DNA of 64,000 bases from Rhodobacteraceae bacterium Alg231-04 (GTDB taxonomy: Bacteria; Pseudomonadota; Alphaproteobacteria; Rhodobacterales; Rhodobacteraceae). Below the pieces are notes generated by a model, which saw only the letters and a list, made by a program, of their open reading frames with translations, was not told where the DNA came from and ran no database searches. Positions within the stretch are counted from its first letter, which is position 1; each line of letters begins with the position of its first letter. The stretch is from NCBI GenBank assembly GCA_900143635.1, contig FREY01000014.1, positions 1 to 64,000 of the forward strand. Reading direction: 5' to 3'. Below, in pieces: positions 1 through 64,000 of the stretch. The translations under genes were made by a program, and so were the position numbers.

Positions 1-213
1 CCTCAAAGGCAAACCAAACAGCACTTTTATAGTCAGGCAGGCTTGAATGGCCGCATCACTATAAGCCTGCTGACGCCCCCGCTGGCCTGAAGGCTTGGCC
101 GCCCACGCCATCTCAGCGTCAAACCAGATTGATAAAGACCCGCGCTGCTTCAGCGCTCGATTATAGTTCGACCAGTTCTTGGTCTGGTATGCAGTAGGTG
201 TCCAGCTGCTCAT
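1..213 (-). CDS. IS5-family transposase, N-terminal part (cut by window edge)
   Basis: Read on the minus strand from ATG at 213, the frame stays open for 71 codons to the window edge. The product starts MSSWTPTAYQTKNWSNYNRA and continues with a Gly-Arg-Arg-rich stretch ending near VLFGLPLR, the typical N-terminus of IS5-family (IS903-like) DDE transposases. The catalytic residues would lie beyond the left edge and cannot be seen. Whether the transposase is intact is therefore unknown. Confidence 0.85.
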   Translation of the reverse strand, partial: MSSWTPTAYQTKNWSNYNRALKQRGSLSIWFDAEMAWAAKPSGQRGRQQAYSDAAIQACLTIKVLFGLPLR

Positions 214-277
214 GATCGAATGCTATCACGCTGGATTCACTACATGAATCCCCTCAACCGATTTGTGCAACAAAGCC
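1..277. mobile_element. End of an IS5/IS903-type insertion sequence
   Basis: The segment holds the start of a transposase gene and, 47-64 bases outside its ATG, the sequence GATTTGTGCAACAAAGCC (260-277). Its complement, GGCTTTGTTGCACAAATC, matches the terminal inverted repeats of IS903-group elements as I know them. The boundary is thus placed at 277. The partner end and target duplication are outside the window. Confidence 0.75.
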
Positions 278-461
278 ATGCGGCGGTCTCCGGGGCGGGC
301 ATTTTCAGGCACGACACTGTGCCCCGCAAATTTCATAGTCTGGACAGGTTTCCCGGCTATGATCACAGCCGTATCACGTTGTTCGATAGCGGCGGCGGCG
401 GGTCTTTGGACCTGCTGATCTGTTGCCTCGATCAGGAAATAGTGGATGGCCCGTTGATCTG

Positions 462-1379
462 ATGACAGTCATAATTCTTTTGATAATTGCGCTTGTCGCC
501 TTCCTGCCCTTTCTTGATGAACGCCGTCGCCAGAAAATGGGCGCCTCTGCCCGCGCGTCGGCCGAGGGTGAGTTTGCGCAGCTCAGTCAGGGGGTAACTC
601 ATTACCGCTGGATAGGGCCGCTGAGGGGGCCGGTTGCAGTGTGCGTTCACGGCCTCACTACCCCTGCTGCGGTGTGGGACGGTGTGGCCGAAGGACTGGC
701 GGCGCAGGGGTTTCGCGTGCTGACTTATGATCTCTATGGCCGTGGACTTTCCGACCGTCCGAAGGGGCGGCAGACAGGCGCGTTTTTCATGCGCCAGCTG
801 GACGACCTGCTGAATGATCAGGGTGTTGAGCAGGATATTACCCTGTTGGGCTATTCGATGGGGGGCAGTATCGCCACAGCCTTTGCAGCGCAGAACCCGG
901 ATCGCATTCGTCAGTTGGTATTGCTGGCGCCTGCAGGCGTTGAAACGGATGCAGGCCTTTTGGCGGGGATCATCCGGCGGGTTCCTGCTCTTGGTGATTG
1001 GCTCATGCATGCCATCTTTCCGCGTATGCATGTGCGTGCCACGGAAACGGAGCGCGCCCTGCCAACCAGCGTGCCGGGGCTGATCGAAATCCAGCAGAAA
1101 GAGCTGAGCTACAAGGGCTTTGTCCCGGCGGTTCTGTCCTCAATGCGCGGCATCCTGAGCGAGCGTCAGGAGGAGGAGCACCGCAGCCTTCACCGCGAAA
1201 GTGTTCCGGTTCTTGCTATCTGGGGGCACGAGGATGCGCTGATTCCGGTTTCAGCCGCAGGTCGGCTTGCCGAGTGGAGCCGCCAAGCTCAACAGGAGGT
1301 CGTTGAGGGTGCGGGCCATGGCCTGCCTTACACCCACACGGCTGAGGTTCTGGCCGCGATCAGCAGCAGCCGGAGCTGA
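462..1379 (+). CDS. Alpha/beta hydrolase with N-terminal membrane anchor
   Basis: The 305-residue product begins with a hydrophobic stretch (about residues 3-17) followed by basic residues, so it is probably anchored in the inner membrane. The alpha/beta-hydrolase core has an oxyanion-type HGL segment, the nucleophile elbow GYSMGG and a C-terminal GAGHG histidine, which together give a Ser-His-Asp triad fold. A TTG at 423 in the same frame would add 13 residues, but ATG 462 directly precedes the hydrophobic segment and is preferred. Substrate is unknown; esterase, lipase or C-C hydrolase activity is possible. It converges with the MFS gene, with 16 bases between them. Confidence 0.85.
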   Translation: MTVIILLIIALVAFLPFLDERRRQKMGASARASAEGEFAQLSQGVTHYRWIGPLRGPVAVCVHGLTTPAAVWDGVAEGLAAQGFRVLTYDLYGRGLSDRPKGRQTGAFFMRQLDDLLNDQGVEQDITLLGYSMGGSIATAFAAQNPDRIRQLVLLAPAGVETDAGLLAGIIRRVPALGDWLMHAIFPRMHVRATETERALPTSVPGLIEIQQKELSYKGFVPAVLSSMRGILSERQEEEHRSLHRESVPVLAIWGHEDALIPVSAAGRLAEWSRQAQQEVVEGAGHGLPYTHTAEVLAAISSSRS

Positions 1380-1395
1380 CCCGAGGGGCGAGTTT

Positions 1396-2643
1396 TTAAG
1401 CCGGAGCCATGCTCGGCGCGCGGTTTTCGCGCACCGGAAGGTGGACGACCGCGCTGAGGGCACCGACACCGACTCCGAACCACCAAACCATCGTGTAGTC
1501 ACCATAGGCGTCATACATCCGCCCGCCCAGCCAGACACCGAGGAAACTGCCCAGCTGGTGGCTGAAAAAGACGATCCCATAAAGCGTGCCCATGTAACGC
1601 AGGCCGTAGATATGGGCGATCAACCCGGATGTGAGTGGCACAGTGGCCAGCCAGAGCGACCCCATGACGGCGGAAAAGACCAGCACGCTCAGCGGGGTGA
1701 TTGGCAGAATGATAAACGCCGCGGCGGCAATGGTGCGGCCCACATAGATCCCCGCCAGCAGGTATTTCTTGGTGTAGCGCTTGCCGGCCCAGCCGGCGAT
1801 CAGCGTGCCTGCGACATTGGCTGCCCCAATGACCGAAATCGCAACCGCCCCCAGCGCCGAGGTGGTGGTGATCCCGAGCCTATGTAGCGCGCCGCCCGGC
1901 AGAATGGGCCCGCACATTTCAGTAATGAAAGCGGGAAAATGCGCGGTGACAAAGGCAAGCTGATAGCCGCAGCTGAAAAAGCCGATAAAAATCAGTGCGA
2001 AGGACGGATCTTTCAGAGCCTTGCCAAGGATGGCCCCCATGCTTTCCTCGGGTTCCATCTTGGCGGCAGAACCCGGCGCCCGCATCATTGGCAGGATCAG
2101 GATCATCAACAATACGGCAGCAGCAAAGACGATGAATACCTGCTGCCAGCTGAGGAAGGTCAGCATCCATTCTGCCGCCGGGGCGCCGATGATCTGCCCG
2201 CCGGACCCGGCTGCGGTCACAATGGCCAGGGACATGGAGCGGTGTTCGGTGGAGCTGGCGCGCCCGACCACGGCGAGGATCACACCAAACCCGGTACCCG
2301 CGATGCCAAAGCCGACCAGCCAGGCATAGGTCTGATGTTCAAACGGGGTGGTGGATCCGGCGGTCAGCACCAGACCGGCGGCATAGACCAATGCGCCAAG
2401 AACAATGGCTTTGCGGTCGCCGATCTTTTCGGCCAAGGCACCGAACAATGGCTGGCCAATCCCCCAGGCCAGGTTTTGAATGGCGATGGCCAGTGAAAAC
2501 TCTGCCCGTAGCCAGCCAAATTCGCTCGCCACAGGGATCTGGAAGACGCCAAAGGACGCCCGGACAGCAAAGCTGACCAGAATAATGATGCAGCCGGTGA
2601 TCAGGACCGGTGTGAACAAGGGGGCGGAGCGGGGCATTGGCAA
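1396..2643 (-). CDS. MFS transporter
   Basis: The 415-residue protein has about 12 hydrophobic segments and the loop GALAEKIGDRKA between helices 2 and 3, which is the major facilitator signature region (G-x3-D-x2-G-R/K-R/K). Proteins of this type exchange small organic acids or drugs with proton gradients across the inner membrane; resemblance to oxalate/formate or monocarboxylate transporters is general only. The start MPMPRSAPLF lies 200 bases from the divergent ATPase gene. Substrate not determinable. Confidence 0.85.
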   Translation of the reverse strand: MPMPRSAPLFTPVLITGCIIILVSFAVRASFGVFQIPVASEFGWLRAEFSLAIAIQNLAWGIGQPLFGALAEKIGDRKAIVLGALVYAAGLVLTAGSTTPFEHQTYAWLVGFGIAGTGFGVILAVVGRASSTEHRSMSLAIVTAAGSGGQIIGAPAAEWMLTFLSWQQVFIVFAAAVLLMILILPMMRAPGSAAKMEPEESMGAILGKALKDPSFALIFIGFFSCGYQLAFVTAHFPAFITEMCGPILPGGALHRLGITTTSALGAVAISVIGAANVAGTLIAGWAGKRYTKKYLLAGIYVGRTIAAAAFIILPITPLSVLVFSAVMGSLWLATVPLTSGLIAHIYGLRYMGTLYGIVFFSHQLGSFLGVWLGGRMYDAYGDYTMVWWFGVGVGALSAVVHLPVRENRAPSMAPA

Positions 2644-2843
2644 GCTTTCGATGGAATACCCGGCGACCCTATGGATTTCACCTGCGCCGTCAAATCAGAA
2701 CTTTTGGAGTCATCATTCACCGGATGCGATGGATCGCGCGAGTATTGCCCAAACGGAGGCGCAACAGGCCCTTTGTGCAACATCCGCCCTGTCGAGGTCA
2801 CAGGACGCTTTTCAACCCGAAAATGTCGCGTTACTCCTGCCTC

Positions 2844-3914
2844 ATGACCACAATGCGCGCGCTGTACGAGGATCTGACCGCCAAGGGAGAGATCCGCCCC
2901 GACCCGGCCCAAGAGGCCGTGATCCCTGAGTTTGACAGGATCGGCGAAGGGTTGAGAGCCCCGCCGGTGAAACGCGGGCTGTTGCGCCGTGCGGTTGCGC
3001 CCCCTGCGCCCAAGGGGCTGTACCTCTGGGGTGGCGTGGGGCGCGGCAAGTCGATGCTGATGGACCTGTTTGTCGATAGTCTGGGTGATATCCCGGCGCG
3101 CCGCGTTCATTTCCATGCCTTCATGCAGGAAATTCACAACGGTATGCACGAGGCACGCCGCAGCGGGGTCGAGGATTCGCTGGCGCCGGTGGTGGAAAAG
3201 GTGGTCAGCGAGGTGAAGCTGTTGGCCTTCGACGAAATGCAGATCACTGACATTACCGATGCGATGATTGTCGGCCGCCTGTTCGAGGCGTTGTTCGAGG
3301 CAGGCGTTGTGGTGATCACCACCTCGAACCGGGTGCCGGATGACCTGTATAAGAATGGCCTTAATCGTCAGCTGTTTCTGCCTTTCATCGGCCTGATCAA
3401 GGAACAGATGGCGGTTTGGGAGATGGTCAGCCCAACCGATTATCGTCAGGACCGGCTGCAGGGCAGTCAGGTCTATTTCTCACCGGCGGATGCGGACGCG
3501 CGGGCGCAGTTGCGCTCGATCTGGGAGGATCTGTCCGGTGGCTCGGCGCAGCCGCTGACGCTGGAGGTCAAGGGACGCGAAGTGGTCATCCCGGCGTTCC
3601 GCAACGGTGTCGGGCGGGCCAGTTTCTATGATCTCTGCGGCAAGATGTTGGGGCCGGGAGATTATCTTGTCATCGCCGAGGCTGTGAAGGTGCTGGTGTT
3701 GGAGGAAATTCCCCGCCTCAGCCGTAATAATTTCAATGAGGCCAAGCGTTTTGTGACACTGGTCGATGCGCTTTATGAGGGCAAGGTAAGGCTGATTTGT
3801 TCTGCGGCCGCCCAGCCAGAAATGCTCTATGTTGAGGGCGAGGGCACGTTTGAATTTGAACGCACCGCATCGCGCCTGCGCGAAATGCAGGATGTGGAGT
3901 GGGGACAGGACTAG
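2844..3914 (+). CDS. zapE: Cell division protein ZapE / AFG1-family ATPase
   Basis: This is a single-domain AAA+-like ATPase with Walker A GGVGRGKSMLMD and Walker B LLAFDEMQITD, followed by the sensor-type ITTSNRVPDDLYKNGL segment characteristic of the AFG1/ZapE family. Bacterial ZapE acts at the division ring under stress; the mitochondrial homologue handles respiratory subunits. The open frame extends upstream to 2637, but family members start near MTTMRALYEDL, so ATG 2844 is chosen; ATG 2823 is an alternative. About 356 residues, a normal length. No strong Shine-Dalgarno is visible at either start. Confidence 0.9.
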   Translation: MTTMRALYEDLTAKGEIRPDPAQEAVIPEFDRIGEGLRAPPVKRGLLRRAVAPPAPKGLYLWGGVGRGKSMLMDLFVDSLGDIPARRVHFHAFMQEIHNGMHEARRSGVEDSLAPVVEKVVSEVKLLAFDEMQITDITDAMIVGRLFEALFEAGVVVITTSNRVPDDLYKNGLNRQLFLPFIGLIKEQMAVWEMVSPTDYRQDRLQGSQVYFSPADADARAQLRSIWEDLSGGSAQPLTLEVKGREVVIPAFRNGVGRASFYDLCGKMLGPGDYLVIAEAVKVLVLEEIPRLSRNNFNEAKRFVTLVDALYEGKVRLICSAAAQPEMLYVEGEGTFEFERTASRLREMQDVEWGQD

Positions 3915-3935
3915 GCACAGAACGTCCTGTCAGTA

Positions 3936-5189
3936 TTAGCGCAATGCGCGCCCTTTCAGGATCGCGCCCTCACCAAATTTTTTGCGGATCGTGTCGCTGG
4001 CCCGTTCCGCCACGGCGCGCTGTTCGGCCTGCGGGTCCAGCAGATCAGAGGTGAGCCCACCTTCGGTGGCGGGCACCAGATCTGAAATGCCACATCCCAG
4101 CAGCCGGAACGGCCCCTCATTGCCGACCTGATCTAGCAGCGCGCGGGCCTGCCGGTAGATGACATCGGCCATCTGGGTGGCATCGCGCAGCGACACCCGC
4201 CGGGTCAGGGCAGTGTGATCGCCCCGTTTCAGTTTGAGCGTCACCACCCGGCCCGCCTTGTCGCGGGCCTTGGCGCGGTCCGATACTTTTTCTGCCAGCC
4301 GCCAAAGATGGCCGTCCAGCACCGCGTCGCTGGCGGTGTCCTCGAAAAATGTTGTTTCATTGGAGATCGATTTGATCGGCGCATGGGCAGACACCCGGCG
4401 GCGGTCTTCGCCACGTGCCAGATGCCACAGTCGATCCCCCATGGAGCCGAAGCGGGCATGCAGGTCCCGCCGGTCCCAACGCAGAAGGTCCGCAAAGGTG
4501 CGGATGCCGGCCTTGTCCAGGCTGGCCTGTGCGGCGGGGCCGATTCCCCAGATCAGCCGCACCGGTTTGTCGCGCAGGAAATCATCGGTTTCGGCCTTGC
4601 CAATCACCGAATAGCCGCGCGGCTTGTCGAGATCCGAGGCGACCTTGGCGAGGAACTTGTTATGGCTGAGGCCAATGGACCCGGTGATGCCCAATTCGTC
4701 CTTCATGCGCTTCACCAGCCGTGCCAGCATCACCGCTGGCGGGGCGCCGTGCAGACGTTCGGTGCCGGACAGATCCATGAAGGCCTCGTCCAGTGACAGC
4801 GGCTCTACATCCGGGGTGAGCTCGTTCATCAGCGCGCGGATCTGGCGCGAGGTTTCGACATAGGCGGACATGCGCGGCTTGATCACCACCGCGTCCGGGC
4901 AGAGCTTCATCACCTGAAACATCGGCATGGCCGAGCGCACACCGCGAATGCGGGCGACATAACAGGCCGTCGACACAACACCCCGCTTGCCGCCGCCAAT
5001 GACCACCGGCTTGTCCGCCAGATCGGGATTGTCGCGTTTTTCGACGCTTGCGTAAAAGGCATCGCAGTCCATATGCGCGATATTGAGCGCGAATAGCTCC
5101 TCATGCGCTTTGACGCGCGGGCTGCCGCAATGCGGGCAGCGGCGGGTCGGGGCAATCTGGTTGAGGCAATCACGGCAAAGGGCTTGCAT
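3936..5189 (-). CDS. dinB: DNA polymerase IV (Y family) with N-terminal zinc ribbon
   Basis: The 417-residue error-prone translesion polymerase has the Y-family signature DCDAFYASVE (catalytic Asp), the second acidic site SLDEAFMDLSG, the helix-hairpin-helix GIGPAAQASLDKAG and a little-finger domain. Ahead of the polymerase core is a 36-residue extension with two CxxC pairs (CRDC and CPHC), a probable zinc ribbon absent from E. coli Pol IV but seen in a class of alphaproteobacterial DinB proteins. It converges with zapE with 21 bases between. No LexA box was recognised upstream. Confidence 0.93.
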   Translation of the reverse strand: MQALCRDCLNQIAPTRRCPHCGSPRVKAHEELFALNIAHMDCDAFYASVEKRDNPDLADKPVVIGGGKRGVVSTACYVARIRGVRSAMPMFQVMKLCPDAVVIKPRMSAYVETSRQIRALMNELTPDVEPLSLDEAFMDLSGTERLHGAPPAVMLARLVKRMKDELGITGSIGLSHNKFLAKVASDLDKPRGYSVIGKAETDDFLRDKPVRLIWGIGPAAQASLDKAGIRTFADLLRWDRRDLHARFGSMGDRLWHLARGEDRRRVSAHAPIKSISNETTFFEDTASDAVLDGHLWRLAEKVSDRAKARDKAGRVVTLKLKRGDHTALTRRVSLRDATQMADVIYRQARALLDQVGNEGPFRLLGCGISDLVPATEGGLTSDLLDPQAEQRAVAERASDTIRKKFGEGAILKGRALR

Positions 5190-5246
5190 GGGGGGACCGG
5201 GTATCTGAGGATTCCCCTATTCTATGGCTGAAGGCAGGGCAGGACC

Positions 5247-5663
5247 ATGGCGTTTATCGGCGCAAAGCTGGCATTGTTTATTGGTGTAGATCTTTTGGTG
5301 ATCCTGCGGGACGATCTGCCGGACATTCCCTATCCTGCCCATTGGGATTTTCCGGGCGGCGGGCGCGAAGGCGGAGAAAGCGCCGCGGCCTGTGTGCTGC
5401 GGGAAACGCAGGAGGAAGTCGGCTTGCATCTGAGTGCGGCGGACCTGGTCTGGCGTCGACGCTATGTGACCGGCGCCGACCCGGTCTGGTTCTTTGCGGC
5501 CCATCTTGGTGAGGAGGCGGCGCGGCTGGTGCGGCTGGGGGACGAGGGGCAGGGCTGGCGGCTGATGACACCGCCGGACTATTGCGCCCATGACCGGTCG
5601 ATCCCGCATTTTGCACAGCGTCTGGCCGACTATCTGGCCTCGACCGAATTCATGACGCGCTGA
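5247..5663 (+). CDS. NUDIX hydrolase
   Basis: The 138-residue protein contains a NUDIX box from GGREGGE to RETQEEVGL fitting G-x5-E-x7-R-E-x-x-E-E-x-G-U, the metal-binding helix that hydrolyses nucleoside diphosphates linked to another moiety. The substrate (8-oxo-dGTP, ADP-ribose, dinucleoside polyphosphate) cannot be read from the sequence. ATG 5247 follows GGGCAGGAC. It is divergent from dinB, so a shared mutation-avoidance theme is possible but only an inference. Confidence 0.88.
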   Translation: MAFIGAKLALFIGVDLLVILRDDLPDIPYPAHWDFPGGGREGGESAAACVLRETQEEVGLHLSAADLVWRRRYVTGADPVWFFAAHLGEEAARLVRLGDEGQGWRLMTPPDYCAHDRSIPHFAQRLADYLASTEFMTR

Positions 5664-5678
5664 AAAAGAGCAGGGGCC

Positions 5679-5710
5679 AAAAAAAACCCCCGCCAATTAA
5701 GTGCGGGGGG
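5679..5710 (-). terminator. Rho-independent terminator, minus strand
   Basis: On the minus strand the sequence reads CCCCCGC, an 8-9 base loop, GCGGGGG, then eight Ts (A tract 5679-5686 on the plus strand). It lies 354 bases beyond the end of pyrF, so it either ends a long pyrF 3' UTR or a separate small RNA. Confidence 0.75.
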
Positions 5711-5760
5711 GAGGTGGCGAACCTCAGGAAGAGAGAGTTCGCCAGGGGAGTGTCTCGTGA
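5679..5760 (-). ncRNA. Candidate small RNA (3' part)
   Basis: Immediately upstream of the strong minus-strand terminator is a second hairpin, arms GGCGAAC/GTTCGCC (5716-5722 with 5737-5743), whose loop is pyrimidine-rich (UCUCUCUUCCUGAG), followed by ACCUCCCCCC. Two stacked hairpins with C/U-rich single-stranded parts and no open reading frame are the usual architecture of Hfq-type or anti-Shine-Dalgarno small RNAs. The 5' end is not determined; an AT-rich stretch at 5755-5885 could hold a promoter. Confidence 0.4.
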
Positions 5761-6064
5761 ACGAATGTCGCAGGATCGTTGACGATTTGAAAGAAGATTC
5801 GACCTGAAATATGAAAATGAATATTGGACCGATTGGTAAAACATTGGTCTAAAAGTAAAATGCTCATTTAAAGATCGGGAATTCTTCTTTCCTTATTGGG
5901 CCTTGCCGTCGCGGCACCTCACGTGACGCGAACGGGAGCAGCGCTGCCTCTTAGCACGCATCAGGAGAGCATGTTGCCACAAGGCAACATACCCAGAACT
6001 ACGTAGGGAAATTTCCCGTCAGGAAACTTGCTTTTAACCAATTTTGGTGATTCGGCAGGTCGGC
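5761..6064. other. Non-coding region between candidate sRNA and pyrF
   Basis: No gene recognised. The part up to about 5885 is clearly AT-richer than the flanks. It holds a perfect inverted repeat ATGTTGCC-ACAA-GGCAACAT (5971-5990) and a GGGAAATTTCCC palindrome (6006-6017). Both lie downstream of pyrF on its strand and could be operators or RNA hairpins. Confidence 0.5.
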
Positions 6065-6760
6065 TTAGATGCGGCCGATTTCAGCCAAAACAGCAGCTGC
6101 GGCTGCTTTGGGATCCGCGGCTTTCCAGATCGGGCGGCCGACGACGATGTGATCGGCCCCGTCTTGAATAGCCTTGGCCGGTGTTGCAACGCGCTTTTGA
6201 TCACCCAGATCGGCACCAGCCGGACGCACGCCCGGTGTGACAATCAGCTTGCCCTTGGCCTCGGGCAGGGCGCGGATCAATGCCGCTTCCTGCGGCGAAG
6301 CAATGATCCCGTCAGCGCCTGCGTTGAAGGCATTACCGGCCCGCTCCAGTACCAAATCCTGCAGGGCACCTTCTTTGATCAGCGCCCCGTCCAGATCCTG
6401 ACGATCCAGCGAGGTAAGGATGGTCACGGCGAGGATCTTCAGTTCCTTGCCTGCGGCGCCTTCTTTGGCGGCGCGCACCACATAGGGGTCACCATGTACG
6501 GTCAGGAAATCGAGATCAAACTGCGACAAGCCGCGCACAGCGCTTTCCACGGTGGCTCCAATGTCGAACAGCTTCATATCCAGAAAAATACGCTTGCCGT
6601 GTTCCTGCTTCAGCTCGTTGGCCAGTGCGAGGCCACCGCCGGTCAGCATGCCCAGACCGATCTTGTAGAAAGACACCGCATCACCGATCTGTTCGGCCAG
6701 TTTCAGGCCCTCCAGCGCATTGGGTACATCCAGGGCAACGATCAGACGGTCATCGGACAT
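6065..6760 (-). CDS. pyrF: Orotidine-5'-phosphate decarboxylase
   Basis: PyrF converts OMP to UMP, the last step of de novo pyrimidine synthesis. The 231-residue TIM barrel begins LIVALDVPNA, carries the catalytic D-x-K-x-x-D as LDMKLFDIGAT, then TVHGDPYVV, and ends with the phosphate-binding GADHIVVGRPI. Length is normal. The next gene downstream on the strand (dinB) is far away, so it is probably a single transcript or is cotranscribed with the two minus-strand genes upstream. Confidence 0.95.
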   Translation of the reverse strand: MSDDRLIVALDVPNALEGLKLAEQIGDAVSFYKIGLGMLTGGGLALANELKQEHGKRIFLDMKLFDIGATVESAVRGLSQFDLDFLTVHGDPYVVRAAKEGAAGKELKILAVTILTSLDRQDLDGALIKEGALQDLVLERAGNAFNAGADGIIASPQEAALIRALPEAKGKLIVTPGVRPAGADLGDQKRVATPAKAIQDGADHIVVGRPIWKAADPKAAAAAVLAEIGRI

Positions 6761-6822
6761 TTGGTCTCTCCGGGGTTTGGGGTCGCGCCTGTCTAAAAGC
6801 AGCCCGCAGCGGGCACAAGAGG

Positions 6823-7524
6823 CTACCTGTTGCCGTAGATCCAGCGCATGTCGGGGGTTTCAGTGCAATACATATGTACCCAGATATAGGCATGCTGAAA
6901 CAGGGCGAGGATCAGGGCGTTCCAGGACCCACACAGAAACGCAATGCCCCAGAGCCCCAGAAAGGCAACACCGTACATGCCGTTCGAGGTGTAGCGAAAG
7001 ACGCCGCGGGTCACCAAAGGAAGGCGCGCGATCTCGTCACGAAAGTGATCCCCGCCCAGAGCGCGCGGCAGGGTGAAATACACCAGAACGGAATGCAGCG
7101 CCCAGATGGCCAGCCCGGTCAGGAGGATGCCAAGCAGGATTTCCACGCTTCGCACTCCGGTCAACCCTGTGTCATCGGCCAGCCCGGTCATCAAGACTGT
7201 GATCGGGCGGGCCAACAGCAGGGGCATGAAGATCAGACGCCAGACCAGCATGTCGCGGTCCCTGAAGGCTCGGGTCATGAAATTGCGGTGCAGCTGCAGG
7301 CGAAAGACAATCGCGACGATGATCTGATGTATCAGCGCAAGGGCGACCGACAGCTTTGCCCAGCCAACAGTGCTGAGCCCCAGCAGGGATACAGGCGCGG
7401 CAGCTGTGGTCAAAAGAGAGACTGCGCCTGCGCTGAGCAGGATCGCCATTGCGCCATGTTGCAACTGCCCCTCAAAGAGGTCCTGCCAGCGGCTTTGACG
7501 ACGGATGTTGGCAAGGTGCGACAT
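6823..7524 (-). CDS. Membrane methyltransferase-like protein (ICMT/PEMT type)
   Basis: The 233-residue integral membrane protein has about six hydrophobic segments. The C-terminal third (GVFRYTSNGMYG, then HAYIWVHMYCTETPDM) resembles the phospholipid/isoprenylcysteine methyltransferase fold, where these motifs bind S-adenosylmethionine at the membrane face. The function, possibly phosphatidylethanolamine N-methylation, is inferred from fold only. It lies 62 bases upstream of pyrF on the same strand. Confidence 0.6.
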   Translation of the reverse strand: MSHLANIRRQSRWQDLFEGQLQHGAMAILLSAGAVSLLTTAAAPVSLLGLSTVGWAKLSVALALIHQIIVAIVFRLQLHRNFMTRAFRDRDMLVWRLIFMPLLLARPITVLMTGLADDTGLTGVRSVEILLGILLTGLAIWALHSVLVYFTLPRALGGDHFRDEIARLPLVTRGVFRYTSNGMYGVAFLGLWGIAFLCGSWNALILALFQHAYIWVHMYCTETPDMRWIYGNR

Positions 7525-7568
7525 GCGGCCAGTATTTCGACTGGGCCGCGCAAGTCTACTGTTTTCGC

Positions 7569-7826
7569 CTAGTTGATGAGCCCCAAATGGCCGGCAAACT
7601 GCAGGTCCTGCCGACCGGAGCGGATGTCCGGCATCTGGCGCAGCTGGCGGGTCGCCTCACCCAGCAGGCCAAGGGCGCGGGTGTCGGCGTCCTCTTCCTC
7701 ATCGGCGGGAATCTGGCAGTACAGGTTCACGGTGCTGTCTTCGGTTGAAAAAGCCACATTTGCACAATGGCGTCCACGGTAGGGATCATAGCGGTAATGG
7801 CTGATTTCAATATCGGTGACAAACAT
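7569..7826 (-). CDS. Small conserved-looking hypothetical protein
   Basis: 85 residues starting MFVTDIEISHYRYDPYRGRH; acidic in the middle (ADEEEDAD), no membrane segment or signal peptide. I do not recognise the family. The coding assignment rests on chromosomal codon usage and on tight spacing (44 bases) to the same-strand membrane methyltransferase gene downstream. Confidence 0.65.
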   Translation of the reverse strand: MFVTDIEISHYRYDPYRGRHCANVAFSTEDSTVNLYCQIPADEEEDADTRALGLLGEATRQLRQMPDIRSGRQDLQFAGHLGLIN

Positions 7827-7953
7827 GGCTGACCCTTCTGATGAACCTGCAGGGATTCTTAACTCTCATGGGGGCATAAACATGTCGCAGGCCGGGCAAT
7901 CCGGCCCTTGAAACGGAATTTTGTGCCTTAAGCCTTTCCAGTTGATTAAAGGC

Positions 7954-7983
7954 CTTGAAGCGGGGCGGTTGGCCTCCCAAATT
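7954..7983 (+). promoter_or_regulatory. Possible RpoH (sigma-32) promoter of clpB
   Basis: CTTGAA (7954-7959) is separated by 16 bases from CCCAAATT (7976-7983), resembling heat-shock promoter elements. A second CTTGAA lies nearby at about 7908-7913. ClpB is a classic sigma-32 target. Spacer is slightly longer than typical. Confidence 0.35.
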
Positions 7984-8062
7984 AGAGAGTGAGGCCCGGA
8001 CCGGGGCGTGCCGCAAAGCGGGCGCAACAATCCAAACCGGGCGCTTAGTAGAGGAGAGACAG

Positions 8063-10681
8063 ATGGACTTGAACAAGTTCACCGAGCGGGCACGGGGTTT
8101 CGTGCAGGCTGCTCAGACCATTGCGCTGCGTGAAGGCCACCAGCGTCTGACCCCCGAACATATTCTGAAGGCCCTGATGGATGATGATCAGGGCATGGCC
8201 GGGAACCTGATTTCCCGCGCCGGTGGCGCCCCTGCGCGCGTGGCAGAGGCGGTGAATGCGGCCGTAGACAAACAGCCCAAGATCGGCGGCGATGCGGGCC
8301 AGATCTATATGGACGGCCAGACCGCCAAGGTGCTGGATGAGGCCGCCAAACTGGCCGAAAAGGCAGGCGACAGTTTCGTCCCGGTCGAACGCCTGCTGAT
8401 GGCGCTGTGCATGGTGAAATCCAAAGCCAAGGACGCGATGACGGCTGGGGCTGTTACGGCGCAAAAGCTCAATGAGGCGATCAATGACATCCGCAAAGGC
8501 CGCACCGCTGACAGTGCCACAGCCGAAGAGGGCTATGACGCACTGAAGAAATATGCCCGCGATCTGACCGAGGCCGCGGCCGAGGGCAAAATCGACCCTA
8601 TTATTGGCCGGGACGAGGAAATTCGCCGCGCTATGCAGGTGCTGTCGCGCCGGACCAAGAACAATCCGGTTCTGATTGGGGAGCCGGGCGTTGGTAAAAC
8701 TGCCATCGCTGAGGGCATGGCCCTGCGCATCATCAATGGCGATGTGCCGGAAAGCCTGCGCGACAAGAAACTGCTGTCGCTCGACATGGGCGCGCTGATT
8801 GCCGGTGCCAAATATCGCGGTGAATTTGAGGAACGCCTGAAAGCGGTTCTGACCGAAGTCACCGAAGCGGCAGGTGAGATCGTGCTCTTCATTGATGAGA
8901 TGCATACCCTTGTGGGGGCCGGAAAATCCGATGGCGCAATGGATGCGGCCAATCTGATCAAGCCCGCATTGGCGCGTGGTGAGCTGCACTGCATCGGTGC
9001 CACCACGCTGGATGAATACCGCAAATACGTGGAAAAAGACGCGGCCCTTGCGCGTCGTTTCCAGCCGGTGACGATCGCCGAGCCCACGGTCGAAGACTCC
9101 ATTTCCATCCTGCGCGGCATCAAGGAGAAATACGAGCTGCACCATGGGGTGCGCATTGCGGATGCCGCATTGGTGTCGGCGGCGACCCTGTCGCACCGCT
9201 ATATCACCGACCGCTTCCTGCCGGACAAGGCCATCGACCTTATGGATGAGGCCGCCGCCCGGCTGCGCATGCAGGTGGACAGCAAACCCGAAGAGCTGGA
9301 CGCGTTGGACCGCCAGATCCTGCAGATGCAGATCGAGGAGCAGGCGCTGAAGCTTGAGGATGACGCGGCCTCCATCGACCGGCTGGAAACCCTGCAGAAG
9401 GATCTGTCGGACCTGCAGGAGCAATCGGCAGAGATGACCGCCCAGTGGCAGGCTGAACGCGACAAGCTGGCCGGTGCCCGCGATCTGAAAGAACAGCTGG
9501 ACCGCGCCCGCGCCGAACTGGACATCGCCAAACGTGAAGGCAACCTCGGCAAAGCAGGTGAGCTGTCTTATGGCGTCATTCCGGGACTGGAAGCACAGCT
9601 GGGCGACGCCGAAGCGCGCGAAGCCTCGGGCTTGATGGTCGAAGAGGCCGTGCGCCCGGAACAGATCGCCGCTGTGGTCGAACGCTGGACCGGTATCCCA
9701 ACCTCCAAGATGCTGGAAGGCGAGCGCGAGAAGCTCTTGCGGATGGAGGATGAGCTGCACCGCCGGGTGATCGGCCAGCATTCCGCGGTGACAGCCGTGG
9801 CCAACGCCGTGCGCCGCGCCCGCGCTGGGCTGAACGATGAGAACCGGCCGCTGGGCTCGTTCCTGTTCCTCGGGCCCACCGGGGTCGGCAAGACCGAGCT
9901 GACAAAAGCCGTGGCCGATTTTCTGTTCGATGATGAACAGGCGATGGTGCGGGTGGACATGTCGGAATACATGGAGAAACACTCGGTTGCCCGTCTGATC
10001 GGCGCGCCTCCGGGCTATGTAGGCTATGACGAGGGCGGCGCTTTGACAGAGGCCGTGCGCCGCCGCCCCTATCAGGTGGTGCTGTTTGACGAGGTCGAAA
10101 AGGCCCATCCGGATGTGTTCAACGTGCTGCTGCAGGTGCTGGACGACGGGATGCTGACCGATGGTCAAGGCCGCACGGTGGACTTCAAACAAACGCTCAT
10201 TGTGCTGACCTCGAACCTCGGCGCGCATAGCTTAAGCCAGCTGCCGGAAGGCGCCGATGCTTCGGACGCGCGGCGCGATGTGATGGACGCGGTGCGGGCG
10301 CATTTCCGCCCCGAGTTCCTCAACCGACTGGATGAGACGATCATCTTCGACCGGCTCGCCCGTGCCGATATGGATGGCATCGTCGACATCCAGCTGGCCC
10401 GGCTGAAGAAACGCCTCGCCGCCCGTAAAATCGGGCTGGAGCTGGATGAGGGCGCCAAAACCTGGCTGGCCGACGAAGGCTATGACCCGGTGTTTGGCGC
10501 GCGCCCCTTAAAGCGGGTGATCCAACGGGCTCTGCAAAACGCCCTGGCCGAACTGCTGCTGGGCGGAGAGATCAAGGACGGCGACACCGTGCCTGTCTCG
10601 GCTGGCAGCGAAGGTCTGATCATCGGCGACCGGTTGGGGACGTCAGACCGGCCGATGCCGGATGATGCCGTAGTGCATTGA
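8063..10681 (+). CDS. clpB: ATP-dependent disaggregase ClpB
   Basis: The 872-residue Hsp100 chaperone works with DnaK/DnaJ/GrpE to extract proteins from aggregates. An N-terminal Clp repeat domain (about 1-145) is followed by NBD1 with Walker [10 protein letters not shown] and [10 protein letters not shown], the long coiled-coil middle domain (about 400-530, rich in leucine, glutamine and acidic residues), and NBD2 with [12 protein letters not shown] and [13 protein letters not shown]. The start ATG 8063 has GAGGAGAG seven bases upstream and begins [13 protein letters not shown]; the frame continues upstream but without family-like sequence. Followed by a GC hairpin. Confidence 0.97.
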
Positions 10682-10690
10682 TCTTTGTTG

Positions 10691-10712
10691 CCCGGGCCGC
10701 CTGCGGCCCGGG
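10691..10712 (+). terminator. GC-rich hairpin after clpB
   Basis: A perfect 10-base inverted repeat CCCGGGCCGC-CT-GCGGCCCGGG ten bases after the clpB stop. There is no T-tract, so it may be a 3' stabiliser or a weak terminator. Confidence 0.45.
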
Positions 10713-10813
10713 TCTGCGCGGTCCCGACGCCACAGGCCGGGCGCTGACCCTTTTGTGGTGCGAGGTCTGAGTTCCCCTAGATAATAAAGACACCCCAAAC
10801 TCGGAGCATCCTC

Positions 10814-11461
10814 ATGTCTCTGTCCGGGCGTCTTGCCGGGGGGCTGGCCCTCCTCTGCGTGCTGCTTGGCGGCGCGGCGGCGGCTTATGGGCTGGCGGGA
10901 CGGTTTGACAGTGCCGAGGACATGGCCATCTGGCTGCGCAGCGCCGGGGTCTGGGCGCCGCTGATGGTCATCGCGCTGATGGTGCTGCATTCCTTCATCC
11001 CTTTCCCGGCGGAAATTCTCGCGCTTTGTGCCGGGGCGGTGTTTGGCACGCTGTGGGGCTCGGTGCTGATCTGGTGCGGCGCGATGCCCGGTGCGCTGGT
11101 GGCATTTGCATTGGCACGCTGGCTGGGCCGTGATGTGATTGAAGGCTGGCTGAGCGCGCCGCGTGCTGCGCAGCTGGACCGCTGGACAGGTGATAATGGC
11201 ACATGGATGCTGCTGGGCGCCCGGCTGGTGCCGGTGATTGCCTTCAACCTGATCAACTATGCCGCCGGGCTGACCCGCGTGCCGCTCTGGACCTTTCTGT
11301 GGACCACGGGCCTGGGTATCCTGCCGGTGACGGTCCTGTCCTGCTGGCTCGGCGCGCAGATGCGCGGGTTGAGCTGGCCGATGCTGGCGGCAGTCTCAGC
11401 TGCGCTGTTGCTGATGCTCCTCCTGTTGCATGCGCTTTGCAGGCCCCGGCGCCGCAAGTGA
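10814..11461 (+). CDS. TVP38/TMEM64-family membrane protein (VTT domain)
   Basis: The 215-residue inner-membrane protein has hydrophobic segments at both ends and a central F-P-A-E-x2-A-L-x-A-G-x2-F-G core ([21 protein letters not shown]), then [19 protein letters not shown]. This is the DedA/VTT fold associated with lipid scrambling or transport. The gene starts ATG 10814 after GGAGCATCCTC. Substrate unknown. Confidence 0.82.
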
Positions 11462-11561
11462 TACGGGACGAGGGCGCGGATCCATTGCTTTGCGTCCCCC
11501 CGCAGCGGGTGCTAGCCTTTGTTCTAGAAGGGACCCGAACCCTATCCGTCAGGCAGGCAAC

Positions 11562-11963
11562 ATGATCCTCGGCATTGGCACTGATCTTGCGAATATCGAA
11601 CGCATCCAAGGCACTTTGGACCGCTTTGGTGACCGGTTTCGCAACCGGGTGTTCACCGCGACCGAACAGCGCAAGGCCGAGCGGCGGCACGATGTGGCGG
11701 GGACATATGCCAAACGCTGGGCCGCCAAGGAGGCCTGCTCCAAGGCGCTGGGCACCGGGTTGCGCATGGGCATCGCCTGGAAGGATATGGCCGTTTCAAA
11801 TCTGCACAGCGGCCAGCCGGTGATGCAGGTCACCGGCTGGGCTGCCGAGCGGCTGGAGCAGATGACGCCGCCGGGCCATGAGGCGATCATTCATGTCACC
11901 CTCACCGATGATCACCCCTGGGCGCAGGCCTTTGTGGTGATAGAAGCCCGGCCTTTGGCGTGA
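11562..11963 (+). CDS. acpS: Holo-[acyl-carrier-protein] synthase
   Basis: AcpS transfers 4'-phosphopantetheine from CoA to a serine of ACP. The 133-residue protein starts [15 protein letters not shown] (Mg-binding Asp) and has [15 protein letters not shown] with the second metal ligand Glu, both diagnostic. The frame is open upstream to 11430, but ATG 11562 fits the family. It lies just ahead of lepB-rnc-era, the usual alphaproteobacterial arrangement. Confidence 0.95.
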
Positions 11964-12039
11964 ATCGCCGGGCCAAGCTTGACTTACCCCGGACAGCCCC
12001 TCATGTAGCCCCGAACCGCTATTTGTACCGGAGAGCCCG

Positions 12040-12876
12040 ATGACGGCCAAAGCCAAGACCGGAAGTTCCATCGTCGAGACGATCAAGACAATTGTCTATG
12101 CGCTGTTGATTGCCGGCGTTTTCCGCACCCTGTTTTTCCAGCCGTTCTGGATTCCCTCCGGGTCGATGAAGGAAACGCTGCTGGTCGGCGATTTCCTCTT
12201 CGTGAACAAGATGGTCTATGGCTACTCCTATGCCTCCTGCCCAACCGTCAAAATCCCCGCGGTAGGTCTCAACATCGATGCCGAGAAGATCTGCGGCTTT
12301 GTTGGTGGTGACAACACCCGCCTGTTGGGCGGTGATCCGGAACGCGGCGATGTTGCGGTCTTCCGTCACCCGGTGACGGGAGTGGATTTCATCAAGCGTC
12401 TCGTCGGCATGCCGGGCGATACGGTGCAGGTCAAAGACGGCGTGCTGCACCTGAACGGTGCGGCTGTTGGCCTGCAGGATGCAGGTGATTTCGAGGAAGT
12501 GATGGAGCGTCAGGGCCCGGCCGGGTCTTTCCCGCGCTGTGAAAACGGCCCCGTGGGGCAGGGTGGCAGCTGTCTGAAGTCACGCCAGATCGAAACCCTG
12601 CCGGGTGGCTCCAGTCATACAATCCTCAACATCACCAATCAGGGGATGGATCACACTGGCATCTATCAGGTGCCCGAGGGTCATTATTTCTTCATGGGTG
12701 ACAACCGCGACAACTCCGCTGACAGCCGCCTGCCGCAAACGGCCGGCGGGGTGGGTTTTGTCCCTTACGAAAACCTGATCGGTCGTGCGGATCGCATCAT
12801 GTTCTCCTCCGGGGGGCGTTCGATGCTGTTCTTCTGGACATGGCGGTCTGATCGTTTCTTCAAGGCAGTCGAGTGA
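12040..12876 (+). CDS. lepB: Signal peptidase I
   Basis: LepB cleaves signal peptides at the periplasmic face of the inner membrane. One membrane helix (about residues 14-32) precedes the nucleophile motif [14 protein letters not shown] with Ser42; the general base Lys lies in [11 protein letters not shown]; the box [12 protein letters not shown] is intact. 278 residues. Its TGA overlaps the GTG start of rnc, implying translational coupling. Confidence 0.95.
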
Positions 12877-13559
12877 AGCTCTCCAAGGAAATGAAGGCCT
12901 TTGAGGCGCGGCTTGGCTATACGTTCCGCCAGCCGCATCTGCTGCAACGGGCGCTGACCCATCCGTCGATCTCCTCCGAGACACGACCGGATAACCAGCG
13001 ACTGGAATTCCTTGGTGACCGGGTTCTGGGGCTGGTAATGGCCACGGCACTGTTGGAAGATGATAAAGACGCAAGCGAAGGCCAGCTGGCGCCGCGTTTC
13101 AATGCGCTGGTGCGCAAAGAGACCTGCGCGGATGTGGCGCGCGAGGTTGATCTGGGCGTGGTGCTGAAACTGGGCCGCTCTGAGATGATGTCCGGTGGGC
13201 GACGCAAGATGGCGCTGCTGGGCGATGCGATGGAAGCGGTGATTGCGGCGGTCTACCGGGATGGTGGCTTTGAAAACGCGCAGGAGATGATCCTGCGGCT
13301 CTGGGGTGGCCGTATCGGCGCCGTTGACACCGATGCCCGCGATGCCAAAACTGTGCTGCAGGAACTGGTGCAGGGCCGCAAACAGCCACCACCAAAATAC
13401 CTGCAGATATCGCGCGAAGGCCCGGACCACGCGCCGGTCTTTACCATCAAGGTCCAATTGCAGGATGGCGCCACGGCAGACGGAACCGGAAATTCCAAAC
13501 GCCACGCCGAACAGGCCGCTGCCACGGCCATGCTGAAGTTACTGGAGCAAGAGACATGA
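12873..13559 (+). CDS. rnc: Ribonuclease III
   Basis: RNase III cuts double-stranded RNA, including rRNA precursors. The signature [11 protein letters not shown] carries the catalytic acidic residues (Arg replaces the usual Ser), a second metal-binding stretch is [15 protein letters not shown], and a C-terminal dsRNA-binding domain starts near [11 protein letters not shown] and ends [13 protein letters not shown]. 228 residues, normal. GTG start at 12873 overlaps lepB; the stop overlaps the era start by four bases. Confidence 0.95.
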
Positions 13560-14464
13560 CCACCCGTGCCGGATTTGTAGCATTGATCGGGGAACCCAAT
13601 GCGGGGAAGTCGACGCTTCTGAACCGTATGGTCGGGGCCAAGGTCTCGATCGTCACCCATAAAGTGCAGACCACCCGCGCCCGTATTCGCGGCGTGGCAC
13701 TGGAAGGCGAGGCGCAACTGGTCTTTGTTGACACGCCCGGCCTGTTTCAGCCGCGCCGCCGTCTGGACCGTGCCATGGTGGCGGCCGCCTGGGGCGGTGC
13801 TGCGGACGCGGATGTTGTCGTGCTGCTGATCGAGGCGCACCGCGGCATTACCGAAGGTGTCGAGCGCATCCTCGAAGGGCTGGCCGAGATTGGCAAGGGT
13901 CGCACCGTGGCTCTGGCGATCAACAAGATCGACAAGGTGCAGTCGGACGTCTTGCTGGGCCTGACTCAGAAGCTGAACGAGGCCTATGATTTCGCTGAAA
14001 CCTTCATGATCTCGGCTGAACGCGGCCACGGTGTGGACGATCTGCGCAAATGGCTGGCCAAGGAACTACCCGAAGGCCCCTGGCTCTATCCCGAAGACCA
14101 GATTGCCGATCTGCCGATGCGGATGATCGCCGCGGAAATGACCCGTGAGAAACTGACCCTGCGCCTGCATCAGGAATTGCCCTACCAGATGACGGTTGAG
14201 ACCGAAAACTGGGAAGAGCGCAAAGACGGCTCCGCCAAGATTGATCAGGTGATCTATGTGGTTCGTGATGGCCACAAGGGCATCGTGCTCGGCAAGCGCG
14301 GCGAGACGATCAAATCGGTCTCGCAAGCCGCACGCGCCGAGCTGGAAGAGTTTTTGGATCGCAAGATCCACCTCTTCCTGCAGGTCAAGGTCCGCCCCAA
14401 CTGGCTGGAAGAGGCCGAGCGTTACTCCGAAATGGGCCTCGACTTCAAAGACGGCAACAGCTGA
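13556..14464 (+). CDS. era: GTPase Era
   Basis: Era binds the 3' end of 16S rRNA during 30S maturation. It has G1 [13 protein letters not shown]3 DTPGL, G4 NKID and a C-terminal KH domain ([20 protein letters not shown]). 302 residues. ATGA overlap with rnc; the rnc-era pairing is functionally sensible because both act on rRNA. A GGAGGCT-AGCCTCC hairpin follows at 14500-14520. Confidence 0.96.
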
Positions 14465-14549
14465 CCGGGCGATGCTTCATCTTTTCCCAAATACTCCCGC
14501 CGGAGGCTCCCGCAGCCTCCGTGCGCGCTTTGGCTGCGGCGGATAACCC

Positions 14550-14879
14550 ATGGCCCGTCTCACGGCTGAATTCTGGGTTCAGGCCTATCTCGCCCGGTTG
14601 CGGTTTCAGGACATCCCCGCCTTTGTGGTCTCCCACGGGGATGACACGGCCGGCGCGGTTCTGATCAAGCTCAATACGCTTGATGGTCAGGCACAGGCAT
14701 TTCACCGCACATTTGATCTGATGAGCGGCGCACGCAGATGGGACGTGCTGTGCGAAGGGGGCGAGGCGGAGGTCGATGCCTCCATTCGCCGTCAGGGTGA
14801 ATTTGACCCTGACCTCTGGGTGATCGAGGTCGAAGACCGCCGGGGCCGTCATCTGCTGGATGAACCGGGGCTGGAATAG
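14550..14879 (+). CDS. DUF1491 family protein
   Basis: 109 residues starting MARLTAEFWVQAYLARLRF, with GGEAEVDASIRRQGEFDPDLWVIEVEDR in the second half split across positions 75-102; this is the pattern I associate with DUF1491, alphaproteobacterial proteins of unknown function. Cytosolic, no signal. Lies between era and recO on the same strand. Confidence 0.75.
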   Translation: MARLTAEFWVQAYLARLRFQDIPAFVVSHGDDTAGAVLIKLNTLDGQAQAFHRTFDLMSGARRWDVLCEGGEAEVDASIRRQGEFDPDLWVIEVEDRRGRHLLDEPGLE

Positions 14880-14959
14880 GCGCCGGGGCTTGCGCCGGGG
14901 CTTGCGCCGGTGGCCTGCTTGCGGTCTGTTGACGGCAGGATTTAAGGGAGCGGCCCCCG

Positions 14960-15685
14960 TTGGAATGGCGCGATCACGGCATATTGCTTTCGGTGCGCCG
15001 CCACGGTGAAAATGGCGCGATCATCGATGTCTTCACCCAGGAGCATGGCCGCCACGCAGGCCTTGTACGCGGCGGCGCCGGGCGCCGGATGGCGCCTGTG
15101 CTACAACCGGGGGCGCAGCTGGATCTGATCTGGCGGGCCCGTCTGGAGGAACACCTGGGCGCCTATCAGGCCGAACCCTTGCGCAGCCGGGCTGCGGCCG
15201 CATTGTCGGGGCGGCTGGCCCTGGCGGGCCTCAATGCGGTGACCGCGCTGCTCGCTTTCAGCCTGCCAGAACGCGAGCCCCATGCTGCCCTCTATACACG
15301 CTCAGAACAGCTTCTGGACTTGCTGGAGCAGGAAGAGATTTGGCCGCTGGCCTATTTGCAGTGGGAACTGGCTCTTCTGGAGGAGCTGGGATTTGGTCTC
15401 GACCTTTCGGCCTGTGCGGTGACGGGCTCCGCTGAGGACCTCATTTATGTATCGCCCAAGTCTGGTTGTGCCGTGTCGCGAAATGGGGCTGGAGAATGGG
15501 CAAACAGGCTGCTGCCTCTGCCGCCGGTGCTGCGTGGTGAGGGCGATGCCGGGGACGAAGACATTTTGATCGCCCTTCGCACGACCGGCTTCTTCTTGGA
15601 AACCCGTCTGGCGAAAGCGCTGGGAAACCACCCGGTGCCCGAGGCACGGGGTCGGCTGTTGGACACTCTCAGCCGCCGGCTGTGA
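14960..15685 (+). CDS. recO: DNA repair protein RecO
   Basis: RecO, with RecF and RecR, loads RecA at SSB-coated gaps. The 241-residue protein begins [21 protein letters not shown] with an OB-fold-like N-terminus and continues through LLALEEL-type helical segments. No ATG is available in frame near the family start, so TTG 14960 is used; AAGGGAG lies ten bases upstream. The C-terminus overlaps the convergent lipoprotein gene by 17 bases. Confidence 0.93.
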
Positions 15686-16070
15686 AGGTCATGTCCTGTC
15701 CGGCTTCATTGCTCAGGATCAGCACCTGCCCGGACACTTCGGAAAACGTCATTGACCTCAGCGCCTGCAAGAACCGGTCCTCGTCGGGCTGGTTTGCGCA
15801 CATCTGACGGCTCTGGGGCTGCGGGGTGGCTTCGAACCAGGGGTAGGGTGCGGTCAGGGTGGCGGTATATGCGTTACAGGGGCCTTTGCCTTCAATCTGT
15901 CCCGGCTGTGGAAAGCGCAGGGTTGCCTGCGCCGGGAAAGGCGCGCCGTTCAGGTCTTGCAGCAGCCAAACCTTGCCCGCGCCCCCGTAGGCCGCGACGG
16001 TTTCATCGCTGCAGGCGACCAGAACGGAGCAGAGGGACACCAAAAGTGCGAGCGCGCGAAACAACAACAT
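15669..16070 (-). CDS. META/HslJ-domain lipoprotein
   Basis: A signal peptide with lipobox LVAC (Cys about 20 from the chosen ATG 16070) precedes a META domain: [11 protein letters not shown], then [12 protein letters not shown] and a C-terminal METF-like MTFTAGG. META proteins are envelope stress or motility-associated with unclear biochemistry. An upstream in-frame ATG at 16097 would add nine residues that do not look like a signal peptide. Tail-to-tail overlap with recO. Confidence 0.75.
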
Positions 16071-16100
16071 GCTCCTGTGTAGGGCATTGCCGTCCACGGG

Positions 16101-16796
16101 TCATTTGACGCTTTCGTTACGGATGACATCAGCCACCATGGCGCCGATTTCAGCGCTGGCCTTCAAAGAGGGGTGGATCATATCGATCCCATGGTATGAC
16201 CGGTCGCCATACGGCACGAGGTCGGACAACGGCAGGAAGAAAATCCCTTCGTCCAGTTCGGCTAGCCGGGTAAGCCTGCGGTCCAGCTCATCCCCCTCAT
16301 CGCGGCAGGATTCGATAGGAGAGCCAGCACCGGGGCTGCGCAGATAGCCAACATAAAGCACCTTGGCCCCGCTTTTGCGCAGCCGGTTCACTAGGCCGGG
16401 GATGGTGCCGGATTTGCCGTCCTCAGAGATCATCTTGCCCATCTTGCGGTCGCAGGCAGAACAGCCGCAGCCGAACCACAGGTCATTGCCACCGCCGTTG
16501 ACGATGACCCAGTCCAGATCGGCATCGTCGCGGAACTGTTTGGGAATGCTCATCCCCATCGCGCCGGACACCGGCAGCGCGTAATTCATGCGCGCGCCCA
16601 GCACGGATCGATCGGCCACCTTTGTGCCCAGCTCTTTGCCAGCCATATCGGCAATGGAGCGGCCGCTGATCGCATGGGCTGCCATCAGAGAATCGCCCAT
16701 GGCCAGAATGCGTGGATCGCCATTGGTCGGTGGCGCACCTGCACAGGCGGATACGAGCAGAAATAAAAGGGTCAGAACGCCGGGGATGCCTCGCAT
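16101..16796 (-). CDS. SGNH/GDSL-type hydrolase, probable lipoprotein
   Basis: 231 residues with a lipoprotein signal (lipobox VSAC). Catalytic blocks are all visible: GDSLMAAH (Ser), GARMNYAL, GGGNDL (Gly and Asn) and DMIHPS (Asp-x2-His). A CGCSACDRK cluster adds possible disulfides. SGNH enzymes are esterases or deacylases; in the envelope they often trim acyl groups from polymers or lipids. It lies four bases upstream... on the same strand as the META lipoprotein, separated by about 30 bases, so cotranscription is likely. Confidence 0.85.
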   Translation of the reverse strand: MRGIPGVLTLLFLLVSACAGAPPTNGDPRILAMGDSLMAAHAISGRSIADMAGKELGTKVADRSVLGARMNYALPVSGAMGMSIPKQFRDDADLDWVIVNGGGNDLWFGCGCSACDRKMGKMISEDGKSGTIPGLVNRLRKSGAKVLYVGYLRSPGAGSPIESCRDEGDELDRRLTRLAELDEGIFFLPLSDLVPYGDRSYHGIDMIHPSLKASAEIGAMVADVIRNESVK

Positions 16797-16964
16797 TCAG
16801 GTGGTCTCCTGTGACAGCGCCAGAGCGCCGGTTTCGCTGCAGAGACCCATATCAGTAAAATTCGAATTTTTTGGGGCAGGAATGCAGAAATCGGGCCGCG
16901 CCGACGTTGATTTGACGGGCATCCCGACTGTCGGGCTGTGCAAAGGGCGCGACAGGGCAAAGAA

Positions 16965-16987
16965 AAACCCGGCACTAAGGCCGGGCA
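16965..16987 (-). terminator. Terminator of the acyl-CoA dehydrogenase gene
   Basis: On the minus strand CCCGGC-CTTAGT-GCCGGG is followed by TTTTTC, 43 bases past the stop of the dehydrogenase gene. Confidence 0.7.
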
Positions 16988-17030
16988 AGTTGGGGGGAGT
17001 AGCCCCGTCAGGAAACTGAAGTCTGTCTGA

Positions 17031-18707
17031 TCAGGCCAGAAGGCGGCGTGCGATGACCTGCGCCTGAATTTCGGCCGCCCCCTCGAAGATGTTGAGAATG
17101 CGCGCGTCACACAGCACGCGGCTGATTTTATATTCCAGCGCAAAACCGTTGCCGCCGTGGATCTGCAAGCCGTTGTCGGCTGCCGCCCATGCCACGCGGG
17201 CGCCCAGCAGCTTGGCCATGCCAGCCTCCAGATCGCAGCGGTGGCCGTTGTCTTTTTCCCAAGCGGAAAAATAGGTCAGCTGGCGGGCGATCATGATCTC
17301 TACCGCCATCATCGCCAGCTTGCCGGAAACGCGGGGGAAGTTGATCAGGCTCTTGCCGAATTGCTTGCGGTCCTGCGCGTATTGCATGCCGATATCCAGC
17401 GCACATTGCGCGACACCGATGGCGCGGGCGGCGGTTTGGATGCGGGCGGACTCGAAGGTCTCCATCAGCTGTTTGAAGCCCTTGCCCTCTTCGCCACCAA
17501 GCAGGTTTTCACCCTTCACCTTGAAGCCGTCAAAACCCAGCTCGTATTCTTTCATGCCGCGGTAGCCCAGAACTTCGATTTCGCCGCCGGTCATGCCTTC
17601 GGTGGGGAAGGGGTTTTCGTCGGTGCCCGGTGTCTTTTCGGCGAGGAACATCGACAGGCCACGGTGATCGGTGCTGTCGGGGTTGGTGCGTGCCAGAAGC
17701 GTCATCACATGGGTGCGCGCCGCGTGGGTGATCCAGGTCTTGTTGCCGGTCACCGTGTAATCACCGTCCTCGCCCTTGGTGGCACGGGTACGCAAAGAGC
17801 CAAGGTCAGAACCGGTGTTCGGCTCGGTGAAAACGGCCGTTGGCAGGATCTCGGCGCTGGCAATCTTGGGCAGCCAGTTGGCTTTCTGTTCGTCCGTGCC
17901 GCCGCAGAGGATCAGCTCCGCTGCAATCTCGGACCGGGTGCCGAGCGAGCCGACACCGATATAGCCCCGGCTGAGTTCTTCGGAGACCACAACCATCGAC
18001 GCTTTGGACAGGCCAAAGCCGCCGTATTCCTCGGGGATGGTCAGGCCGAAGACGCCCATTTCGGCGAGCTCCTCGATGATGTCCATCGGTATCAGCTCGT
18101 CGTTCAGGTGCCAGTCATGGGCGTTGGGTTCGACACGGTCTTGGGCAAAGCGGCGGAACTGATCGCGGATCATTTCCAGCTCTTCATCCAGACCGGAGGC
18201 GCCGAACGTGGCGTTGGCGGATTGCTCCTGCATCAGCTCGACCAGCCGGGTGCGGGCGGCGGTGGTGTTGCCACTGGCGGTGAGCGTGGCCACGGCATCG
18301 GTGTTCAGCGCATCGGCAGAGACACCCATATCGGATAGGCGCAGGATCTCGCCCTGGCTCATCGGGATGCCGCCTTTGATCTGCGCCAGATATTCGCCAA
18401 ATGCGATCTGGTGGATCAGCTGTTCGATCTCACCGAACTTGCCATCGCCGGACAGTCGGTCGGCCCATTTCTGCATCTGCTGCAAGCTCTGGTCATAGGT
18501 GGCCAGCCAGGACAACCCGTGGGCGGCATCCTGATGCTGTTCGACCAGGCGGCCTGACACACGGCCGTCTTCGCTGACCAGCGATTTGACCGCTGCCTTG
18601 GCGGCTTCAAATACCTCGGCCACAGGTGCCAGAGTGGCCCCGGTCAAGGTCAGAAGGTCGGGGAGAACAACTGGGGTCATTTGCAGGTCCTGTCCGTCGT
18701 GCGCCAT
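17031..18707 (-). CDS. mcd: Acyl-CoA dehydrogenase, probably (2S)-methylsuccinyl-CoA dehydrogenase
   Basis: The 558-residue FAD enzyme has a normal acyl-CoA dehydrogenase core (FTEPNTGSDLGSLRT flavin/substrate loop; QTAARAIGVAQCALD; catalytic-region IFEGAAEIQ) preceded by about 160 extra N-terminal residues. Such an N-terminal extension and total length are hallmarks of Mcd of the ethylmalonyl-CoA pathway, which oxidises methylsuccinyl-CoA to mesaconyl-CoA and passes electrons to ETF. etfBA, an adenosyltransferase and a 3-hydroxyacyl-CoA dehydrogenase lie within 15 kb, consistent with this. Start ATG 18707 has AAGGA upstream; ATG 18680 is an alternative. Another branched or dicarboxylic acyl-CoA substrate cannot be excluded. 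Confidence 0.75.
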   Translation of the reverse strand: MAHDGQDLQMTPVVLPDLLTLTGATLAPVAEVFEAAKAAVKSLVSEDGRVSGRLVEQHQDAAHGLSWLATYDQSLQQMQKWADRLSGDGKFGEIEQLIHQIAFGEYLAQIKGGIPMSQGEILRLSDMGVSADALNTDAVATLTASGNTTAARTRLVELMQEQSANATFGASGLDEELEMIRDQFRRFAQDRVEPNAHDWHLNDELIPMDIIEELAEMGVFGLTIPEEYGGFGLSKASMVVVSEELSRGYIGVGSLGTRSEIAAELILCGGTDEQKANWLPKIASAEILPTAVFTEPNTGSDLGSLRTRATKGEDGDYTVTGNKTWITHAARTHVMTLLARTNPDSTDHRGLSMFLAEKTPGTDENPFPTEGMTGGEIEVLGYRGMKEYELGFDGFKVKGENLLGGEEGKGFKQLMETFESARIQTAARAIGVAQCALDIGMQYAQDRKQFGKSLINFPRVSGKLAMMAVEIMIARQLTYFSAWEKDNGHRCDLEAGMAKLLGARVAWAAADNGLQIHGGNGFALEYKISRVLCDARILNIFEGAAEIQAQVIARRLLA

Positions 18708-18813
18708 GAATCACATCCTTATTCGTCTCTTTGTGGGTAATCACTTTGCAGGTGCAGCGCAACAAAAATTCGCATGTGCAGCATTTTTGGACCGAAAATT
18801 ACGTTATGAAATA

Positions 18814-18824
18814 CTGCAGTGCAG
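18814..18824. promoter_or_regulatory. TGC-rich palindrome between mcd and tauE genes
   Basis: CTGCAGTGCAG fits CTGC-N3-GCAG, the kind of TGC-rich site I associate with PhaR, the regulator of polyhydroxybutyrate metabolism in Paracoccus. The intergenic region also holds GCAGGTGCAGCGCAA and ATGTGCAGCA. Which of the two divergent genes it would control is open. Confidence 0.3.
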
Positions 18825-18851
18825 CGTTTCGCCGCGTGCTAAGAGGAGGAT

Positions 18852-19619
18852 ATGGAGAGTTTTCTTGTCATATTGAGCGGCCCTGAATGGCTGGCGGCCC
18901 TTTGTGTCGGTCTGGTGGCCGGCACGGTAAAAGGGATGGTGGGTTTTGGTGTTCCGCTGATGCTGATCTCGGGGCTGAGCCTGTTCATGGCACCGGATCT
19001 GGCGCTGGCCGGACTGATCCTGCCCGCCTTGGCAAGCAATGGGATGTTGGCCTTTGGCGATGGGCTTGCGGCTGTGTGGGCAGCCATCAAACGGTTTCGG
19101 CTTTTTCTGATCAGCGGTCTGGTGATGCTTCTGACGGCGGCGCAGCTGGTCGCAGTCTTGCCTGTTGGTGCGCTGCTTTTACTGCTGGGATTTATGGTCA
19201 CCGGCTTTTGCATTCTTTTGCTGGTGGCACCGCGATTGGCGCTGCGCGAGGACAATCGCCTAGCGACGATCTGTGCTGGGGCGCTCGCTGGGTTCTCTGG
19301 CGGCTTCTCCGGTATTTGGGGGCCTCCGACAGTCAGCTACCTGACGGCGATCAGAACCGACAAGCGCGACCAGATGCGGCTGCAGGGGGTGATTTACAGC
19401 TTGGGATCCGTTTCGCTGTTGCTGGCACATCTTGAAACCGGCGTGTTGCGGGCGGAAACCCTGCCACTGTCGATGATGTTGGTCATCCCGGTTGTTGTCG
19501 GCATGTGGCTGGGTGGTCTGTGGCATGCGCGGGTCGATCAGGCGGGGTTTCGCCGGGTGACATTGCTGCTGCTGCTGCTCGCCGGGCTGAACCTGATCCG
19601 ACGCGGGCTGATGGGGTAG
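18852..19619 (+). CDS. TauE/SafE-family anion exporter
   Basis: 255 residues with about eight hydrophobic segments in two halves. The N-terminal GTVKGMVGFGVPLM and the C-terminal GFSGGFSGIWGPPTVSYL are the paired glycine motifs of the TauE/SafE family, which exports sulfite, sulfoacetate or other organic anions. ATG 18852 follows AGAGGAGG. No neighbouring sulfonate catabolic genes are present, so the substrate is open. Confidence 0.85.
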   Translation: MESFLVILSGPEWLAALCVGLVAGTVKGMVGFGVPLMLISGLSLFMAPDLALAGLILPALASNGMLAFGDGLAAVWAAIKRFRLFLISGLVMLLTAAQLVAVLPVGALLLLLGFMVTGFCILLLVAPRLALREDNRLATICAGALAGFSGGFSGIWGPPTVSYLTAIRTDKRDQMRLQGVIYSLGSVSLLLAHLETGVLRAETLPLSMMLVIPVVVGMWLGGLWHARVDQAGFRRVTLLLLLLAGLNLIRRGLMG

Positions 19620-19692
19620 AGTTGCGCAATACCAGCTTGCCGGGCACGCCGAATTATGTGTGATTGCGCGCAGGGCAGAACGGAGAATGACG

Positions 19693-21057
19693 ATGAGTAT
19701 GGAGTGGGGCAGGCTTCTCAATCCCGGTCGGTTGCAACGGCCGGATTTCGATGAGGCACCGGGCCGAGAGGCCTATCTGCAGGACTATGACCGTATCCTG
19801 TTTTCCGAACCTTTCCGCCGTCTGGCGCAAAAGACGCAGGTGCATCCGCTGTACCAGCACGACCACGTTCACCACCGGATGATCCACAGCATGGAGACCT
19901 GCAGCGTCGGCCGCTCGCTGGGCACCGGCGTCGGCCATGCGCTGCTGGAAAAGGATCGTGTCAGCGCGGATCAGGTGCTGCGCATCGCTGGCCACGTGCA
20001 GGCGGCCTGCCTGCTGCATGACATTGGCAATCCGCCCTTTGGCCATTCAGGCGAAGACAGCATCGGCGCGTGGTTCGCGCAGCAGTTTCGGGCGGGATCG
20101 GACCTTGCGGCGCAAGTACCGCAGGATCAATGGGCCGAGTTTGAGCATTTTGAGGGCAACGCACAGGGGCTGCGTATCGCGGGGCGTTTGGAAATGTCAC
20201 GCCGCGATGGCGGCATGCGGCTGAGCTATGCCACCTTGGGCTCCTTCCTGAAATACCCCTGCACGCGGATGGTCCGCGACACGGTTCTGGATGGGCAGCC
20301 AGCGCCCTACGCGGGGCTGAAAAAATTCGGCGTTTTCGCTGAAGACGCGCCGCTCTTGCAGGAGATCTGCGCCGCCACCGGCATGATCGCCGAGCCGGAC
20401 GGCTGGTACCGCCGTCACCCGTTGGCCTTTCTTGTCGAGGCCGCAGATGACATCTGCTACCGGATCATGGACATCGAAGATGCAGCCGCCGTGGGCGATT
20501 TGGAACGTGCGGATGTGGCCGCCGCACTTGAAGAAATCACGGGCAAGCGTAATCGCGAAGAAGATGCCGCCATGCCGCTTGGCGAGCGTGTGGGATTGCT
20601 GCGGGCGCTGGCCATCGGATCTGCCACACAGGCGGCCGTTCAGGCCTTCATGGACAATTACGATGCCATCATGACCGGTGAATTCGACGGCGATCTTGTG
20701 GGTGCCTCTACTAAGGCGGATGCCTTCGACACGTTGCAAAAGCTGTCGGTCGAGCGCATTTTTGTCGCCCGCCGCAAGACCGAGCTGGAAGTGGCAGGCC
20801 GGCAGGTGCTGCACCGTATTCTGGATCACTTCCACAGGCTCTTTGGTGATCTGGCGGAGTGCGGCTGGGACCAGGCCCGTCTGGAAAAAGAACACCCGCA
20901 CTGGCAGCAGCTGATCCGCGCCGTGGATCTGGACCTGCGCGGGGTGGAGGATGCTTATACGGGCATGCATGCGCTGGCGGATTTCGTCTCTGGCATGACC
21001 GACCGTTACGCGGTGAAGGTACGCGATATGGTGACGGGGAACCTCAGTGAGTACTAA
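19693..21057 (+). CDS. dgt: Deoxyguanosinetriphosphate triphosphohydrolase-like HD protein
   Basis: The HD-superfamily metalloenzyme hydrolyses dNTP to nucleoside and triphosphate. His of HRMIHSMET, the HD pair in LLHDIGNPPFGHSGE and downstream DDICYRIMDIED Asp are present. About 454 residues, normal for the proteobacterial dGTPase-like family. Three in-frame ATGs (19687, 19693, 19699) cluster here; 19693 is best spaced from CGGAGA. It shares a bidirectional terminator with pckA. Confidence 0.88.
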   Translation: MSMEWGRLLNPGRLQRPDFDEAPGREAYLQDYDRILFSEPFRRLAQKTQVHPLYQHDHVHHRMIHSMETCSVGRSLGTGVGHALLEKDRVSADQVLRIAGHVQAACLLHDIGNPPFGHSGEDSIGAWFAQQFRAGSDLAAQVPQDQWAEFEHFEGNAQGLRIAGRLEMSRRDGGMRLSYATLGSFLKYPCTRMVRDTVLDGQPAPYAGLKKFGVFAEDAPLLQEICAATGMIAEPDGWYRRHPLAFLVEAADDICYRIMDIEDAAAVGDLERADVAAALEEITGKRNREEDAAMPLGERVGLLRALAIGSATQAAVQAFMDNYDAIMTGEFDGDLVGASTKADAFDTLQKLSVERIFVARRKTELEVAGRQVLHRILDHFHRLFGDLAECGWDQARLEKEHPHWQQLIRAVDLDLRGVEDAYTGMHALADFVSGMTDRYAVKVRDMVTGNLSEY

Positions 21058-21089
21058 GATACACCGCCTGTCGCACTAGCGGCAGGCAC

Positions 21090-21140
21090 GCGCCTGCCCG
21101 CCCCACGGCGGGCGCGTACCGCGCCCACCCGGGCAGGCGC
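21090..21140. repeat. Large GC-rich inverted repeat
   Basis: Arms GCGCCTGCCCG (21090-21100) and CGGGCAGGCGC (21130-21140) are perfect over 11 bases, with a further GGGCGCG/CGCGCCC pairing inside. It lies between dgt and the dgt/pckA terminator, so it would fold in the dgt 3' UTR or as a cruciform. Confidence 0.7.
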
Positions 21141-21166
21141 TCAGAGTTCACTTGCAGGTCAAAAGA

Positions 21167-21197
21167 AAAAAGCCCGGACATCGCTGTCCGGGCTTTT
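21167..21197. terminator. Bidirectional terminator between dgt and pckA
   Basis: AGCCCGGACA-TCGC-TGTCCGGGCT is flanked by an A-tract on the left and TTTTC on the right, so it serves both convergent genes. Confidence 0.88.
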
Positions 21198-21220
21198 CTG
21201 TTTAGTCAGAGAGCTGCGCT

Positions 21221-22819
<1,599 letters not shown>

Positions 22820-22916
22820 GTGTTTTTCTCCTAGTCAGGCGTGCCGATTAGGCGGCGCGCCCATGGGGCAATAGAAACGGCACAAGCGCCGATGCGCGGG
22901 GTCTTAACATGACGTT

Positions 22917-22976
22917 TTAGCGTATGAACAGGACGTGTCCGCATAGTTAGCGCAATCAAGCAGAAGTTTAGCGCAA
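22917..22976. promoter_or_regulatory. Direct repeats TTAGCGCAA in the pckA-chvI intergenic region
   Basis: TTAGCGCAA occurs at 22947-22955 and 22968-22976, exactly 21 bases (two helical turns) apart, with a degenerate TTAGCGTA at about 22917. The array sits 100-160 bases upstream of pckA, a natural position for a DNA-binding regulator of gluconeogenesis. No family was assigned to the motif. Confidence 0.45.
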
Positions 22977-23039
22977 CCATTATTTTTGCTGCCCAAAGAC
23001 GTGGCAGCATTCAGTCAATGCTAAGGTATTTTTGCCCTA

Positions 23040-23099
23040 ATCGCCGTGAAACTTGACGGCGATTCGTTAATAGGCATTGATTCGCTGCCGTGAAACGGC
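23040..23099 (+). promoter_or_regulatory. Paired palindromes and promoter-like element upstream of chvI
   Basis: ATCGCCGT-N8-ACGGCGAT (23040-23063) and GCCGT-GAA-ACGGC (23087-23099) share the half-site GCCGTGAAAC. A TTGACG -35-like element overlaps the first. Two copies suggest an operator pair, perhaps autoregulation by ChvI. The rest of 22820-23150 holds no gene. Confidence 0.4.
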
Positions 23100-23150
23100 G
23101 ATGAAGAAGCTAAAAACAAGGCAGTTGCGAGCAGATTAGGGGCACTTCAA

Positions 23151-23855
23151 ATGTCAAAGATTGCATTGGTAGATGATGACAGGAATATCCTGACTTCAGT
23201 CTCCATGACACTTGAGGCCGAAGGCTTTGAGGTCGAAACATATAACGATGGCCAGGCGGCGCTTGACGCCTTCAATAAGAAATTGCCCGATATGGCAGTT
23301 CTGGACATCAAGATGCCGCGTATGGACGGCATGGATCTTCTGCAGCGCCTGCGTCAGAAAACGCAGATGCCTGTGATCTTCCTCACTTCCAAAGACGATG
23401 AAATTGACGAGGTGCTCGGCCTGCGTATGGGGGCGGATGACTATGTCAAAAAGCCCTTCTCGCAGCGTCTTCTGGTAGAACGTATCCGCGCCTTGCTGCG
23501 CCGCCAAGAGGCGGTTGCAGGCGATGCCGCAGGCACGCCGGTGGCGGAAACCAAGGTGATGGAACGCGGCAATCTGCGGATGGATCCGCTGCGCCATTCG
23601 GTCAGCTGGAAGGGCAAGGACGTGTCGCTGACTGTGACCGAATTCCTGTTGCTGCAGGCGCTTGCACAGCGCCCCGGCTTTGTCAAAAGCCGCGATCAGC
23701 TGATGGACGTGGCCTATGATGATCAGGTCTATGTGGATGATCGTACTATCGACAGCCATATCAAACGCCTGCGCAAGAAAATGCGCAATGCGGATCCGGA
23801 TTTTCTGGCGATCGAAACGCTGTACGGTATCGGTTACCGTTACAACGAAGAATAA
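23151..23855 (+). CDS. chvI: Response regulator ChvI (OmpR family)
   Basis: 234 residues: receiver domain with acidic pocket DDD (8-10), phospho-acceptor Asp52 in [11 protein letters not shown] and Lys in VKKPF, followed by a winged-helix DNA-binding domain ([12 protein letters not shown], then [17 protein letters not shown]). ChvI is the partner of ChvG and governs acid, envelope and metabolic responses in alphaproteobacteria. It lies 36 bases ahead of chvG. Confidence 0.95.
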
Positions 23856-23891
23856 CCGGCCCTCCCTTTGGGGCCAAACGGAAGGGCGCAG

Positions 23892-25598
23892 ATGCGCGAT
23901 ACCGGCATGACGCAAGACCAGCACAACGGCGACGTTGTCCTGGGCGACGATTGGGTCGCCCCGAACAATACTGTTGCGCAGGAAATGCAGGTCAAACGGG
24001 CACGGCGGGGGTTCTTTTCGCTGCGTGGCTCGCCTTTGACGCGGAAAATCATCACCTTCAATCTGGTGGCGCTGGTGATCCTCGTTGCCGGTATTCTTTA
24101 CCTCAATTCCTCGCGTCAGAGTCTGGTGTTGCAGCGGGCAACCGCGTTGGTCAGCGAAGCGCAGCTGATTGCGGATGTTTTTGAATCGCAAATTCCCGCC
24201 ACTGGCGGTGTCAGCTTTGTAACCGGTGACGGCATTGATGTTGCCGCCACGCTGAACGGTCTGAACCTGCGCGACGGGCTAGAGGTCTACGTCTTTGATA
24301 CCACCGCCCAGATGGTCGGCCATGTTCAGGGCGTTGGCGGCGAAACACTGGACGCACTGAGCGGCACGGATCAAAACCGCACCTTGATCAGTGATTGGCT
24401 GTCGGCGATTTGGACAACGGTCGAAAGCCTACTGTCTGCAAATGGCGAGGTGGTACACCCGCCGCTGGATGTGCAACTTGCCGCCCAGGCCGAAATCTCC
24501 ATGCAGGGCGGGCTGAAGGTCGATGCGATCATCGATACCAGTGGTGGAACCGTCTTTACCGCGGCCACGCCGATCCTCAACTCAGGAAGCGCATTGGGCG
24601 TTGTCGCAGTGGCCTCACCAACGGGTGAGGTTGACACGCTGGTGCGCAATGAACACGAACGCGTGCTGCAGATGTTTGTGATCGCGCTGCTGGTCTCTGT
24701 CGGGCTGAGCCTGGTGCTGGCCTCGACCATTGCAAACCCGCTCGCCGATCTGGCAGAGGCCGCCGAGCTGGGCCGCGACCGCAACACCCGCAAGGTGAAC
24801 CCCGGCCGCATCCGTATCCCGGACTTGTCGGCGCGACCCGATGAGATCGGGCGCCTGAGCCGGGCCCTGCGGGGGATGGTAAAAGCGCTCTACAACCGGA
24901 TTGACGGCAATGAACAGTTCGCCGCCGATGTCGCCCACGAGATCAAGAACCCTCTGGCCAGCCTGCAATCGGCGGTCGGAACCCTGCGTATGATCAAGCG
25001 GGAAGATCAGAGAGAGAAACTGTTGGACGTGATCGAACATGATGTGCGCCGTCTGGACCGGTTGGTCAGTGATATTTCCAATGCATCGCGGCTGGATGCT
25101 GAGCTGGTGAAGGAAGAGGAAGAGGACTTTGATCTTCTGGAGATGCTGGGTAATCTCAATCAGTATCTGGGCGAAGATGCCCGCGCCAAGGGGATCGACT
25201 ATATTACAGACCTGCCGCCCGGTCCGGTGGCGATCCAGGGTCTGGAAGCAAGGCTGGCACAGGTTTTTGTCAATCTGATCACCAATGCGGTCTCCTTCTG
25301 CGAAGAAGGGGATGCGATCCGGGTCTGGGCGCGCAAACGGGCCAACCGGGTTCTCATTGTGGTCGAAGACACGGGCCCCGGCATTCCTGATCAGGCTTTG
25401 ACCAAGATTTTCAAACGCTTTTATTCCGAACGCCCGGCGGAGCATTTTGGCAATAATTCCGGCCTTGGTCTGGCGATTTCAAAGCAGATCGTTGAGGCGC
25501 ATGGCGGCGTGATCTGGGCCGAAAACATCCGCCCGACCAATGCCGATCCGACGTCGGAGCGGCTGGGCGCGCGTTTTGTTGTTGGCCTGCCGGTCTGA
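23892..25598 (+). CDS. chvG: Sensor histidine kinase ChvG
   Basis: About 568 residues. Two membrane helices bracket a periplasmic sensor domain (helix 1 near FNLVALVILVAGILYL, helix 2 near MFVIALLVSVGLSLVLA), then HAMP, HisKA with the phospho-acceptor His349 in VAHEIKNPLASL, and HATPase (LINLITN-type N box, DTGPGIP, GNNSGLGLAIS). ATG 23892 is preceded by GGAAGG; a TTG at 23868 in frame would extend it by eight residues. Adjacent to hprK, linking envelope sensing to PTS control. Confidence 0.94.
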   Translation: MRDTGMTQDQHNGDVVLGDDWVAPNNTVAQEMQVKRARRGFFSLRGSPLTRKIITFNLVALVILVAGILYLNSSRQSLVLQRATALVSEAQLIADVFESQIPATGGVSFVTGDGIDVAATLNGLNLRDGLEVYVFDTTAQMVGHVQGVGGETLDALSGTDQNRTLISDWLSAIWTTVESLLSANGEVVHPPLDVQLAAQAEISMQGGLKVDAIIDTSGGTVFTAATPILNSGSALGVVAVASPTGEVDTLVRNEHERVLQMFVIALLVSVGLSLVLASTIANPLADLAEAAELGRDRNTRKVNPGRIRIPDLSARPDEIGRLSRALRGMVKALYNRIDGNEQFAADVAHEIKNPLASLQSAVGTLRMIKREDQREKLLDVIEHDVRRLDRLVSDISNASRLDAELVKEEEEDFDLLEMLGNLNQYLGEDARAKGIDYITDLPPGPVAIQGLEARLAQVFVNLITNAVSFCEEGDAIRVWARKRANRVLIVVEDTGPGIPDQALTKIFKRFYSERPAEHFGNNSGLGLAISKQIVEAHGGVIWAENIRPTNADPTSERLGARFVVGLPV

Positions 25599-25600
25599 CC

Positions 25601-26032
25601 GTGTCGGATAGCGGCCAGCTGTGCCTGCATGCCAGCTGCGTGTCCTTTGCCGAACGCGGCTTGCTGATCACCGGAAAATCAGGCAGCGGCAAGTCCTCCC
25701 TGGCCTTGCAGCTGATGGCCTATGGGGCAGAACTTGTCGCCGATGACCGGGTCATGGTGACGCGCACCGAGGCCGGGCTGGCGGCCTGGTCACCAGACAG
25801 CATTCGCGGACTGGTCGAAGCGCGCGGACTGGGGCTGATCCACGCCACTCCGGCCCTGAGCGCGGTGCTGGTTGCATGTGTCTCACTTGACCAACAAGAG
25901 GACGCCCGGCTTCCACAGTTGCATACCCGCGACATGCTGGGGGTGACACTGCCGGAATTCCACCGGGTAGATGCCCCCCATTTCGCGCCTGCCTTGCTGC
26001 AATTCCTGAGGTCCGGAGTGCGGCGGATCTGA
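25601..26032 (+). CDS. hprK: HPr kinase/phosphorylase (short alphaproteobacterial form)
   Basis: 143 residues comprising only the C-terminal kinase domain: Walker A GKSGSGKSS, LVADDRVMV and GLVEARGLGLI signature. It phosphorylates HPr on Ser46; HPr encoded 700 bases downstream has that serine. GTG start two bases after the chvG stop, so the two are cotranscribed. The N-terminal domain found in Firmicutes is absent, as usual in alphaproteobacteria. Confidence 0.93.
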   Translation: MSDSGQLCLHASCVSFAERGLLITGKSGSGKSSLALQLMAYGAELVADDRVMVTRTEAGLAAWSPDSIRGLVEARGLGLIHATPALSAVLVACVSLDQQEDARLPQLHTRDMLGVTLPEFHRVDAPHFAPALLQFLRSGVRRI

Positions 26033-26287
26033 CGTTGCACAGAACTGGGCAACCGGAGTCTGGCGCGCCCTTCCGGCAGGCCATTTCCAAGGATCTCCGG
26101 CGTCCACTCTTGCTCTTTTGAAACATAGAATATCGGGGATTTTGCCCCGTTTAGTGCTACTTTTGGCCGCTGCACGCCTAATTGGGTGGCAACACTGAAA
26201 GAATCCCTGGCGCAGGCCCTTGCAGAAGACGGCCAGCGGGTGTCAATTGGACTCCGCGAGCTGCAAGGCCAGCAAGAAATGGAGTGA
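26033..26287 (+). pseudogene. rapZ: Decayed remnant of rapZ (3' end)
   Basis: Between hprK and the EIIA gene, where alphaproteobacteria normally carry rapZ (about 900 bases), only 262 bases remain. The frame ending at TGA 26285-26287 reads, from 26192, TLKESLAQALAEDGQ then RVSIGLRELQG, which matches the C-terminal pattern E-x-L-x3-L-x3-G-x2-V-x2-R-H-R-E-L of RapZ. The preceding codons give FGRCTPNWV in place of the diagnostic CTGGxHRSV, and RH is changed to GL. A stop (TAG 26126) cuts the frame further up. The ATP-binding half is essentially gone, so the gene cannot be functional. Confidence 0.7.
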
Positions 26288-26294
26288 GGCCCAG

Positions 26295-26687
26295 TTGATC
26301 GGGATTGTGATAGTCGCACATGGCGGGCTGGCCCAGGAATACCTGAGGGCAGTAGAACATGTGGTGGGGCCGCAGCCGGCCCTTAAGGCCATTGCGATTG
26401 GGGCGGAAGAGGACCGCGATCTCAAGCAGCGCGAAATATGCGCCGCGGCAGATGAGGTCGACAGCGGCGAAGGCGTGGTGGTGGTCACCGATCTGTTCGG
26501 GGGATCGCCGTCAAATCTTTCCCTGCGGGCCTGTGCTCCTGCCAACCGGCGCATTCTGTATGGTGCGAACCTGCCGATGCTGATCAAACTGGCGAAAACC
26601 CGTCATCTGCCTGTGGCCGAATCTGTGCGCCACGCCATGGAAGCCGGGCGAAAATACATCAACGTGCAAAACGTAAGCCCGGACTGA
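26295..26687 (+). CDS. PTS EIIA component, mannose/fructose type (nitrogen-type regulatory PTS)
   Basis: 130 residues starting MIGIVIVAHGGLAQEYL with the phosphorylatable His9, then VVVVTDLFGGSPSNLS, the EIIA-Man signature. In alphaproteobacteria this EIIA has no cognate sugar permease and serves regulation. TTG 26295 is chosen because no ATG in frame fits; GAGG is about six bases upstream. A spurious in-frame ATG lies at 26220 inside the rapZ remnant. 23 bases to ptsH. Confidence 0.88.
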   Translation: MIGIVIVAHGGLAQEYLRAVEHVVGPQPALKAIAIGAEEDRDLKQREICAAADEVDSGEGVVVVTDLFGGSPSNLSLRACAPANRRILYGANLPMLIKLAKTRHLPVAESVRHAMEAGRKYINVQNVSPD

Positions 26688-26710
26688 CCGGACAAAGACA
26701 GGCCAACAAT

Positions 26711-26980
26711 ATGGTTCAGCGGACATTTAAGATCGTCAATGAAAAAGGGCTGCATGCCCGTGCATCTGCTAAGCTGGTGGAGCTGGTAGAAGGCTTTGAC
26801 GCTTCGGCGGAAGTGTCACGCGATGGCATGAGCGCATCAGGCGATAGCATCATGGGGCTTTTGATGTTGGCAGCCTCGAAAGGAACGACTATTGACGTCG
26901 AGACTTCGGGGCCAGATTCCGAGGCGCTCTCCGAGGCGCTGGAGGCGCTGGTGGCTGGTAAGTTCGGCGAAGGGATCTAA
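26711..26980 (+). CDS. ptsH: Phosphocarrier protein HPr
   Basis: 89 residues with both regulatory sites: His15 in KGLHARASAK (phosphate from EI) and Ser46 in SASGDSIMGLL (HprK target). It carries phosphate to the EIIA encoded upstream. Its presence with HprK indicates an intact regulatory loop despite the lost rapZ. Confidence 0.95.
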   Translation: MVQRTFKIVNEKGLHARASAKLVELVEGFDASAEVSRDGMSASGDSIMGLLMLAASKGTTIDVETSGPDSEALSEALEALVAGKFGEGI

Positions 26981-27014
26981 GCGCTCACGAGAGCGCCTGC
27001 GATGGGATTGCAAC

Positions 27015-27908
27015 GTGGCAGAGACCGCACAAGACAATGGAACAGGCAGTGACAAACCTGCCGAAAGCGAAACCAGCGAGGTCTATGATCGTCGCACGCT
27101 GACCTATGCCAATTCCTTTGATGACAACTGGACCTCATTTGCGATCAAGACCATCGAATGGCTGACCGGCAAGCTGACCATTCTGCGCATGGTCAACAAA
27201 TTCGAAAAGAGCAATGCCAACTACCGCGGTCAGAATTTCTGGCGTGGGGCGCTGGATATCATGGGGATCGAGCTGAAGACCCCGCAAGCGCAGATTGATT
27301 TGATTCCTGAGTCTGGCCCGGTTGTGGTGGTGGCGAACCATCCGCATGGCATGGTTGACGGGATGATCTTCGCGGATCTGATTGGCCGCCGTCGCGAAGA
27401 CTACCGCATTCTGACCCGCTCGGTGCTGACCGGTCTGGATGAGGCGGCGACCTCTTTCATGATTCCGGTGCCGTTTCCGCATGACCCGGAGGCGCAACGC
27501 AAAATGGTTGAGATGCGCGCCAATACCATGGCCCATTTGAAGAATGGTGGCTGCGTGGCCCTGTTCCCATCGGGTGTGGTGATGTCGTCGGACAGCCTGT
27601 TTGGCCCTGCGGTCGAACAGGAATGGAACGTGTTTACCGCCCAGCTGATCCGCCGGTCCGGTGCGCGCGTGGTGCCTATCTATTTCCCGGGCCGCAATTC
27701 GCGGGCCTATCTGATGGCCAACCGCATCTCTGCGATCCTGCGTCAGGGGCTGTTGCTCCATGAGATCGTCCGCGCCTGTAACAAGCCGCAAGCGCCGGTC
27801 ATTGGCGAACCTCTGTCAGACGCGCAGATGGAGCGGTTGCAGAGCGATCCGCGCGGTTTCATGGCCTGGTTGCGCGAACATACCATGGCGCTTGGCGGGG
27901 ACAGCTGA
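27015..27908 (+). CDS. PlsC-type lysophospholipid acyltransferase
   Basis: 297 residues. The acyltransferase motif H-x4-D appears as NHPHGMVDGM, followed by a FPSGVV-type block (ALFPSGVVMSSD) and VVPIYFPGRNSRA, all typical of glycerolipid or ornithine-lipid acyltransferases. GTG 27015 with GGGATT upstream is chosen; the open frame extends back into ptsH without similarity. Position after ptsH suggests cotranscription, ended by a strong terminator. Confidence 0.82.
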   Translation: MAETAQDNGTGSDKPAESETSEVYDRRTLTYANSFDDNWTSFAIKTIEWLTGKLTILRMVNKFEKSNANYRGQNFWRGALDIMGIELKTPQAQIDLIPESGPVVVVANHPHGMVDGMIFADLIGRRREDYRILTRSVLTGLDEAATSFMIPVPFPHDPEAQRKMVEMRANTMAHLKNGGCVALFPSGVVMSSDSLFGPAVEQEWNVFTAQLIRRSGARVVPIYFPGRNSRAYLMANRISAILRQGLLLHEIVRACNKPQAPVIGEPLSDAQMERLQSDPRGFMAWLREHTMALGGDS

Positions 27909-27936
27909 CCGCTGCGATTCCATTGTTATGAAAGAG

Positions 27937-27966
27937 AAAAGCGCCCCGTGGGGCGCTTTGTTTTTT
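27937..27966 (+). terminator. Rho-independent terminator of the chvI-ptsH-acyltransferase transcript
   Basis: AAAGCGCCCC-GTG-GGGCGCTTT followed by GTTTTTT. Confidence 0.88.
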
Positions 27967-27988
27967 CGAGGGTCCGCTGATGGCGAGG

Positions 27989-28864
27989 TCAGCGCGTGGG
28001 TACAGGCGTTTCACCGCGGTAGTCGTAAAAGCCACGTTGGGTCTTGCGACCCAGCCAGCCGGCCTCGACGTATTTTGTCAGCAGCGGGCAGGGGCGGTAT
28101 TTGGTGTCGGCCAGCCCGTCGTGCAGCACGTTCATGATCGCCAGACAGGTATCCAGACCGATGAAATCCGCCAGCTCCAGCGGACCCATCGGGTGGTTGG
28201 CGCCCAGTTTCATCGATTCGTCGATCGACTGAACCGAACCAACGCCCTCATACAGTGTATAGACCGCTTCGTTGATCATCGGCATCAGGATGCGGTTCAC
28301 GATAAAGGCCGGGAAATCTTCGGCGCTGGCCGCCGTTTTGCCGAGCCGGTCCACCACCGCTTTGCAGGCCTTATAAGTTGGCTGATCAGTGGCAATGCCG
28401 CGGATCAGTTCAACCAGCTGCATCACCGGCACCGGGTTCATGAAATGAAACCCCATGAATCGTTCGGGACGGTCGGTGCGGCTGGCTAACCGGGTGATCG
28501 AGATCGACGAGGTGTTAGAGGTCAGTATCGTATGTGGCAGCAGATGTGGCTGCAACTCATCGAAGATGGCCTGTTTCACGGTCTCGCGCTCGGTCGCGGC
28601 TTCGATCACCAGATCCGTGGCGGCTGCGTCGATCACCGTCACGGTGGGGATGATTCGCCCAATTGCCGCATCCATGTCGGCTTGGGTGATCTTTTCACGG
28701 CTGACCTGACGGGCCATGTTTTTGGTGATCAGGGCAATGGCCTTGTCGAGAGCGTGCTGACTGACGTCGGCAAGAACCACATCATAGTTGGCCAGCGCCA
28801 TCACGTGGGCGATGCCGTTGCCCATCTGACCTGCGCCAATGATGCCGACTTTTTGAATTTCCAT
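27989..28864 (-). CDS. 3-hydroxybutyryl-CoA dehydrogenase
   Basis: 291 residues. The Rossmann motif VGIIGAGQMGNGIA binds NAD(P), and FMGFHFMNPVPVMQLVELIRG with the catalytic His marks the 3-hydroxyacyl-CoA dehydrogenase family; the short single-domain form is the acetoacetyl-CoA/3-hydroxybutyryl-CoA type (Hbd/PaaH). ATG 28864 is chosen over the upstream in-frame ATG 28915 because the Rossmann strand begins directly. It may serve the butyrate, PHB or ethylmalonyl-CoA route. Confidence 0.9.
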   Translation of the reverse strand: MEIQKVGIIGAGQMGNGIAHVMALANYDVVLADVSQHALDKAIALITKNMARQVSREKITQADMDAAIGRIIPTVTVIDAAATDLVIEAATERETVKQAIFDELQPHLLPHTILTSNTSSISITRLASRTDRPERFMGFHFMNPVPVMQLVELIRGIATDQPTYKACKAVVDRLGKTAASAEDFPAFIVNRILMPMINEAVYTLYEGVGSVQSIDESMKLGANHPMGPLELADFIGLDTCLAIMNVLHDGLADTKYRPCPLLTKYVEAGWLGRKTQRGFYDYRGETPVPTR

Positions 28865-29022
28865 GACCGGTGCCTTTCCCGTTGCCTGCGCTGGCGACCT
28901 TACCGGTGCGAACATGGCACATACAAGGCTGGAACACTGGGAATTTAGGCAAATTCAACCATTAGCAATTTGGCAAGGGGTCGCCGTCAAAGTGAGTCCC
29001 GGGTGAAAAATTGGGTGGCGAA

Positions 29023-29871
29023 ATGAGCTATGAACTGACAAGCGCGTCAGCGCTATTGTCTGATCCGTGCCGTTATCCGGGGAGCAAGCTTCTGGTCCGT
29101 GGACCAGAGCGGGACCTTGGAACGGATTATGTGGCCTTTCTTGGCGGAACAGAGGTGTATGGCCGGTTTATCCGGCGTCCCTTTGTCGCGGCTGTAGAAG
29201 AGGCATTGGACACTGATTGTGTGAATTTGGGATGTACCAACGGGGGGCTCGACAGTTTTCTGCGTGACCCCGGCACATTGGCCATTGCCGCGCGGGCGGA
29301 CTTGACCGTTATGCAGGTGTTGGGCGCGCAGAATCTGTGCAACCGGTACTACCGGGTGCATCCGCGCCGAAACGATCGTTTTCTAAGCGCAACGCCGGAT
29401 CTTATGGCGTTGTATCCAGAGGTCGATTTCACGGAATTCCACTTTAACCGGCATTTGCTGCAAGTCTTGCAGGAGGTGTCAGCCGATCGGTTTGAGCAGG
29501 TGCGCGAAGCCCTGCAGGAGGCCTGGGTCGAGGGCATGTCCCGTATGGTGGACCGGCTGGAAGGGCGCGTGGCGCTGCTGTGGCTGCGGTATGATCTTGA
29601 TGCGGATCAGGTGCGGGATGACGTGTTCAGGCACGAACCGCTGATGGTCGATCGCGCGATGGTCGACGCGCTGATGCCTCGGGTGAAAGGCGTGATCGAG
29701 CTTCCGGTGCAGACGTCTGGCCAATGTGGCGACACTGAAGGCATGCTCTTTAGCCCGTTGGAGTTTCCGACGGCAAAGCTGATGCTGGGCCCTGCTGAAC
29801 ATGCGCGCATTGCGCAGACGGTGGCCTTGGAAATTCGTCGGATGACCGGCTGGGATTGGGCATCGCTTTAA
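29023..29871 (+). CDS. DUF6473-like protein
   Basis: About 282 residues starting MSYELTSASALLSDPCRYPG, with LGCTNGGLDSFLRDPGTLAIA and MQVLGAQNLCNRYYRVHPRRND. The layout (Gly-rich N-terminal half, conserved VHPRRNDRFL) is that of DUF6473, a roseobacter family with SGNH-like features and no assigned function. No signal peptide or membrane segment. A TTG at 29011 in frame is an alternative start. Confidence 0.65.
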   Translation: MSYELTSASALLSDPCRYPGSKLLVRGPERDLGTDYVAFLGGTEVYGRFIRRPFVAAVEEALDTDCVNLGCTNGGLDSFLRDPGTLAIAARADLTVMQVLGAQNLCNRYYRVHPRRNDRFLSATPDLMALYPEVDFTEFHFNRHLLQVLQEVSADRFEQVREALQEAWVEGMSRMVDRLEGRVALLWLRYDLDADQVRDDVFRHEPLMVDRAMVDALMPRVKGVIELPVQTSGQCGDTEGMLFSPLEFPTAKLMLGPAEHARIAQTVALEIRRMTGWDWASL

Positions 29872-29889
29872 TCCCGCTGTGCAGACAAG

Positions 29890-29922
29890 AAAAAGCCCCG
29901 CTTGAAACAAGCGGGGCTTTTT
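29890..29922. terminator. Bidirectional terminator between DUF6473 gene and etfA
   Basis: AAAAAGCCCCGCTTG-AAA-CAAGCGGGGCTTTTT is symmetrical and serves both convergent genes. Confidence 0.9.
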
Positions 29923-29958
29923 GCGTTTTCAGGCCGGGGCAAGGCCCCGCGCTAAGGC

Positions 29959-30888
29959 TTAACCGAGCTTTTCGGTCAGGGCCGGGACGGCGTCGAAGAG
30001 GTCGGCAACCAGACCGAAATCGGCAACCTGGAAGATCGGCGCTTCTTCGTCCTTGTTGATCGCAACGATCACTTTGGAATCTTTCATGCCAGCGAGGTGC
30101 TGAATGGCGCCGGAGATGCCGATGGCCACGTACAGGTCCGGTGCAACAACCTTGCCGGTCTGACCTACCTGCCAGTCGTTCGGAGCGTAGCCCGAATCGA
30201 CCGCAGCGCGGGATGCGCCAACTGCGGCGCCCAGCTTGTCGGCCAGGGTCTCGATCAGTTTGAAGTCCTCTTCGGAACCAACGCCGCGACCACCAGAAAC
30301 CACAACACCAGCCGAAGTCAGCTCGGGGCGGTCAGAGGCGGCAACCTTGTCTTCAACCCATGTCGACAGACCGGGGTTTTCAGCGGCACCAATGGTGTCA
30401 ACGGAGGCAGAGCCACTCTCGCCAGCTGCGTCAAAGTTCGCAGTCCGGAAGGAGATGACTTTTTTCGCATCCGAAGACTTCACAGTCTGGATCGCGTTGC
30501 CTGCGTAGATCGGACGCTCAAAAGTAGAACCGTCAACAACAGCCGTCACATCCGAGATTACCATGACGTCCAGCAGGGCAGCCACGCGGGGCAGCACGTT
30601 CTTGGCGTCGGTGGTTGCGGGTGCCACGATGTGCTCGTAATCGCCGGCCAGGCCAGCAATCAGCGCCGCTGTCGGCTCCGCCAGGCGGTGGCCCAGCGAT
30701 GCGTCTTCGGCAACCAGTACCTTGGCAACGCCGTCGATTTTTGCAGCAGCTTCGCCAGCAGCGGCGGCAGTTGCGCCAGCGGCCAGAACGGTTACGTCGC
30801 CCAGTGCTTTGGCGGCATTCACTGCCTTTGCGGTCGCGTCCAGTGCCAGTTCACCATCGGTGACTTCTGCGAGAAGAAGAACAGCCAT
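29959..30888 (-). CDS. etfA: Electron transfer flavoprotein subunit alpha
   Basis: 309 residues. The C-terminal FAD-binding domain shows [22 protein letters not shown] and the fingerprint [15 protein letters not shown]...[10 protein letters not shown]. EtfAB collects electrons from acyl-CoA dehydrogenases such as the mcd product and passes them to ETF-ubiquinone oxidoreductase. Its ATG overlaps the etfB stop by one base (TAATG). Confidence 0.96.
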
Positions 30889-31646
30889 TACACAGCCCCC
30901 GCTTCTTTGAGTTTCTCAACCAGCTCGTCAACCGAACCAACGATGATGCCAGCGGCGCGGGCTTCGGGTTCCGTGGTGGAGATGATTTCCAGACGCGGTG
31001 TCACGTCTACGCCGTAGTCTGCTGCGGTTTTCTCATCCATCGGCTTTTTCTTCGCCTTCATGATGTTGGGCAGCGAAGCATAGCGCGGCTCGTTCAGGCG
31101 CAGGTCAACGGTGATGATGGCAGGCATCTTCACGTTGATGGTCTGCAGGCCGCCGTCGACTTCGCGGGTCACCTTGGCGGTGTCGCCGTCGATGTCCAGC
31201 TCGGAGGCGAAGGTGCCCTGGGACCAGCCCAGCAGCGCCGACAGCATCTGGCCGGTGGCGTTCATGTCGTTGTCGATCGCCTGCTTGCCTGCCAGAACGA
31301 TGCCGGGCTGTTCTTCTTCAACAACTTTGGCAAGGATCTTGGCAACGGCCAGCGGCTCGATGTCGGTGTGCACGTCGTCGGCAGCGATAACCAGGATGGC
31401 GCGGTCTGCGCCCATGGCAAGCGCGGTGCGCAGGGTTTCCTGGGCCTGCTTGACGCCGATGGAAACGGCGATGATTTCGTCGGCCTTGCCCGCTTCTTTC
31501 AGACGGATGGCCTGTTCAACGGCGATCTCGTCGAAGGGGTTCATCGACATTTTAACATTGGCGAGATCGACACCGGTGCCGTCCGCTTTGACGCGGACCT
31601 TCACGTTATAGTCAATCACGCGCTTGACAGGTACGAGGACCTTCAT
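30888..31646 (-). CDS. etfB: Electron transfer flavoprotein subunit beta
   Basis: 252 residues starting [16 protein letters not shown], with [17 protein letters not shown] and the ETF-beta signature [18 protein letters not shown]. Binds AMP at the interface with EtfA. ATG 31646 has AAGGAG upstream; the frame is open further but without family similarity. Confidence 0.96.
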
Positions 31647-31891
31647 CTGCGTTTTCTCCTTCAAAACAGAAGCCGCCCAAGGGTGGCTCCCCTCCATGCT
31701 CTCGCGACGTTGATAGCGTGGGGATTGAGGGCGCAACAGTGCAAAATCGTCATGTTAGGGCCATCAGACGCCGCGTTTTTATAGATGGAGCGTGGATAAG
31801 TGGCCTTTGGTGGTCAATGGGAATGCTGCAGCGCGGAAAATGCCACGCCAGAGAATCAGCATTTGAAAGGGATAGAAACCCTACCGCGGCC

Positions 31892-32464
31892 TTAGCGGTT
31901 GGCGCCCGGAACCCAGAGCACATCGTCCTTGCCGCCGTTGTTGGCTGTGCGGGCGGCGACAAAAAACCAGTCGCTGAGACGGTTGAGATATTTCACCGCA
32001 GCCGGGTTCACGGGTTCAAGTTCCGCCAGTTCAGTGGCCAGTCGTTCTGCGCGGCGCGCCACTGTGCGGCAGACGTGCAGATGGGCTGCCAAGGCGGCTC
32101 CACCGGGCAGGATGAAGCTGCGCAGCGGCTCCAGATCCTTGTTCATGGCGTCAATTTCGGTCTCAAGCCGGTCCACCTGTGCATCGGCCATGCGCAAGGG
32201 CGGGAATTCCGCCTCTGCATCTTTGTCCATGTCGGGGCGACAGAGGTCGGCACCAAGATCAAACAGGTCATTCTGAATGCGCATCAGCGCCGAATCTGCG
32301 TCACCTTCGGCGGCCAGACGGGCGACGCCGAGAAAGGCGTTCAGCTCGTCCGTGGTGCCATATGCGGCGACGCGGGCCGAGTGTTTGGAAACGCGATCGC
32401 CATTGCCAAGGGCCGTGTCGCCCTTGTCGCCGGTGCGGGTGTAGATCTTGTTCAGAACGACCAT
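31892..32464 (-). CDS. Cob(I)alamin adenosyltransferase, PduO type
   Basis: 190 residues. MVVLNKIYTRTGDKGDT is the ATP-binding N-terminus of PduO-type ATR, then TTDELNAFLG and the C-terminal RTVARRAERL and YLNRLSDWFFVAAR helices. It makes adenosylcobalamin, needed by ethylmalonyl-CoA and methylmalonyl-CoA mutases; proximity to etfBA supports that link. Start ATG 32464; five bases separate it from the next upstream gene. Confidence 0.93.
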   Translation of the reverse strand: MVVLNKIYTRTGDKGDTALGNGDRVSKHSARVAAYGTTDELNAFLGVARLAAEGDADSALMRIQNDLFDLGADLCRPDMDKDAEAEFPPLRMADAQVDRLETEIDAMNKDLEPLRSFILPGGAALAAHLHVCRTVARRAERLATELAELEPVNPAAVKYLNRLSDWFFVAARTANNGGKDDVLWVPGANR

Positions 32465-32468
32465 GCGG

Positions 32469-32672
32469 TTACTGACCTCCCTGCTGACGCAGGTAAATGT
32501 AGCCAAGCACCAGCAGCACGGCAACAAATTGCAGCGCCAGACGCAGGCGCATCAGCTTGTTGGCGTGTTTGCGGTTGAAGTCACTGCCCTTGCCAAAGCC
32601 GGCGATGCCGAGAGCCAGAACGATGGCCGTTGCTGCCGCAGCAACGATGGCCAGAATACGAAGCGCTTCCAT
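32469..32672 (-). CDS. Twin transmembrane helix small protein (HIG1-like)
   Basis: 67 residues: helix 1 (about 5-27), a basic connecting loop with FNRKHANKLMRLR, helix 2 (about 40-60). The N-R-x-x-x-N-x-L-M-R-x-R loop is typical of alphaproteobacterial twin-TM/HIG1-domain proteins, some of which assist cytochrome c oxidase. Directly upstream of the ATR gene. Confidence 0.75.
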   Translation of the reverse strand: MEALRILAIVAAAATAIVLALGIAGFGKGSDFNRKHANKLMRLRLALQFVAVLLVLGYIYLRQQGGQ

Positions 32673-32744
32673 AGTGTCCTCGCGATAGGAATACCCTTTG
32701 CGCATGGTCTAGCGCGGGTGGGCGGGGAATGCGACAGCGTTTTG

Positions 32745-33575
32745 TTACCGCAGTCTGGCCAGAATACGATCCGAGGCGCGGGTGGACAGCACCCGGCGCA
32801 GAAAGCCGCTGATATAGGTGGGGGTGGTCACATAATAGCGCGGCCGAGGTCTGCGCGATTCGCAGGCCAGTGCCAGTTTGGCCGTCACCGCAGAGGCGGG
32901 CAGCTCGAACTTGTCCTTACCGGAGCTTTCATAAAGCCGTTTCAGCAGGCTTTTTTCGTAAAGATCTTTGAGCGGTGAATTCTTCCAGTCGATGAACCGT
33001 TCAAAATGGGGGATGGATTTCTCGCGGATTTTCGAGGTCACCGGTCCGGGTTCGATCAGGACCACATGAATGTCTGTGTCCGTCAGTTCGACCCGCAGCG
33101 TGTCGGTCAGCCCCTCTACGGCGTATTTGGTGGCCACATAGGCGCCGCGCCACGGGAAAGCGACCAGCCCCAGAACAGACGAATTCTGCACGATCCGGCC
33201 ATGGCCCTGACGCCGCATCACCGGCAGCACCAGCCGGGTGAGTTCGTGCCAGCCAAAGAAATTGGCTTCAAAAATGGCGCGCAGCCCGTCTGTGGGCAGA
33301 TCTTCGACCGCGCCGGGCAGCCCATGGGCGCCATTGTTGAACAATGCATCCAATGTGCCGTCCGTGGCCTTCAGGACCTCGGCAAGGCCGGTGGCGATGG
33401 TGTCGGGGTCGGTATAGTCGATGCGTGGGCTATCAAAGCCTTCGGCGCGCATCCGGTCGCAGTCACGTTGCTGTCGGCAGGCGGCAAAGACCCGCCAGCC
33501 CCTGTCGCGCATACCACGTGCTGCATCTAGGCCGATCCCGGAGGAGCAGCCGGTGATCAGAATGGTCTTTTTCAT
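32745..33575 (-). CDS. SDR-family oxidoreductase
   Basis: 276 residues with the cofactor motif ITGCSSGIGLDAA, NNGAHG, and the catalytic Ser and YVATK (Tyr-x3-Lys). Closest by eye to the classical SDRs annotated as short-chain dehydrogenase/retinol-type. Substrate not predictable. Confidence 0.88.
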   Translation of the reverse strand: MKKTILITGCSSGIGLDAARGMRDRGWRVFAACRQQRDCDRMRAEGFDSPRIDYTDPDTIATGLAEVLKATDGTLDALFNNGAHGLPGAVEDLPTDGLRAIFEANFFGWHELTRLVLPVMRRQGHGRIVQNSSVLGLVAFPWRGAYVATKYAVEGLTDTLRVELTDTDIHVVLIEPGPVTSKIREKSIPHFERFIDWKNSPLKDLYEKSLLKRLYESSGKDKFELPASAVTAKLALACESRRPRPRYYVTTPTYISGFLRRVLSTRASDRILARLR

Positions 33576-33606
33576 CTGCCGGACCCTTGCTGTTCGCGCA
33601 AGTGTC

Positions 33607-34329
33607 TTATGGGGCCTTGCGGCTGATCAGGGAAGCGGCAATCCATCCGACCTGTTGTTTCTCGACGTTGCGCAGGCGCAGCCAGCCGCTGCCCGGATCG
33701 CTCAGCACTTCGACGGGCTGGCCGCGATTCATCCGGCCAATGACCGGATATCCGGTGCCGGGGCCGCCGCGCATATTGACGGCACTGGCGGTGATTTCAC
33801 GCAGGTCGGGGCCGGTTTCAACCGGGCCGCCGTCCAACGAAGTCACCACAACGGGTGTGGGCGACGAAGGCTCTGGCGGAAGCTGCGCGCTGACTGCCAG
33901 AGAGGTCAGCCCTCCTTCCAGCGACGCAACTTGCACGCCTTCCCCCAGCGGTTCGCTCGGGAAAAGAGTGCCGCCGGACGCCAGCGATGCCCCCAAAGCC
34001 GCGATCTGCGCCAATGCTGCATCCGAGGTCGGGTCGACGGCGGGCAAGGCGCCTTCAGGAACTATCGATGCGATTCGGGCTGTGGCCAGAGCAACGTCTT
34101 GCGATGTTTCGGATGTCGTCTGCGCCGCGGCAATTTCTGCTGGTCGCAATACAGGGCGGGTCACCAGAGATGCGACGGTCACCCGGGCCTTTGCGCGCGA
34201 AGACGCTGTGGGCTGGGTTTCAGCGACAACCGGACCGACAGGCTCAGGTGGCTGAAAATCAGCGCCACCGCTCAGCTCGTAAAAACCCCAGCCCAGAAAT
34301 AAAAATGAAACGGCAACAAAGCGTGACAT
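33607..34329 (-). CDS. SH3b-domain envelope protein
   Basis: 240 residues. N-terminal hydrophobic segment (about 4-20) acting as signal or anchor, a long low-complexity Ala/Pro/Thr/Val middle (about 25-165), then an SH3b domain (VNMRGGPGTGYPVIGRMNRGQPVEVL split over 178-205, ending VGWIAASLI). Bacterial SH3 domains bind peptidoglycan. Divergent from parC. Confidence 0.82.
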   Translation of the reverse strand: MSRFVAVSFLFLGWGFYELSGGADFQPPEPVGPVVAETQPTASSRAKARVTVASLVTRPVLRPAEIAAAQTTSETSQDVALATARIASIVPEGALPAVDPTSDAALAQIAALGASLASGGTLFPSEPLGEGVQVASLEGGLTSLAVSAQLPPEPSSPTPVVVTSLDGGPVETGPDLREITASAVNMRGGPGTGYPVIGRMNRGQPVEVLSDPGSGWLRLRNVEKQQVGWIAASLISRKAP

Positions 34330-34544
34330 GAAGCAGACTCCTCAACCCAATACGCGCCGGGTATGGCGCGCACCCCTTAAAAAATGGAGAAACCGGCAGC
34401 AGAAACCGGCTGACTCACATAAATAGCGCAACAAGGCTGCGAGGAAACGGGAGAGACGGGCGGATTCTCCCCGTAAAACACAGAGACGGCCAAAAGGCGC
34501 AACGCCTGCTTTACCGCAGCCTGCGGGGCAAGTATCACCAAAGC

Positions 34545-36893
34545 ATGAGCGACCTGGTAGAAGACCCCGACGCCGAAGGCTCCCCCAATAGTGGTGAGAT
34601 TCGTGAACCCCTGCGCCGCGCCATTGGCGAGCGTTACCTGACCTATGCGCTGAGCACGATCATGCACCGGGCGCTGCCCGATGCACGTGACGGTTTGAAG
34701 CCGGTGCATCGGCGCATTCTCTACGCGATGAGTCGATTGCGGCTCAGCTCGAACGGGGGGTTCCTGAAGTCGGCAAAGATTTCCGGCGACACCATGGGTG
34801 ACTTCCACCCGCATGGTGATGCTGCGATCTATGATGCGATGGCGCGTCTGGCGCAGGATTTCAACGTCCGTTACCCGCTGGTCGACGGGCAGGGCAACTT
34901 TGGCAATATCGACGGCGATAACCCGGCTGCCTCGCGTTATACAGAAGCGCGGATGACCTTCATCGCCGAGGCGATGCTGGACGGGTTGAATGAAAACGCC
35001 GTTGATTTCCGCGACAACTATGATGGCCGCCTGACCGAACCGGCCGTGCTGCCCGCGACCTTTCCCAATATCCTCGCCAATGGTGCGGCTGGTATTGCCG
35101 TGGGCATGGCGACCAATATTCCACCGCATAATATCGCCGAGCTGATCGACGCCTGCATCCATCTGATCAAAACGCCGGATGCGCGCGACGACACGCTTCT
35201 GAACTACGTGCCCGGCCCCGATTTTCCCACCGGCGGCATCATTGTCGAGCCGAAGGAAAACATCGCCCAGGCCTATAGCACCGGGCGCGGGTCTTTCCGG
35301 CTGCGCTGCGCCTATGAGGTCGAGGATCTGGGCCGCGGCCAGTGGCAGATCGTGGTTACCGAGATCCCCTATCAGGTGCAGAAGTCCAAGCTGATCGAAA
35401 AGATCGCTGAGCTGATCCAGACCAAGAAAATCCCGATTCTCGCCGATATCCGCGACGAATCGGCCGAGGACATCCGCATCGTGCTGGAGCCGCGCTCCAA
35501 GAACGTCGACCCCGAGGTGCTGATGGGGATGATGTACCGCAGTTCCGATCTGGAAACCCGGTTCAGCCTCAACATGAACGTGCTGATCGACGGCGTGACG
35601 CCCAAGGTCTGTTCGATGAAAGAGGTGCTGCGCGCCTTCCTTGACCATCGCCGTGACGTGTTGCAGCGCCGCTCGCAGCACCGGATGGACAAGATTGACC
35701 ACCGGCTGGAAGTGCTGGAGGGCTTTATCATTGCCTTCCTCAATCTTGACCGGGTGATCGATATCATTCGCTACGACGATGATCCCAAGGCCGCGCTGAT
35801 GCGGGAAGACTGGAGTGCCGATCATCCGCGCGCCTTCACCGAAGCAGAGTATATCTCTCCGTCCGAAGGCGTTGGAGAGCTGACCGAGGTGCAGGCCGAG
35901 GCGATCCTCAACATGCGTCTGCGCAGCTTGCGCCGTCTGGAAGAGATCGAACTGACCCGCGAACGCGATGCGCTGCGCGATGAACGCGCAGGATTGGTTG
36001 AGCTGCTGGCCTCTGGTGATCTTCAGTGGGACCGGATCATTGAACAGCTGCGCGAGACCAAGAAGACTTTTGGCAAGGAATTTGAGGGCGGCAAGCGCCG
36101 CACCCTTTTTGCCGAGGCAGGCGAAGTGGAAGAGGTGCCGCTGGAAGCGATGATCGACCGCGAGCCGATCACCGTGGTCTGCTCGCAGATGGGGTGGATC
36201 CGGGCAATGACCGGCCATATCGATCTGAACCGCGAGCTGAAGTTCAAGGACGGCGACGGGCCACGCTTTATCTTCCATGCGGAAACCACGGACCGGTTGC
36301 TGGTCTTTGGCACCAACGGGCGATTCTACACGATTTCAGCCGCCAACCTGCCCGGCGGGCGCGGCATGGGGGAACCTCTGCGCCTGATCGTCGATCTGCC
36401 GAACGAGGCGGAAATCGTCGACCTGATGATCCATAACCCCGAAGGCCGTCTGCTGGTTGCATCGGATGCCGGCAACGGGTTCATCTGCGCCGAGAAGGAC
36501 ATCGTCGCCCAGACCCGCACCGGCAAACAGGTGTTGAACGTCAAAGGCGACGATCAGGCCAAGATCTGCCTGCCGGTTGAGGGCGACCATGTGGCTGTGG
36601 TGTCCGAGAACGGCAAGCTGTTGGTGTTCTCGGTCGAAGAGATGCCCGAACTGTCCCGCGGCAAGGGTGTTCGCCTGCAAAAGTACAACATGGCACGCGG
36701 CAAACAGGGCTCGCTGGAACTGGACGGCGGCCTTTCCGATATCACCACCTTCAACTGGGAGGATGGGCTGAAGTGGGAAATGGGTGGAGGTAAGACCCGT
36801 CATGAGGGCGACCTGACCCAATGGCTGGGCAAACGCGCCGGCGTTGGCAAACGGCCGCCCTATGGTTTCCCACGAAACTATAAGTTCAAATAG
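34545..36893 (+). CDS. parC: DNA topoisomerase IV subunit A
   Basis: 782 residues. The breakage-reunion domain begins YALSTIMHRALPDARDG; the active-site Tyr132 lies in AASRYTEARM. The QRDR-type stretch GDTMGDFHPHGDAAIYDAM is standard. The C-terminal part contains degenerate beta-pinwheel blades (for example VLVFGTNGRFYTI-like repeats). The length favours ParC over GyrA. ParC with ParE decatenates daughter chromosomes. Confidence 0.95.
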   Translation: MSDLVEDPDAEGSPNSGEIREPLRRAIGERYLTYALSTIMHRALPDARDGLKPVHRRILYAMSRLRLSSNGGFLKSAKISGDTMGDFHPHGDAAIYDAMARLAQDFNVRYPLVDGQGNFGNIDGDNPAASRYTEARMTFIAEAMLDGLNENAVDFRDNYDGRLTEPAVLPATFPNILANGAAGIAVGMATNIPPHNIAELIDACIHLIKTPDARDDTLLNYVPGPDFPTGGIIVEPKENIAQAYSTGRGSFRLRCAYEVEDLGRGQWQIVVTEIPYQVQKSKLIEKIAELIQTKKIPILADIRDESAEDIRIVLEPRSKNVDPEVLMGMMYRSSDLETRFSLNMNVLIDGVTPKVCSMKEVLRAFLDHRRDVLQRRSQHRMDKIDHRLEVLEGFIIAFLNLDRVIDIIRYDDDPKAALMREDWSADHPRAFTEAEYISPSEGVGELTEVQAEAILNMRLRSLRRLEEIELTRERDALRDERAGLVELLASGDLQWDRIIEQLRETKKTFGKEFEGGKRRTLFAEAGEVEEVPLEAMIDREPITVVCSQMGWIRAMTGHIDLNRELKFKDGDGPRFIFHAETTDRLLVFGTNGRFYTISAANLPGGRGMGEPLRLIVDLPNEAEIVDLMIHNPEGRLLVASDAGNGFICAEKDIVAQTRTGKQVLNVKGDDQAKICLPVEGDHVAVVSENGKLLVFSVEEMPELSRGKGVRLQKYNMARGKQGSLELDGGLSDITTFNWEDGLKWEMGGGKTRHEGDLTQWLGKRAGVGKRPPYGFPRNYKFK

Positions 36894-37024
36894 GCCAGCC
36901 GTTTTCTGCTGATGCCTTGTGACCCTCGCGCCACCGGCGCGGGGGATTGCGCCGCCGCCGCTTTACCGATCCCCGGTCCTGCGGCTATCTGGGTAACACT
37001 TGCTTTTCAGACCGGAACCCCAAC

Positions 37025-37591
37025 ATGATCCGCCTTCTTTCTGCACTCAGCGCTTTTGCCTTTCTCACCGCCTGCGGTGAAACCCTGCTGGACGAGCCGC
37101 CCGAGGATCTGGGCGCGTTCAGCGCGCGCGTTACCCATGTGTATACGGACAAGGCGTTGCAATGGCCGATGTCGCGCGCAGCGGATCACAGCGAATGGAC
37201 TGCGGATATTGAGAAAGCACTGGATGCACGGTTGCGCCGCTATCAAGGTGATCAGGAATATGATGTGGCGGTGACATTGGAGGGCTTCATGCTGGCGCCA
37301 GCCGGCGTGCCGGTTCTGTTCTCGCCCAAAAGCGCGGTAGTGGTGAACGTCTTTGTCTATGACGTCGCTGCCAAAACCTATCTGGCCAAGAAACATCAGT
37401 TGCAGGTCTTTGAAGATACCACCGGTGAAAGCGCGATTCTCGGGTCCGGCCATGCACGCACCAAGGACGAACAGATTGCGGGCCTAGCGCTGCGGATAGC
37501 CGACGAAGTGGAAGAGTGGCTGGCCGAAGAACATGAGGAAAACGGCTGGTTTGCGCCGAAAGCCGCCCCGGAGCCCGCGGTAGAAGGCTGA
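37025..37591 (+). CDS. Lipoprotein of unknown function
   Basis: 188 residues with a lipoprotein signal ending LTAC (Cys18). The mature part is mixed alpha/beta with an acidic C-terminal helix. I do not recognise a domain. ATG 37025 is supported by the signal peptide; an open frame back to 36947 lacks any. It lies 125 bases ahead of tuf, whose candidate promoter begins just after it. Confidence 0.75.
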   Translation: MIRLLSALSAFAFLTACGETLLDEPPEDLGAFSARVTHVYTDKALQWPMSRAADHSEWTADIEKALDARLRRYQGDQEYDVAVTLEGFMLAPAGVPVLFSPKSAVVVNVFVYDVAAKTYLAKKHQLQVFEDTTGESAILGSGHARTKDEQIAGLALRIADEVEEWLAEEHEENGWFAPKAAPEPAVEG

Positions 37592-37626
37592 GACCCTCGT
37601 TCAGGGCCACTTCACGCAGGAACTGC

Positions 37627-37655
37627 TTGATTTTATCCCCAGAACCAAATATGCC
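37627..37655 (+). promoter_or_regulatory. Candidate sigma-70 promoter of tuf
   Basis: TTGATT (37627-37632), a 17-base spacer, TATGCC (37650-37655), 60 bases ahead of the tuf ATG. Confidence 0.45.
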
Positions 37656-37715
37656 GCGCGCGCAGAGGAAACCGGGTCGACATGTGACCCCTCATTTCAA
37701 AAGGGCGCCTAGAGA

Positions 37716-38891
<1,176 letters not shown>

Positions 38892-38915
38892 TCAGTTCTT
38901 CTGATTGCCGGAAAG

Positions 38916-38943
38916 AAAGGGCCGCCCCTGGGGCGGCCCTTTT
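38916..38943 (+). terminator. Terminator of tuf
   Basis: AAAGGGCCGCCCC-TG-GGGGCGGCCCTTT-type hairpin ending TTTT (38940-38943), 25 bases after the stop. Confidence 0.88.
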
Positions 38944-39126
38944 GCGTTGGGCTGTAGTGGCGTTTTTCGCGGGTAGGATATTTCCTTATTGATTTGATTG
39001 ATCTGAGGAGATTTCGACACATCCAACGGTTTATTACCTAACTGAAAATCAACGCCTTCCATATTTCGCAAGGCGTCGTTAAGGATTTGATCGAGTTGGA
39101 AAATTCGGAAAATTTGGGTAAAATTG

Positions 39127-39726
39127 ATGATGAGAAAATTGGGCGCTGCAATGGCGGCGATAGCGGCATTTGTGGCAACAGGGGTTTCGGCGGAAAATTA
39201 CTTTGGTTTTGCTGTGGAAACCATGTCGGTGGATTCTGAATCTGAATTTGGGGAGACTTCCGAATCCTCTTTATCAGGTGTTTCTGCCATTCTGGGTCGC
39301 ACTTAAGAGGCAGATGGCTTCTTCTGGGGATTTGAGGGCAGTGTCACTGCAAACTTGGGCGGGGCGTTTGACCTGAATGGTACTGAGTGCTCCACGATCG
39401 CAAACGGTCCGTACATGTGTGAGCAGGATTCAAGTGTTCGGGTCTATGCTTTGATTGGCAAAACTTTTGGTGACTACGACATCTACGGCAAACTGGGTTA
39501 TGGTGCTGCCTTTGGTGATTTTGCCGTAAGTTCCTTTGATCAGGAAAGTGGGTCTATTCGCGGTCAAACAATTGCTGTAGGCGCGGCCCGACAGGTCGAG
39601 GGGTACGGTAAAGTTTTTGCCGAGTTGATTTACGATGATTTCGGCGATTCCGGTGACCAGCCCGGCGGATATTCCAGCGATTATAACGCAATGGGACTGC
39701 GTATCGGCTTCACTCAGCCATTTTGA
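39127..39726 (+). pseudogene. Outer-membrane beta-barrel protein with one in-frame stop
   Basis: Reading one frame from ATG 39127, codons 1-59 give a signal peptide (ending VSAEN, cleavage after SA) and the start of a beta-barrel; TAA at 39304-39306 interrupts; the same frame then continues for 140 codons to TGA 39724-39726 with alternating amphipathic strands and ends GLRIGFTQPF, the C-terminal Phe that BamA uses. Without the stop it would be a roughly 199-residue porin-like/OmpW-type protein. A single C-to-T change (CAA or similar to TAA) is enough. The region is AT-richer than its neighbours. Alternatives: sequencing error or readthrough. Confidence 0.65.
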
Positions 39727-39840
39727 TCTCGACTATGTCTTCTGTCTGAGCCTTCTCTGCATCGGTGGTTTCAGCGGAGGGCTTCGAGGGGCCTTCACAA
39801 GGGAGAGCAAGTGATTGGTCTGCGTCTATGAGGATCCCTC

Positions 39841-39869
39841 TTGCCATGCCCTTCTAACAAGCGTATAGC
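39841..39869 (+). promoter_or_regulatory. Candidate promoter of the S10 block
   Basis: TTGCCA (39841-39846), 17-base spacer, TATAGC (39864-39869), 120 bases upstream of rpsJ. The long leader that results contains a small GTTC...GAAC hairpin and could host autoregulation. Confidence 0.5.
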
Positions 39870-39988
39870 GCGCGAGTTCGCACTATGTGAACTGAGGCGG
39901 GGTGATTCCCGTCTTTTGGGTTCGATGAGGGTTAGCGATACGCGCCGACCCTCCTCTCAACTCCAACGCCTGAATATAAGGCTATGAA

Positions 39989-40303
39989 ATGCAAAGCCAA
40001 AACATTCGTATCCGGCTGAAAGCATTCGACTACCGTGTACTGGACGCCAGCACACAGGAAATCGTTGCAACAGCCAAGCGGACTGGCGCCACTGTACGTG
40101 GTCCAATCCCGCTTCCGAATAAGATCGAGAAATTCACTGTTCTGCGTGGCCCCCACGTTGACAAGAAATCCCGTGACCAGTTCGAAATCCGCACCCACAA
40201 GCGGATGCTGGACATCGTTGATCCGACCCCCCAGACCGTTGACGCGCTGATGAAGCTCGACCTCGCCGCTGGTGTGGACGTCGAGATCAAGCTGCAGTCA
40301 TAA
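39989..40303 (+). CDS. rpsJ: 30S ribosomal protein S10
   Basis: 104 residues starting [19 protein letters not shown], full S10 with [21 protein letters not shown] split over 49-70. Also acts as NusE in antitermination. First gene of the S10 block here; 19 bases to rplC. Confidence 0.97.
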
Positions 40304-40322
40304 GATCGGAGGGTATAAAAAC

Positions 40323-41048
40323 ATGCGCTCTGGTATTATCGCAAAAAAAGTCGGCATGACCCGGCTGTTCCAAGAAGACGGCAAGCAGATCCCTGTGACC
40401 GTTCTTCACCTGGACGGCCTGCAGGTTGTTGCTCAGCGTACCGAAGACAAAGACGGCTACACAGCTGTTCAGCTCGGTGCTGGTTCCGCCAAGGCAAAAC
40501 GCACTTCGAAAGCTATGCGTGGTCACTACGCTGCAGCCAAGGTTGAGCCCAAGCGCAAGCTGGTCGAATTCCGCGTGCCTGCAGATGGTCTGATCGAAGT
40601 TGGTGCCGAAATCTCGGCCGAGCACTTCCTCGAAGGCCAAAAGGTCGACGTGACCGGTACGTCCATTGGTAAAGGCTTCGCCGGCGCCATGAAACGCTGG
40701 AACTTTGGTGGTCTGCGCGCGACACACGGTGTGTCGATCTCGCACCGTTCGCACGGTTCCACCGGCCAGTGTCAGGATCCCGGCAAGGTTTTCAAAGGCA
40801 AAAAGATGGCCGGCCACATGGGTGCTGCCCGCGTGACCACCCAGAACCTGGAAGTCGTCAAAACTGACGCCGACCGTGGTCTGGTGTTCATCAAAGGCGC
40901 CGTACCTGGTCCGAAATCCGGTTGGGTTACCGTCAAGGATGCTGTGAAGAAGAAGGCCCCCGAGGGTCTGCCCTTCCCCGCAGGTCTGAAATCGGCAGCT
41001 GTTGAAGCTCCGGCGGAAGAAGTTTCCGCGGAAGGTGGTGAAGCATGA
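40323..41048 (+). CDS. rplC: 50S ribosomal protein L3
   Basis: 241 residues starting [16 protein letters not shown], with the loop reaching the peptidyl-transferase centre ([22 protein letters not shown]). The C-terminus is extended with an Ala/Glu-rich tail, usual in Rhodobacteraceae. ATGA overlap with rplD. Confidence 0.97.
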
Positions 41049-41662
41049 AACTTGATGTGATCAAACTCGACGGCGAAAAAGCCGGCGACATCGAGCTGAA
41101 CGCCGATCTGTTCGGTCTGGAGCCGCGTGCGGACATCCTGCACCGTGTGGTCCGCTGGCAGCGTAACAACGCGCAGGCCGGTACCCACAAGGTAAAGACC
41201 CGCTCGGAAGTCAACTACTCGACCAAGAAGATCTATCGCCAAAAAGGCACCGGTGGCGCACGCCACGGCGCGCGCTCGGCACCGATCTTCCGCGGTGGTG
41301 GTGTCTACAAAGGTCCGGTTGTGCGTTCGCACGGTCACGACCTGACCAAGAAGTTCCGCAAGCTGGGTCTGCGCCACGCTCTGTCCGCCAAAATGGCTGC
41401 CGGTGAACTGGTTGTCATCGAAGACGCAACTGCCGAAGGCAAAACCGCTGCTCTGGCTAAACAGGTTAAGAACCTGGGCTGGAAACGCGCGCTGGTCATC
41501 GACGGTGCCTCGGTGAACGAAGGCTTCCTGAAAGCATCGCGCAACATTGAAGGTCTGGATATCCTGCCGACAATGGGCGCAAACGTTTATGATATCCTCA
41601 AGCGTGACACCCTGGTGATCACCAAAGCGGGTATCGAAGCACTGGAGGCTCGCCTGAAATGA
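41045..41662 (+). CDS. rplD: 50S ribosomal protein L4
   Basis: 205 residues; [22 protein letters not shown] is the exit-tunnel loop. In E. coli L4 represses its own operon; no obvious L4 leader structure was recognised here. Overlaps both neighbours by four bases. Confidence 0.97.
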
Positions 41663-41955
41663 GTGCCAAGGCAGAACATTACGACGTGATCCGCAAGCCG
41701 GTTGTCACCGAAAAAGCCACCATGGCGTCCGAAAACGGCGCGGTTGTTTTTGAAGTCGCAATCGACTCCAACAAGCCGCAGATCAAAGAAGCTGTTGAAG
41801 CTCTCTTTGGTGTGAAGGTGAAGGCGGTTAACACCACCATCACCAAAGGTAAGCAGAAGCGTTTCCGGGGCCAGATCGGTCGCCGCAAAGACGTCAAAAA
41901 GGCCTATGTGACCCTCGAAGAGGGCAACACAATCGACGTGTCCACCGGACTCTGA
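41659..41955 (+). CDS. rplW: 50S ribosomal protein L23
   Basis: 98 residues starting [20 protein letters not shown]; binds trigger factor and SRP at the exit tunnel. It is the last gene before a terminator and an inserted gene, so the S10 operon is cut here. Confidence 0.97.
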
Positions 41956-41979
41956 GATTAGGTTCTTTTGAATGATAGA

Positions 41980-42008
41980 AAGGCCCTCGCATTTGCGGGG
42001 GCCTTTTT
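41980..42008 (+). terminator. Terminator after rplW
   Basis: AAGGCCCTCGC-ATTT-GCGGGGGCCTTTTT, a strong hairpin in the middle of what is normally one operon. Confidence 0.85.
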
Positions 42009-42118
42009 CGTTAGTGGAGTGCCGCTAGCGCGGCCTCTCTGTGTTGGGGCGGAGTATTCCTCCCCTATCATTCCTGACGCATTCGCGTATGGGAGGGGGG
42101 TCTTAAGGAGAATGACAG

Positions 42119-42631
42119 ATGGAACCTTCACAGAGCCTGCCTGAACTGGTTACGGCGGCGCAGGCCAATGCAAAGACATATGAAGATCGCATTTCGGTGG
42201 TTCTAGCGATTGGTGGCGAGCAGAAACGATCTGCTGCCCAGAAGGAAGAGTTGCGCGAGGCGACGATTGCGCTGGAAGCGGCAGCGGTCGATATTTTCAC
42301 CCTGTTTGAGGCCCGCATGCAGCATCACTTTAAGCGAGGGCCGTTTTCACGGAAATTGACCGCTTCGCTGAAAAAATCCGGAAAGGCTGATCTCGCCGAG
42401 AAGGTCCATCAGTATTACCTTGTGATCAACGTGCTGAAACATGGCAAGGGCGCGAGTTATCGCGAGTTACTCAGTGCCTCTGGGTCCCCGTTTAAGGTGC
42501 GCACCGGGCAGGACAGTTCGACCGAGGAGGGTCAGGCATCTGTTGGTCTGGTGGATATCAGTTTTGCGGGTTTTTTCGCCGGGCTGACTGACACCATTCT
42601 AGAGGCGAGCAGGTTCCTCGAAAAAGGCTAG
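42119..42631 (+). CDS. Helical protein of unknown function inserted in the S10 operon (HEPN-like)
   Basis: 170 residues, predicted mostly alpha-helical. The segment VHQYYLVINVLKHGKGASY resembles the end of HEPN domains, where the RNase motif is R-N-x3-H; here the Arg is Ile (INVLKH), so catalysis is doubtful. AAGGAG precedes ATG 42119 by 7-8 bases. A terminator lies upstream and 365 bases follow before rplB, so it is its own transcription unit. The HEPN relation is a fold guess and could be wrong; coding status is well supported by codon usage and the ribosome-binding site. Confidence 0.7.
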   Translation: MEPSQSLPELVTAAQANAKTYEDRISVVLAIGGEQKRSAAQKEELREATIALEAAAVDIFTLFEARMQHHFKRGPFSRKLTASLKKSGKADLAEKVHQYYLVINVLKHGKGASYRELLSASGSPFKVRTGQDSSTEEGQASVGLVDISFAGFFAGLTDTILEASRFLEKG

Positions 42632-42996
42632 GGGGCTGGCCTGCAGGATCCGGAGGCACAACGGATCCCGTCGGCATTCCTGCGGCCTTTCAGGCGTCCG
42701 TGTGCCGATGATTTCAAGGTTCAGGACTACTACTCTGGCGGCAATCTGCGACCAAGGGTTGAAAGTTTCCACGCCCTATAGACTCGCTCTTCATTCCCTG
42801 CTACCTCGCACCAGTCTTGCAGCCTCGGATTCGTTCCGGGGCTCTGGATATTTGAACGCCGGGGACCTTCGGGGCCCTATATACTGGCCACCTTAGTAGT
42901 GCGGTTCGATGCGAACCAAACGGGCAGGGGGCTTACACATAGCCGGACCAAAGACAACAACCTAAGGTCTGGCACGCTAAACGGAAGACAGAAAGC
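42632..42996 (+). other. Long leader/promoter region upstream of rplB
   Basis: No gene recognised in 365 bases. TATACT at 42880-42885 is a good -10; the nearest TTGAAC (42852) is 22 bases away, too far for a standard spacer. A further imperfect TTGAAA/TATAGA pair lies at about 42759-42783. A 64-codon open frame inside (42702-42896) has no ribosome-binding site. Some promoter must exist here because rplW is followed by a terminator. Confidence 0.4.
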
Positions 42997-43839
42997 ATGG
43001 CACTTAAGTCGTATAAGCCGACGACGCCGGGCCAGCGCGGGCTGGTGCTGATCGACCGTTCGGAGCTCTGGAAAGGACGCCCCGTCAAATCCCTCACCGA
43101 GGGTCTGACGAAATCGGGTGGCCGGAACAACACCGGACGGATCACTTCACGCCGCCGCGGCGGTGGCGCAAAACGCCTCTACCGGATCGTTGATTTCAAA
43201 CGCAACAAATTGGATGTTGCGGCAACCGTTGAACGGATCGAATACGACCCGAACCGGACCGCATTCATCGCTCTGATCAAATATGATGACGGCGAGCAGG
43301 CCTACATCCTGGCACCCCAGCGTTTGGCTGTTGGTGACAAGGTTGTCGCGTCCGCCAAGGCCGACATCAAGCCGGGCAACGCAATGCCGTTCTCGGGCAT
43401 GCCGATCGGTACCATCATCCACAACATCGAGATGAAGCCAGGCAAAGGCGGCCAGATCGCCCGTGCTGCTGGTACTTACGCTCAGTTTGTTGGTCGCGAT
43501 GGTGGCTACGCTCAGATCCGCCTGTCTTCGGGCGAACTGCGTCTGGTACGTCAGGAATGCATGGCCACCGTTGGTGCCGTGTCCAACCCCGACAACTCCA
43601 ACCAGAACTACGGTAAAGCTGGCCGCATGCGTCACAAGGGCAAGCGTCCTTCTGTACGTGGTGTTGTCATGAACCCGATCGATCACCCGCATGGTGGTGG
43701 TGAAGGCCGGACCTCTGGTGGTCGTCACCCGGTTACTCCCTGGGGTAAGCCGACCAAAGGTGCCCGTACCCGTAACAAGAACAAAGCGTCCAGCAAGCTG
43801 ATCATCCGCTCGCGGCACGCCAAGAAGAAGGGACGTTAA
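42997..43839 (+). CDS. rplB: 50S ribosomal protein L2
   Basis: 280 residues starting [15 protein letters not shown], ending with the conserved [20 protein letters not shown] loop near the peptidyl-transferase centre. First gene of the rplB-rplP block. Confidence 0.98.
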
Positions 43840-43842
43840 TCT

Positions 43843-44121
43843 ATGTCTCGCTCTGTTTGGAAAGGCCCATTTGTTGACGCCTACGTCCTCAAAAAGGCAG
43901 AAGCTGCTCGTGAATCGAGCCGCAACGAAGTGATCAAGATCTGGTCGCGCCGTTCCACCATCCTGCCCCAGTTCGTGGGTCTGACCTTTGGTGTCTACAA
44001 CGGCAAAAAACACATTCCCGTAAACGTCTCGGAAGACATGATCGGTCAGAAGTTCGGTGAATATGCACCGACTCGCACCTATTATGGCCACGCCGCCGAC
44101 AAAAAAGCGAAGCGGAAGTAA
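43843..44121 (+). CDS. rpsS: 30S ribosomal protein S19
   Basis: 92 residues: [20 protein letters not shown], then [25 protein letters not shown]. Three bases after rplB. Confidence 0.97.
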
Positions 44122-44124
44122 GTC

Positions 44125-44505
44125 ATGGGCAAGGATAAAAACCCCCGCCGCGTGGCAGACAACGAAGCAATGGCAAAACTGCGCATGCTCCGTACTAGCC
44201 CGCAGAAACTGAACCTGGTTGCCGGCCTGATCCGCGGCAAGAAAGTGGACAAGGCTCTGACCGAACTCACTTTCTCCAACAAGCGGATCGCGCAGGACGT
44301 GAAGAAATGCCTTCAGTCCGCCATTGCGAACGCCGAAAACAACCACAACCTTGACGTTGACGAGCTGATCGTTGCGGAAGCTTGGGTTGGCAAGAACATG
44401 ACCCTGAAGCGCGGTCGCCCGCGTGCACGTGGTCGTTTCGGCAAGATCCTGAAGCCGTTCGCTGAGATCACCATCAAGGTGCGTCAAGTTGAGGAGCAAG
44501 CCTAA
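44125..44505 (+). CDS. rplV: 50S ribosomal protein L22
   Basis: 126 residues with [20 protein letters not shown] and the tunnel hairpin [15 protein letters not shown]. Stop overlaps the rpsC start (TAATG). Confidence 0.97.
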
Positions 44506-45212
44506 TGGGTAACAAAGTTAATCCGATCGGCATGCGCCTTCAGGTCAACCGTACCTGGGACAGCCGTTGGTACGCCGACACCAAAGATTTCGGTGATCTT
44601 CTGCTGGAAGACATCAAGATCCGCGAATTCATTGGCGTTGAATGCAAGCAGGCTGGTATTGCCCGCGTGATCATCGAGCGTCCCCACAAGAAGTGCCGTG
44701 TGACCATTCACACTGCGCGTCCGGGCGTGATCATCGGCAAGAAAGGCGCAGACATCGAAACCCTGCGCAAGAAGCTGGCGAACATCACCGACAGCGAACT
44801 GCACCTGAACATCGTTGAAGTCCGCAAGCCGGAACTCGACGCTGCTCTGGTCGGCGAGTCCATCGCACAGCAGCTGGAGCGTCGTGTCTCCTTCCGCCGT
44901 GCCATGAAACGTGCCGTGCAGAACGCAATGCGCATGGGTGCCCTGGGTATCCGCGTAAACGTCGCCGGTCGTCTGGGTGGTGCTGAAATCGCGCGTACCG
45001 AATGGTACCGTGAAGGCCGTGTGCCGCTGCACACTCTGCGCGCAGACATCGATTACGCACACGTCGAAGCGAAAACTGCCTATGGCATCATCGGGATCAA
45101 GACTTGGATCTTCAAAGGTGAAATCATGGAGCACGATCCGCAGGCGCGTGACCGTAAAGCTCAGGAACTCCAGGACGGCCCTGCACCTCGTGGTGCTGGT
45201 GGTCGCCGCTAA
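44505..45212 (+). CDS. rpsC: 30S ribosomal protein S3
   Basis: 235 residues starting [20 protein letters not shown] domain with [12 protein letters not shown]-terminal [26 protein letters not shown] split over positions 164-189. Mature length normal. Confidence 0.97.
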
Positions 45213-45223
45213 GGAGAGAATAG

Positions 45224-45637
45224 ATGCTTCAGCCAAAGCGTACTAAATTCCGCAAAATGCACAAAGGCCGGATCAAAGGTCTTGCAAAGGGCGGTTCCGA
45301 CCTCAACTTCGGCACGTATGGCCTCAAAGCCCTGCAGCCCGAGCGTGTAACAGCGCGTCAGATCGAAGCGGCTCGCCGCGCGATGACCCGCCACATGAAG
45401 CGCCAGGGCCGTGTTTGGATCCGGATCTTCCCGGATGTGCCGGTCACCTCGAAGCCGACCGAAGTCCGTATGGGTAAAGGTAAAGGCTCCGTGGACTATT
45501 GGGCAGCCAAGGTTAAGCCTGGCCGCGTGATGTTCGAGATCGACGGCGTCGATGACGACATCGCCCGTGAGGCCCTGCGCCTCGCAGCGATGAAGCTGCC
45601 GATCAAGACCCGCGTTGTGGTCCGCGAAGACTGGTAA
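45224..45637 (+). CDS. rplP: 50S ribosomal protein L16
   Basis: 137 residues starting [19 protein letters not shown], with the [17 protein letters not shown] loop. rpmC (L29), normally next, is 2.65 kb away beyond an insertion. Confidence 0.97.
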
Positions 45638-45660
45638 GCCCGGTCTTAGCTTGAAATCAG

Positions 45661-45694
45661 AAAGCCCCCGCTGAGTGATCAGCGGGGGCTTTTT
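45661..45694. terminator. Bidirectional terminator between rplP and the DUF2145 gene
   Basis: AAAGCCCCCGCTGA-GTGA-TCAGCGGGGGCTTTTT; a 13-base stem flanked by A and T tracts. Confidence 0.9.
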
Positions 45695-45711
45695 CGTCTG
45701 ACGGAACGGGA

Positions 45712-46512
45712 TCAGAACCGAAGCGCGTGATCCGGTGTCAACCTGTAGACTTCGGAGGCCAGGTTGTTATCGCGCATATGGCGTGCGATCGAACTGAAAG
45801 TTGCCGTGGCGATGGTATCGCCGTGGTCCGAAGTTGTCAGAGCGGCCGAGGCGGCAGGAGCCAGAAAACGTTTCAGTCCGCTGATCTTGATAGGCTGCGC
45901 CTGAAAGTCAGCCGCGATTCTGGACTTAATCGCATTTTGCTCTTGTGTGCCGTGTAGGCCTGCCATCAGCACATCCAGCGTGTGTTCGGTGCAGTTCTGG
46001 AAGCGTGTCGTGTTTGGGTTGGCCAGAACCGAGTAGGTGGGATTGTGCAGCGCGGCATAAGCACTTCCTGACACGACCCGGAGCAGTTTGCGCTGCAGTT
46101 GCGGGGTGGGGATGATGATGCCCGCGTCCAAAGCATGGGCGCCCCGGAAAAACTCCATAGGGCTTTCCTGCACCAGCGCACTTCGGGTCAGATCATCTTT
46201 TTTCTGATAAAGATTATACACCCGGTATCCCTGCGCCGTTCTGCCGTCCGGCTGGCGGATACTGGAGAACACCCAAAACGCGGTGTGCGTATAGCTGACG
46301 CCCTTTGGGAGGGATTTTGGGGGGCGCCCGGTGCGGGCTACAATTGCAATGCCAGCACCGCGCGCGGCCAGGTCCAGTTGCACCCTGTTGGAAAAACTGG
46401 CGACTTCCGCTTCGGGCAGGTGGGCTTTGCCGCCCTCGCTGCTTCCGGCCAGGGCAGGCGCGGCGTGGAGGGATGTAACCGCGGCGATCAGGCTGAGTAA
46501 CTTGCGTATCAT
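45712..46512 (-). CDS. DUF2145 family secreted protein
   Basis: 266 residues with a signal peptide cleaved near APALAG. The core matches DUF2145: a G-A/G-x-A-I-V-A-R-T-G start, VSYTHTAFWVFSS, FFRGAHALDAGIIIPTPQLQ and the conserved FQNCTEHTLDVL with a Cys and His that suggest a cysteine-hydrolase-like fold. Function unknown. Its start overlaps the stop of the upstream gene by four bases (ATGA), so the two form an operon. Confidence 0.8.
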   Translation of the reverse strand: MIRKLLSLIAAVTSLHAAPALAGSSEGGKAHLPEAEVASFSNRVQLDLAARGAGIAIVARTGRPPKSLPKGVSYTHTAFWVFSSIRQPDGRTAQGYRVYNLYQKKDDLTRSALVQESPMEFFRGAHALDAGIIIPTPQLQRKLLRVVSGSAYAALHNPTYSVLANPNTTRFQNCTEHTLDVLMAGLHGTQEQNAIKSRIAADFQAQPIKISGLKRFLAPAASAALTTSDHGDTIATATFSSIARHMRDNNLASEVYRLTPDHALRF

Positions 46513-46835
46513 TGACCTGCCTCCTGTTTCGTCGGCTGGTCCTGGCCTGAAGTGTTCTGAGTGCTGGATGTTCCATGGTCATGGGCGGGCAACCCTTCCA
46601 AAGCATTGGCGCTTACAGCCAGGCCGGTTCCCACGGCAAGTAGAGGAACGGCAATCACCGTCAGCCCGGCGGCGACGGCGCTTTCGCTACTGGCGGCGGC
46701 ACCTATCACCGACTGTTCCGCTCCTTGCGCTGAATGACGGGCGCCCTGCGCTGAGTGCTGGCTGCTGGGGCCGGCGGTGGCTTGTGTGGCGGTGAAAAGG
46801 GTTATGGCAAGCAATACGCTGGATTTCCACGGCAT
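46509..46835 (-). CDS. Small secreted Ala/Gln-rich partner of the DUF2145 protein
   Basis: 108 residues: signal peptide (cleaved near ATAG), two near-identical HSAQGA hexamers, an Ala/Val-rich hydrophobic segment (about 52-74) and a polar tail. Translationally coupled to the DUF2145 gene. Start ATG 46835 gives a proper signal peptide; an earlier in-frame ATG at 46868 does not. I do not recognise a family. Confidence 0.7.
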   Translation of the reverse strand: MPWKSSVLLAITLFTATQATAGPSSQHSAQGARHSAQGAEQSVIGAAASSESAVAAGLTVIAVPLLAVGTGLAVSANALEGLPAHDHGTSSTQNTSGQDQPTKQEAGQ

Positions 46836-46988
46836 GTCGAAGCTCCTATGAACAATGTTCACATACATGCTGCGATTCTATTGCTAGGTCAACAAATTCC
46901 CGAACGGCGTTCATGAACGCTGATCATAATGCTGAATTTGATGGAGGTTCTGCTCGCGCCTTAGAGTGGGATCGGTTAAGACGCTGTC

Positions 46989-47612
46989 ATGTCACAGATT
47001 GAATCACTCTTTGTAACCCGTCTCTATCGCGCGGCCTTGTCTGAACACGGGCCCAAGATCGACGCGGATGAACTTGAAAACTCCTGCCTTGTCATCGCCG
47101 ATGATGATGAGGCAGGACAGGATTGGTGCGAGGAGAACGGCTATCCCGGCTATACGTCTTACGCTTCGCTTACCGACCTGCCATGGCGCTTCCCGATTTT
47201 TGCCGATCTGGTGAAGTCTCTGGACGAACATGTCAAAGCCTTCTGTGAGGATCTGGAATTTGATCTGGATGGCCGCGAACTGAAGCTTGAAGACCTGTGG
47301 ATCAACATCCTGCCGCCCGGTGGGACGCACTCCAGCCACATCCACCCGCATTCGGTCATTTCCGGCACCACCTATGTGGCGATGCCTGAAGGGGCCTCGG
47401 CGCTGAAGCTGGAAGATCCGCGCTCGGCCCGGATGATGGCCAGCCCGGCGCGCAAGAAAGACGCCCGGCGTGAGCTGAAGCCGTTCATCTATGTGACCCC
47501 CAAGGTCAGCGATGTGCTGCTGTGGGAAAGCTGGCTGCGCCACGAGGTACCGCTGAACATGGCCGATGAGGACGAGCGGATCTCGGTGAGCTTCAACTAC
47601 GCCTGGGCCTGA
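46989..47612 (+). CDS. TIGR02466-type putative 2OG-Fe(II) oxygenase
   Basis: 207 residues. LWINILPPGGTHSSHIHPHS followed by ISGTTYVAMPEGASALKLEDPR and VLLWESWLRHEVP is the pattern of TIGR02466 proteins, with a His-x-His pair and a late His as possible metal ligands on a cupin-like jelly roll. Substrate unknown. Single gene, divergent from the DUF2145 operon. Confidence 0.8.
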   Translation: MSQIESLFVTRLYRAALSEHGPKIDADELENSCLVIADDDEAGQDWCEENGYPGYTSYASLTDLPWRFPIFADLVKSLDEHVKAFCEDLEFDLDGRELKLEDLWINILPPGGTHSSHIHPHSVISGTTYVAMPEGASALKLEDPRSARMMASPARKKDARRELKPFIYVTPKVSDVLLWESWLRHEVPLNMADEDERISVSFNYAWA

Positions 47613-47618
47613 TCCCGT

Positions 47619-48291
<673 letters not shown>

Positions 48292-48492
48292 ATGAACGCC
48301 AATGATCTGCGCGAAAAGACCGTGGACGAACTCCGCGATCTGCTCGCATCGATGAAAAAAGAGAGCTTCAATCTCCGCTTTCAGCAAGCCACCGGTCAAA
48401 TGGAAAACACTTCGGGCATCAAAGCGGCACGCCGCAACGCCGCCCGCGTGAAAACCATTCTGAACGAAAAAGCTGCTGCAGCAGCTGAATAA
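48292..48492 (+). CDS. rpmC: 50S ribosomal protein L29
   Basis: 66 residues: [18 protein letters not shown], then [19 protein letters not shown]. First gene of the resumed operon; preceded by AAGGAAC. Confidence 0.96.
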
Positions 48493-48503
48493 GGAGCGAC
48501 ACG

Positions 48504-48734
48504 ATGCCCAAACGCATTCTCACAGGCACCGTGACAAGCGACGCCAACGCCCAGACCGTAACCGTCTCGGTTGAACGCCGCTTCACGCACCCTGTTCTCA
48601 AGAAAACCATCCGTAAGTCCAAGAAATACCGGGCTCACGATGAACAGAACGCTTTCAAGGTCGGCGACTCCGTACGCATCATCGAATGCGCGCCGAAATC
48701 GAAAACGAAACGCTGGGAAGTTCTGACCGCTTAA
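48504..48734 (+). CDS. rpsQ: 30S ribosomal protein S17
   Basis: 76 residues with [39 protein letters not shown] hairpin follows at 48735-48753 in the 105-base gap before rplN. Confidence 0.96.
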
Positions 48735-48839
48735 GAGAGCTCTTTTGAGCTCCCATAAGCGGCAGACTTTTCAGTTTGTCGAAACCCTGGGGACGATCTT
48801 GGCACGCATCGCCAGTTCCCACAGGTCGGGAGAAACCAC

Positions 48840-49208
48840 ATGATCCAGATGCAAACAAACCTGGATGTTGCTGACAACTCTGGCGCTCGCCGTGTTCAGT
48901 GCATCAAGGTTCTGGGTGGTTCCAAGCGTAAGTACGCATCCGTAGGTGACATCATTGTCGTCTCGGTTAAGGAAGCCATTCCGCGCGGTCGCGTTAAAAA
49001 AGGGGACGTCCGTAAGGCCGTCGTCGTTCGCACCGCCAAAGAAGTCCGCCGTGAAGATGGCACCGCGATCCGCTTTGATCGCAATGCCGCCGTCATTCTG
49101 AACACCAATAACGAGCCTGTAGGTACACGTATCTTTGGCCCGGTTGTTCGTGAATTGCGCGCGAAAAACTTCATGAAAATCATCTCGCTTGCTCCGGAGG
49201 TGCTGTAA
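48840..49208 (+). CDS. rplN: 50S ribosomal protein L14
   Basis: 122 residues: [20 protein letters not shown] and the family-typical [13 protein letters not shown]. In E. coli L14 heads the spc operon. Confidence 0.97.
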
Positions 49209-49210
49209 CT

Positions 49211-49522
49211 ATGGCTGCCAAACTCCGCAAAGGCGACAAGGTCGTCGTGCTGGCCGGCAAAGACAAGGGCAAAGAGGGCACCATTGCCTCCGTTGACCCC
49301 AAGGCCGGTAAAGCAGTTGTTGATGGTGTGAACATCGCCATCCGCGCAACCCGTCAGACCCAGACAGAACAGGGCGGCCGCCTTCCTAAGGCCCTGCCGA
49401 TCCAGCTGTCTAACCTGGCACTGCTTGATGCAAATGGCAAAGCAACCCGTGTTGGCTTCCGTGTGGAAGGTGACAAGAAGGTTCGCTTCGCGAAAACCAC
49501 GGGGGACGTGATCGATGGCTGA
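49211..49522 (+). CDS. rplX: 50S ribosomal protein L24
   Basis: 103 residues with a KOW motif ([17 protein letters not shown]). Overlaps rplE by eight bases. Confidence 0.97.
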
Positions 49523-50072
49523 TGCAGCTTACACCCCGCGTCTGAAATCCCTTTACAAAGAGACCATCCGTGGCGCTCTGAAAGAGGAATTCAGCTACAA
49601 GAACGAAATGCAGATCCCCAAGCTGGATAAAATCGTTCTGAACATCGGCTGTGGCCGTGCCGCCGTTAAGGACAGCAAAAAAGCGAAATCCGCTCAAGCT
49701 GACCTGACTGCGATCGCGGGCCAGAAAGCCCTGACCACTGTGGCCAAAAACTCCATCGCTGGCTTCCGCGTACGCGAAGACATGCCGATGGGTGCGAAAG
49801 TGACCCTGCGCGGCGACCGGATGTACGAATTCCTCGACCGTCTGATCACCATCGCGATGCCCCGCATCCGCGACTTCCGCGGTGTGAAACCCTCCTTCGA
49901 CGGCCGCGGCAACTTCGCGACCGGCCTGAAAGAGCACATTGTGTTCCCGGAAATCGACTTTGATAAAGTCGACGAAAACTGGGGCATGGACATCGTAATT
50001 GCCACTACCGCTAACACCGACGCGGAAGCGAAGAGCCTGTTGAAAGCTTTCAACATGCCCTTCAACGCGTAA
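49515..50072 (+). CDS. rplE: 50S ribosomal protein L5
   Basis: 185 residues; [17 protein letters not shown] and [20 protein letters not shown]. Binds 5S rRNA. Confidence 0.97.
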
Positions 50073-50091
50073 GAGCGGGAAAGGAACAGTC

Positions 50092-50397
50092 ATGGCTAAA
50101 AAAGCAATGATCGAACGCGAAAAGAAGCGCGAACGCCTGGTGGCTAAATTTGCCGCCAAGCGTGCCGAGCTCAAAGAAATCGCGAAAGACGAATCCAAGC
50201 CGATGGAAGAGCGTTTCAAAGCGCGCCTCCAGCTGGCTAAACTGCCGCGGAACTCCTCGGCAACCCGTCTGCACAACCGTTGTCAGCTGACCGGCCGTCC
50301 CCACGCTTACTACCGTAAGCTGAAGGTAAGCCGGATCGCGCTGCGGGAACTGGGCTCTTCTGGCCAGATCCCCGGTATGGTGAAATCGAGCTGGTAA
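50092..50397 (+). CDS. rpsN: 30S ribosomal protein S14 (zinc-free form)
   Basis: 101 residues, long form without the CxxC zinc pairs; [20 protein letters not shown]. The C-minus form is normal for proteobacteria. Confidence 0.97.
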
Positions 50398-50410
50398 GGG
50401 AGAGAACGAT

Positions 50411-50803
50411 ATGAACGATCCTATCGGCGATATGCTCACCCGTATCCGTAACTCTCAGATGCGCGGCAAATCCACCGTCTCGACCCCAGCTTCCAAGCTG
50501 CGGGCCTGGGTGCTGGACGTGCTGGCGGACGAAGGTTACATCCGCGGTTATGAGCCGACCACCGGTGCCAATGGCCACCCGGCGATCGAGATCAGCCTCA
50601 AGTACTACGAAGGCGAACCTGTCATCCGCGAACTGAAGCGGGTCTCCAAACCCGGTCGTCGCGTTTACATGGGCGTCAATGACATCCCGTCGGTCCGTCA
50701 GGGCCTGGGCGTGTCGATTGTCTCCACCCCTCGTGGTGTGATGTCGGACGCAAAAGCACGTGCAGCCAACGTTGGCGGCGAAGTGCTCTGCACCGTCTTC
50801 TAA
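50411..50803 (+). CDS. rpsH: 30S ribosomal protein S8
   Basis: 130 residues: [21 protein letters not shown]-terminal [18 protein letters not shown]. Regulates the spc operon in E. coli; no S8 operator was recognised. Confidence 0.97.
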
Positions 50804-50815
50804 GGAGGTCTTTCG

Positions 50816-51349
50816 ATGTCCCGTATTGGTAAAAAGCCGGTCGATCTGCCCAGCGGTGTTTCCGCAGCAGTCTCCGGTCAGACCATTGAAGTTAAGGGCC
50901 CGAAAGGCGTCCGTACCTTCACCGCAACCGACGATGTCACCATCACCGTCGAAGACAACATTGTTAAGGTGGAACCGCGCGGCAAGTCCAAGCGCGCCCG
51001 CCAGCAGTGGGGCATGTCCCGCACCCGCGTCGCGAACCTCGTGACCGGCGTGACTTCCGGCTTCAAAAAAGAGCTGGAGATCCAGGGTGTTGGTTACCGG
51101 GCACAGATGCAGGGCAACTCCCTGAAGCTGAACCTGGGCCTGTCGCATGACGTTGACTATGTGGCGCCGGAAGGTATCACCGTCACCGCACCTAAGCAGA
51201 CCGAAATCGTCGTTGAAGGCATCGACGAGCAAGTGGTCGGCCAGGTTGCTGCGGAGATCCGCGCTTGGCGTAAGCCCGAGCCCTATAAGGGCAAAGGCAT
51301 TCGCTACAAGGGCGAGTTCGTCTTCCGCAAAGAAGGCAAGAAGAAGTAA
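50816..51349 (+). CDS. rplF: 50S ribosomal protein L6
   Basis: 177 residues: [16 protein letters not shown]-terminal [15 protein letters not shown]. Confidence 0.97.
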
Positions 51350-51360
51350 GGACAAGCACA

Positions 51361-51720
51361 ATGGCAAACAGCAAAAGAACCCTGTTTCTGAAGCGCCGCC
51401 TGCGCGTCCGGAACAAACTTCGCAAAGTGAACGCAGGCCGTCCGCGTCTGTCCGTACACCGTTCCAACAAGAACATCTCTGTTCAGTTGATCGACGACGT
51501 GCGTGGCGTGACTCTGGCAGCAGCGTCCACTCTGGAAAAAGATCTCGGCTTTGTTGGCAAGAACCACATCGAAGCAGCCACCAAAGTGGGTGCAGTGATC
51601 GCGGAACGTGCCAAGGCAGCAGGCGTGGAAGAAGCATACTTCGACCGCGGCGGTTTCCTCTTTCACGGCAAAGTGGCGGCTCTGGCCAACGCTGCGCGTG
51701 AAGGCGGTCTGAAGATCTAA
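51361..51720 (+). CDS. rplR: 50S ribosomal protein L18
   Basis: 119 residues; [20 protein letters not shown] and [24 protein letters not shown] split over 97-119. Binds 5S rRNA. Confidence 0.97.
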
Positions 51721-51727
51721 GACTTGC

Positions 51728-51781
51728 GGGCGGCGTTCGCGCCGCCCCGATGATCCGGGGGCCCCGTCCTTTTGGGCGGGG
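51728..51781 (+). promoter_or_regulatory. Tandem stable hairpins between rplR and rpsE
   Basis: GGGCGGCG-TTCG-CGCCGCCC (51728-51747, UUCG tetraloop) and CCCCGTCC-TTTT-GGGCGGGG (51762-51781) lie in the 118-base gap. No T-tract follows, so they look like processing or stability elements rather than terminators. Confidence 0.55.
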
Positions 51782-51838
51782 TTCACCAGGATTGGACAAA
51801 TTTTCGGCGCTTAGCGCCAGGATGAAAAGGAATGCCTC

Positions 51839-52408
51839 ATGGCAGAACGTGACAACCGCCGTGGCCGTGGCCGCGACCGTGACGAAACACCGGAATTCGC
51901 CGATCGCTTGGTTGCGATCAACCGCGTTTCCAAAACCGTCAAAGGCGGTAAGCGCTTTGGCTTCGCCGCTCTGGTAGTCGTTGGCGACCAGAAAGGCCGC
52001 GTCGGCTTTGGTAAAGGTAAAGCGAAAGAGGTCCCCGAGGCCATTCGTAAAGCCACCGAGCAGGCCAAGCGTCAGATGATCCGCGTACAGCTGAAAGAAG
52101 GCCGTACCCTGCATCACGACATCGAGGGCCGTCATGGCGCCGGTAAAGTGATCATGCGTACCGCACCTGAAGGTACCGGTATCATCGCAGGTGGCCCGAT
52201 GCGTGCCGTTTTCGAAATGCTCGGCGTCAAAGACGTTGTTTCGAAGTCGACCGGTTCGCAGAACCCCTACAACATGATCCGCGCCACCATCAACGGCCTG
52301 ACCAAAGAGCAGAGCCCGCGTTCTGTTGCACAGCGTCGTGGTAAGAAGGTTGCTGACATCCTGCCCAAGCGGGACGAAGCACCGGCTGCCGAAGCCGCTG
52401 AAGCGTAA
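51839..52408 (+). CDS. rpsE: 30S ribosomal protein S5
   Basis: 189 residues with [22 protein letters not shown] and [22 protein letters not shown]-type region. Ala/Glu-rich tail. Confidence 0.97.
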
Positions 52409-52420
52409 GGAGTAAGACAC

Positions 52421-52609
52421 ATGGCAAAAACCATCGTCGTTAAGCAGGTCGGTTCTCCGATCCGCCGCCCCGCCGACCAGCGCGCTACCCTGGTTGGTCT
52501 TGGCCTCAACAAAATGCACAAAACCCGCGAACTGGAGGACACTCCTTCTATCCGCGGCATGGTCCGTAAGGTCTCGCATATGGTTGAGATCATCGAAGAG
52601 CGCGACTAA
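52421..52609 (+). CDS. rpmD: 50S ribosomal protein L30
   Basis: 62 residues: [20 protein letters not shown] and the [13 protein letters not shown] segment. Last gene before another insertion in the spc operon. Confidence 0.96.
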
Positions 52610-52632
52610 GCCTTCTTCGGGATTTGAATTGG

Positions 52633-52663
52633 AAAACGCCTCCGGGAAACCGGGGGCGTTTTT
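52633..52663 (+). terminator. Terminator after rpmD
   Basis: AAAACGCCTCCGG-GAAA-CCGGGGGCGTTTTT. Confidence 0.88.
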
Positions 52664-52924
52664 CGCGTTTGGCCTAGGCGAAACACCGGTCGGGCGCCAC
52701 GCAACCCGCGCCAGTGGCGGACGGGCCCCTCTTTATTGCCCGGCGGGTCAGGCCGGTGAGAGATCGTTAAAATGTAATCCAAGCCATTCCAAACCTGCAT
52801 GGCGGATAGACCAATTCACCCAGTTGTTGGCGATAACATTCCCGCCTATCTCTGCCTTGTCACAACGACACAGAACAAAGCCCGCCGGGAATAGGCCCGG
52901 CCAGGACATAAAAGGATACCTCTC
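52664..52924 (+). other. Upstream region of the first DUF1127 gene
   Basis: No gene recognised. TTGGCG (52827-52832) and CTATCT (52846-52851), 13 bases apart, resemble an RpoH-type promoter, which would fit the stress regulation of DUF1127 genes in Rhodobacter. AAAGGATACC directly precedes ATG 52925. Confidence 0.35.
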
Positions 52925-53134
52925 ATGGCCCACGCAATCAGCACCGCACCCGTCTTTGCCCCCTTCGCCGCGATCCGCTCCTTTGTGGAGAACGCCCGTG
53001 AAGCACTGGCACTGCGCAACGAATACAACCGCACCTTCACCGAGCTCAGCAGCCTGACTGCACGCGAGCTGGAAGACATCGGCATTTCCCGCGGCGACAT
53101 CGCAGACATCGCCCGCGTTCACGTTTACGGCTGA
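52925..53134 (+). CDS. DUF1127 mini-protein (CcaF1-like)
   Basis: 69 residues. The C-terminal half reads SLTARELEDIGISRGDIADIAR, the signature of DUF1127 (L-x2-R-E-L-x-D-I-G-I-x-R-x-D-I). In Rhodobacter sphaeroides a DUF1127 protein of this type (CcaF1) is an RNA-binding stress protein cotranscribed with CcsR small RNAs, and a matching hairpin follows this gene. It interrupts the spc operon between rpmD and rplO. Confidence 0.88.
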   Translation: MAHAISTAPVFAPFAAIRSFVENAREALALRNEYNRTFTELSSLTARELEDIGISRGDIADIARVHVYG

Positions 53135-53152
53135 ACCAGCGACTGAATACTT

Positions 53153-53218
53153 AGCCGGGCAACGCTCCTCCCTCGGGGCCCGGACGTCACAAGCCTCCGC
53201 AATTGCGGGGGCTTTTTC
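53153..53218 (+). ncRNA. CcsR-like 'cuckoo' RNA hairpin plus terminator
   Basis: Twenty bases after the DUF1127 stop, CCGGGC (53155-53160) pairs with GCCCGG (53178-53183); the 17-base loop contains CUCCUCCC, the anti-Shine-Dalgarno motif displayed in loops of CcsR RNAs of Rhodobacter. A rho-independent terminator (AGCCTCCGC-AATT-GCGGGGGCTTTTT, 53192-53217) follows. Only one loop copy is present, against four in R. sphaeroides. Likely processed from the DUF1127 mRNA 3' UTR. Confidence 0.6.
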
Positions 53219-53315
53219 GTGTCTGGAGTTTTCTTCGTCACTGGCTGCGCATTTGGCCTTGGGCCCGACCGGCCTACTTGAAAGGGGCAAATGGCATCAC
53301 CACCGGAGGCGGACA

Positions 53316-53735
53316 ATGGAAGAAATGGTATCGGAGTATTCACTGGCATTGATATCTTTGCTGGTCTTTGTAGTGATTGTCCTGCTGCAATCGGCACTGG
53401 TGGGGGCGGCAAAGGCCGGGGCCGGGCTGCCGCCGGGTTGCACGCCTGCGGCGGACTATGACGACCGGGTCTACCGGCTGCATCGCAGTCACCAAAACGG
53501 TGTGGAGATCATGCCGGCCGCGGCAGTTGCATTGTTTGCCGCAATGTTGACCGGCGTTTCTGCCGGGTGGGCCAATGCCTTGATGGGGGTCTTCCTGTTG
53601 ACGAGGCTGGGGTATATCCTTGTCTACGCCCGCAGCCTCGGTGCGCCGACACAGGGCTTGCGCACTTTCACCTATGTCGCCGGCTGGGCGATGCTGGTGA
53701 TTCTCTGCCTGATGTCGATTTGGGCCGCGCTTTAG
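53316..53735 (+). CDS. MAPEG-family membrane protein
   Basis: 139 residues, four membrane helices. RLHRSHQNGVEIMPAAAVALF after helix 1 is the MAPEG signature (R-x-x-R-x-H-x-N-x2-E). MAPEG proteins act on hydrophobic substrates with glutathione or are structural. GGAGG eight bases before ATG 53316 fixes the start. Confidence 0.82.
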   Translation: MEEMVSEYSLALISLLVFVVIVLLQSALVGAAKAGAGLPPGCTPAADYDDRVYRLHRSHQNGVEIMPAAAVALFAAMLTGVSAGWANALMGVFLLTRLGYILVYARSLGAPTQGLRTFTYVAGWAMLVILCLMSIWAAL

Positions 53736-53930
53736 ATCCAATTTTCCGGTGGGGTGGCGGCAGGCTCATGTTTCCGAAGGGAAACCATAGTTCCTATGCG
53801 CGCCGCGCATGGCGGCATGGCTGATCCGACATTTGTTCTATGGCGCTTCGCTTCTTAGGTAGAGGGAGACCTGAAGAGGCCGATACCAGCCGGAAAATCC
53901 GTTCCGGCGCACAGAACAAGGATAAGAATA

Positions 53931-54146
53931 ATGGCATATGTAGCCGCCACCCGCCTTCCCGGAAAATCACTCTCCGAGCATTTCTTCAGCCTGATAGAGG
54001 CCGTGAAAGACGCCCACACGCGTCGCCGCCACTACCGTCAGGCCTATGCCGAGCTGAGCGGTATGAATGGACGGGAACTGGCTGAGTTTGGCCTGCACCG
54101 TGGCGATCTGGAAGAGATTGCCCGCCGTGAGGCCTACGGCGAATAA
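53931..54146 (+). CDS. Second DUF1127 mini-protein
   Basis: 71 residues. MNGRELAEFGLHRGDLEEIARREAYGE is the DUF1127 tail (quoted span 46-70), more acidic than the first copy, with which it shares the paralogous layout. GGATAAGAATA precedes ATG 53931. Only a plain terminator follows; no CUCCUCCC loop is seen. Confidence 0.85.
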   Translation: MAYVAATRLPGKSLSEHFFSLIEAVKDAHTRRRHYRQAYAELSGMNGRELAEFGLHRGDLEEIARREAYGE

Positions 54147-54172
54147 GCCGATCCAAGTCGCAAAGAGTTTTC

Positions 54173-54199
54173 ACGCCTCCGGATTTCCGGCGGCGTTTT
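54173..54199 (+). terminator. Terminator after the second DUF1127 gene
   Basis: CGCCTCCGG-ATTT-CCGGCGGCG followed by TTTTG. Confidence 0.8.
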
Positions 54200-54378
54200 G
54201 TTTGGCGGGCTGACCAAGCAATAGGCGCACGAATGAGGGCCGCGCTTCTCCCTTGATAAACACCTGCTGCGGGTCTATACGCGCCCAGTGGCATTCCGTG
54301 CCGCAGAATCAAAAACCAAGAAACGCCGTGGTTGGCCCGAATACGCTTCGTGGGCCACATCCGGCAAGGAGAAGCGAT

Positions 54379-54849
54379 ATGAGACTCAATGAACTGCGCG
54401 ACAATCCTGGCGCAACCAAAAAACGCACACGCGTTGGCCGTGGTCCGGGTTCGGGCAAAGGTAAAATGGGTGGCCGTGGTATCAAAGGTCAGAAATCCCG
54501 TTCGGGTGTAGCGATCAACGGTTACGAAGGCGGCCAGATGCCTTTGTACCAGCGTCTGCCTAAGCGCGGCTTCAACAAGCCGAACCGCAAAGCATTCGCC
54601 GTTGTGAACCTGGGCCTGATCCAGAAATTCATCGACCTCGGCAAGCTGGACGCTGCAAACGTCACCGAAGACACACTGATCTCTTCCGGTCTGGTGCGTC
54701 GCAAGCTGGACGGTATCCGCGTCCTGGCAAAAGGCGAAATCACCGCCAAAGCCACCATCACCGTGACCGGTGCTTCTGCCGCAGCTGTTGAAGCTGTTGC
54801 AAAGGCTGGCGGCGCGCTGACTGTGGCAACTGCAGCCGCAGCCGAGTAA
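54379..54849 (+). CDS. rplO: 50S ribosomal protein L15
   Basis: 156 residues starting [20 protein letters not shown], with [18 protein letters not shown] 54379 with AAGGAGAAG upstream; the frame extends back to 54253 without similarity. Confidence 0.97.
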
Positions 54850-54901
54850 CGGCTTGTTAGCGGCGACAATGCCGCTTACATAGGTCACAGTTTTCCAATA
54901 G

Positions 54902-54938
54902 ACGCCGCCCGAGCCGGAAAACGGCTCTGGGCGGCGTT
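54902..54938 (+). promoter_or_regulatory. Strong hairpin between rplO and secY
   Basis: ACGCCGCCCGAGCCG pairs with CGGCTCTGGGCGGCGT around a GAAAA loop, followed by only TTTC. It may attenuate expression of secY relative to the ribosomal genes. Confidence 0.55.
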
Positions 54939-54961
54939 TCGCAATAAGAGACCCCTTTCTT

Positions 54962-56319
<1,358 letters not shown>

Positions 56320-56323
<4 letters not shown>

Positions 56324-56961
56324 ACATTATCCTCTTGGGCCCGCCGGGTGCGGGCAAAGGTACGCAGGCCCGCCATCTGGTTGATACCCGTGGCATGGTG
56401 CAGCTCTCCACCGGAGACATGCTGCGCGATGCGATGGCTTCGGGGTCTGAGATGGGAAAGAAGGTCGCCAAGATCATGGAGGCGGGCCAGCTCGTCACCG
56501 ATGAGATTGTGATCGGCTTGATCGAAGAGCGCCTGAACGCCGAATCCGGTGCAGGTTTCATTTTCGACGGTTTCCCGCGCACATTGGCACAGGCCGATGC
56601 GCTGGCGGCACTTCTGGCCAAACTCGGTCAGAGCCTGCACACCGTGATCGAAATGCGGGTCGACGATGACGCGCTGGTTGCGCGCATCACCGGTCGCTTT
56701 ACCTGCGGCTCCTGCGGTGAGGTCTACCACGATGAGACCAAGCCGGCAGCGGTTGAGGGCACCTGCGACAAATGTGGCTCCACTGACATGAAACGCCGGG
56801 CTGACGACAACGAAGACAGCCTGCGCACCCGTCTGATGGAATATTACAAAAAGACCTCGCCGCTGATTGGCTACTACTATGCAAAGGGCGATCTGCGTCC
56901 GGTGAACGGCCTTGCCGACATCGACGAAGTGACCGCCTCGATTGGCGCGGTTCTGAGCTGA
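56320..56961 (+). CDS. adk: Adenylate kinase, zinc-finger lid form
   Basis: 213 residues: P-loop [22 protein letters not shown]. The lid domain carries [10 protein letters not shown] and CDKCGS, four cysteines that would bind zinc, unlike E. coli Adk. AMP + ATP to 2 ADP. The usual partner of secY. Confidence 0.97.
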
Positions 56962-56985
56962 ACTCTTCAGACAGATTTAATCGGG

Positions 56986-57018
56986 AGGGGCTAGGGAGAC
57001 CTGGCCCCTTTTTCTTTT
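56986..57018 (+). terminator. Terminator after adk
   Basis: AGGGGCTAGG-GAGA-CCTGGCCCCT (one G-U pair) followed by TTTTTCTTTT. Confidence 0.88.
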
Positions 57019-57028
57019 GGAAGACACA

Positions 57029-57412
57029 ATGATCACAACACGCTTTGCCCTGATTGCCAGCCTGACCTTTGCAACCCCGGCACTGGCCGAACCAATGTTC
57101 ATCAATGACCCATCCGCCTGCGGACAGGTGATGGGCAGCGACGACGGAATGTTGGACTATGCCGACAACGGCGGTCTGATCCTGAGTGCGGATGGCTATA
57201 GCTCGATGGAATACTTCTGTAGCTTCACGCCTGCGCTGAAATTTAACTGGGATGGCTATCAGGTCAGCGACCATTCAGGCCACTGTGAATTGCCGGGCCC
57301 ACAGTATTATCCACAGGTCTTTACCGTGGTCATGGATGCGGCCGAGCCCGGCGTGATTTCGATCTGGGACGGTGAGCCGGAGCCGGTCCAGTTTTATCGC
57401 TGCAACGGCTGA
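57029..57412 (+). CDS. Secreted small protein, unknown function
   Basis: 127 residues with signal peptide cleaved after ALA (MITTRFALIASLTFATPALA). Mature protein has four cysteines (likely two disulfides) and acidic surface. I do not recognise the family. GGAAG precedes the ATG; it is followed by a candidate promoter of rpsM. Confidence 0.75.
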   Translation: MITTRFALIASLTFATPALAEPMFINDPSACGQVMGSDDGMLDYADNGGLILSADGYSSMEYFCSFTPALKFNWDGYQVSDHSGHCELPGPQYYPQVFTVVMDAAEPGVISIWDGEPEPVQFYRCNG

Positions 57413-57446
57413 GGCAGGAAAGCTGCTCTGTTAACCATAAGCCGGG

Positions 57447-57475
57447 TTGACGAAGGTCAGAAATCCTCATACGCA
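57447..57475 (+). promoter_or_regulatory. Candidate promoter of the alpha block (rpsM)
   Basis: TTGACG (57447-57452), 17-base spacer, TACGCA (57470-57475), 156 bases upstream of rpsM. The adk terminator makes a promoter in this interval necessary. Confidence 0.55.
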
Positions 57476-57630
57476 AGCCCATCCCTTCGGGGAATCATTC
57501 CTGTGGTCAGATTCTGTCCGGCCACAAGACCACCTCAAGAATGCTGGACCCCCTGGCACCACTGCCAAGGTCAAGCGTTGTGAAAAAAGGTTCCGGCGCT
57601 ACGGAACCGCAACGAAAAGGAAAGTGACAC

Positions 57631-57999
57631 GTGGCACGTATTGCCGGCGTTAACATCCCGACTGCAAAGCGGGTTCCCATCGCCCTCACCTATATCACCG
57701 GAATCGGTAACACATCGGCCGCAGAAATCTGCGAATCCGTAGGCATCGACGTGACTCGTCGCGTTAATGAACTGTCCGACGCCGAAGTTCTGGCCATCCG
57801 CGAGCACATCGATGCAACCTACACCGTTGAAGGTGACCTGCGTCGTGAAACTCAGATGAACATCAAACGTCTGATGGATCTGGGCTGCTACCGTGGCCTG
57901 CGTCACCGTCGTAACCTGCCCGTTCGCGGTCAGCGTACCCACACCAACGCTCGTACCCGCAAAGGCCCCGCAAAGGCCATCGCTGGTAAGAAGAAGTAA
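57631..57999 (+). CDS. rpsM: 30S ribosomal protein S13
   Basis: 122 residues starting [20 protein letters not shown] (GTG start at 57631), with [20 protein letters not shown]. rpmJ, which precedes it in E. coli, is absent here, as usual in alphaproteobacteria. Confidence 0.97.
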
Positions 58000-58014
58000 G
58001 GGAGGGTTTGATCA

Positions 58015-58404
58015 ATGGCACGCGATAAGACTCGTACAAAGAAAAAAGAGCGCAAGAACATCGCCACAGGCGTTGCTCACGTGAACTCTTCGTTCAACAA
58101 CACCAAAATCCTGATCTCTGACGTGCAGGGCAATGCGATCGCATGGTCGTCCGCTGGCACCATGGGCTTCAAGGGTTCGCGGAAATCCACTCCGTACGCT
58201 GCTCAGATGGCTGCAGAAGATGCAGGCAAAAAAGCACAGGACCACGGTGTTAAGACACTGGAAGTCGAAGTTCAGGGCCCCGGCTCTGGCCGTGAATCGG
58301 CTCTGCGCGCACTGGCTGCCGTCGGTTTCAACATCACCTCGATCCGTGATGTGACCCCGATCGCGCACAACGGCTGCCGCCCGCCGAAGCGCCGCCGCGT
58401 TTAA
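58015..58404 (+). CDS. rpsK: 30S ribosomal protein S11
   Basis: 129 residues; [19 protein letters not shown]-terminal [13 protein letters not shown]-type end ([13 protein letters not shown]). Confidence 0.97.
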
Positions 58405-58418
58405 GCGACTGATTACCG

Positions 58419-58447
58419 CTGGGGCCCGTGTTTGCACGTGGCCCCAG
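58419..58447 (+). promoter_or_regulatory. Strong hairpin between rpsK and rpoA
   Basis: CTGGGGCC-CGTG-TTTG-CACG-(T)-GGCCCCAG; 12 base pairs with one bulge, no T-tract, in the 113-base gap. Possible S4-type regulatory or processing site, but S4 (rpsD) is not in this operon. Confidence 0.5.
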
Positions 58448-58517
58448 TTCGCCGTTTTGAAACCTCGGGAGTCTGCGCCTACCGGACATGAGGCACAGAC
58501 AGGAATGGAGGGACTGC

Positions 58518-59534
58518 ATGATCCACAAGAATTGGGCAGAACTGATCAAGCCGACACAGCTTGAAGTTAAGCCGGGCAACGACCCTGCACGCCAGGCAAC
58601 CGTTGTGGCCGAACCGCTGGAACGCGGCTTTGGTCTGACGCTGGGCAATGCGCTGCGTCGCATTCTGATGAGCTCGCTGCAGGGCGCTGCCATCACATCC
58701 GTTCAGATCGACAACGTTCTGCACGAGTTCTCGAGCGTTGCTGGTGTGCGTGAAGACGTCACCGACATCATCCTGAACCTGAAGGGTGTTTCCCTGCGCA
58801 TGGAAGTCGAAGGGCCCAAGCGCCTGTCGATCAATGCCAAGGGTCCGGCAGTTGTCACCGCTGGTGATATCTCCGAATCGGCTGGTATCGAGGTTCTGAA
58901 CCGCGATCACGTGATCTGCCACCTGGATGACGGCGCCGACCTGTTCATGGAACTGACCGTGAACACCGGCAAAGGCTATGTTTCGGCTGACAAGAACAAG
59001 CCGGAAGATGCACCCATCGGTCTGATCCCGATCGACGCGATCTATTCGCCGGTCAAGAAGGTCTCCTATGACGTTCAGCCCACCCGTGAGGGCCAGGTGC
59101 TGGATTATGACAAGCTCACTATGAAAGTCGAAACAGATGGCTCCATCACGCCGGATGACGCCGTGGCCTATGCTGCGCGCATTCTGCAGGACCAGCTGTC
59201 GATCTTCGTCAACTTCGACGAGCCGGAATCGGCATCGCGTCAGGACGACGATGATGGTCTCGAGTTCAACCCGCTTCTCTTGAAGAAAGTGGACGAGCTG
59301 GAACTGTCTGTCCGTTCGGCAAACTGCCTGAAGAACGACAACATCGTTTACATCGGCGATCTGATCCAGAAGACCGAAGCAGAAATGCTGCGCACGCCGA
59401 ACTTCGGCCGCAAGTCGCTGAACGAGATCAAAGAAGTTCTGTCCGGCATGGGGCTGCACCTCGGCATGGACGTCGAGGACTGGCCGCCAGACAACATTGA
59501 AGATCTGGCCAAGAAATTCGAAGACTCCTTCTAA
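58518..59534 (+). CDS. rpoA: RNA polymerase alpha subunit
   Basis: 338 residues: N-terminal assembly domain ([20 protein letters not shown]) and C-terminal DNA-binding domain ([28 protein letters not shown]). ATG 58518 with GGAGGGAC upstream. Confidence 0.98.
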
Positions 59535-59546
59535 AGGATGCTTCGG

Positions 59547-59568
59547 GGGAGGGGCTTCGGCCCCTTCC
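59547..59568 (+). promoter_or_regulatory. UUCG hairpin between rpoA and rplQ
   Basis: GGGAGGGGC-TTCG-GCCCCTTCC with a stable UUCG tetraloop, 12 bases after the rpoA stop, in a 142-base gap. No T-tract. Confidence 0.55.
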
Positions 59569-59676
59569 GCACATGCCGGCACTGGCCGGGAATTAAGTGG
59601 GCACATGCCCCAAGGAGAGTGGCTGACACGCATCGGCTGCCAGACAAAGCAAAACACGACGATAAGGATTTAGACA

Positions 59677-60096
59677 ATGCGTCACGCACGTGGTTACCGC
59701 CGCCTGAACCGTACACATGAGCACCGTAAGGCGCTCTTCGCCAACATGGCCGGCTCGCTGATCGAGCACGAGCAGATCAAAACGACTCTGCCGAAAGCCA
59801 AAGAACTGCGCCCGATCATCGAAAAGCTGATCACCCTGGGCAAGCGCGGCGACCTGCACGCCCGCCGCAATGCACGTGCTCGTCTCAAAGAAGACCAGTA
59901 TGTTGCCAAACTGTTTGACATCCTGGGCCCGCGTTACGCTGACCGTCAGGGCGGCTATGTTCGCATCATGAAAGCCGGTTTCCGTTATGGCGACATGGCA
60001 CCGATGGCGATCATCGAATTTGTTGACCGTGATGTCGACGCCAAAGGCGCTGCCGACAAGGCCCGCCTGGTTGCTGAAGAAGCAGCTGAAGAATAA
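59677..60096 (+). CDS. rplQ: 50S ribosomal protein L17
   Basis: 139 residues: [40 protein letters not shown]. Last gene of the ribosomal block. Confidence 0.97.
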
Positions 60097-60122
60097 GAGC
60101 TTTCCGGCCTCACCGGTTGCTG

Positions 60123-60154
60123 GACCCCCGTTCCGAGAGGAGCGGGGGTCTTTT
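60123..60154 (+). terminator. Terminator after rplQ
   Basis: GACCCCCG-TTCCGAGAGGAG-CGGGGGTC followed by TTTTG. Confidence 0.88.
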
Positions 60155-60255
60155 GCATTTTATATATGCGCTGCATTCGTGTTTGCCTGTGCAAACGAAA
60201 TGGTAAGCAGTTTCTGTTTTCAAAGCCCTGTCCATGTAAACCGTTGGGGCGAGAT

Positions 60256-62772
60256 ATGACCGGCACGCAAAAGAATGAAGGCAGGGGTTCGTCCCTGTTC
60301 AATCCAAGCATCAAGGCAAAGATCCTAACAGCAGCATTGGTGCCGCTGGTATTGATTGTTGGCGTTGGTATTTGGGCCGTCTCCAATCTTGGCCGCATGG
60401 AAGAGCGCTCCGCCTTGGTGGCGCATACCCAGAGTGTGCTGAGCGACGCGCAGGCGATTATGTCTTCTGCGGTGGACATGGAAACCGGATTGCGCGGCTA
60501 CCTTCTCGCTGGGCAAGACGCCTTCCTGGAGACATATAACACCGGCGATGCCGCCGCTTTTGTTGCGCTATCCAATCTGCAGGGCACCGTCAGTGACAAT
60601 CCGGCTCAAGTCACCCGCCTGGAAGAGGCGGAGCAGATCTTGAGTGACTGGAAGACCGATGTCGCGGCGGAAGCAATCGCTCTGCGTCGTGAAATCGGTG
60701 ATGCGTTGACGATGAACGACATGGCGGATGAGGTTAAAAAGGCGCGCGGGGCCACCTATTTCGAACCGTTCCGAGCCGAGATTGAAGCCTTCATCGCGGA
60801 TGAGGAAAAGCTGTTGTCGGATCGGCGCGGGACTTTCTCGATGCTGGTTACGGCAGGCATTGCGCAGACCGATTTCATAATTGAACAAATGGAAGCCGTC
60901 GAACAGACGATGCTGACGATCAAATCTGCCAAGGACATTCTGGTTGCGGCAGTCGATATGGAAGCCGGAATGCGGGGTTTCCTGCTGTCCGGCGATGAGG
61001 CCGTTCTTACCCCCTACACCGCCGGCGCGGAACGTTTCGAGACCCTGGTGGCCGAACTCTCGGTTGCAGAAGGCACGCGCCCGGAACAGGCCGAACGGCT
61101 GGCCAATAGCGCCGCCATTATCGCGGACTGGCGCGGCAAGGTGGTTGAGCCCGCTTTGACCATGCGCCGGGACATCGGTGACGCGGCGACCATGGATGAC
61201 ATGGCCGATATGGTCGCTGAGGGGCGTGGCAAGACATATTTTGACAGGTTCCGCAGCGTGATGGCGGAATTCACCGCAGAAGAACAAGCTCTTATGACCG
61301 CGCGCAGCGCCGCCAACGAAGCGGTGTCACGTCAGACGCGTACTTTGTTGCCGATTGCGATTGGGGTTGCTGTTCTGCTTGGGGCCATTCAGGCCTTGAT
61401 CATCGGCGGCGGCATTTCCAGAGCTGTGCGACGTACGATCGGGTCCATGCAGGGGCTGGCAAATGGCGACAATGCGGTCGAAATCACCGGACAAAAACGC
61501 GGTGACGAGATTGGCGACATGTCCCGCACGCTGGAGGTCCTGCGCAATGAACTGGCAGAGCTGCAGGAGGCCGAGAAGAAAAAGGCCGAAAGCCGAGATG
61601 CTGCGCAGACAGCCGTGGTGCAGACACTCAGCACCAATTTGTCAAAGCTGTCCAAAGGGGATTTGACGGTTCAAATTCACGACAGCTTCGGATCCGACTA
61701 TGAACAGCTGCGTCAGGATTTCAACACCACGGTATCTACCTTGCAGACGGTCGTTCAACAGGTGGAGGACACCACCCAAAGTATCAGTGCAGGGGCGGCG
61801 GAGATCACCCAGGCCTCTGATGACCTGTCCCATCGGACCGAAAGTCAGGCCGCGACGCTGGAAGAAACGGCCGCTGCCATGGAAGAGATGACAAGCAGTG
61901 TGAAATCTTCGGCCAAAGGTGTGCGCGATGTCGAGGCGACGATCCATGACGCCCGTGGCGACGCTGAAAACAACCGGAAAGTTGTTGAGGATGCAGTGGC
62001 GGCTATGACCGGGATCGAACAATCCGCCGGGCAGATCAGCCAGATCATTGGCGTGATCGATGACATTGCCTTTCAGACCAACCTTCTGGCCCTGAACGCC
62101 GGCGTTGAAGCCGCGCGTGCAGGTGAGGCGGGGCGCGGTTTTGCGGTTGTTGCCAGCGAAGTACGTGCCCTGGCACAGCGCTCCTCCGAGGCTGCGACCG
62201 AGATCAAGACATTGATCGGTGAAAGCTCGCGTCAGGTGGAGCATGGGGTGGATCTGGTCGGTAAGGCTGGTACGGCGCTGCAGAGCGTGGTGGCGCAGGT
62301 CGGGCATATTTCCACTCTGGTGTCGGGAATTGCCGAAGGCGCGTCGGAACAATCAACCGGCCTGAACGAGATCAACGTTGGCGTGGAGCAGTTGGATAAG
62401 GTGACCCAGCAAAACGCTGCTATGGTGGAACAGGCAACGGCTGCCAGCCAGCTTCTGAAGAACGATGCGGGCAAGCTGGCCGGGCTGATTTCCCACTTCC
62501 AGACCGGAAGTGGGGCAGGCGGTTCTGTTGGACTGCAGGCCGAAACTCCATTTGCCGGTACAGCGGATTCTGGAATGGCCGACGGCTTCGCTGACCACGA
62601 AGAGGCAGCGTCGTTTGGCGCACCGTCGGCCCATGGCGATGATATGGACAGGGCCTGGCTCGAAATGGATCCGGTGCCTGCCGACAATGGTGGTCATTCC
62701 TTTGACGAACCACCTTCATCGGTTCCGGCAAAGGCCACAGGTACCGATGATTCTGTCTGGCAGGATTTTTGA
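60256..62772 (+). CDS. Methyl-accepting chemotaxis protein with duplicated CHASE3-like sensor
   Basis: 838 residues. Membrane helix 1 (about 22-44); periplasmic region 45-362; helix 2 (about 363-386); HAMP; signalling domain with hairpin tip [21 protein letters not shown] quoted in part as [20 protein letters not shown]. The sensor part consists of two copies offset by exactly 160 residues: [14 protein letters not shown] (74-86) versus [14 protein letters not shown] (234-246) and [16 protein letters not shown] versus [16 protein letters not shown]. The ET/EA-G-x-R-G-x-L-L motif is CHASE3-like. The C-terminus ends VWQDF, fitting the CheR/CheB-tethering pentapeptide x-W-x-x-F. Start ATG 60256 chosen; upstream frame is cysteine-rich and unlikely. 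Confidence 0.93.
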
Positions 62773-62833
62773 ACAAGCGCGGGCGCCCATGGACGGGGGC
62801 CCGCTGATTTCTTTCCGATAGCGACAATCAGGG

Positions 62834-62862
62834 GTGACAGGGCGGTTTTTCTTCGCTAGCGT
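62834..62862 (+). promoter_or_regulatory. Promoter of the DAHP synthase leader transcript
   Basis: GTGACA (62834-62839), 17-base spacer, TAGCGT (62857-62862). The start point expected seven bases on falls on the A of the leader ATG (62869), implying a leaderless transcript, as in the trpL RNA of Sinorhizobium. Confidence 0.5.
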
Positions 62863-62868
62863 CCGCCC

Positions 62869-62946
62869 ATGACCCACGTAAACACCACCTTCTGGTATTT
62901 TTATTATCCGCGCCATCAGGCGGCCGGAAGGGTCTGCGTGTTCTGA
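62869..62946 (+). CDS. Aromatic leader peptide (attenuation) upstream of DAHP synthase
   Basis: 25 codons: MTHVNTT, then Phe-Trp-Tyr-Phe-Tyr-Tyr, then PRHQAAGRVCVF and TGA 62944. Six consecutive aromatic codons in a tiny ORF placed 108 bases before a gene of aromatic biosynthesis are the hallmark of ribosome-mediated attenuation. No Shine-Dalgarno is visible, in keeping with a leaderless start. Hairpin TTCTGA/TCAGAA (62941-62946 with 62956-62961) includes the stop codon. Confidence 0.75.
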   Translation: MTHVNTTFWYFYYPRHQAAGRVCVF

Positions 62947-62980
62947 GTTCCAGGGTCAGAAACCGCAAGACAGCAAACCG

Positions 62981-63005
62981 AACCGCCCCTTACGAGGCGG
63001 TTTTT
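62981..63005 (+). terminator. Attenuator hairpin before DAHP synthase
   Basis: AACCGCC (62981-62987) pairs with GGCGGTT (62996-63002), followed by TTT. GGCGG at 62919-62923, inside the leader ORF, can pair with the same CCGCC and would act as antiterminator arm when a ribosome stalls upstream at the aromatic codons. Confidence 0.7.
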
Positions 63006-63054
63006 GTGTTTTCAGACATACCGTCCGGGGGGCTCCGCTAAGGAAAGCCAACCA

Positions 63055-64000
63055 ATGACTGCCCAAACCCAAAACCTTCGCATCTCTGGCATGCAGGAAC
63101 TTGTTTCACCGGAAGAGCTGGCAACACGCCTGCCTCTGAACAGCACTGTTGCGGACACCGTCCTAGATGGCCGGGCGTCCATACAAAAGATCCTGCACGG
63201 GGCTGACGACCGGCTGATTGCGATTGTGGGGCCTTGCTCCATCCACGACCCGAAGGCGGCTCTGGAATATGCACGCCGACTTGCTCCGCTGCGCGAAAGA
63301 CTCTCGGGGCAGCTGGAAATTGTCATGCGCGTCTACTTCGAAAAACCCCGCACGATTGGCGGCTGGAAAGGGCTGATCAACGACCCTGGCCTTGATGAAA
63401 GCTTCCGCATCAATGACGGGCTGGCCGCCGCCCGCGGCCTCTGCCTTGAGATCAACAGCTTGGGGCTTCCCGTTGGCACTGAATTCCTCGATGCTTCGGT
63501 GCCGCAGTACATCTCCGACCTGGTCGCTTGGGCGGCGATTGGTGCCCGCACCACCGAAAGCCAGATCCACCGTGAAATGGCCTCCGGGCTCAGCTGTCCG
63601 GTTGGGTTCAAAAATGGCACCGGCGGCAATGTCCAAATCGCGCTGGACGCAGTGCGCTCTGCCGCCCGACCCCATCATTTCATGGCCACATCGCCAAATG
63701 GTCGCGCGGCAATTGCTGCCACATCCGGAAACCCGGATTGTCACGTTATTCTGCGCGGTGGCGGTGGCACCAACTATGATGCGGGTTCGGTGGAGCTGGC
63801 CTGCTCCAAGGCCGCCCGCGACGGTATTCGCCCGCAGGTGATGATCGACGCCAGTCACGCCAACAGCGCCAAAGATCCGGCGCGTCAGTCTATTGTCCTG
63901 TCCAATGTGGCAGAACAGCTTTCCGGCGGCGAAGCGCGCGTCACCGGGGTGATGATCGAAAGCCATCTGGTTGCTGGCCGCCAGGACCTGCCAAAAGACG
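63055..64000 (+). CDS. aroG: 3-deoxy-7-phosphoheptulonate (DAHP) synthase, class I, 3' end beyond window
   Basis: The frame from ATG 63055 (AAGGAAAG upstream) is open to the window end, 315 codons. It shows IVGPCSIHDPKAALEYA, VMRVYFEKPRTIGGWKGL, GTEFLDASVPQYISDLVAWA, ARTTESQIHREMASGLSCPV and MIDASHANS, the complete class I (AroF/G/H) core that condenses PEP and erythrose-4-phosphate. Only the C-terminal 35-40 residues are missing. Which aromatic amino acid inhibits it cannot be read safely. Gene symbol is for the family. Confidence 0.93.
   Translation, partial: MTAQTQNLRISGMQELVSPEELATRLPLNSTVADTVLDGRASIQKILHGADDRLIAIVGPCSIHDPKAALEYARRLAPLRERLSGQLEIVMRVYFEKPRTIGGWKGLINDPGLDESFRINDGLAAARGLCLEINSLGLPVGTEFLDASVPQYISDLVAWAAIGARTTESQIHREMASGLSCPVGFKNGTGGNVQIALDAVRSAARPHHFMATSPNGRAAIAATSGNPDCHVILRGGGGTNYDAGSVELACSKAARDGIRPQVMIDASHANSAKDPARQSIVLSNVAEQLSGGEARVTGVMIESHLVAGRQDLPKD

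Follow-up and report, generated by a model that had tools for sequence, protein, structure and literature searches.

The window analysed here, a stretch of 64,000 nucleotides from Rhodobacteraceae bacterium Alg231-04 (contig FREY01000014.1), ends within the gene for a class I DAHP synthase. Positions 62834-63054 belong to the gap between this gene, which starts at 63055, and a chemoreceptor-like gene that ends at 62772, and hold, in this order, a promoter, a 25-codon ORF and an intrinsic terminator, followed by the class I DAHP synthase:

62834..62839, + strand: -35 element GTGACA, a TTGACA-like hexamer kept in alphaproteobacterial leaders
62857..62862, + strand: -10 element TAGCGT, at a 17-nt spacer from the -35 element and six bases before the ATG
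62869..62946, + strand: leader peptide ORF of 25 codons, MTHVNTTFWYFYYPRHQAAGRVCVF
62890..62907, + strand: putative control codons TTC TGG TAT TTT TAT TAT (Phe-Trp-Tyr-Phe-Tyr-Tyr), from the sequence, codon-distance counts and the stall model
62908..62914, + strand: region 1, CCGcgCC, predicted to pair with region 2 if free of the ribosome (RNAalifold consensus of 19 leaders)
62919..62927, + strand: region 2, the predicted antiterminator strand, GGCGG plus CGG (core pairing with region 3; covariation)
62978..62987, + strand: region 3, CCG..CCGCC, predicted to pair with region 2 (antiterminator) or with region 4 (terminator) (pairing, covariation)
62980..63005, + strand: intrinsic terminator, GAACCGCC-loop-GGCGGTTT and a U-tract (terminator scan; equivalent site in relatives)
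63055..64000, cut by the end of the window, + strand: class I (AroF/G/H type) 3-deoxy-7-phosphoheptulonate (DAHP) synthase (TIGR00034, E 1.4e-135)

In the genome the DAHP synthase is an open frame of 396 aa, and the AAGGA 5' of its ATG reads as a Shine-Dalgarno sequence. A first-pass annotation of this DNA had described an ORF of 25 codons with Phe-Trp-Tyr-Phe-Tyr-Tyr in a row and no Shine-Dalgarno sequence, and both points hold: the ORF occupies 62869-62946, and on reading the sequence no purine-rich stretch is seen before its ATG. FWYFYY is the sole run of six aromatic residues among the 127,996 residues of the window translated in all six frames, and when 62773-63054 was resampled 20,000 times at first order (dinucleotide frequencies preserved on average only), 5 of the resamples gave a run of at least six in one of the three plus-strand frames, with or without an ORF. 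Beyond the ORF stop lies the annotated terminator with its U-tract, its stem starting 33 nt past the stop; the stem (62980-63003) has 8 pairs and is followed by a T-rich tail. It is the one terminator-like site in 62700-63100, and because shuffles of that stretch average 0.5 such sites, the terminator alone is weak evidence. Its left arm, CCGCC at 62983-62987, can pair with GGCGG at 62919-62923, so the alternative partner that the annotation had placed within the ORF is also present, and the pairing can be extended by CGG/CCG on reading the sequence. Folded alone, 62869-63008 is more stable than its shuffles (z -2.84; 4 of 200 equally good).

The leader and the gene occur together. The family was sampled at nearly one genome per genus (394 genomes); 16 of them, the window's genome included, encode a class I DAHP synthase (cut-off E ≤1e-50), and each of these has an equivalent leader ORF upstream (16/16), with the aromatic run and the terminator retained in these close relatives, as the first-pass reading implied. 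These 16 leaders, with those of two Leisingera loci and one Pseudogemmobacter locus, form the Rhodobacteraceae set (19 leaders), from which a covariance model, R1, was built and run over 388 genomes of the family. Strong matches (E 1.9e-30 to 7.9e-12) came only from the 16 gene-bearing genomes, which are themselves sources of the model; the informative part is therefore that no other genome gave a strong match, from which it follows that gene and leader go together. Weak matches were found in 6 others (2.8e-4 to 8.4e-3; the filters of the scan can lose weak matches), and those in L130, L131 and L133-L135 were rejected as further elements, as they look like ordinary terminators. The weak match in L132 (hit 1501-1608, E 0.00156) has MTQTAHMNSFYRFAI and then an AACCGCC...GGCGGTTTTTT terminator, shortly 5' of an apparent GNAT-type acetyltransferase gene (predicted), and is possibly an unrelated small attenuator.

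Outside the family the association persists. In a class-wide sample of 385 genomes, 14 encode a class I DAHP synthase, and the leader is found in 12 of the 13 other alphaproteobacterial gene-bearing genomes (the window's own aside), the 13th (L100) being cut by a contig end. The leader of L109 has only Phe-Tyr, fell below the calling threshold and was added by hand; in L109 and L106, both of family f60, the switch is intact and the aromatic run is cut to Phe-Tyr (L109) or broken up (L106), and the two leaders are a natural test of the number of control codons needed. A scan of named genomes took the best 80 of at least 590 relatives, which are the nearest relatives of this protein and not an even sample: 55 have a leader and a terminator, 23 lack the leader, L069 is doubtful and L035 is truncated by a contig end. 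Leader-positive loci include those of Leisingera, Devosia, Bradyrhizobium, Mesorhizobium and Phenylobacterium, as well as Burkholderia, Massilia, Variovorax, Xanthomonas and Dyella; leader-negative loci among these best 80 of at least 590 include those of Pantoea, Actinobacillus, Neisseria, Thauera and Nitrosomonas. Applied to the 260 nt before each of the 23 leader-negative genes, the same mechanical rule finds a hairpin with a T-rich tail at 6 of them (-8.4 to -15.8 kcal/mol), and none of those 6 hairpins has CCGCC/GGCGG arms. Mapped on a tree of 107 proteins, the leader label takes 5 changes to explain, of which well supported branches force 4, vs 21.9 when shuffled; a well supported side of the tree, with 52 rows from alphaproteobacteria and Xanthomonadales, carries the leader in every row. 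Curation by hand removed the L056 ORF as a chance one, re-picked that of L020 and moved the start of L089 to an upstream ATG.

The promoter GTGACA-N17-TAGCGT, which had been described as phased to the ATG of the ORF, is indeed so placed; TAGCGT is a poor version of TATAAT. Because six bases separate this -10 element from the ATG, transcription would be expected to start on the A of that codon. Among 43 alphaproteobacterial leaders, a TTGACA-like -35 hexamer (at least 5 of 6 bases) is present in 42 and begins at -37 to -35 from the ATG in 41, the best -10 match has its 3' end at -6 or -7 in 38 (ties broken towards -6; that of L094 is a poor match), and a C stands at -1 in 42. A start point on the A of the ATG would need just this arrangement. 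The comparison thus speaks strongly for the predicted leaderless start, through the phasing of the -10 element (38/43) and the C at -1 (42/43), and the promoter geometry strongly implies a leader RNA that would start at its own ATG. A promoter scan called a different site, at 62879-62907 (TAAACA-17-TATTAT, 9/12 match, 0.2 expected), and not GTGACA-N17-TAGCGT. The -10 of the site called consists of the leader's Tyr codons, and this internal sigma-70-like promoter was rejected, since its -35 is not conserved in the alignment of the 19 leaders. Read by eye, the sequences of Xanthomonadales and Comamonadaceae also have -10-like boxes 6-8 bases 5' of the ATG. In several Burkholderia, Caballeronia and Massilia-type relatives, by contrast, the box resembles TATAAA or TATAGT and lies tens of bases before the ATG, which on the same reading points to a short untranslated leader and not to a leaderless RNA. 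Leaderless mRNAs are ordinary in alphaproteobacteria, given that 192 start sites exactly at start codons are reported for Bradyrhizobium japonicum (PMC4842269, in the main text of which "aroG" and "leader peptide" are absent) and 375 leaderless mRNAs for Caulobacter crescentus (PMC4117421).

Of 84 candidate leader loci, 83 have a terminator in the corresponding position; the exception, L069, which lacks a convincing terminator, was omitted from the arm-swap and codon-distance counts. In the other 83 the left arm starts CCGCC or CCGCT, and in nearly all of them a matching GGCGG/AGCGG is found in the ORF, a few codons past the aromatic run; in L004, L008, L013 (Devosia-type), L049, L068 and L111 the arm and the ORF match by other bases. 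Where the left arm differs, the ORF segment often changes to match, as in the region 2-region 3 variants CTGGCGG-CCGCCAG, CCGGCGG-CCGCCGG, CAGCGG-CCGCTG and GAGGCGG-CCGCCTC of different lineages. Over the 83 leaders, the pairing between regions 2 and 3 amounts to 197 vs 171.5 expected by arm swapping (0 of 10,000 as high; kinship ignored), and over the 30 unique combinations of the two regions to 58 vs 48.8 (14 of 10,000; kinship likewise ignored). Moreover, the reading frame of region 2 differs among lineages (for example, ctg-gcg-g, tgg-cgg and ggc-gga), so that it is the RNA, and not the peptide, that is conserved there.

Within the Rhodobacteraceae set a GGCGG-type core of region 2 pairs with region 3 in 19/19 leaders, most arms run on as CCGCCC and the unbroken match is just 5 bases. 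The antiterminator has 100% of its cells paired and one covarying pair, and the terminator likewise one covarying pair. Slid by +3, the antiterminator gives higher covariation (0.205 vs 0.096), but only 75.5% of its cells are paired; the terminator slid by +3 gives a tie in covariation (0.164) and fewer paired cells. Thus, the compensatory changes that the first-pass annotation suggested looking for in the hairpins are seen between lineages, in regions 2 and 3, and come down to one covarying pair per helix among the 19 leaders. RNAalifold also predicts, for the same 19 leaders, a hairpin of region 1 (CCG..CC) with region 2. In a plain duplex fold of the window sequence, the left arm pairs by preference with a different part of the ORF (nt 59-76).

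Read from sequence, the locus combines a short ORF with clustered codons for the pathway's own end products, an intrinsic terminator between this ORF and the structural gene, and a mutually exclusive antiterminator that would use the left arm of the terminator, as in an attenuator. We consider it highly probable that the element is a ribosome-mediated transcription attenuator, through which the supply of charged aromatic tRNA would control the class I DAHP synthase; the parts and their pairing are conserved, and the regulation itself is predicted. The attenuation with an antiterminator before DAHP synthase that the first-pass annotation had put forward is, as a prediction, strongly supported by the comparison of leaders. 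The first transcribed base would be the A of the leader ATG or a neighbour of it, and a ribosome would initiate on the resulting leaderless RNA and trail RNA polymerase. With enough aromatic amino acids, the modelled ribosome reaches the stop codon and makes region 2 unavailable, and regions 3 and 4 would form the terminator; with no ribosome at all, region 1 would hold region 2 and the terminator would also form. A shortage of Phe or Tyr (less surely of Trp) would stall the ribosome in Phe8-Tyr13 and free GGCGG, which would capture CCGCC and let RNA polymerase read into aroG.

The stall model cuts the transcript before region 4, assumes a ribosome footprint of 15 nt behind and 12 nt ahead of the A-site codon, and is an equilibrium folding that ignores the order of events. 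For the window, the modelled pairing of region 2 with region 3 starts from 0.00 when no ribosome is present; placing the A site at codons 8 to 13 in turn raises it to 0.68, 0.69, 0.89, 0.91, 0.99 and 0.99, and it is then 0.58 at Pro14, 0 from Arg15 to Val24, 0.04 at Phe25 and 0.01 at the stop. Aromatic codons are not singled out by the model, because the non-aromatic codons 4-7 also give 0.80, 0.77, 0.68 and 0.68, and stalling at any codon between 4 and 13 would be enough. Over the 19 leaders the average rises from 0.20 without a ribosome to 0.59 for a stall about 27 nt from region 2 and to 0.77-0.79 at 24-21 nt, and is 0.68 at 15 nt; between 9 nt before the start of region 2 and 18 nt past it the value is ≤0.05, and near the stop it is 0.18-0.24. 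The whole switch of the window, 0.89, was reached by 0 of 40 synonymous recodings (codons drawn evenly), mainly because the native pairing without a ribosome is unusually low, 98% of recodings pairing equally or more; the stalled values, matched by 46%, 21%, 10% and 10% of 200 recodings at codons 9, 11, 12 and 13, are singly unexceptional. Taken over 29 alphaproteobacterial leaders, made up of the whole set of 19 and 10 of the 25 others, the switch averages 0.27 vs 0.06 for recodings, and in only 18 of the 29 does the native switch exceed the mean of its own recodings. The modelled switch is thus clear in the window and uneven among relatives.

Which amino acids would be sensed depends on where their codons lie. 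In the E. coli trp leader the control-codon distance is about 17-20 nt. Before region 2, Phe and Tyr codons are found in 83/83 leaders, and a Trp codon in 63 (19/19 of the Rhodobacteraceae set, 18/25 other alphaproteobacteria and 26/39 others), leaving 20 without one. At 11-23 nt before region 2, a Phe codon is present in all 83 leaders, a Tyr codon in 71 (19 of the set, 25 other alphaproteobacteria, 27 others) and a Trp codon in 23 (3 of the set, 2 other alphaproteobacteria, 18 of the 39 beta/gamma and other leaders). It is this last figure that makes the sensing of Trp less certain. The leader could then be a sensor of Phe and Tyr only, its Trp codon being too far 5' to keep the ribosome over region 1 and the supply of Trp mattering little, a reading to which we give a substantial chance, somewhat short of even. 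It agrees with a Trp codon that lies 26 nt away in 15/19 leaders of the set, where Phe and Tyr are at 11-23 nt in 19/19, and with the report that the C. glutamicum AroR peptide (Phe-Tyr-Phe) answers to Phe and not to Tyr (PMC11802643), by which not every control codon counts. Yet no leader of the set lacks the Trp codon, which in 3 of the 19 lies at 15-16 nt; at 11-23 nt it is found in 18 of the 39 beta/gamma and other leaders, and a ribosome modelled at the Trp codon of the window gives 0.69 vs 0.00 without a ribosome. The earlier proposal that stalling at any aromatic codon favours the antiterminator is thus supported in part: it is likely for Phe and Tyr, whereas a stall modelled at the Trp codon favours the antiterminator less (0.69) than one at the next four codons (0.89-0.99), and Trp is at 11-23 nt in just 3/19. 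An equal reading of all three end products, as first proposed, has to be softened for Trp, given the 20 of 83 leaders that have no Trp codon. Phe and Tyr are likely to be sensed here; for Trp the chances are about even.

Independently of which codons count, the attenuated RNA or the leader peptide might have a second function in trans, by analogy with rnTrpL/peTrpL of S. meliloti, whose attenuator RNA is of similar design (PMC7298713). We regard this as unlikely. Codons 2-7 show a third-position excess of change in 13 leaders, leaving room for some selection there; codons 14-25 of the same leaders show none, which makes it doubtful that this stretch of the peptide is under selection, and the C-terminal part of the peptide follows the RNA pairing and is read in different frames among lineages. 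Less likely still is that the aromatic-rich nascent peptide, with its very dense run, arrests the ribosome through a small molecule or drug instead of charged tRNA: arrest peptides need specific residues, whereas here Phe and Tyr interchange and the order and number of aromatic residues vary among leaders, and the gene served makes the precursors of exactly these amino acids. A chance meeting of a small ORF, an internal promoter and an unrelated terminator belonging to the chemoreceptor-like gene before it, for which the site called by the promoter scan and the 0.5 terminators expected there could speak, was rejected as extremely improbable on the aromatic-run statistics and on conservation, the parts being kept as a unit within the family and beyond, with no strong R1 match elsewhere in the 388 genomes.

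The mechanism, ribosome-mediated attenuation, is classical. The attenuators of E. coli trp and pheA have mutually exclusive 1:2, 2:3 and 3:4 pairings, with control codons ahead of region 2, a scheme that the window leader is predicted to share; they sense a single amino acid each and have a ribosome binding site. Leaders before DAHP synthase genes have precedents. In C. glutamicum, the aroR leader before aroF encodes the Phe-Tyr-Phe peptide and DAHP synthase is reported to be controlled by ribosome stalling (PMC11802643, PMC4046766); like the window leader it places aromatic codons before DAHP synthase, but it is actinobacterial, no Trp codon is named in its published description, and the reported response is to Phe without one to Tyr. 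The uORFC-13-1 motif before aroF of Acholeplasma similarly has a uORF, a terminator and at least one Phe codon, but belongs to a different group, has an RBS and is described merely as a candidate (PMC8632094). Attenuators are also predicted, in Table 7 of PMC1173090, before the aroA-I-alpha(Tyr)-tyrA operon of Vibrio, which, as in the window, would place an attenuator on a class I DAHP synthase operon, and a uORF attenuator has been proposed for cysS in Rhodobacterales (PMC8632094). The trpL leader of S. meliloti, before trpE(G), is alphaproteobacterial, and its RNA starts at the leader ATG, as predicted here, and yields a terminated leader RNA; unlike the window leader, it senses Trp only, encodes a 14-aa peptide and serves a different gene (PMC7298713). 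The analogy with trpL drawn in the first-pass annotation thus holds for S. meliloti and finds no counterpart at the window genome's own trpE, where no aromatic leader ORF was seen in the 350-420 nt upstream. The window leader itself was rejected as a trpL, since it precedes DAHP synthase and has Phe and Tyr codons.

No Rfam 15 family, among them the Trp leader RF00513 (PMC4046766), scored above its gathering threshold on the window stretch or 12 relatives, the sole sub-threshold match over the leader being Ocean-VII (14.9 bits vs a cut-off of 53.5), and NCBIfam 20 has no family for the window peptide or those of six relatives (seven in all), which marks a gap in the curated libraries. For aromatic regulons of Proteobacteria, the consulted part of PMC5343134 mentions attenuation for trp and pheA only, the main text of PMC2965389 contains none of "aroG", "aroF" and "DAHP", and the part of the matches listed from the open-licence literature holds no report of such a proteobacterial leader on aroG. 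Within these sources, an attenuated DAHP synthase (C. glutamicum aroR) and a leaderless trpL are already known, and what is new is the widespread proteobacterial leader on aroG: a leader family that is wide and has no name in the literature searched.

The genome of the window also has, on contig C17, a class II (plant-like) DAHP synthase (L098). No aromatic leader ORF was seen in the 350-420 nt upstream of its own trpE, pheA and class II DAHP synthase genes; of the four genes, then, only that of the class I enzyme at the pathway entry has the predicted aromatic attenuation. As no such ORF was seen before the class II gene, two unrelated isoenzymes open the pathway under apparently different control, and the class I DAHP synthase may be the isoenzyme made on demand. 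Elsewhere in the window, 57584-57663 (+) matches the alpha-operon ribosome binding site RF00140 (33.9 bits, E 6.5e-5, just under the cut-off of 38) and is probably an alphaproteobacterial version of this r-protein leader. A sub-threshold match to the sRNA family BjrC68 at 56971-57019 (+; 24.7 bits vs a cut-off of 39) is perhaps only a terminator, because what aligns is a strong hairpin followed by a U-rich tail.

DAHP synthase is the gate to the pathway of all three aromatic amino acids, and TyrR is described as limited to the lower gammaproteobacteria (PMC1173090). A wider reading, which we offer as tentative and think rather more likely to be wrong than right, is that an ancient and undescribed attenuator family natively controls class I DAHP synthase in much of the Proteobacteria. 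In this family Phe, Tyr and Trp would act as a graded OR gate, with a strength that falls with the distance of the codon from the switch segment; the RNA would be leaderless in alphaproteobacteria and, judging by promoter spacing, nearly so in Xanthomonadales and Comamonadaceae, and TyrR/TrpR would have replaced the attenuator in the enteric line. If true, one RNA switch common to soil, marine, symbiotic and plant-associated Proteobacteria would explain the control of the pathway without TyrR. The leaders would, moreover, form a natural set for studying how the position of a codon relative to region 2 sets the sensitivity to each amino acid and how leaderless translation is coupled to transcription.
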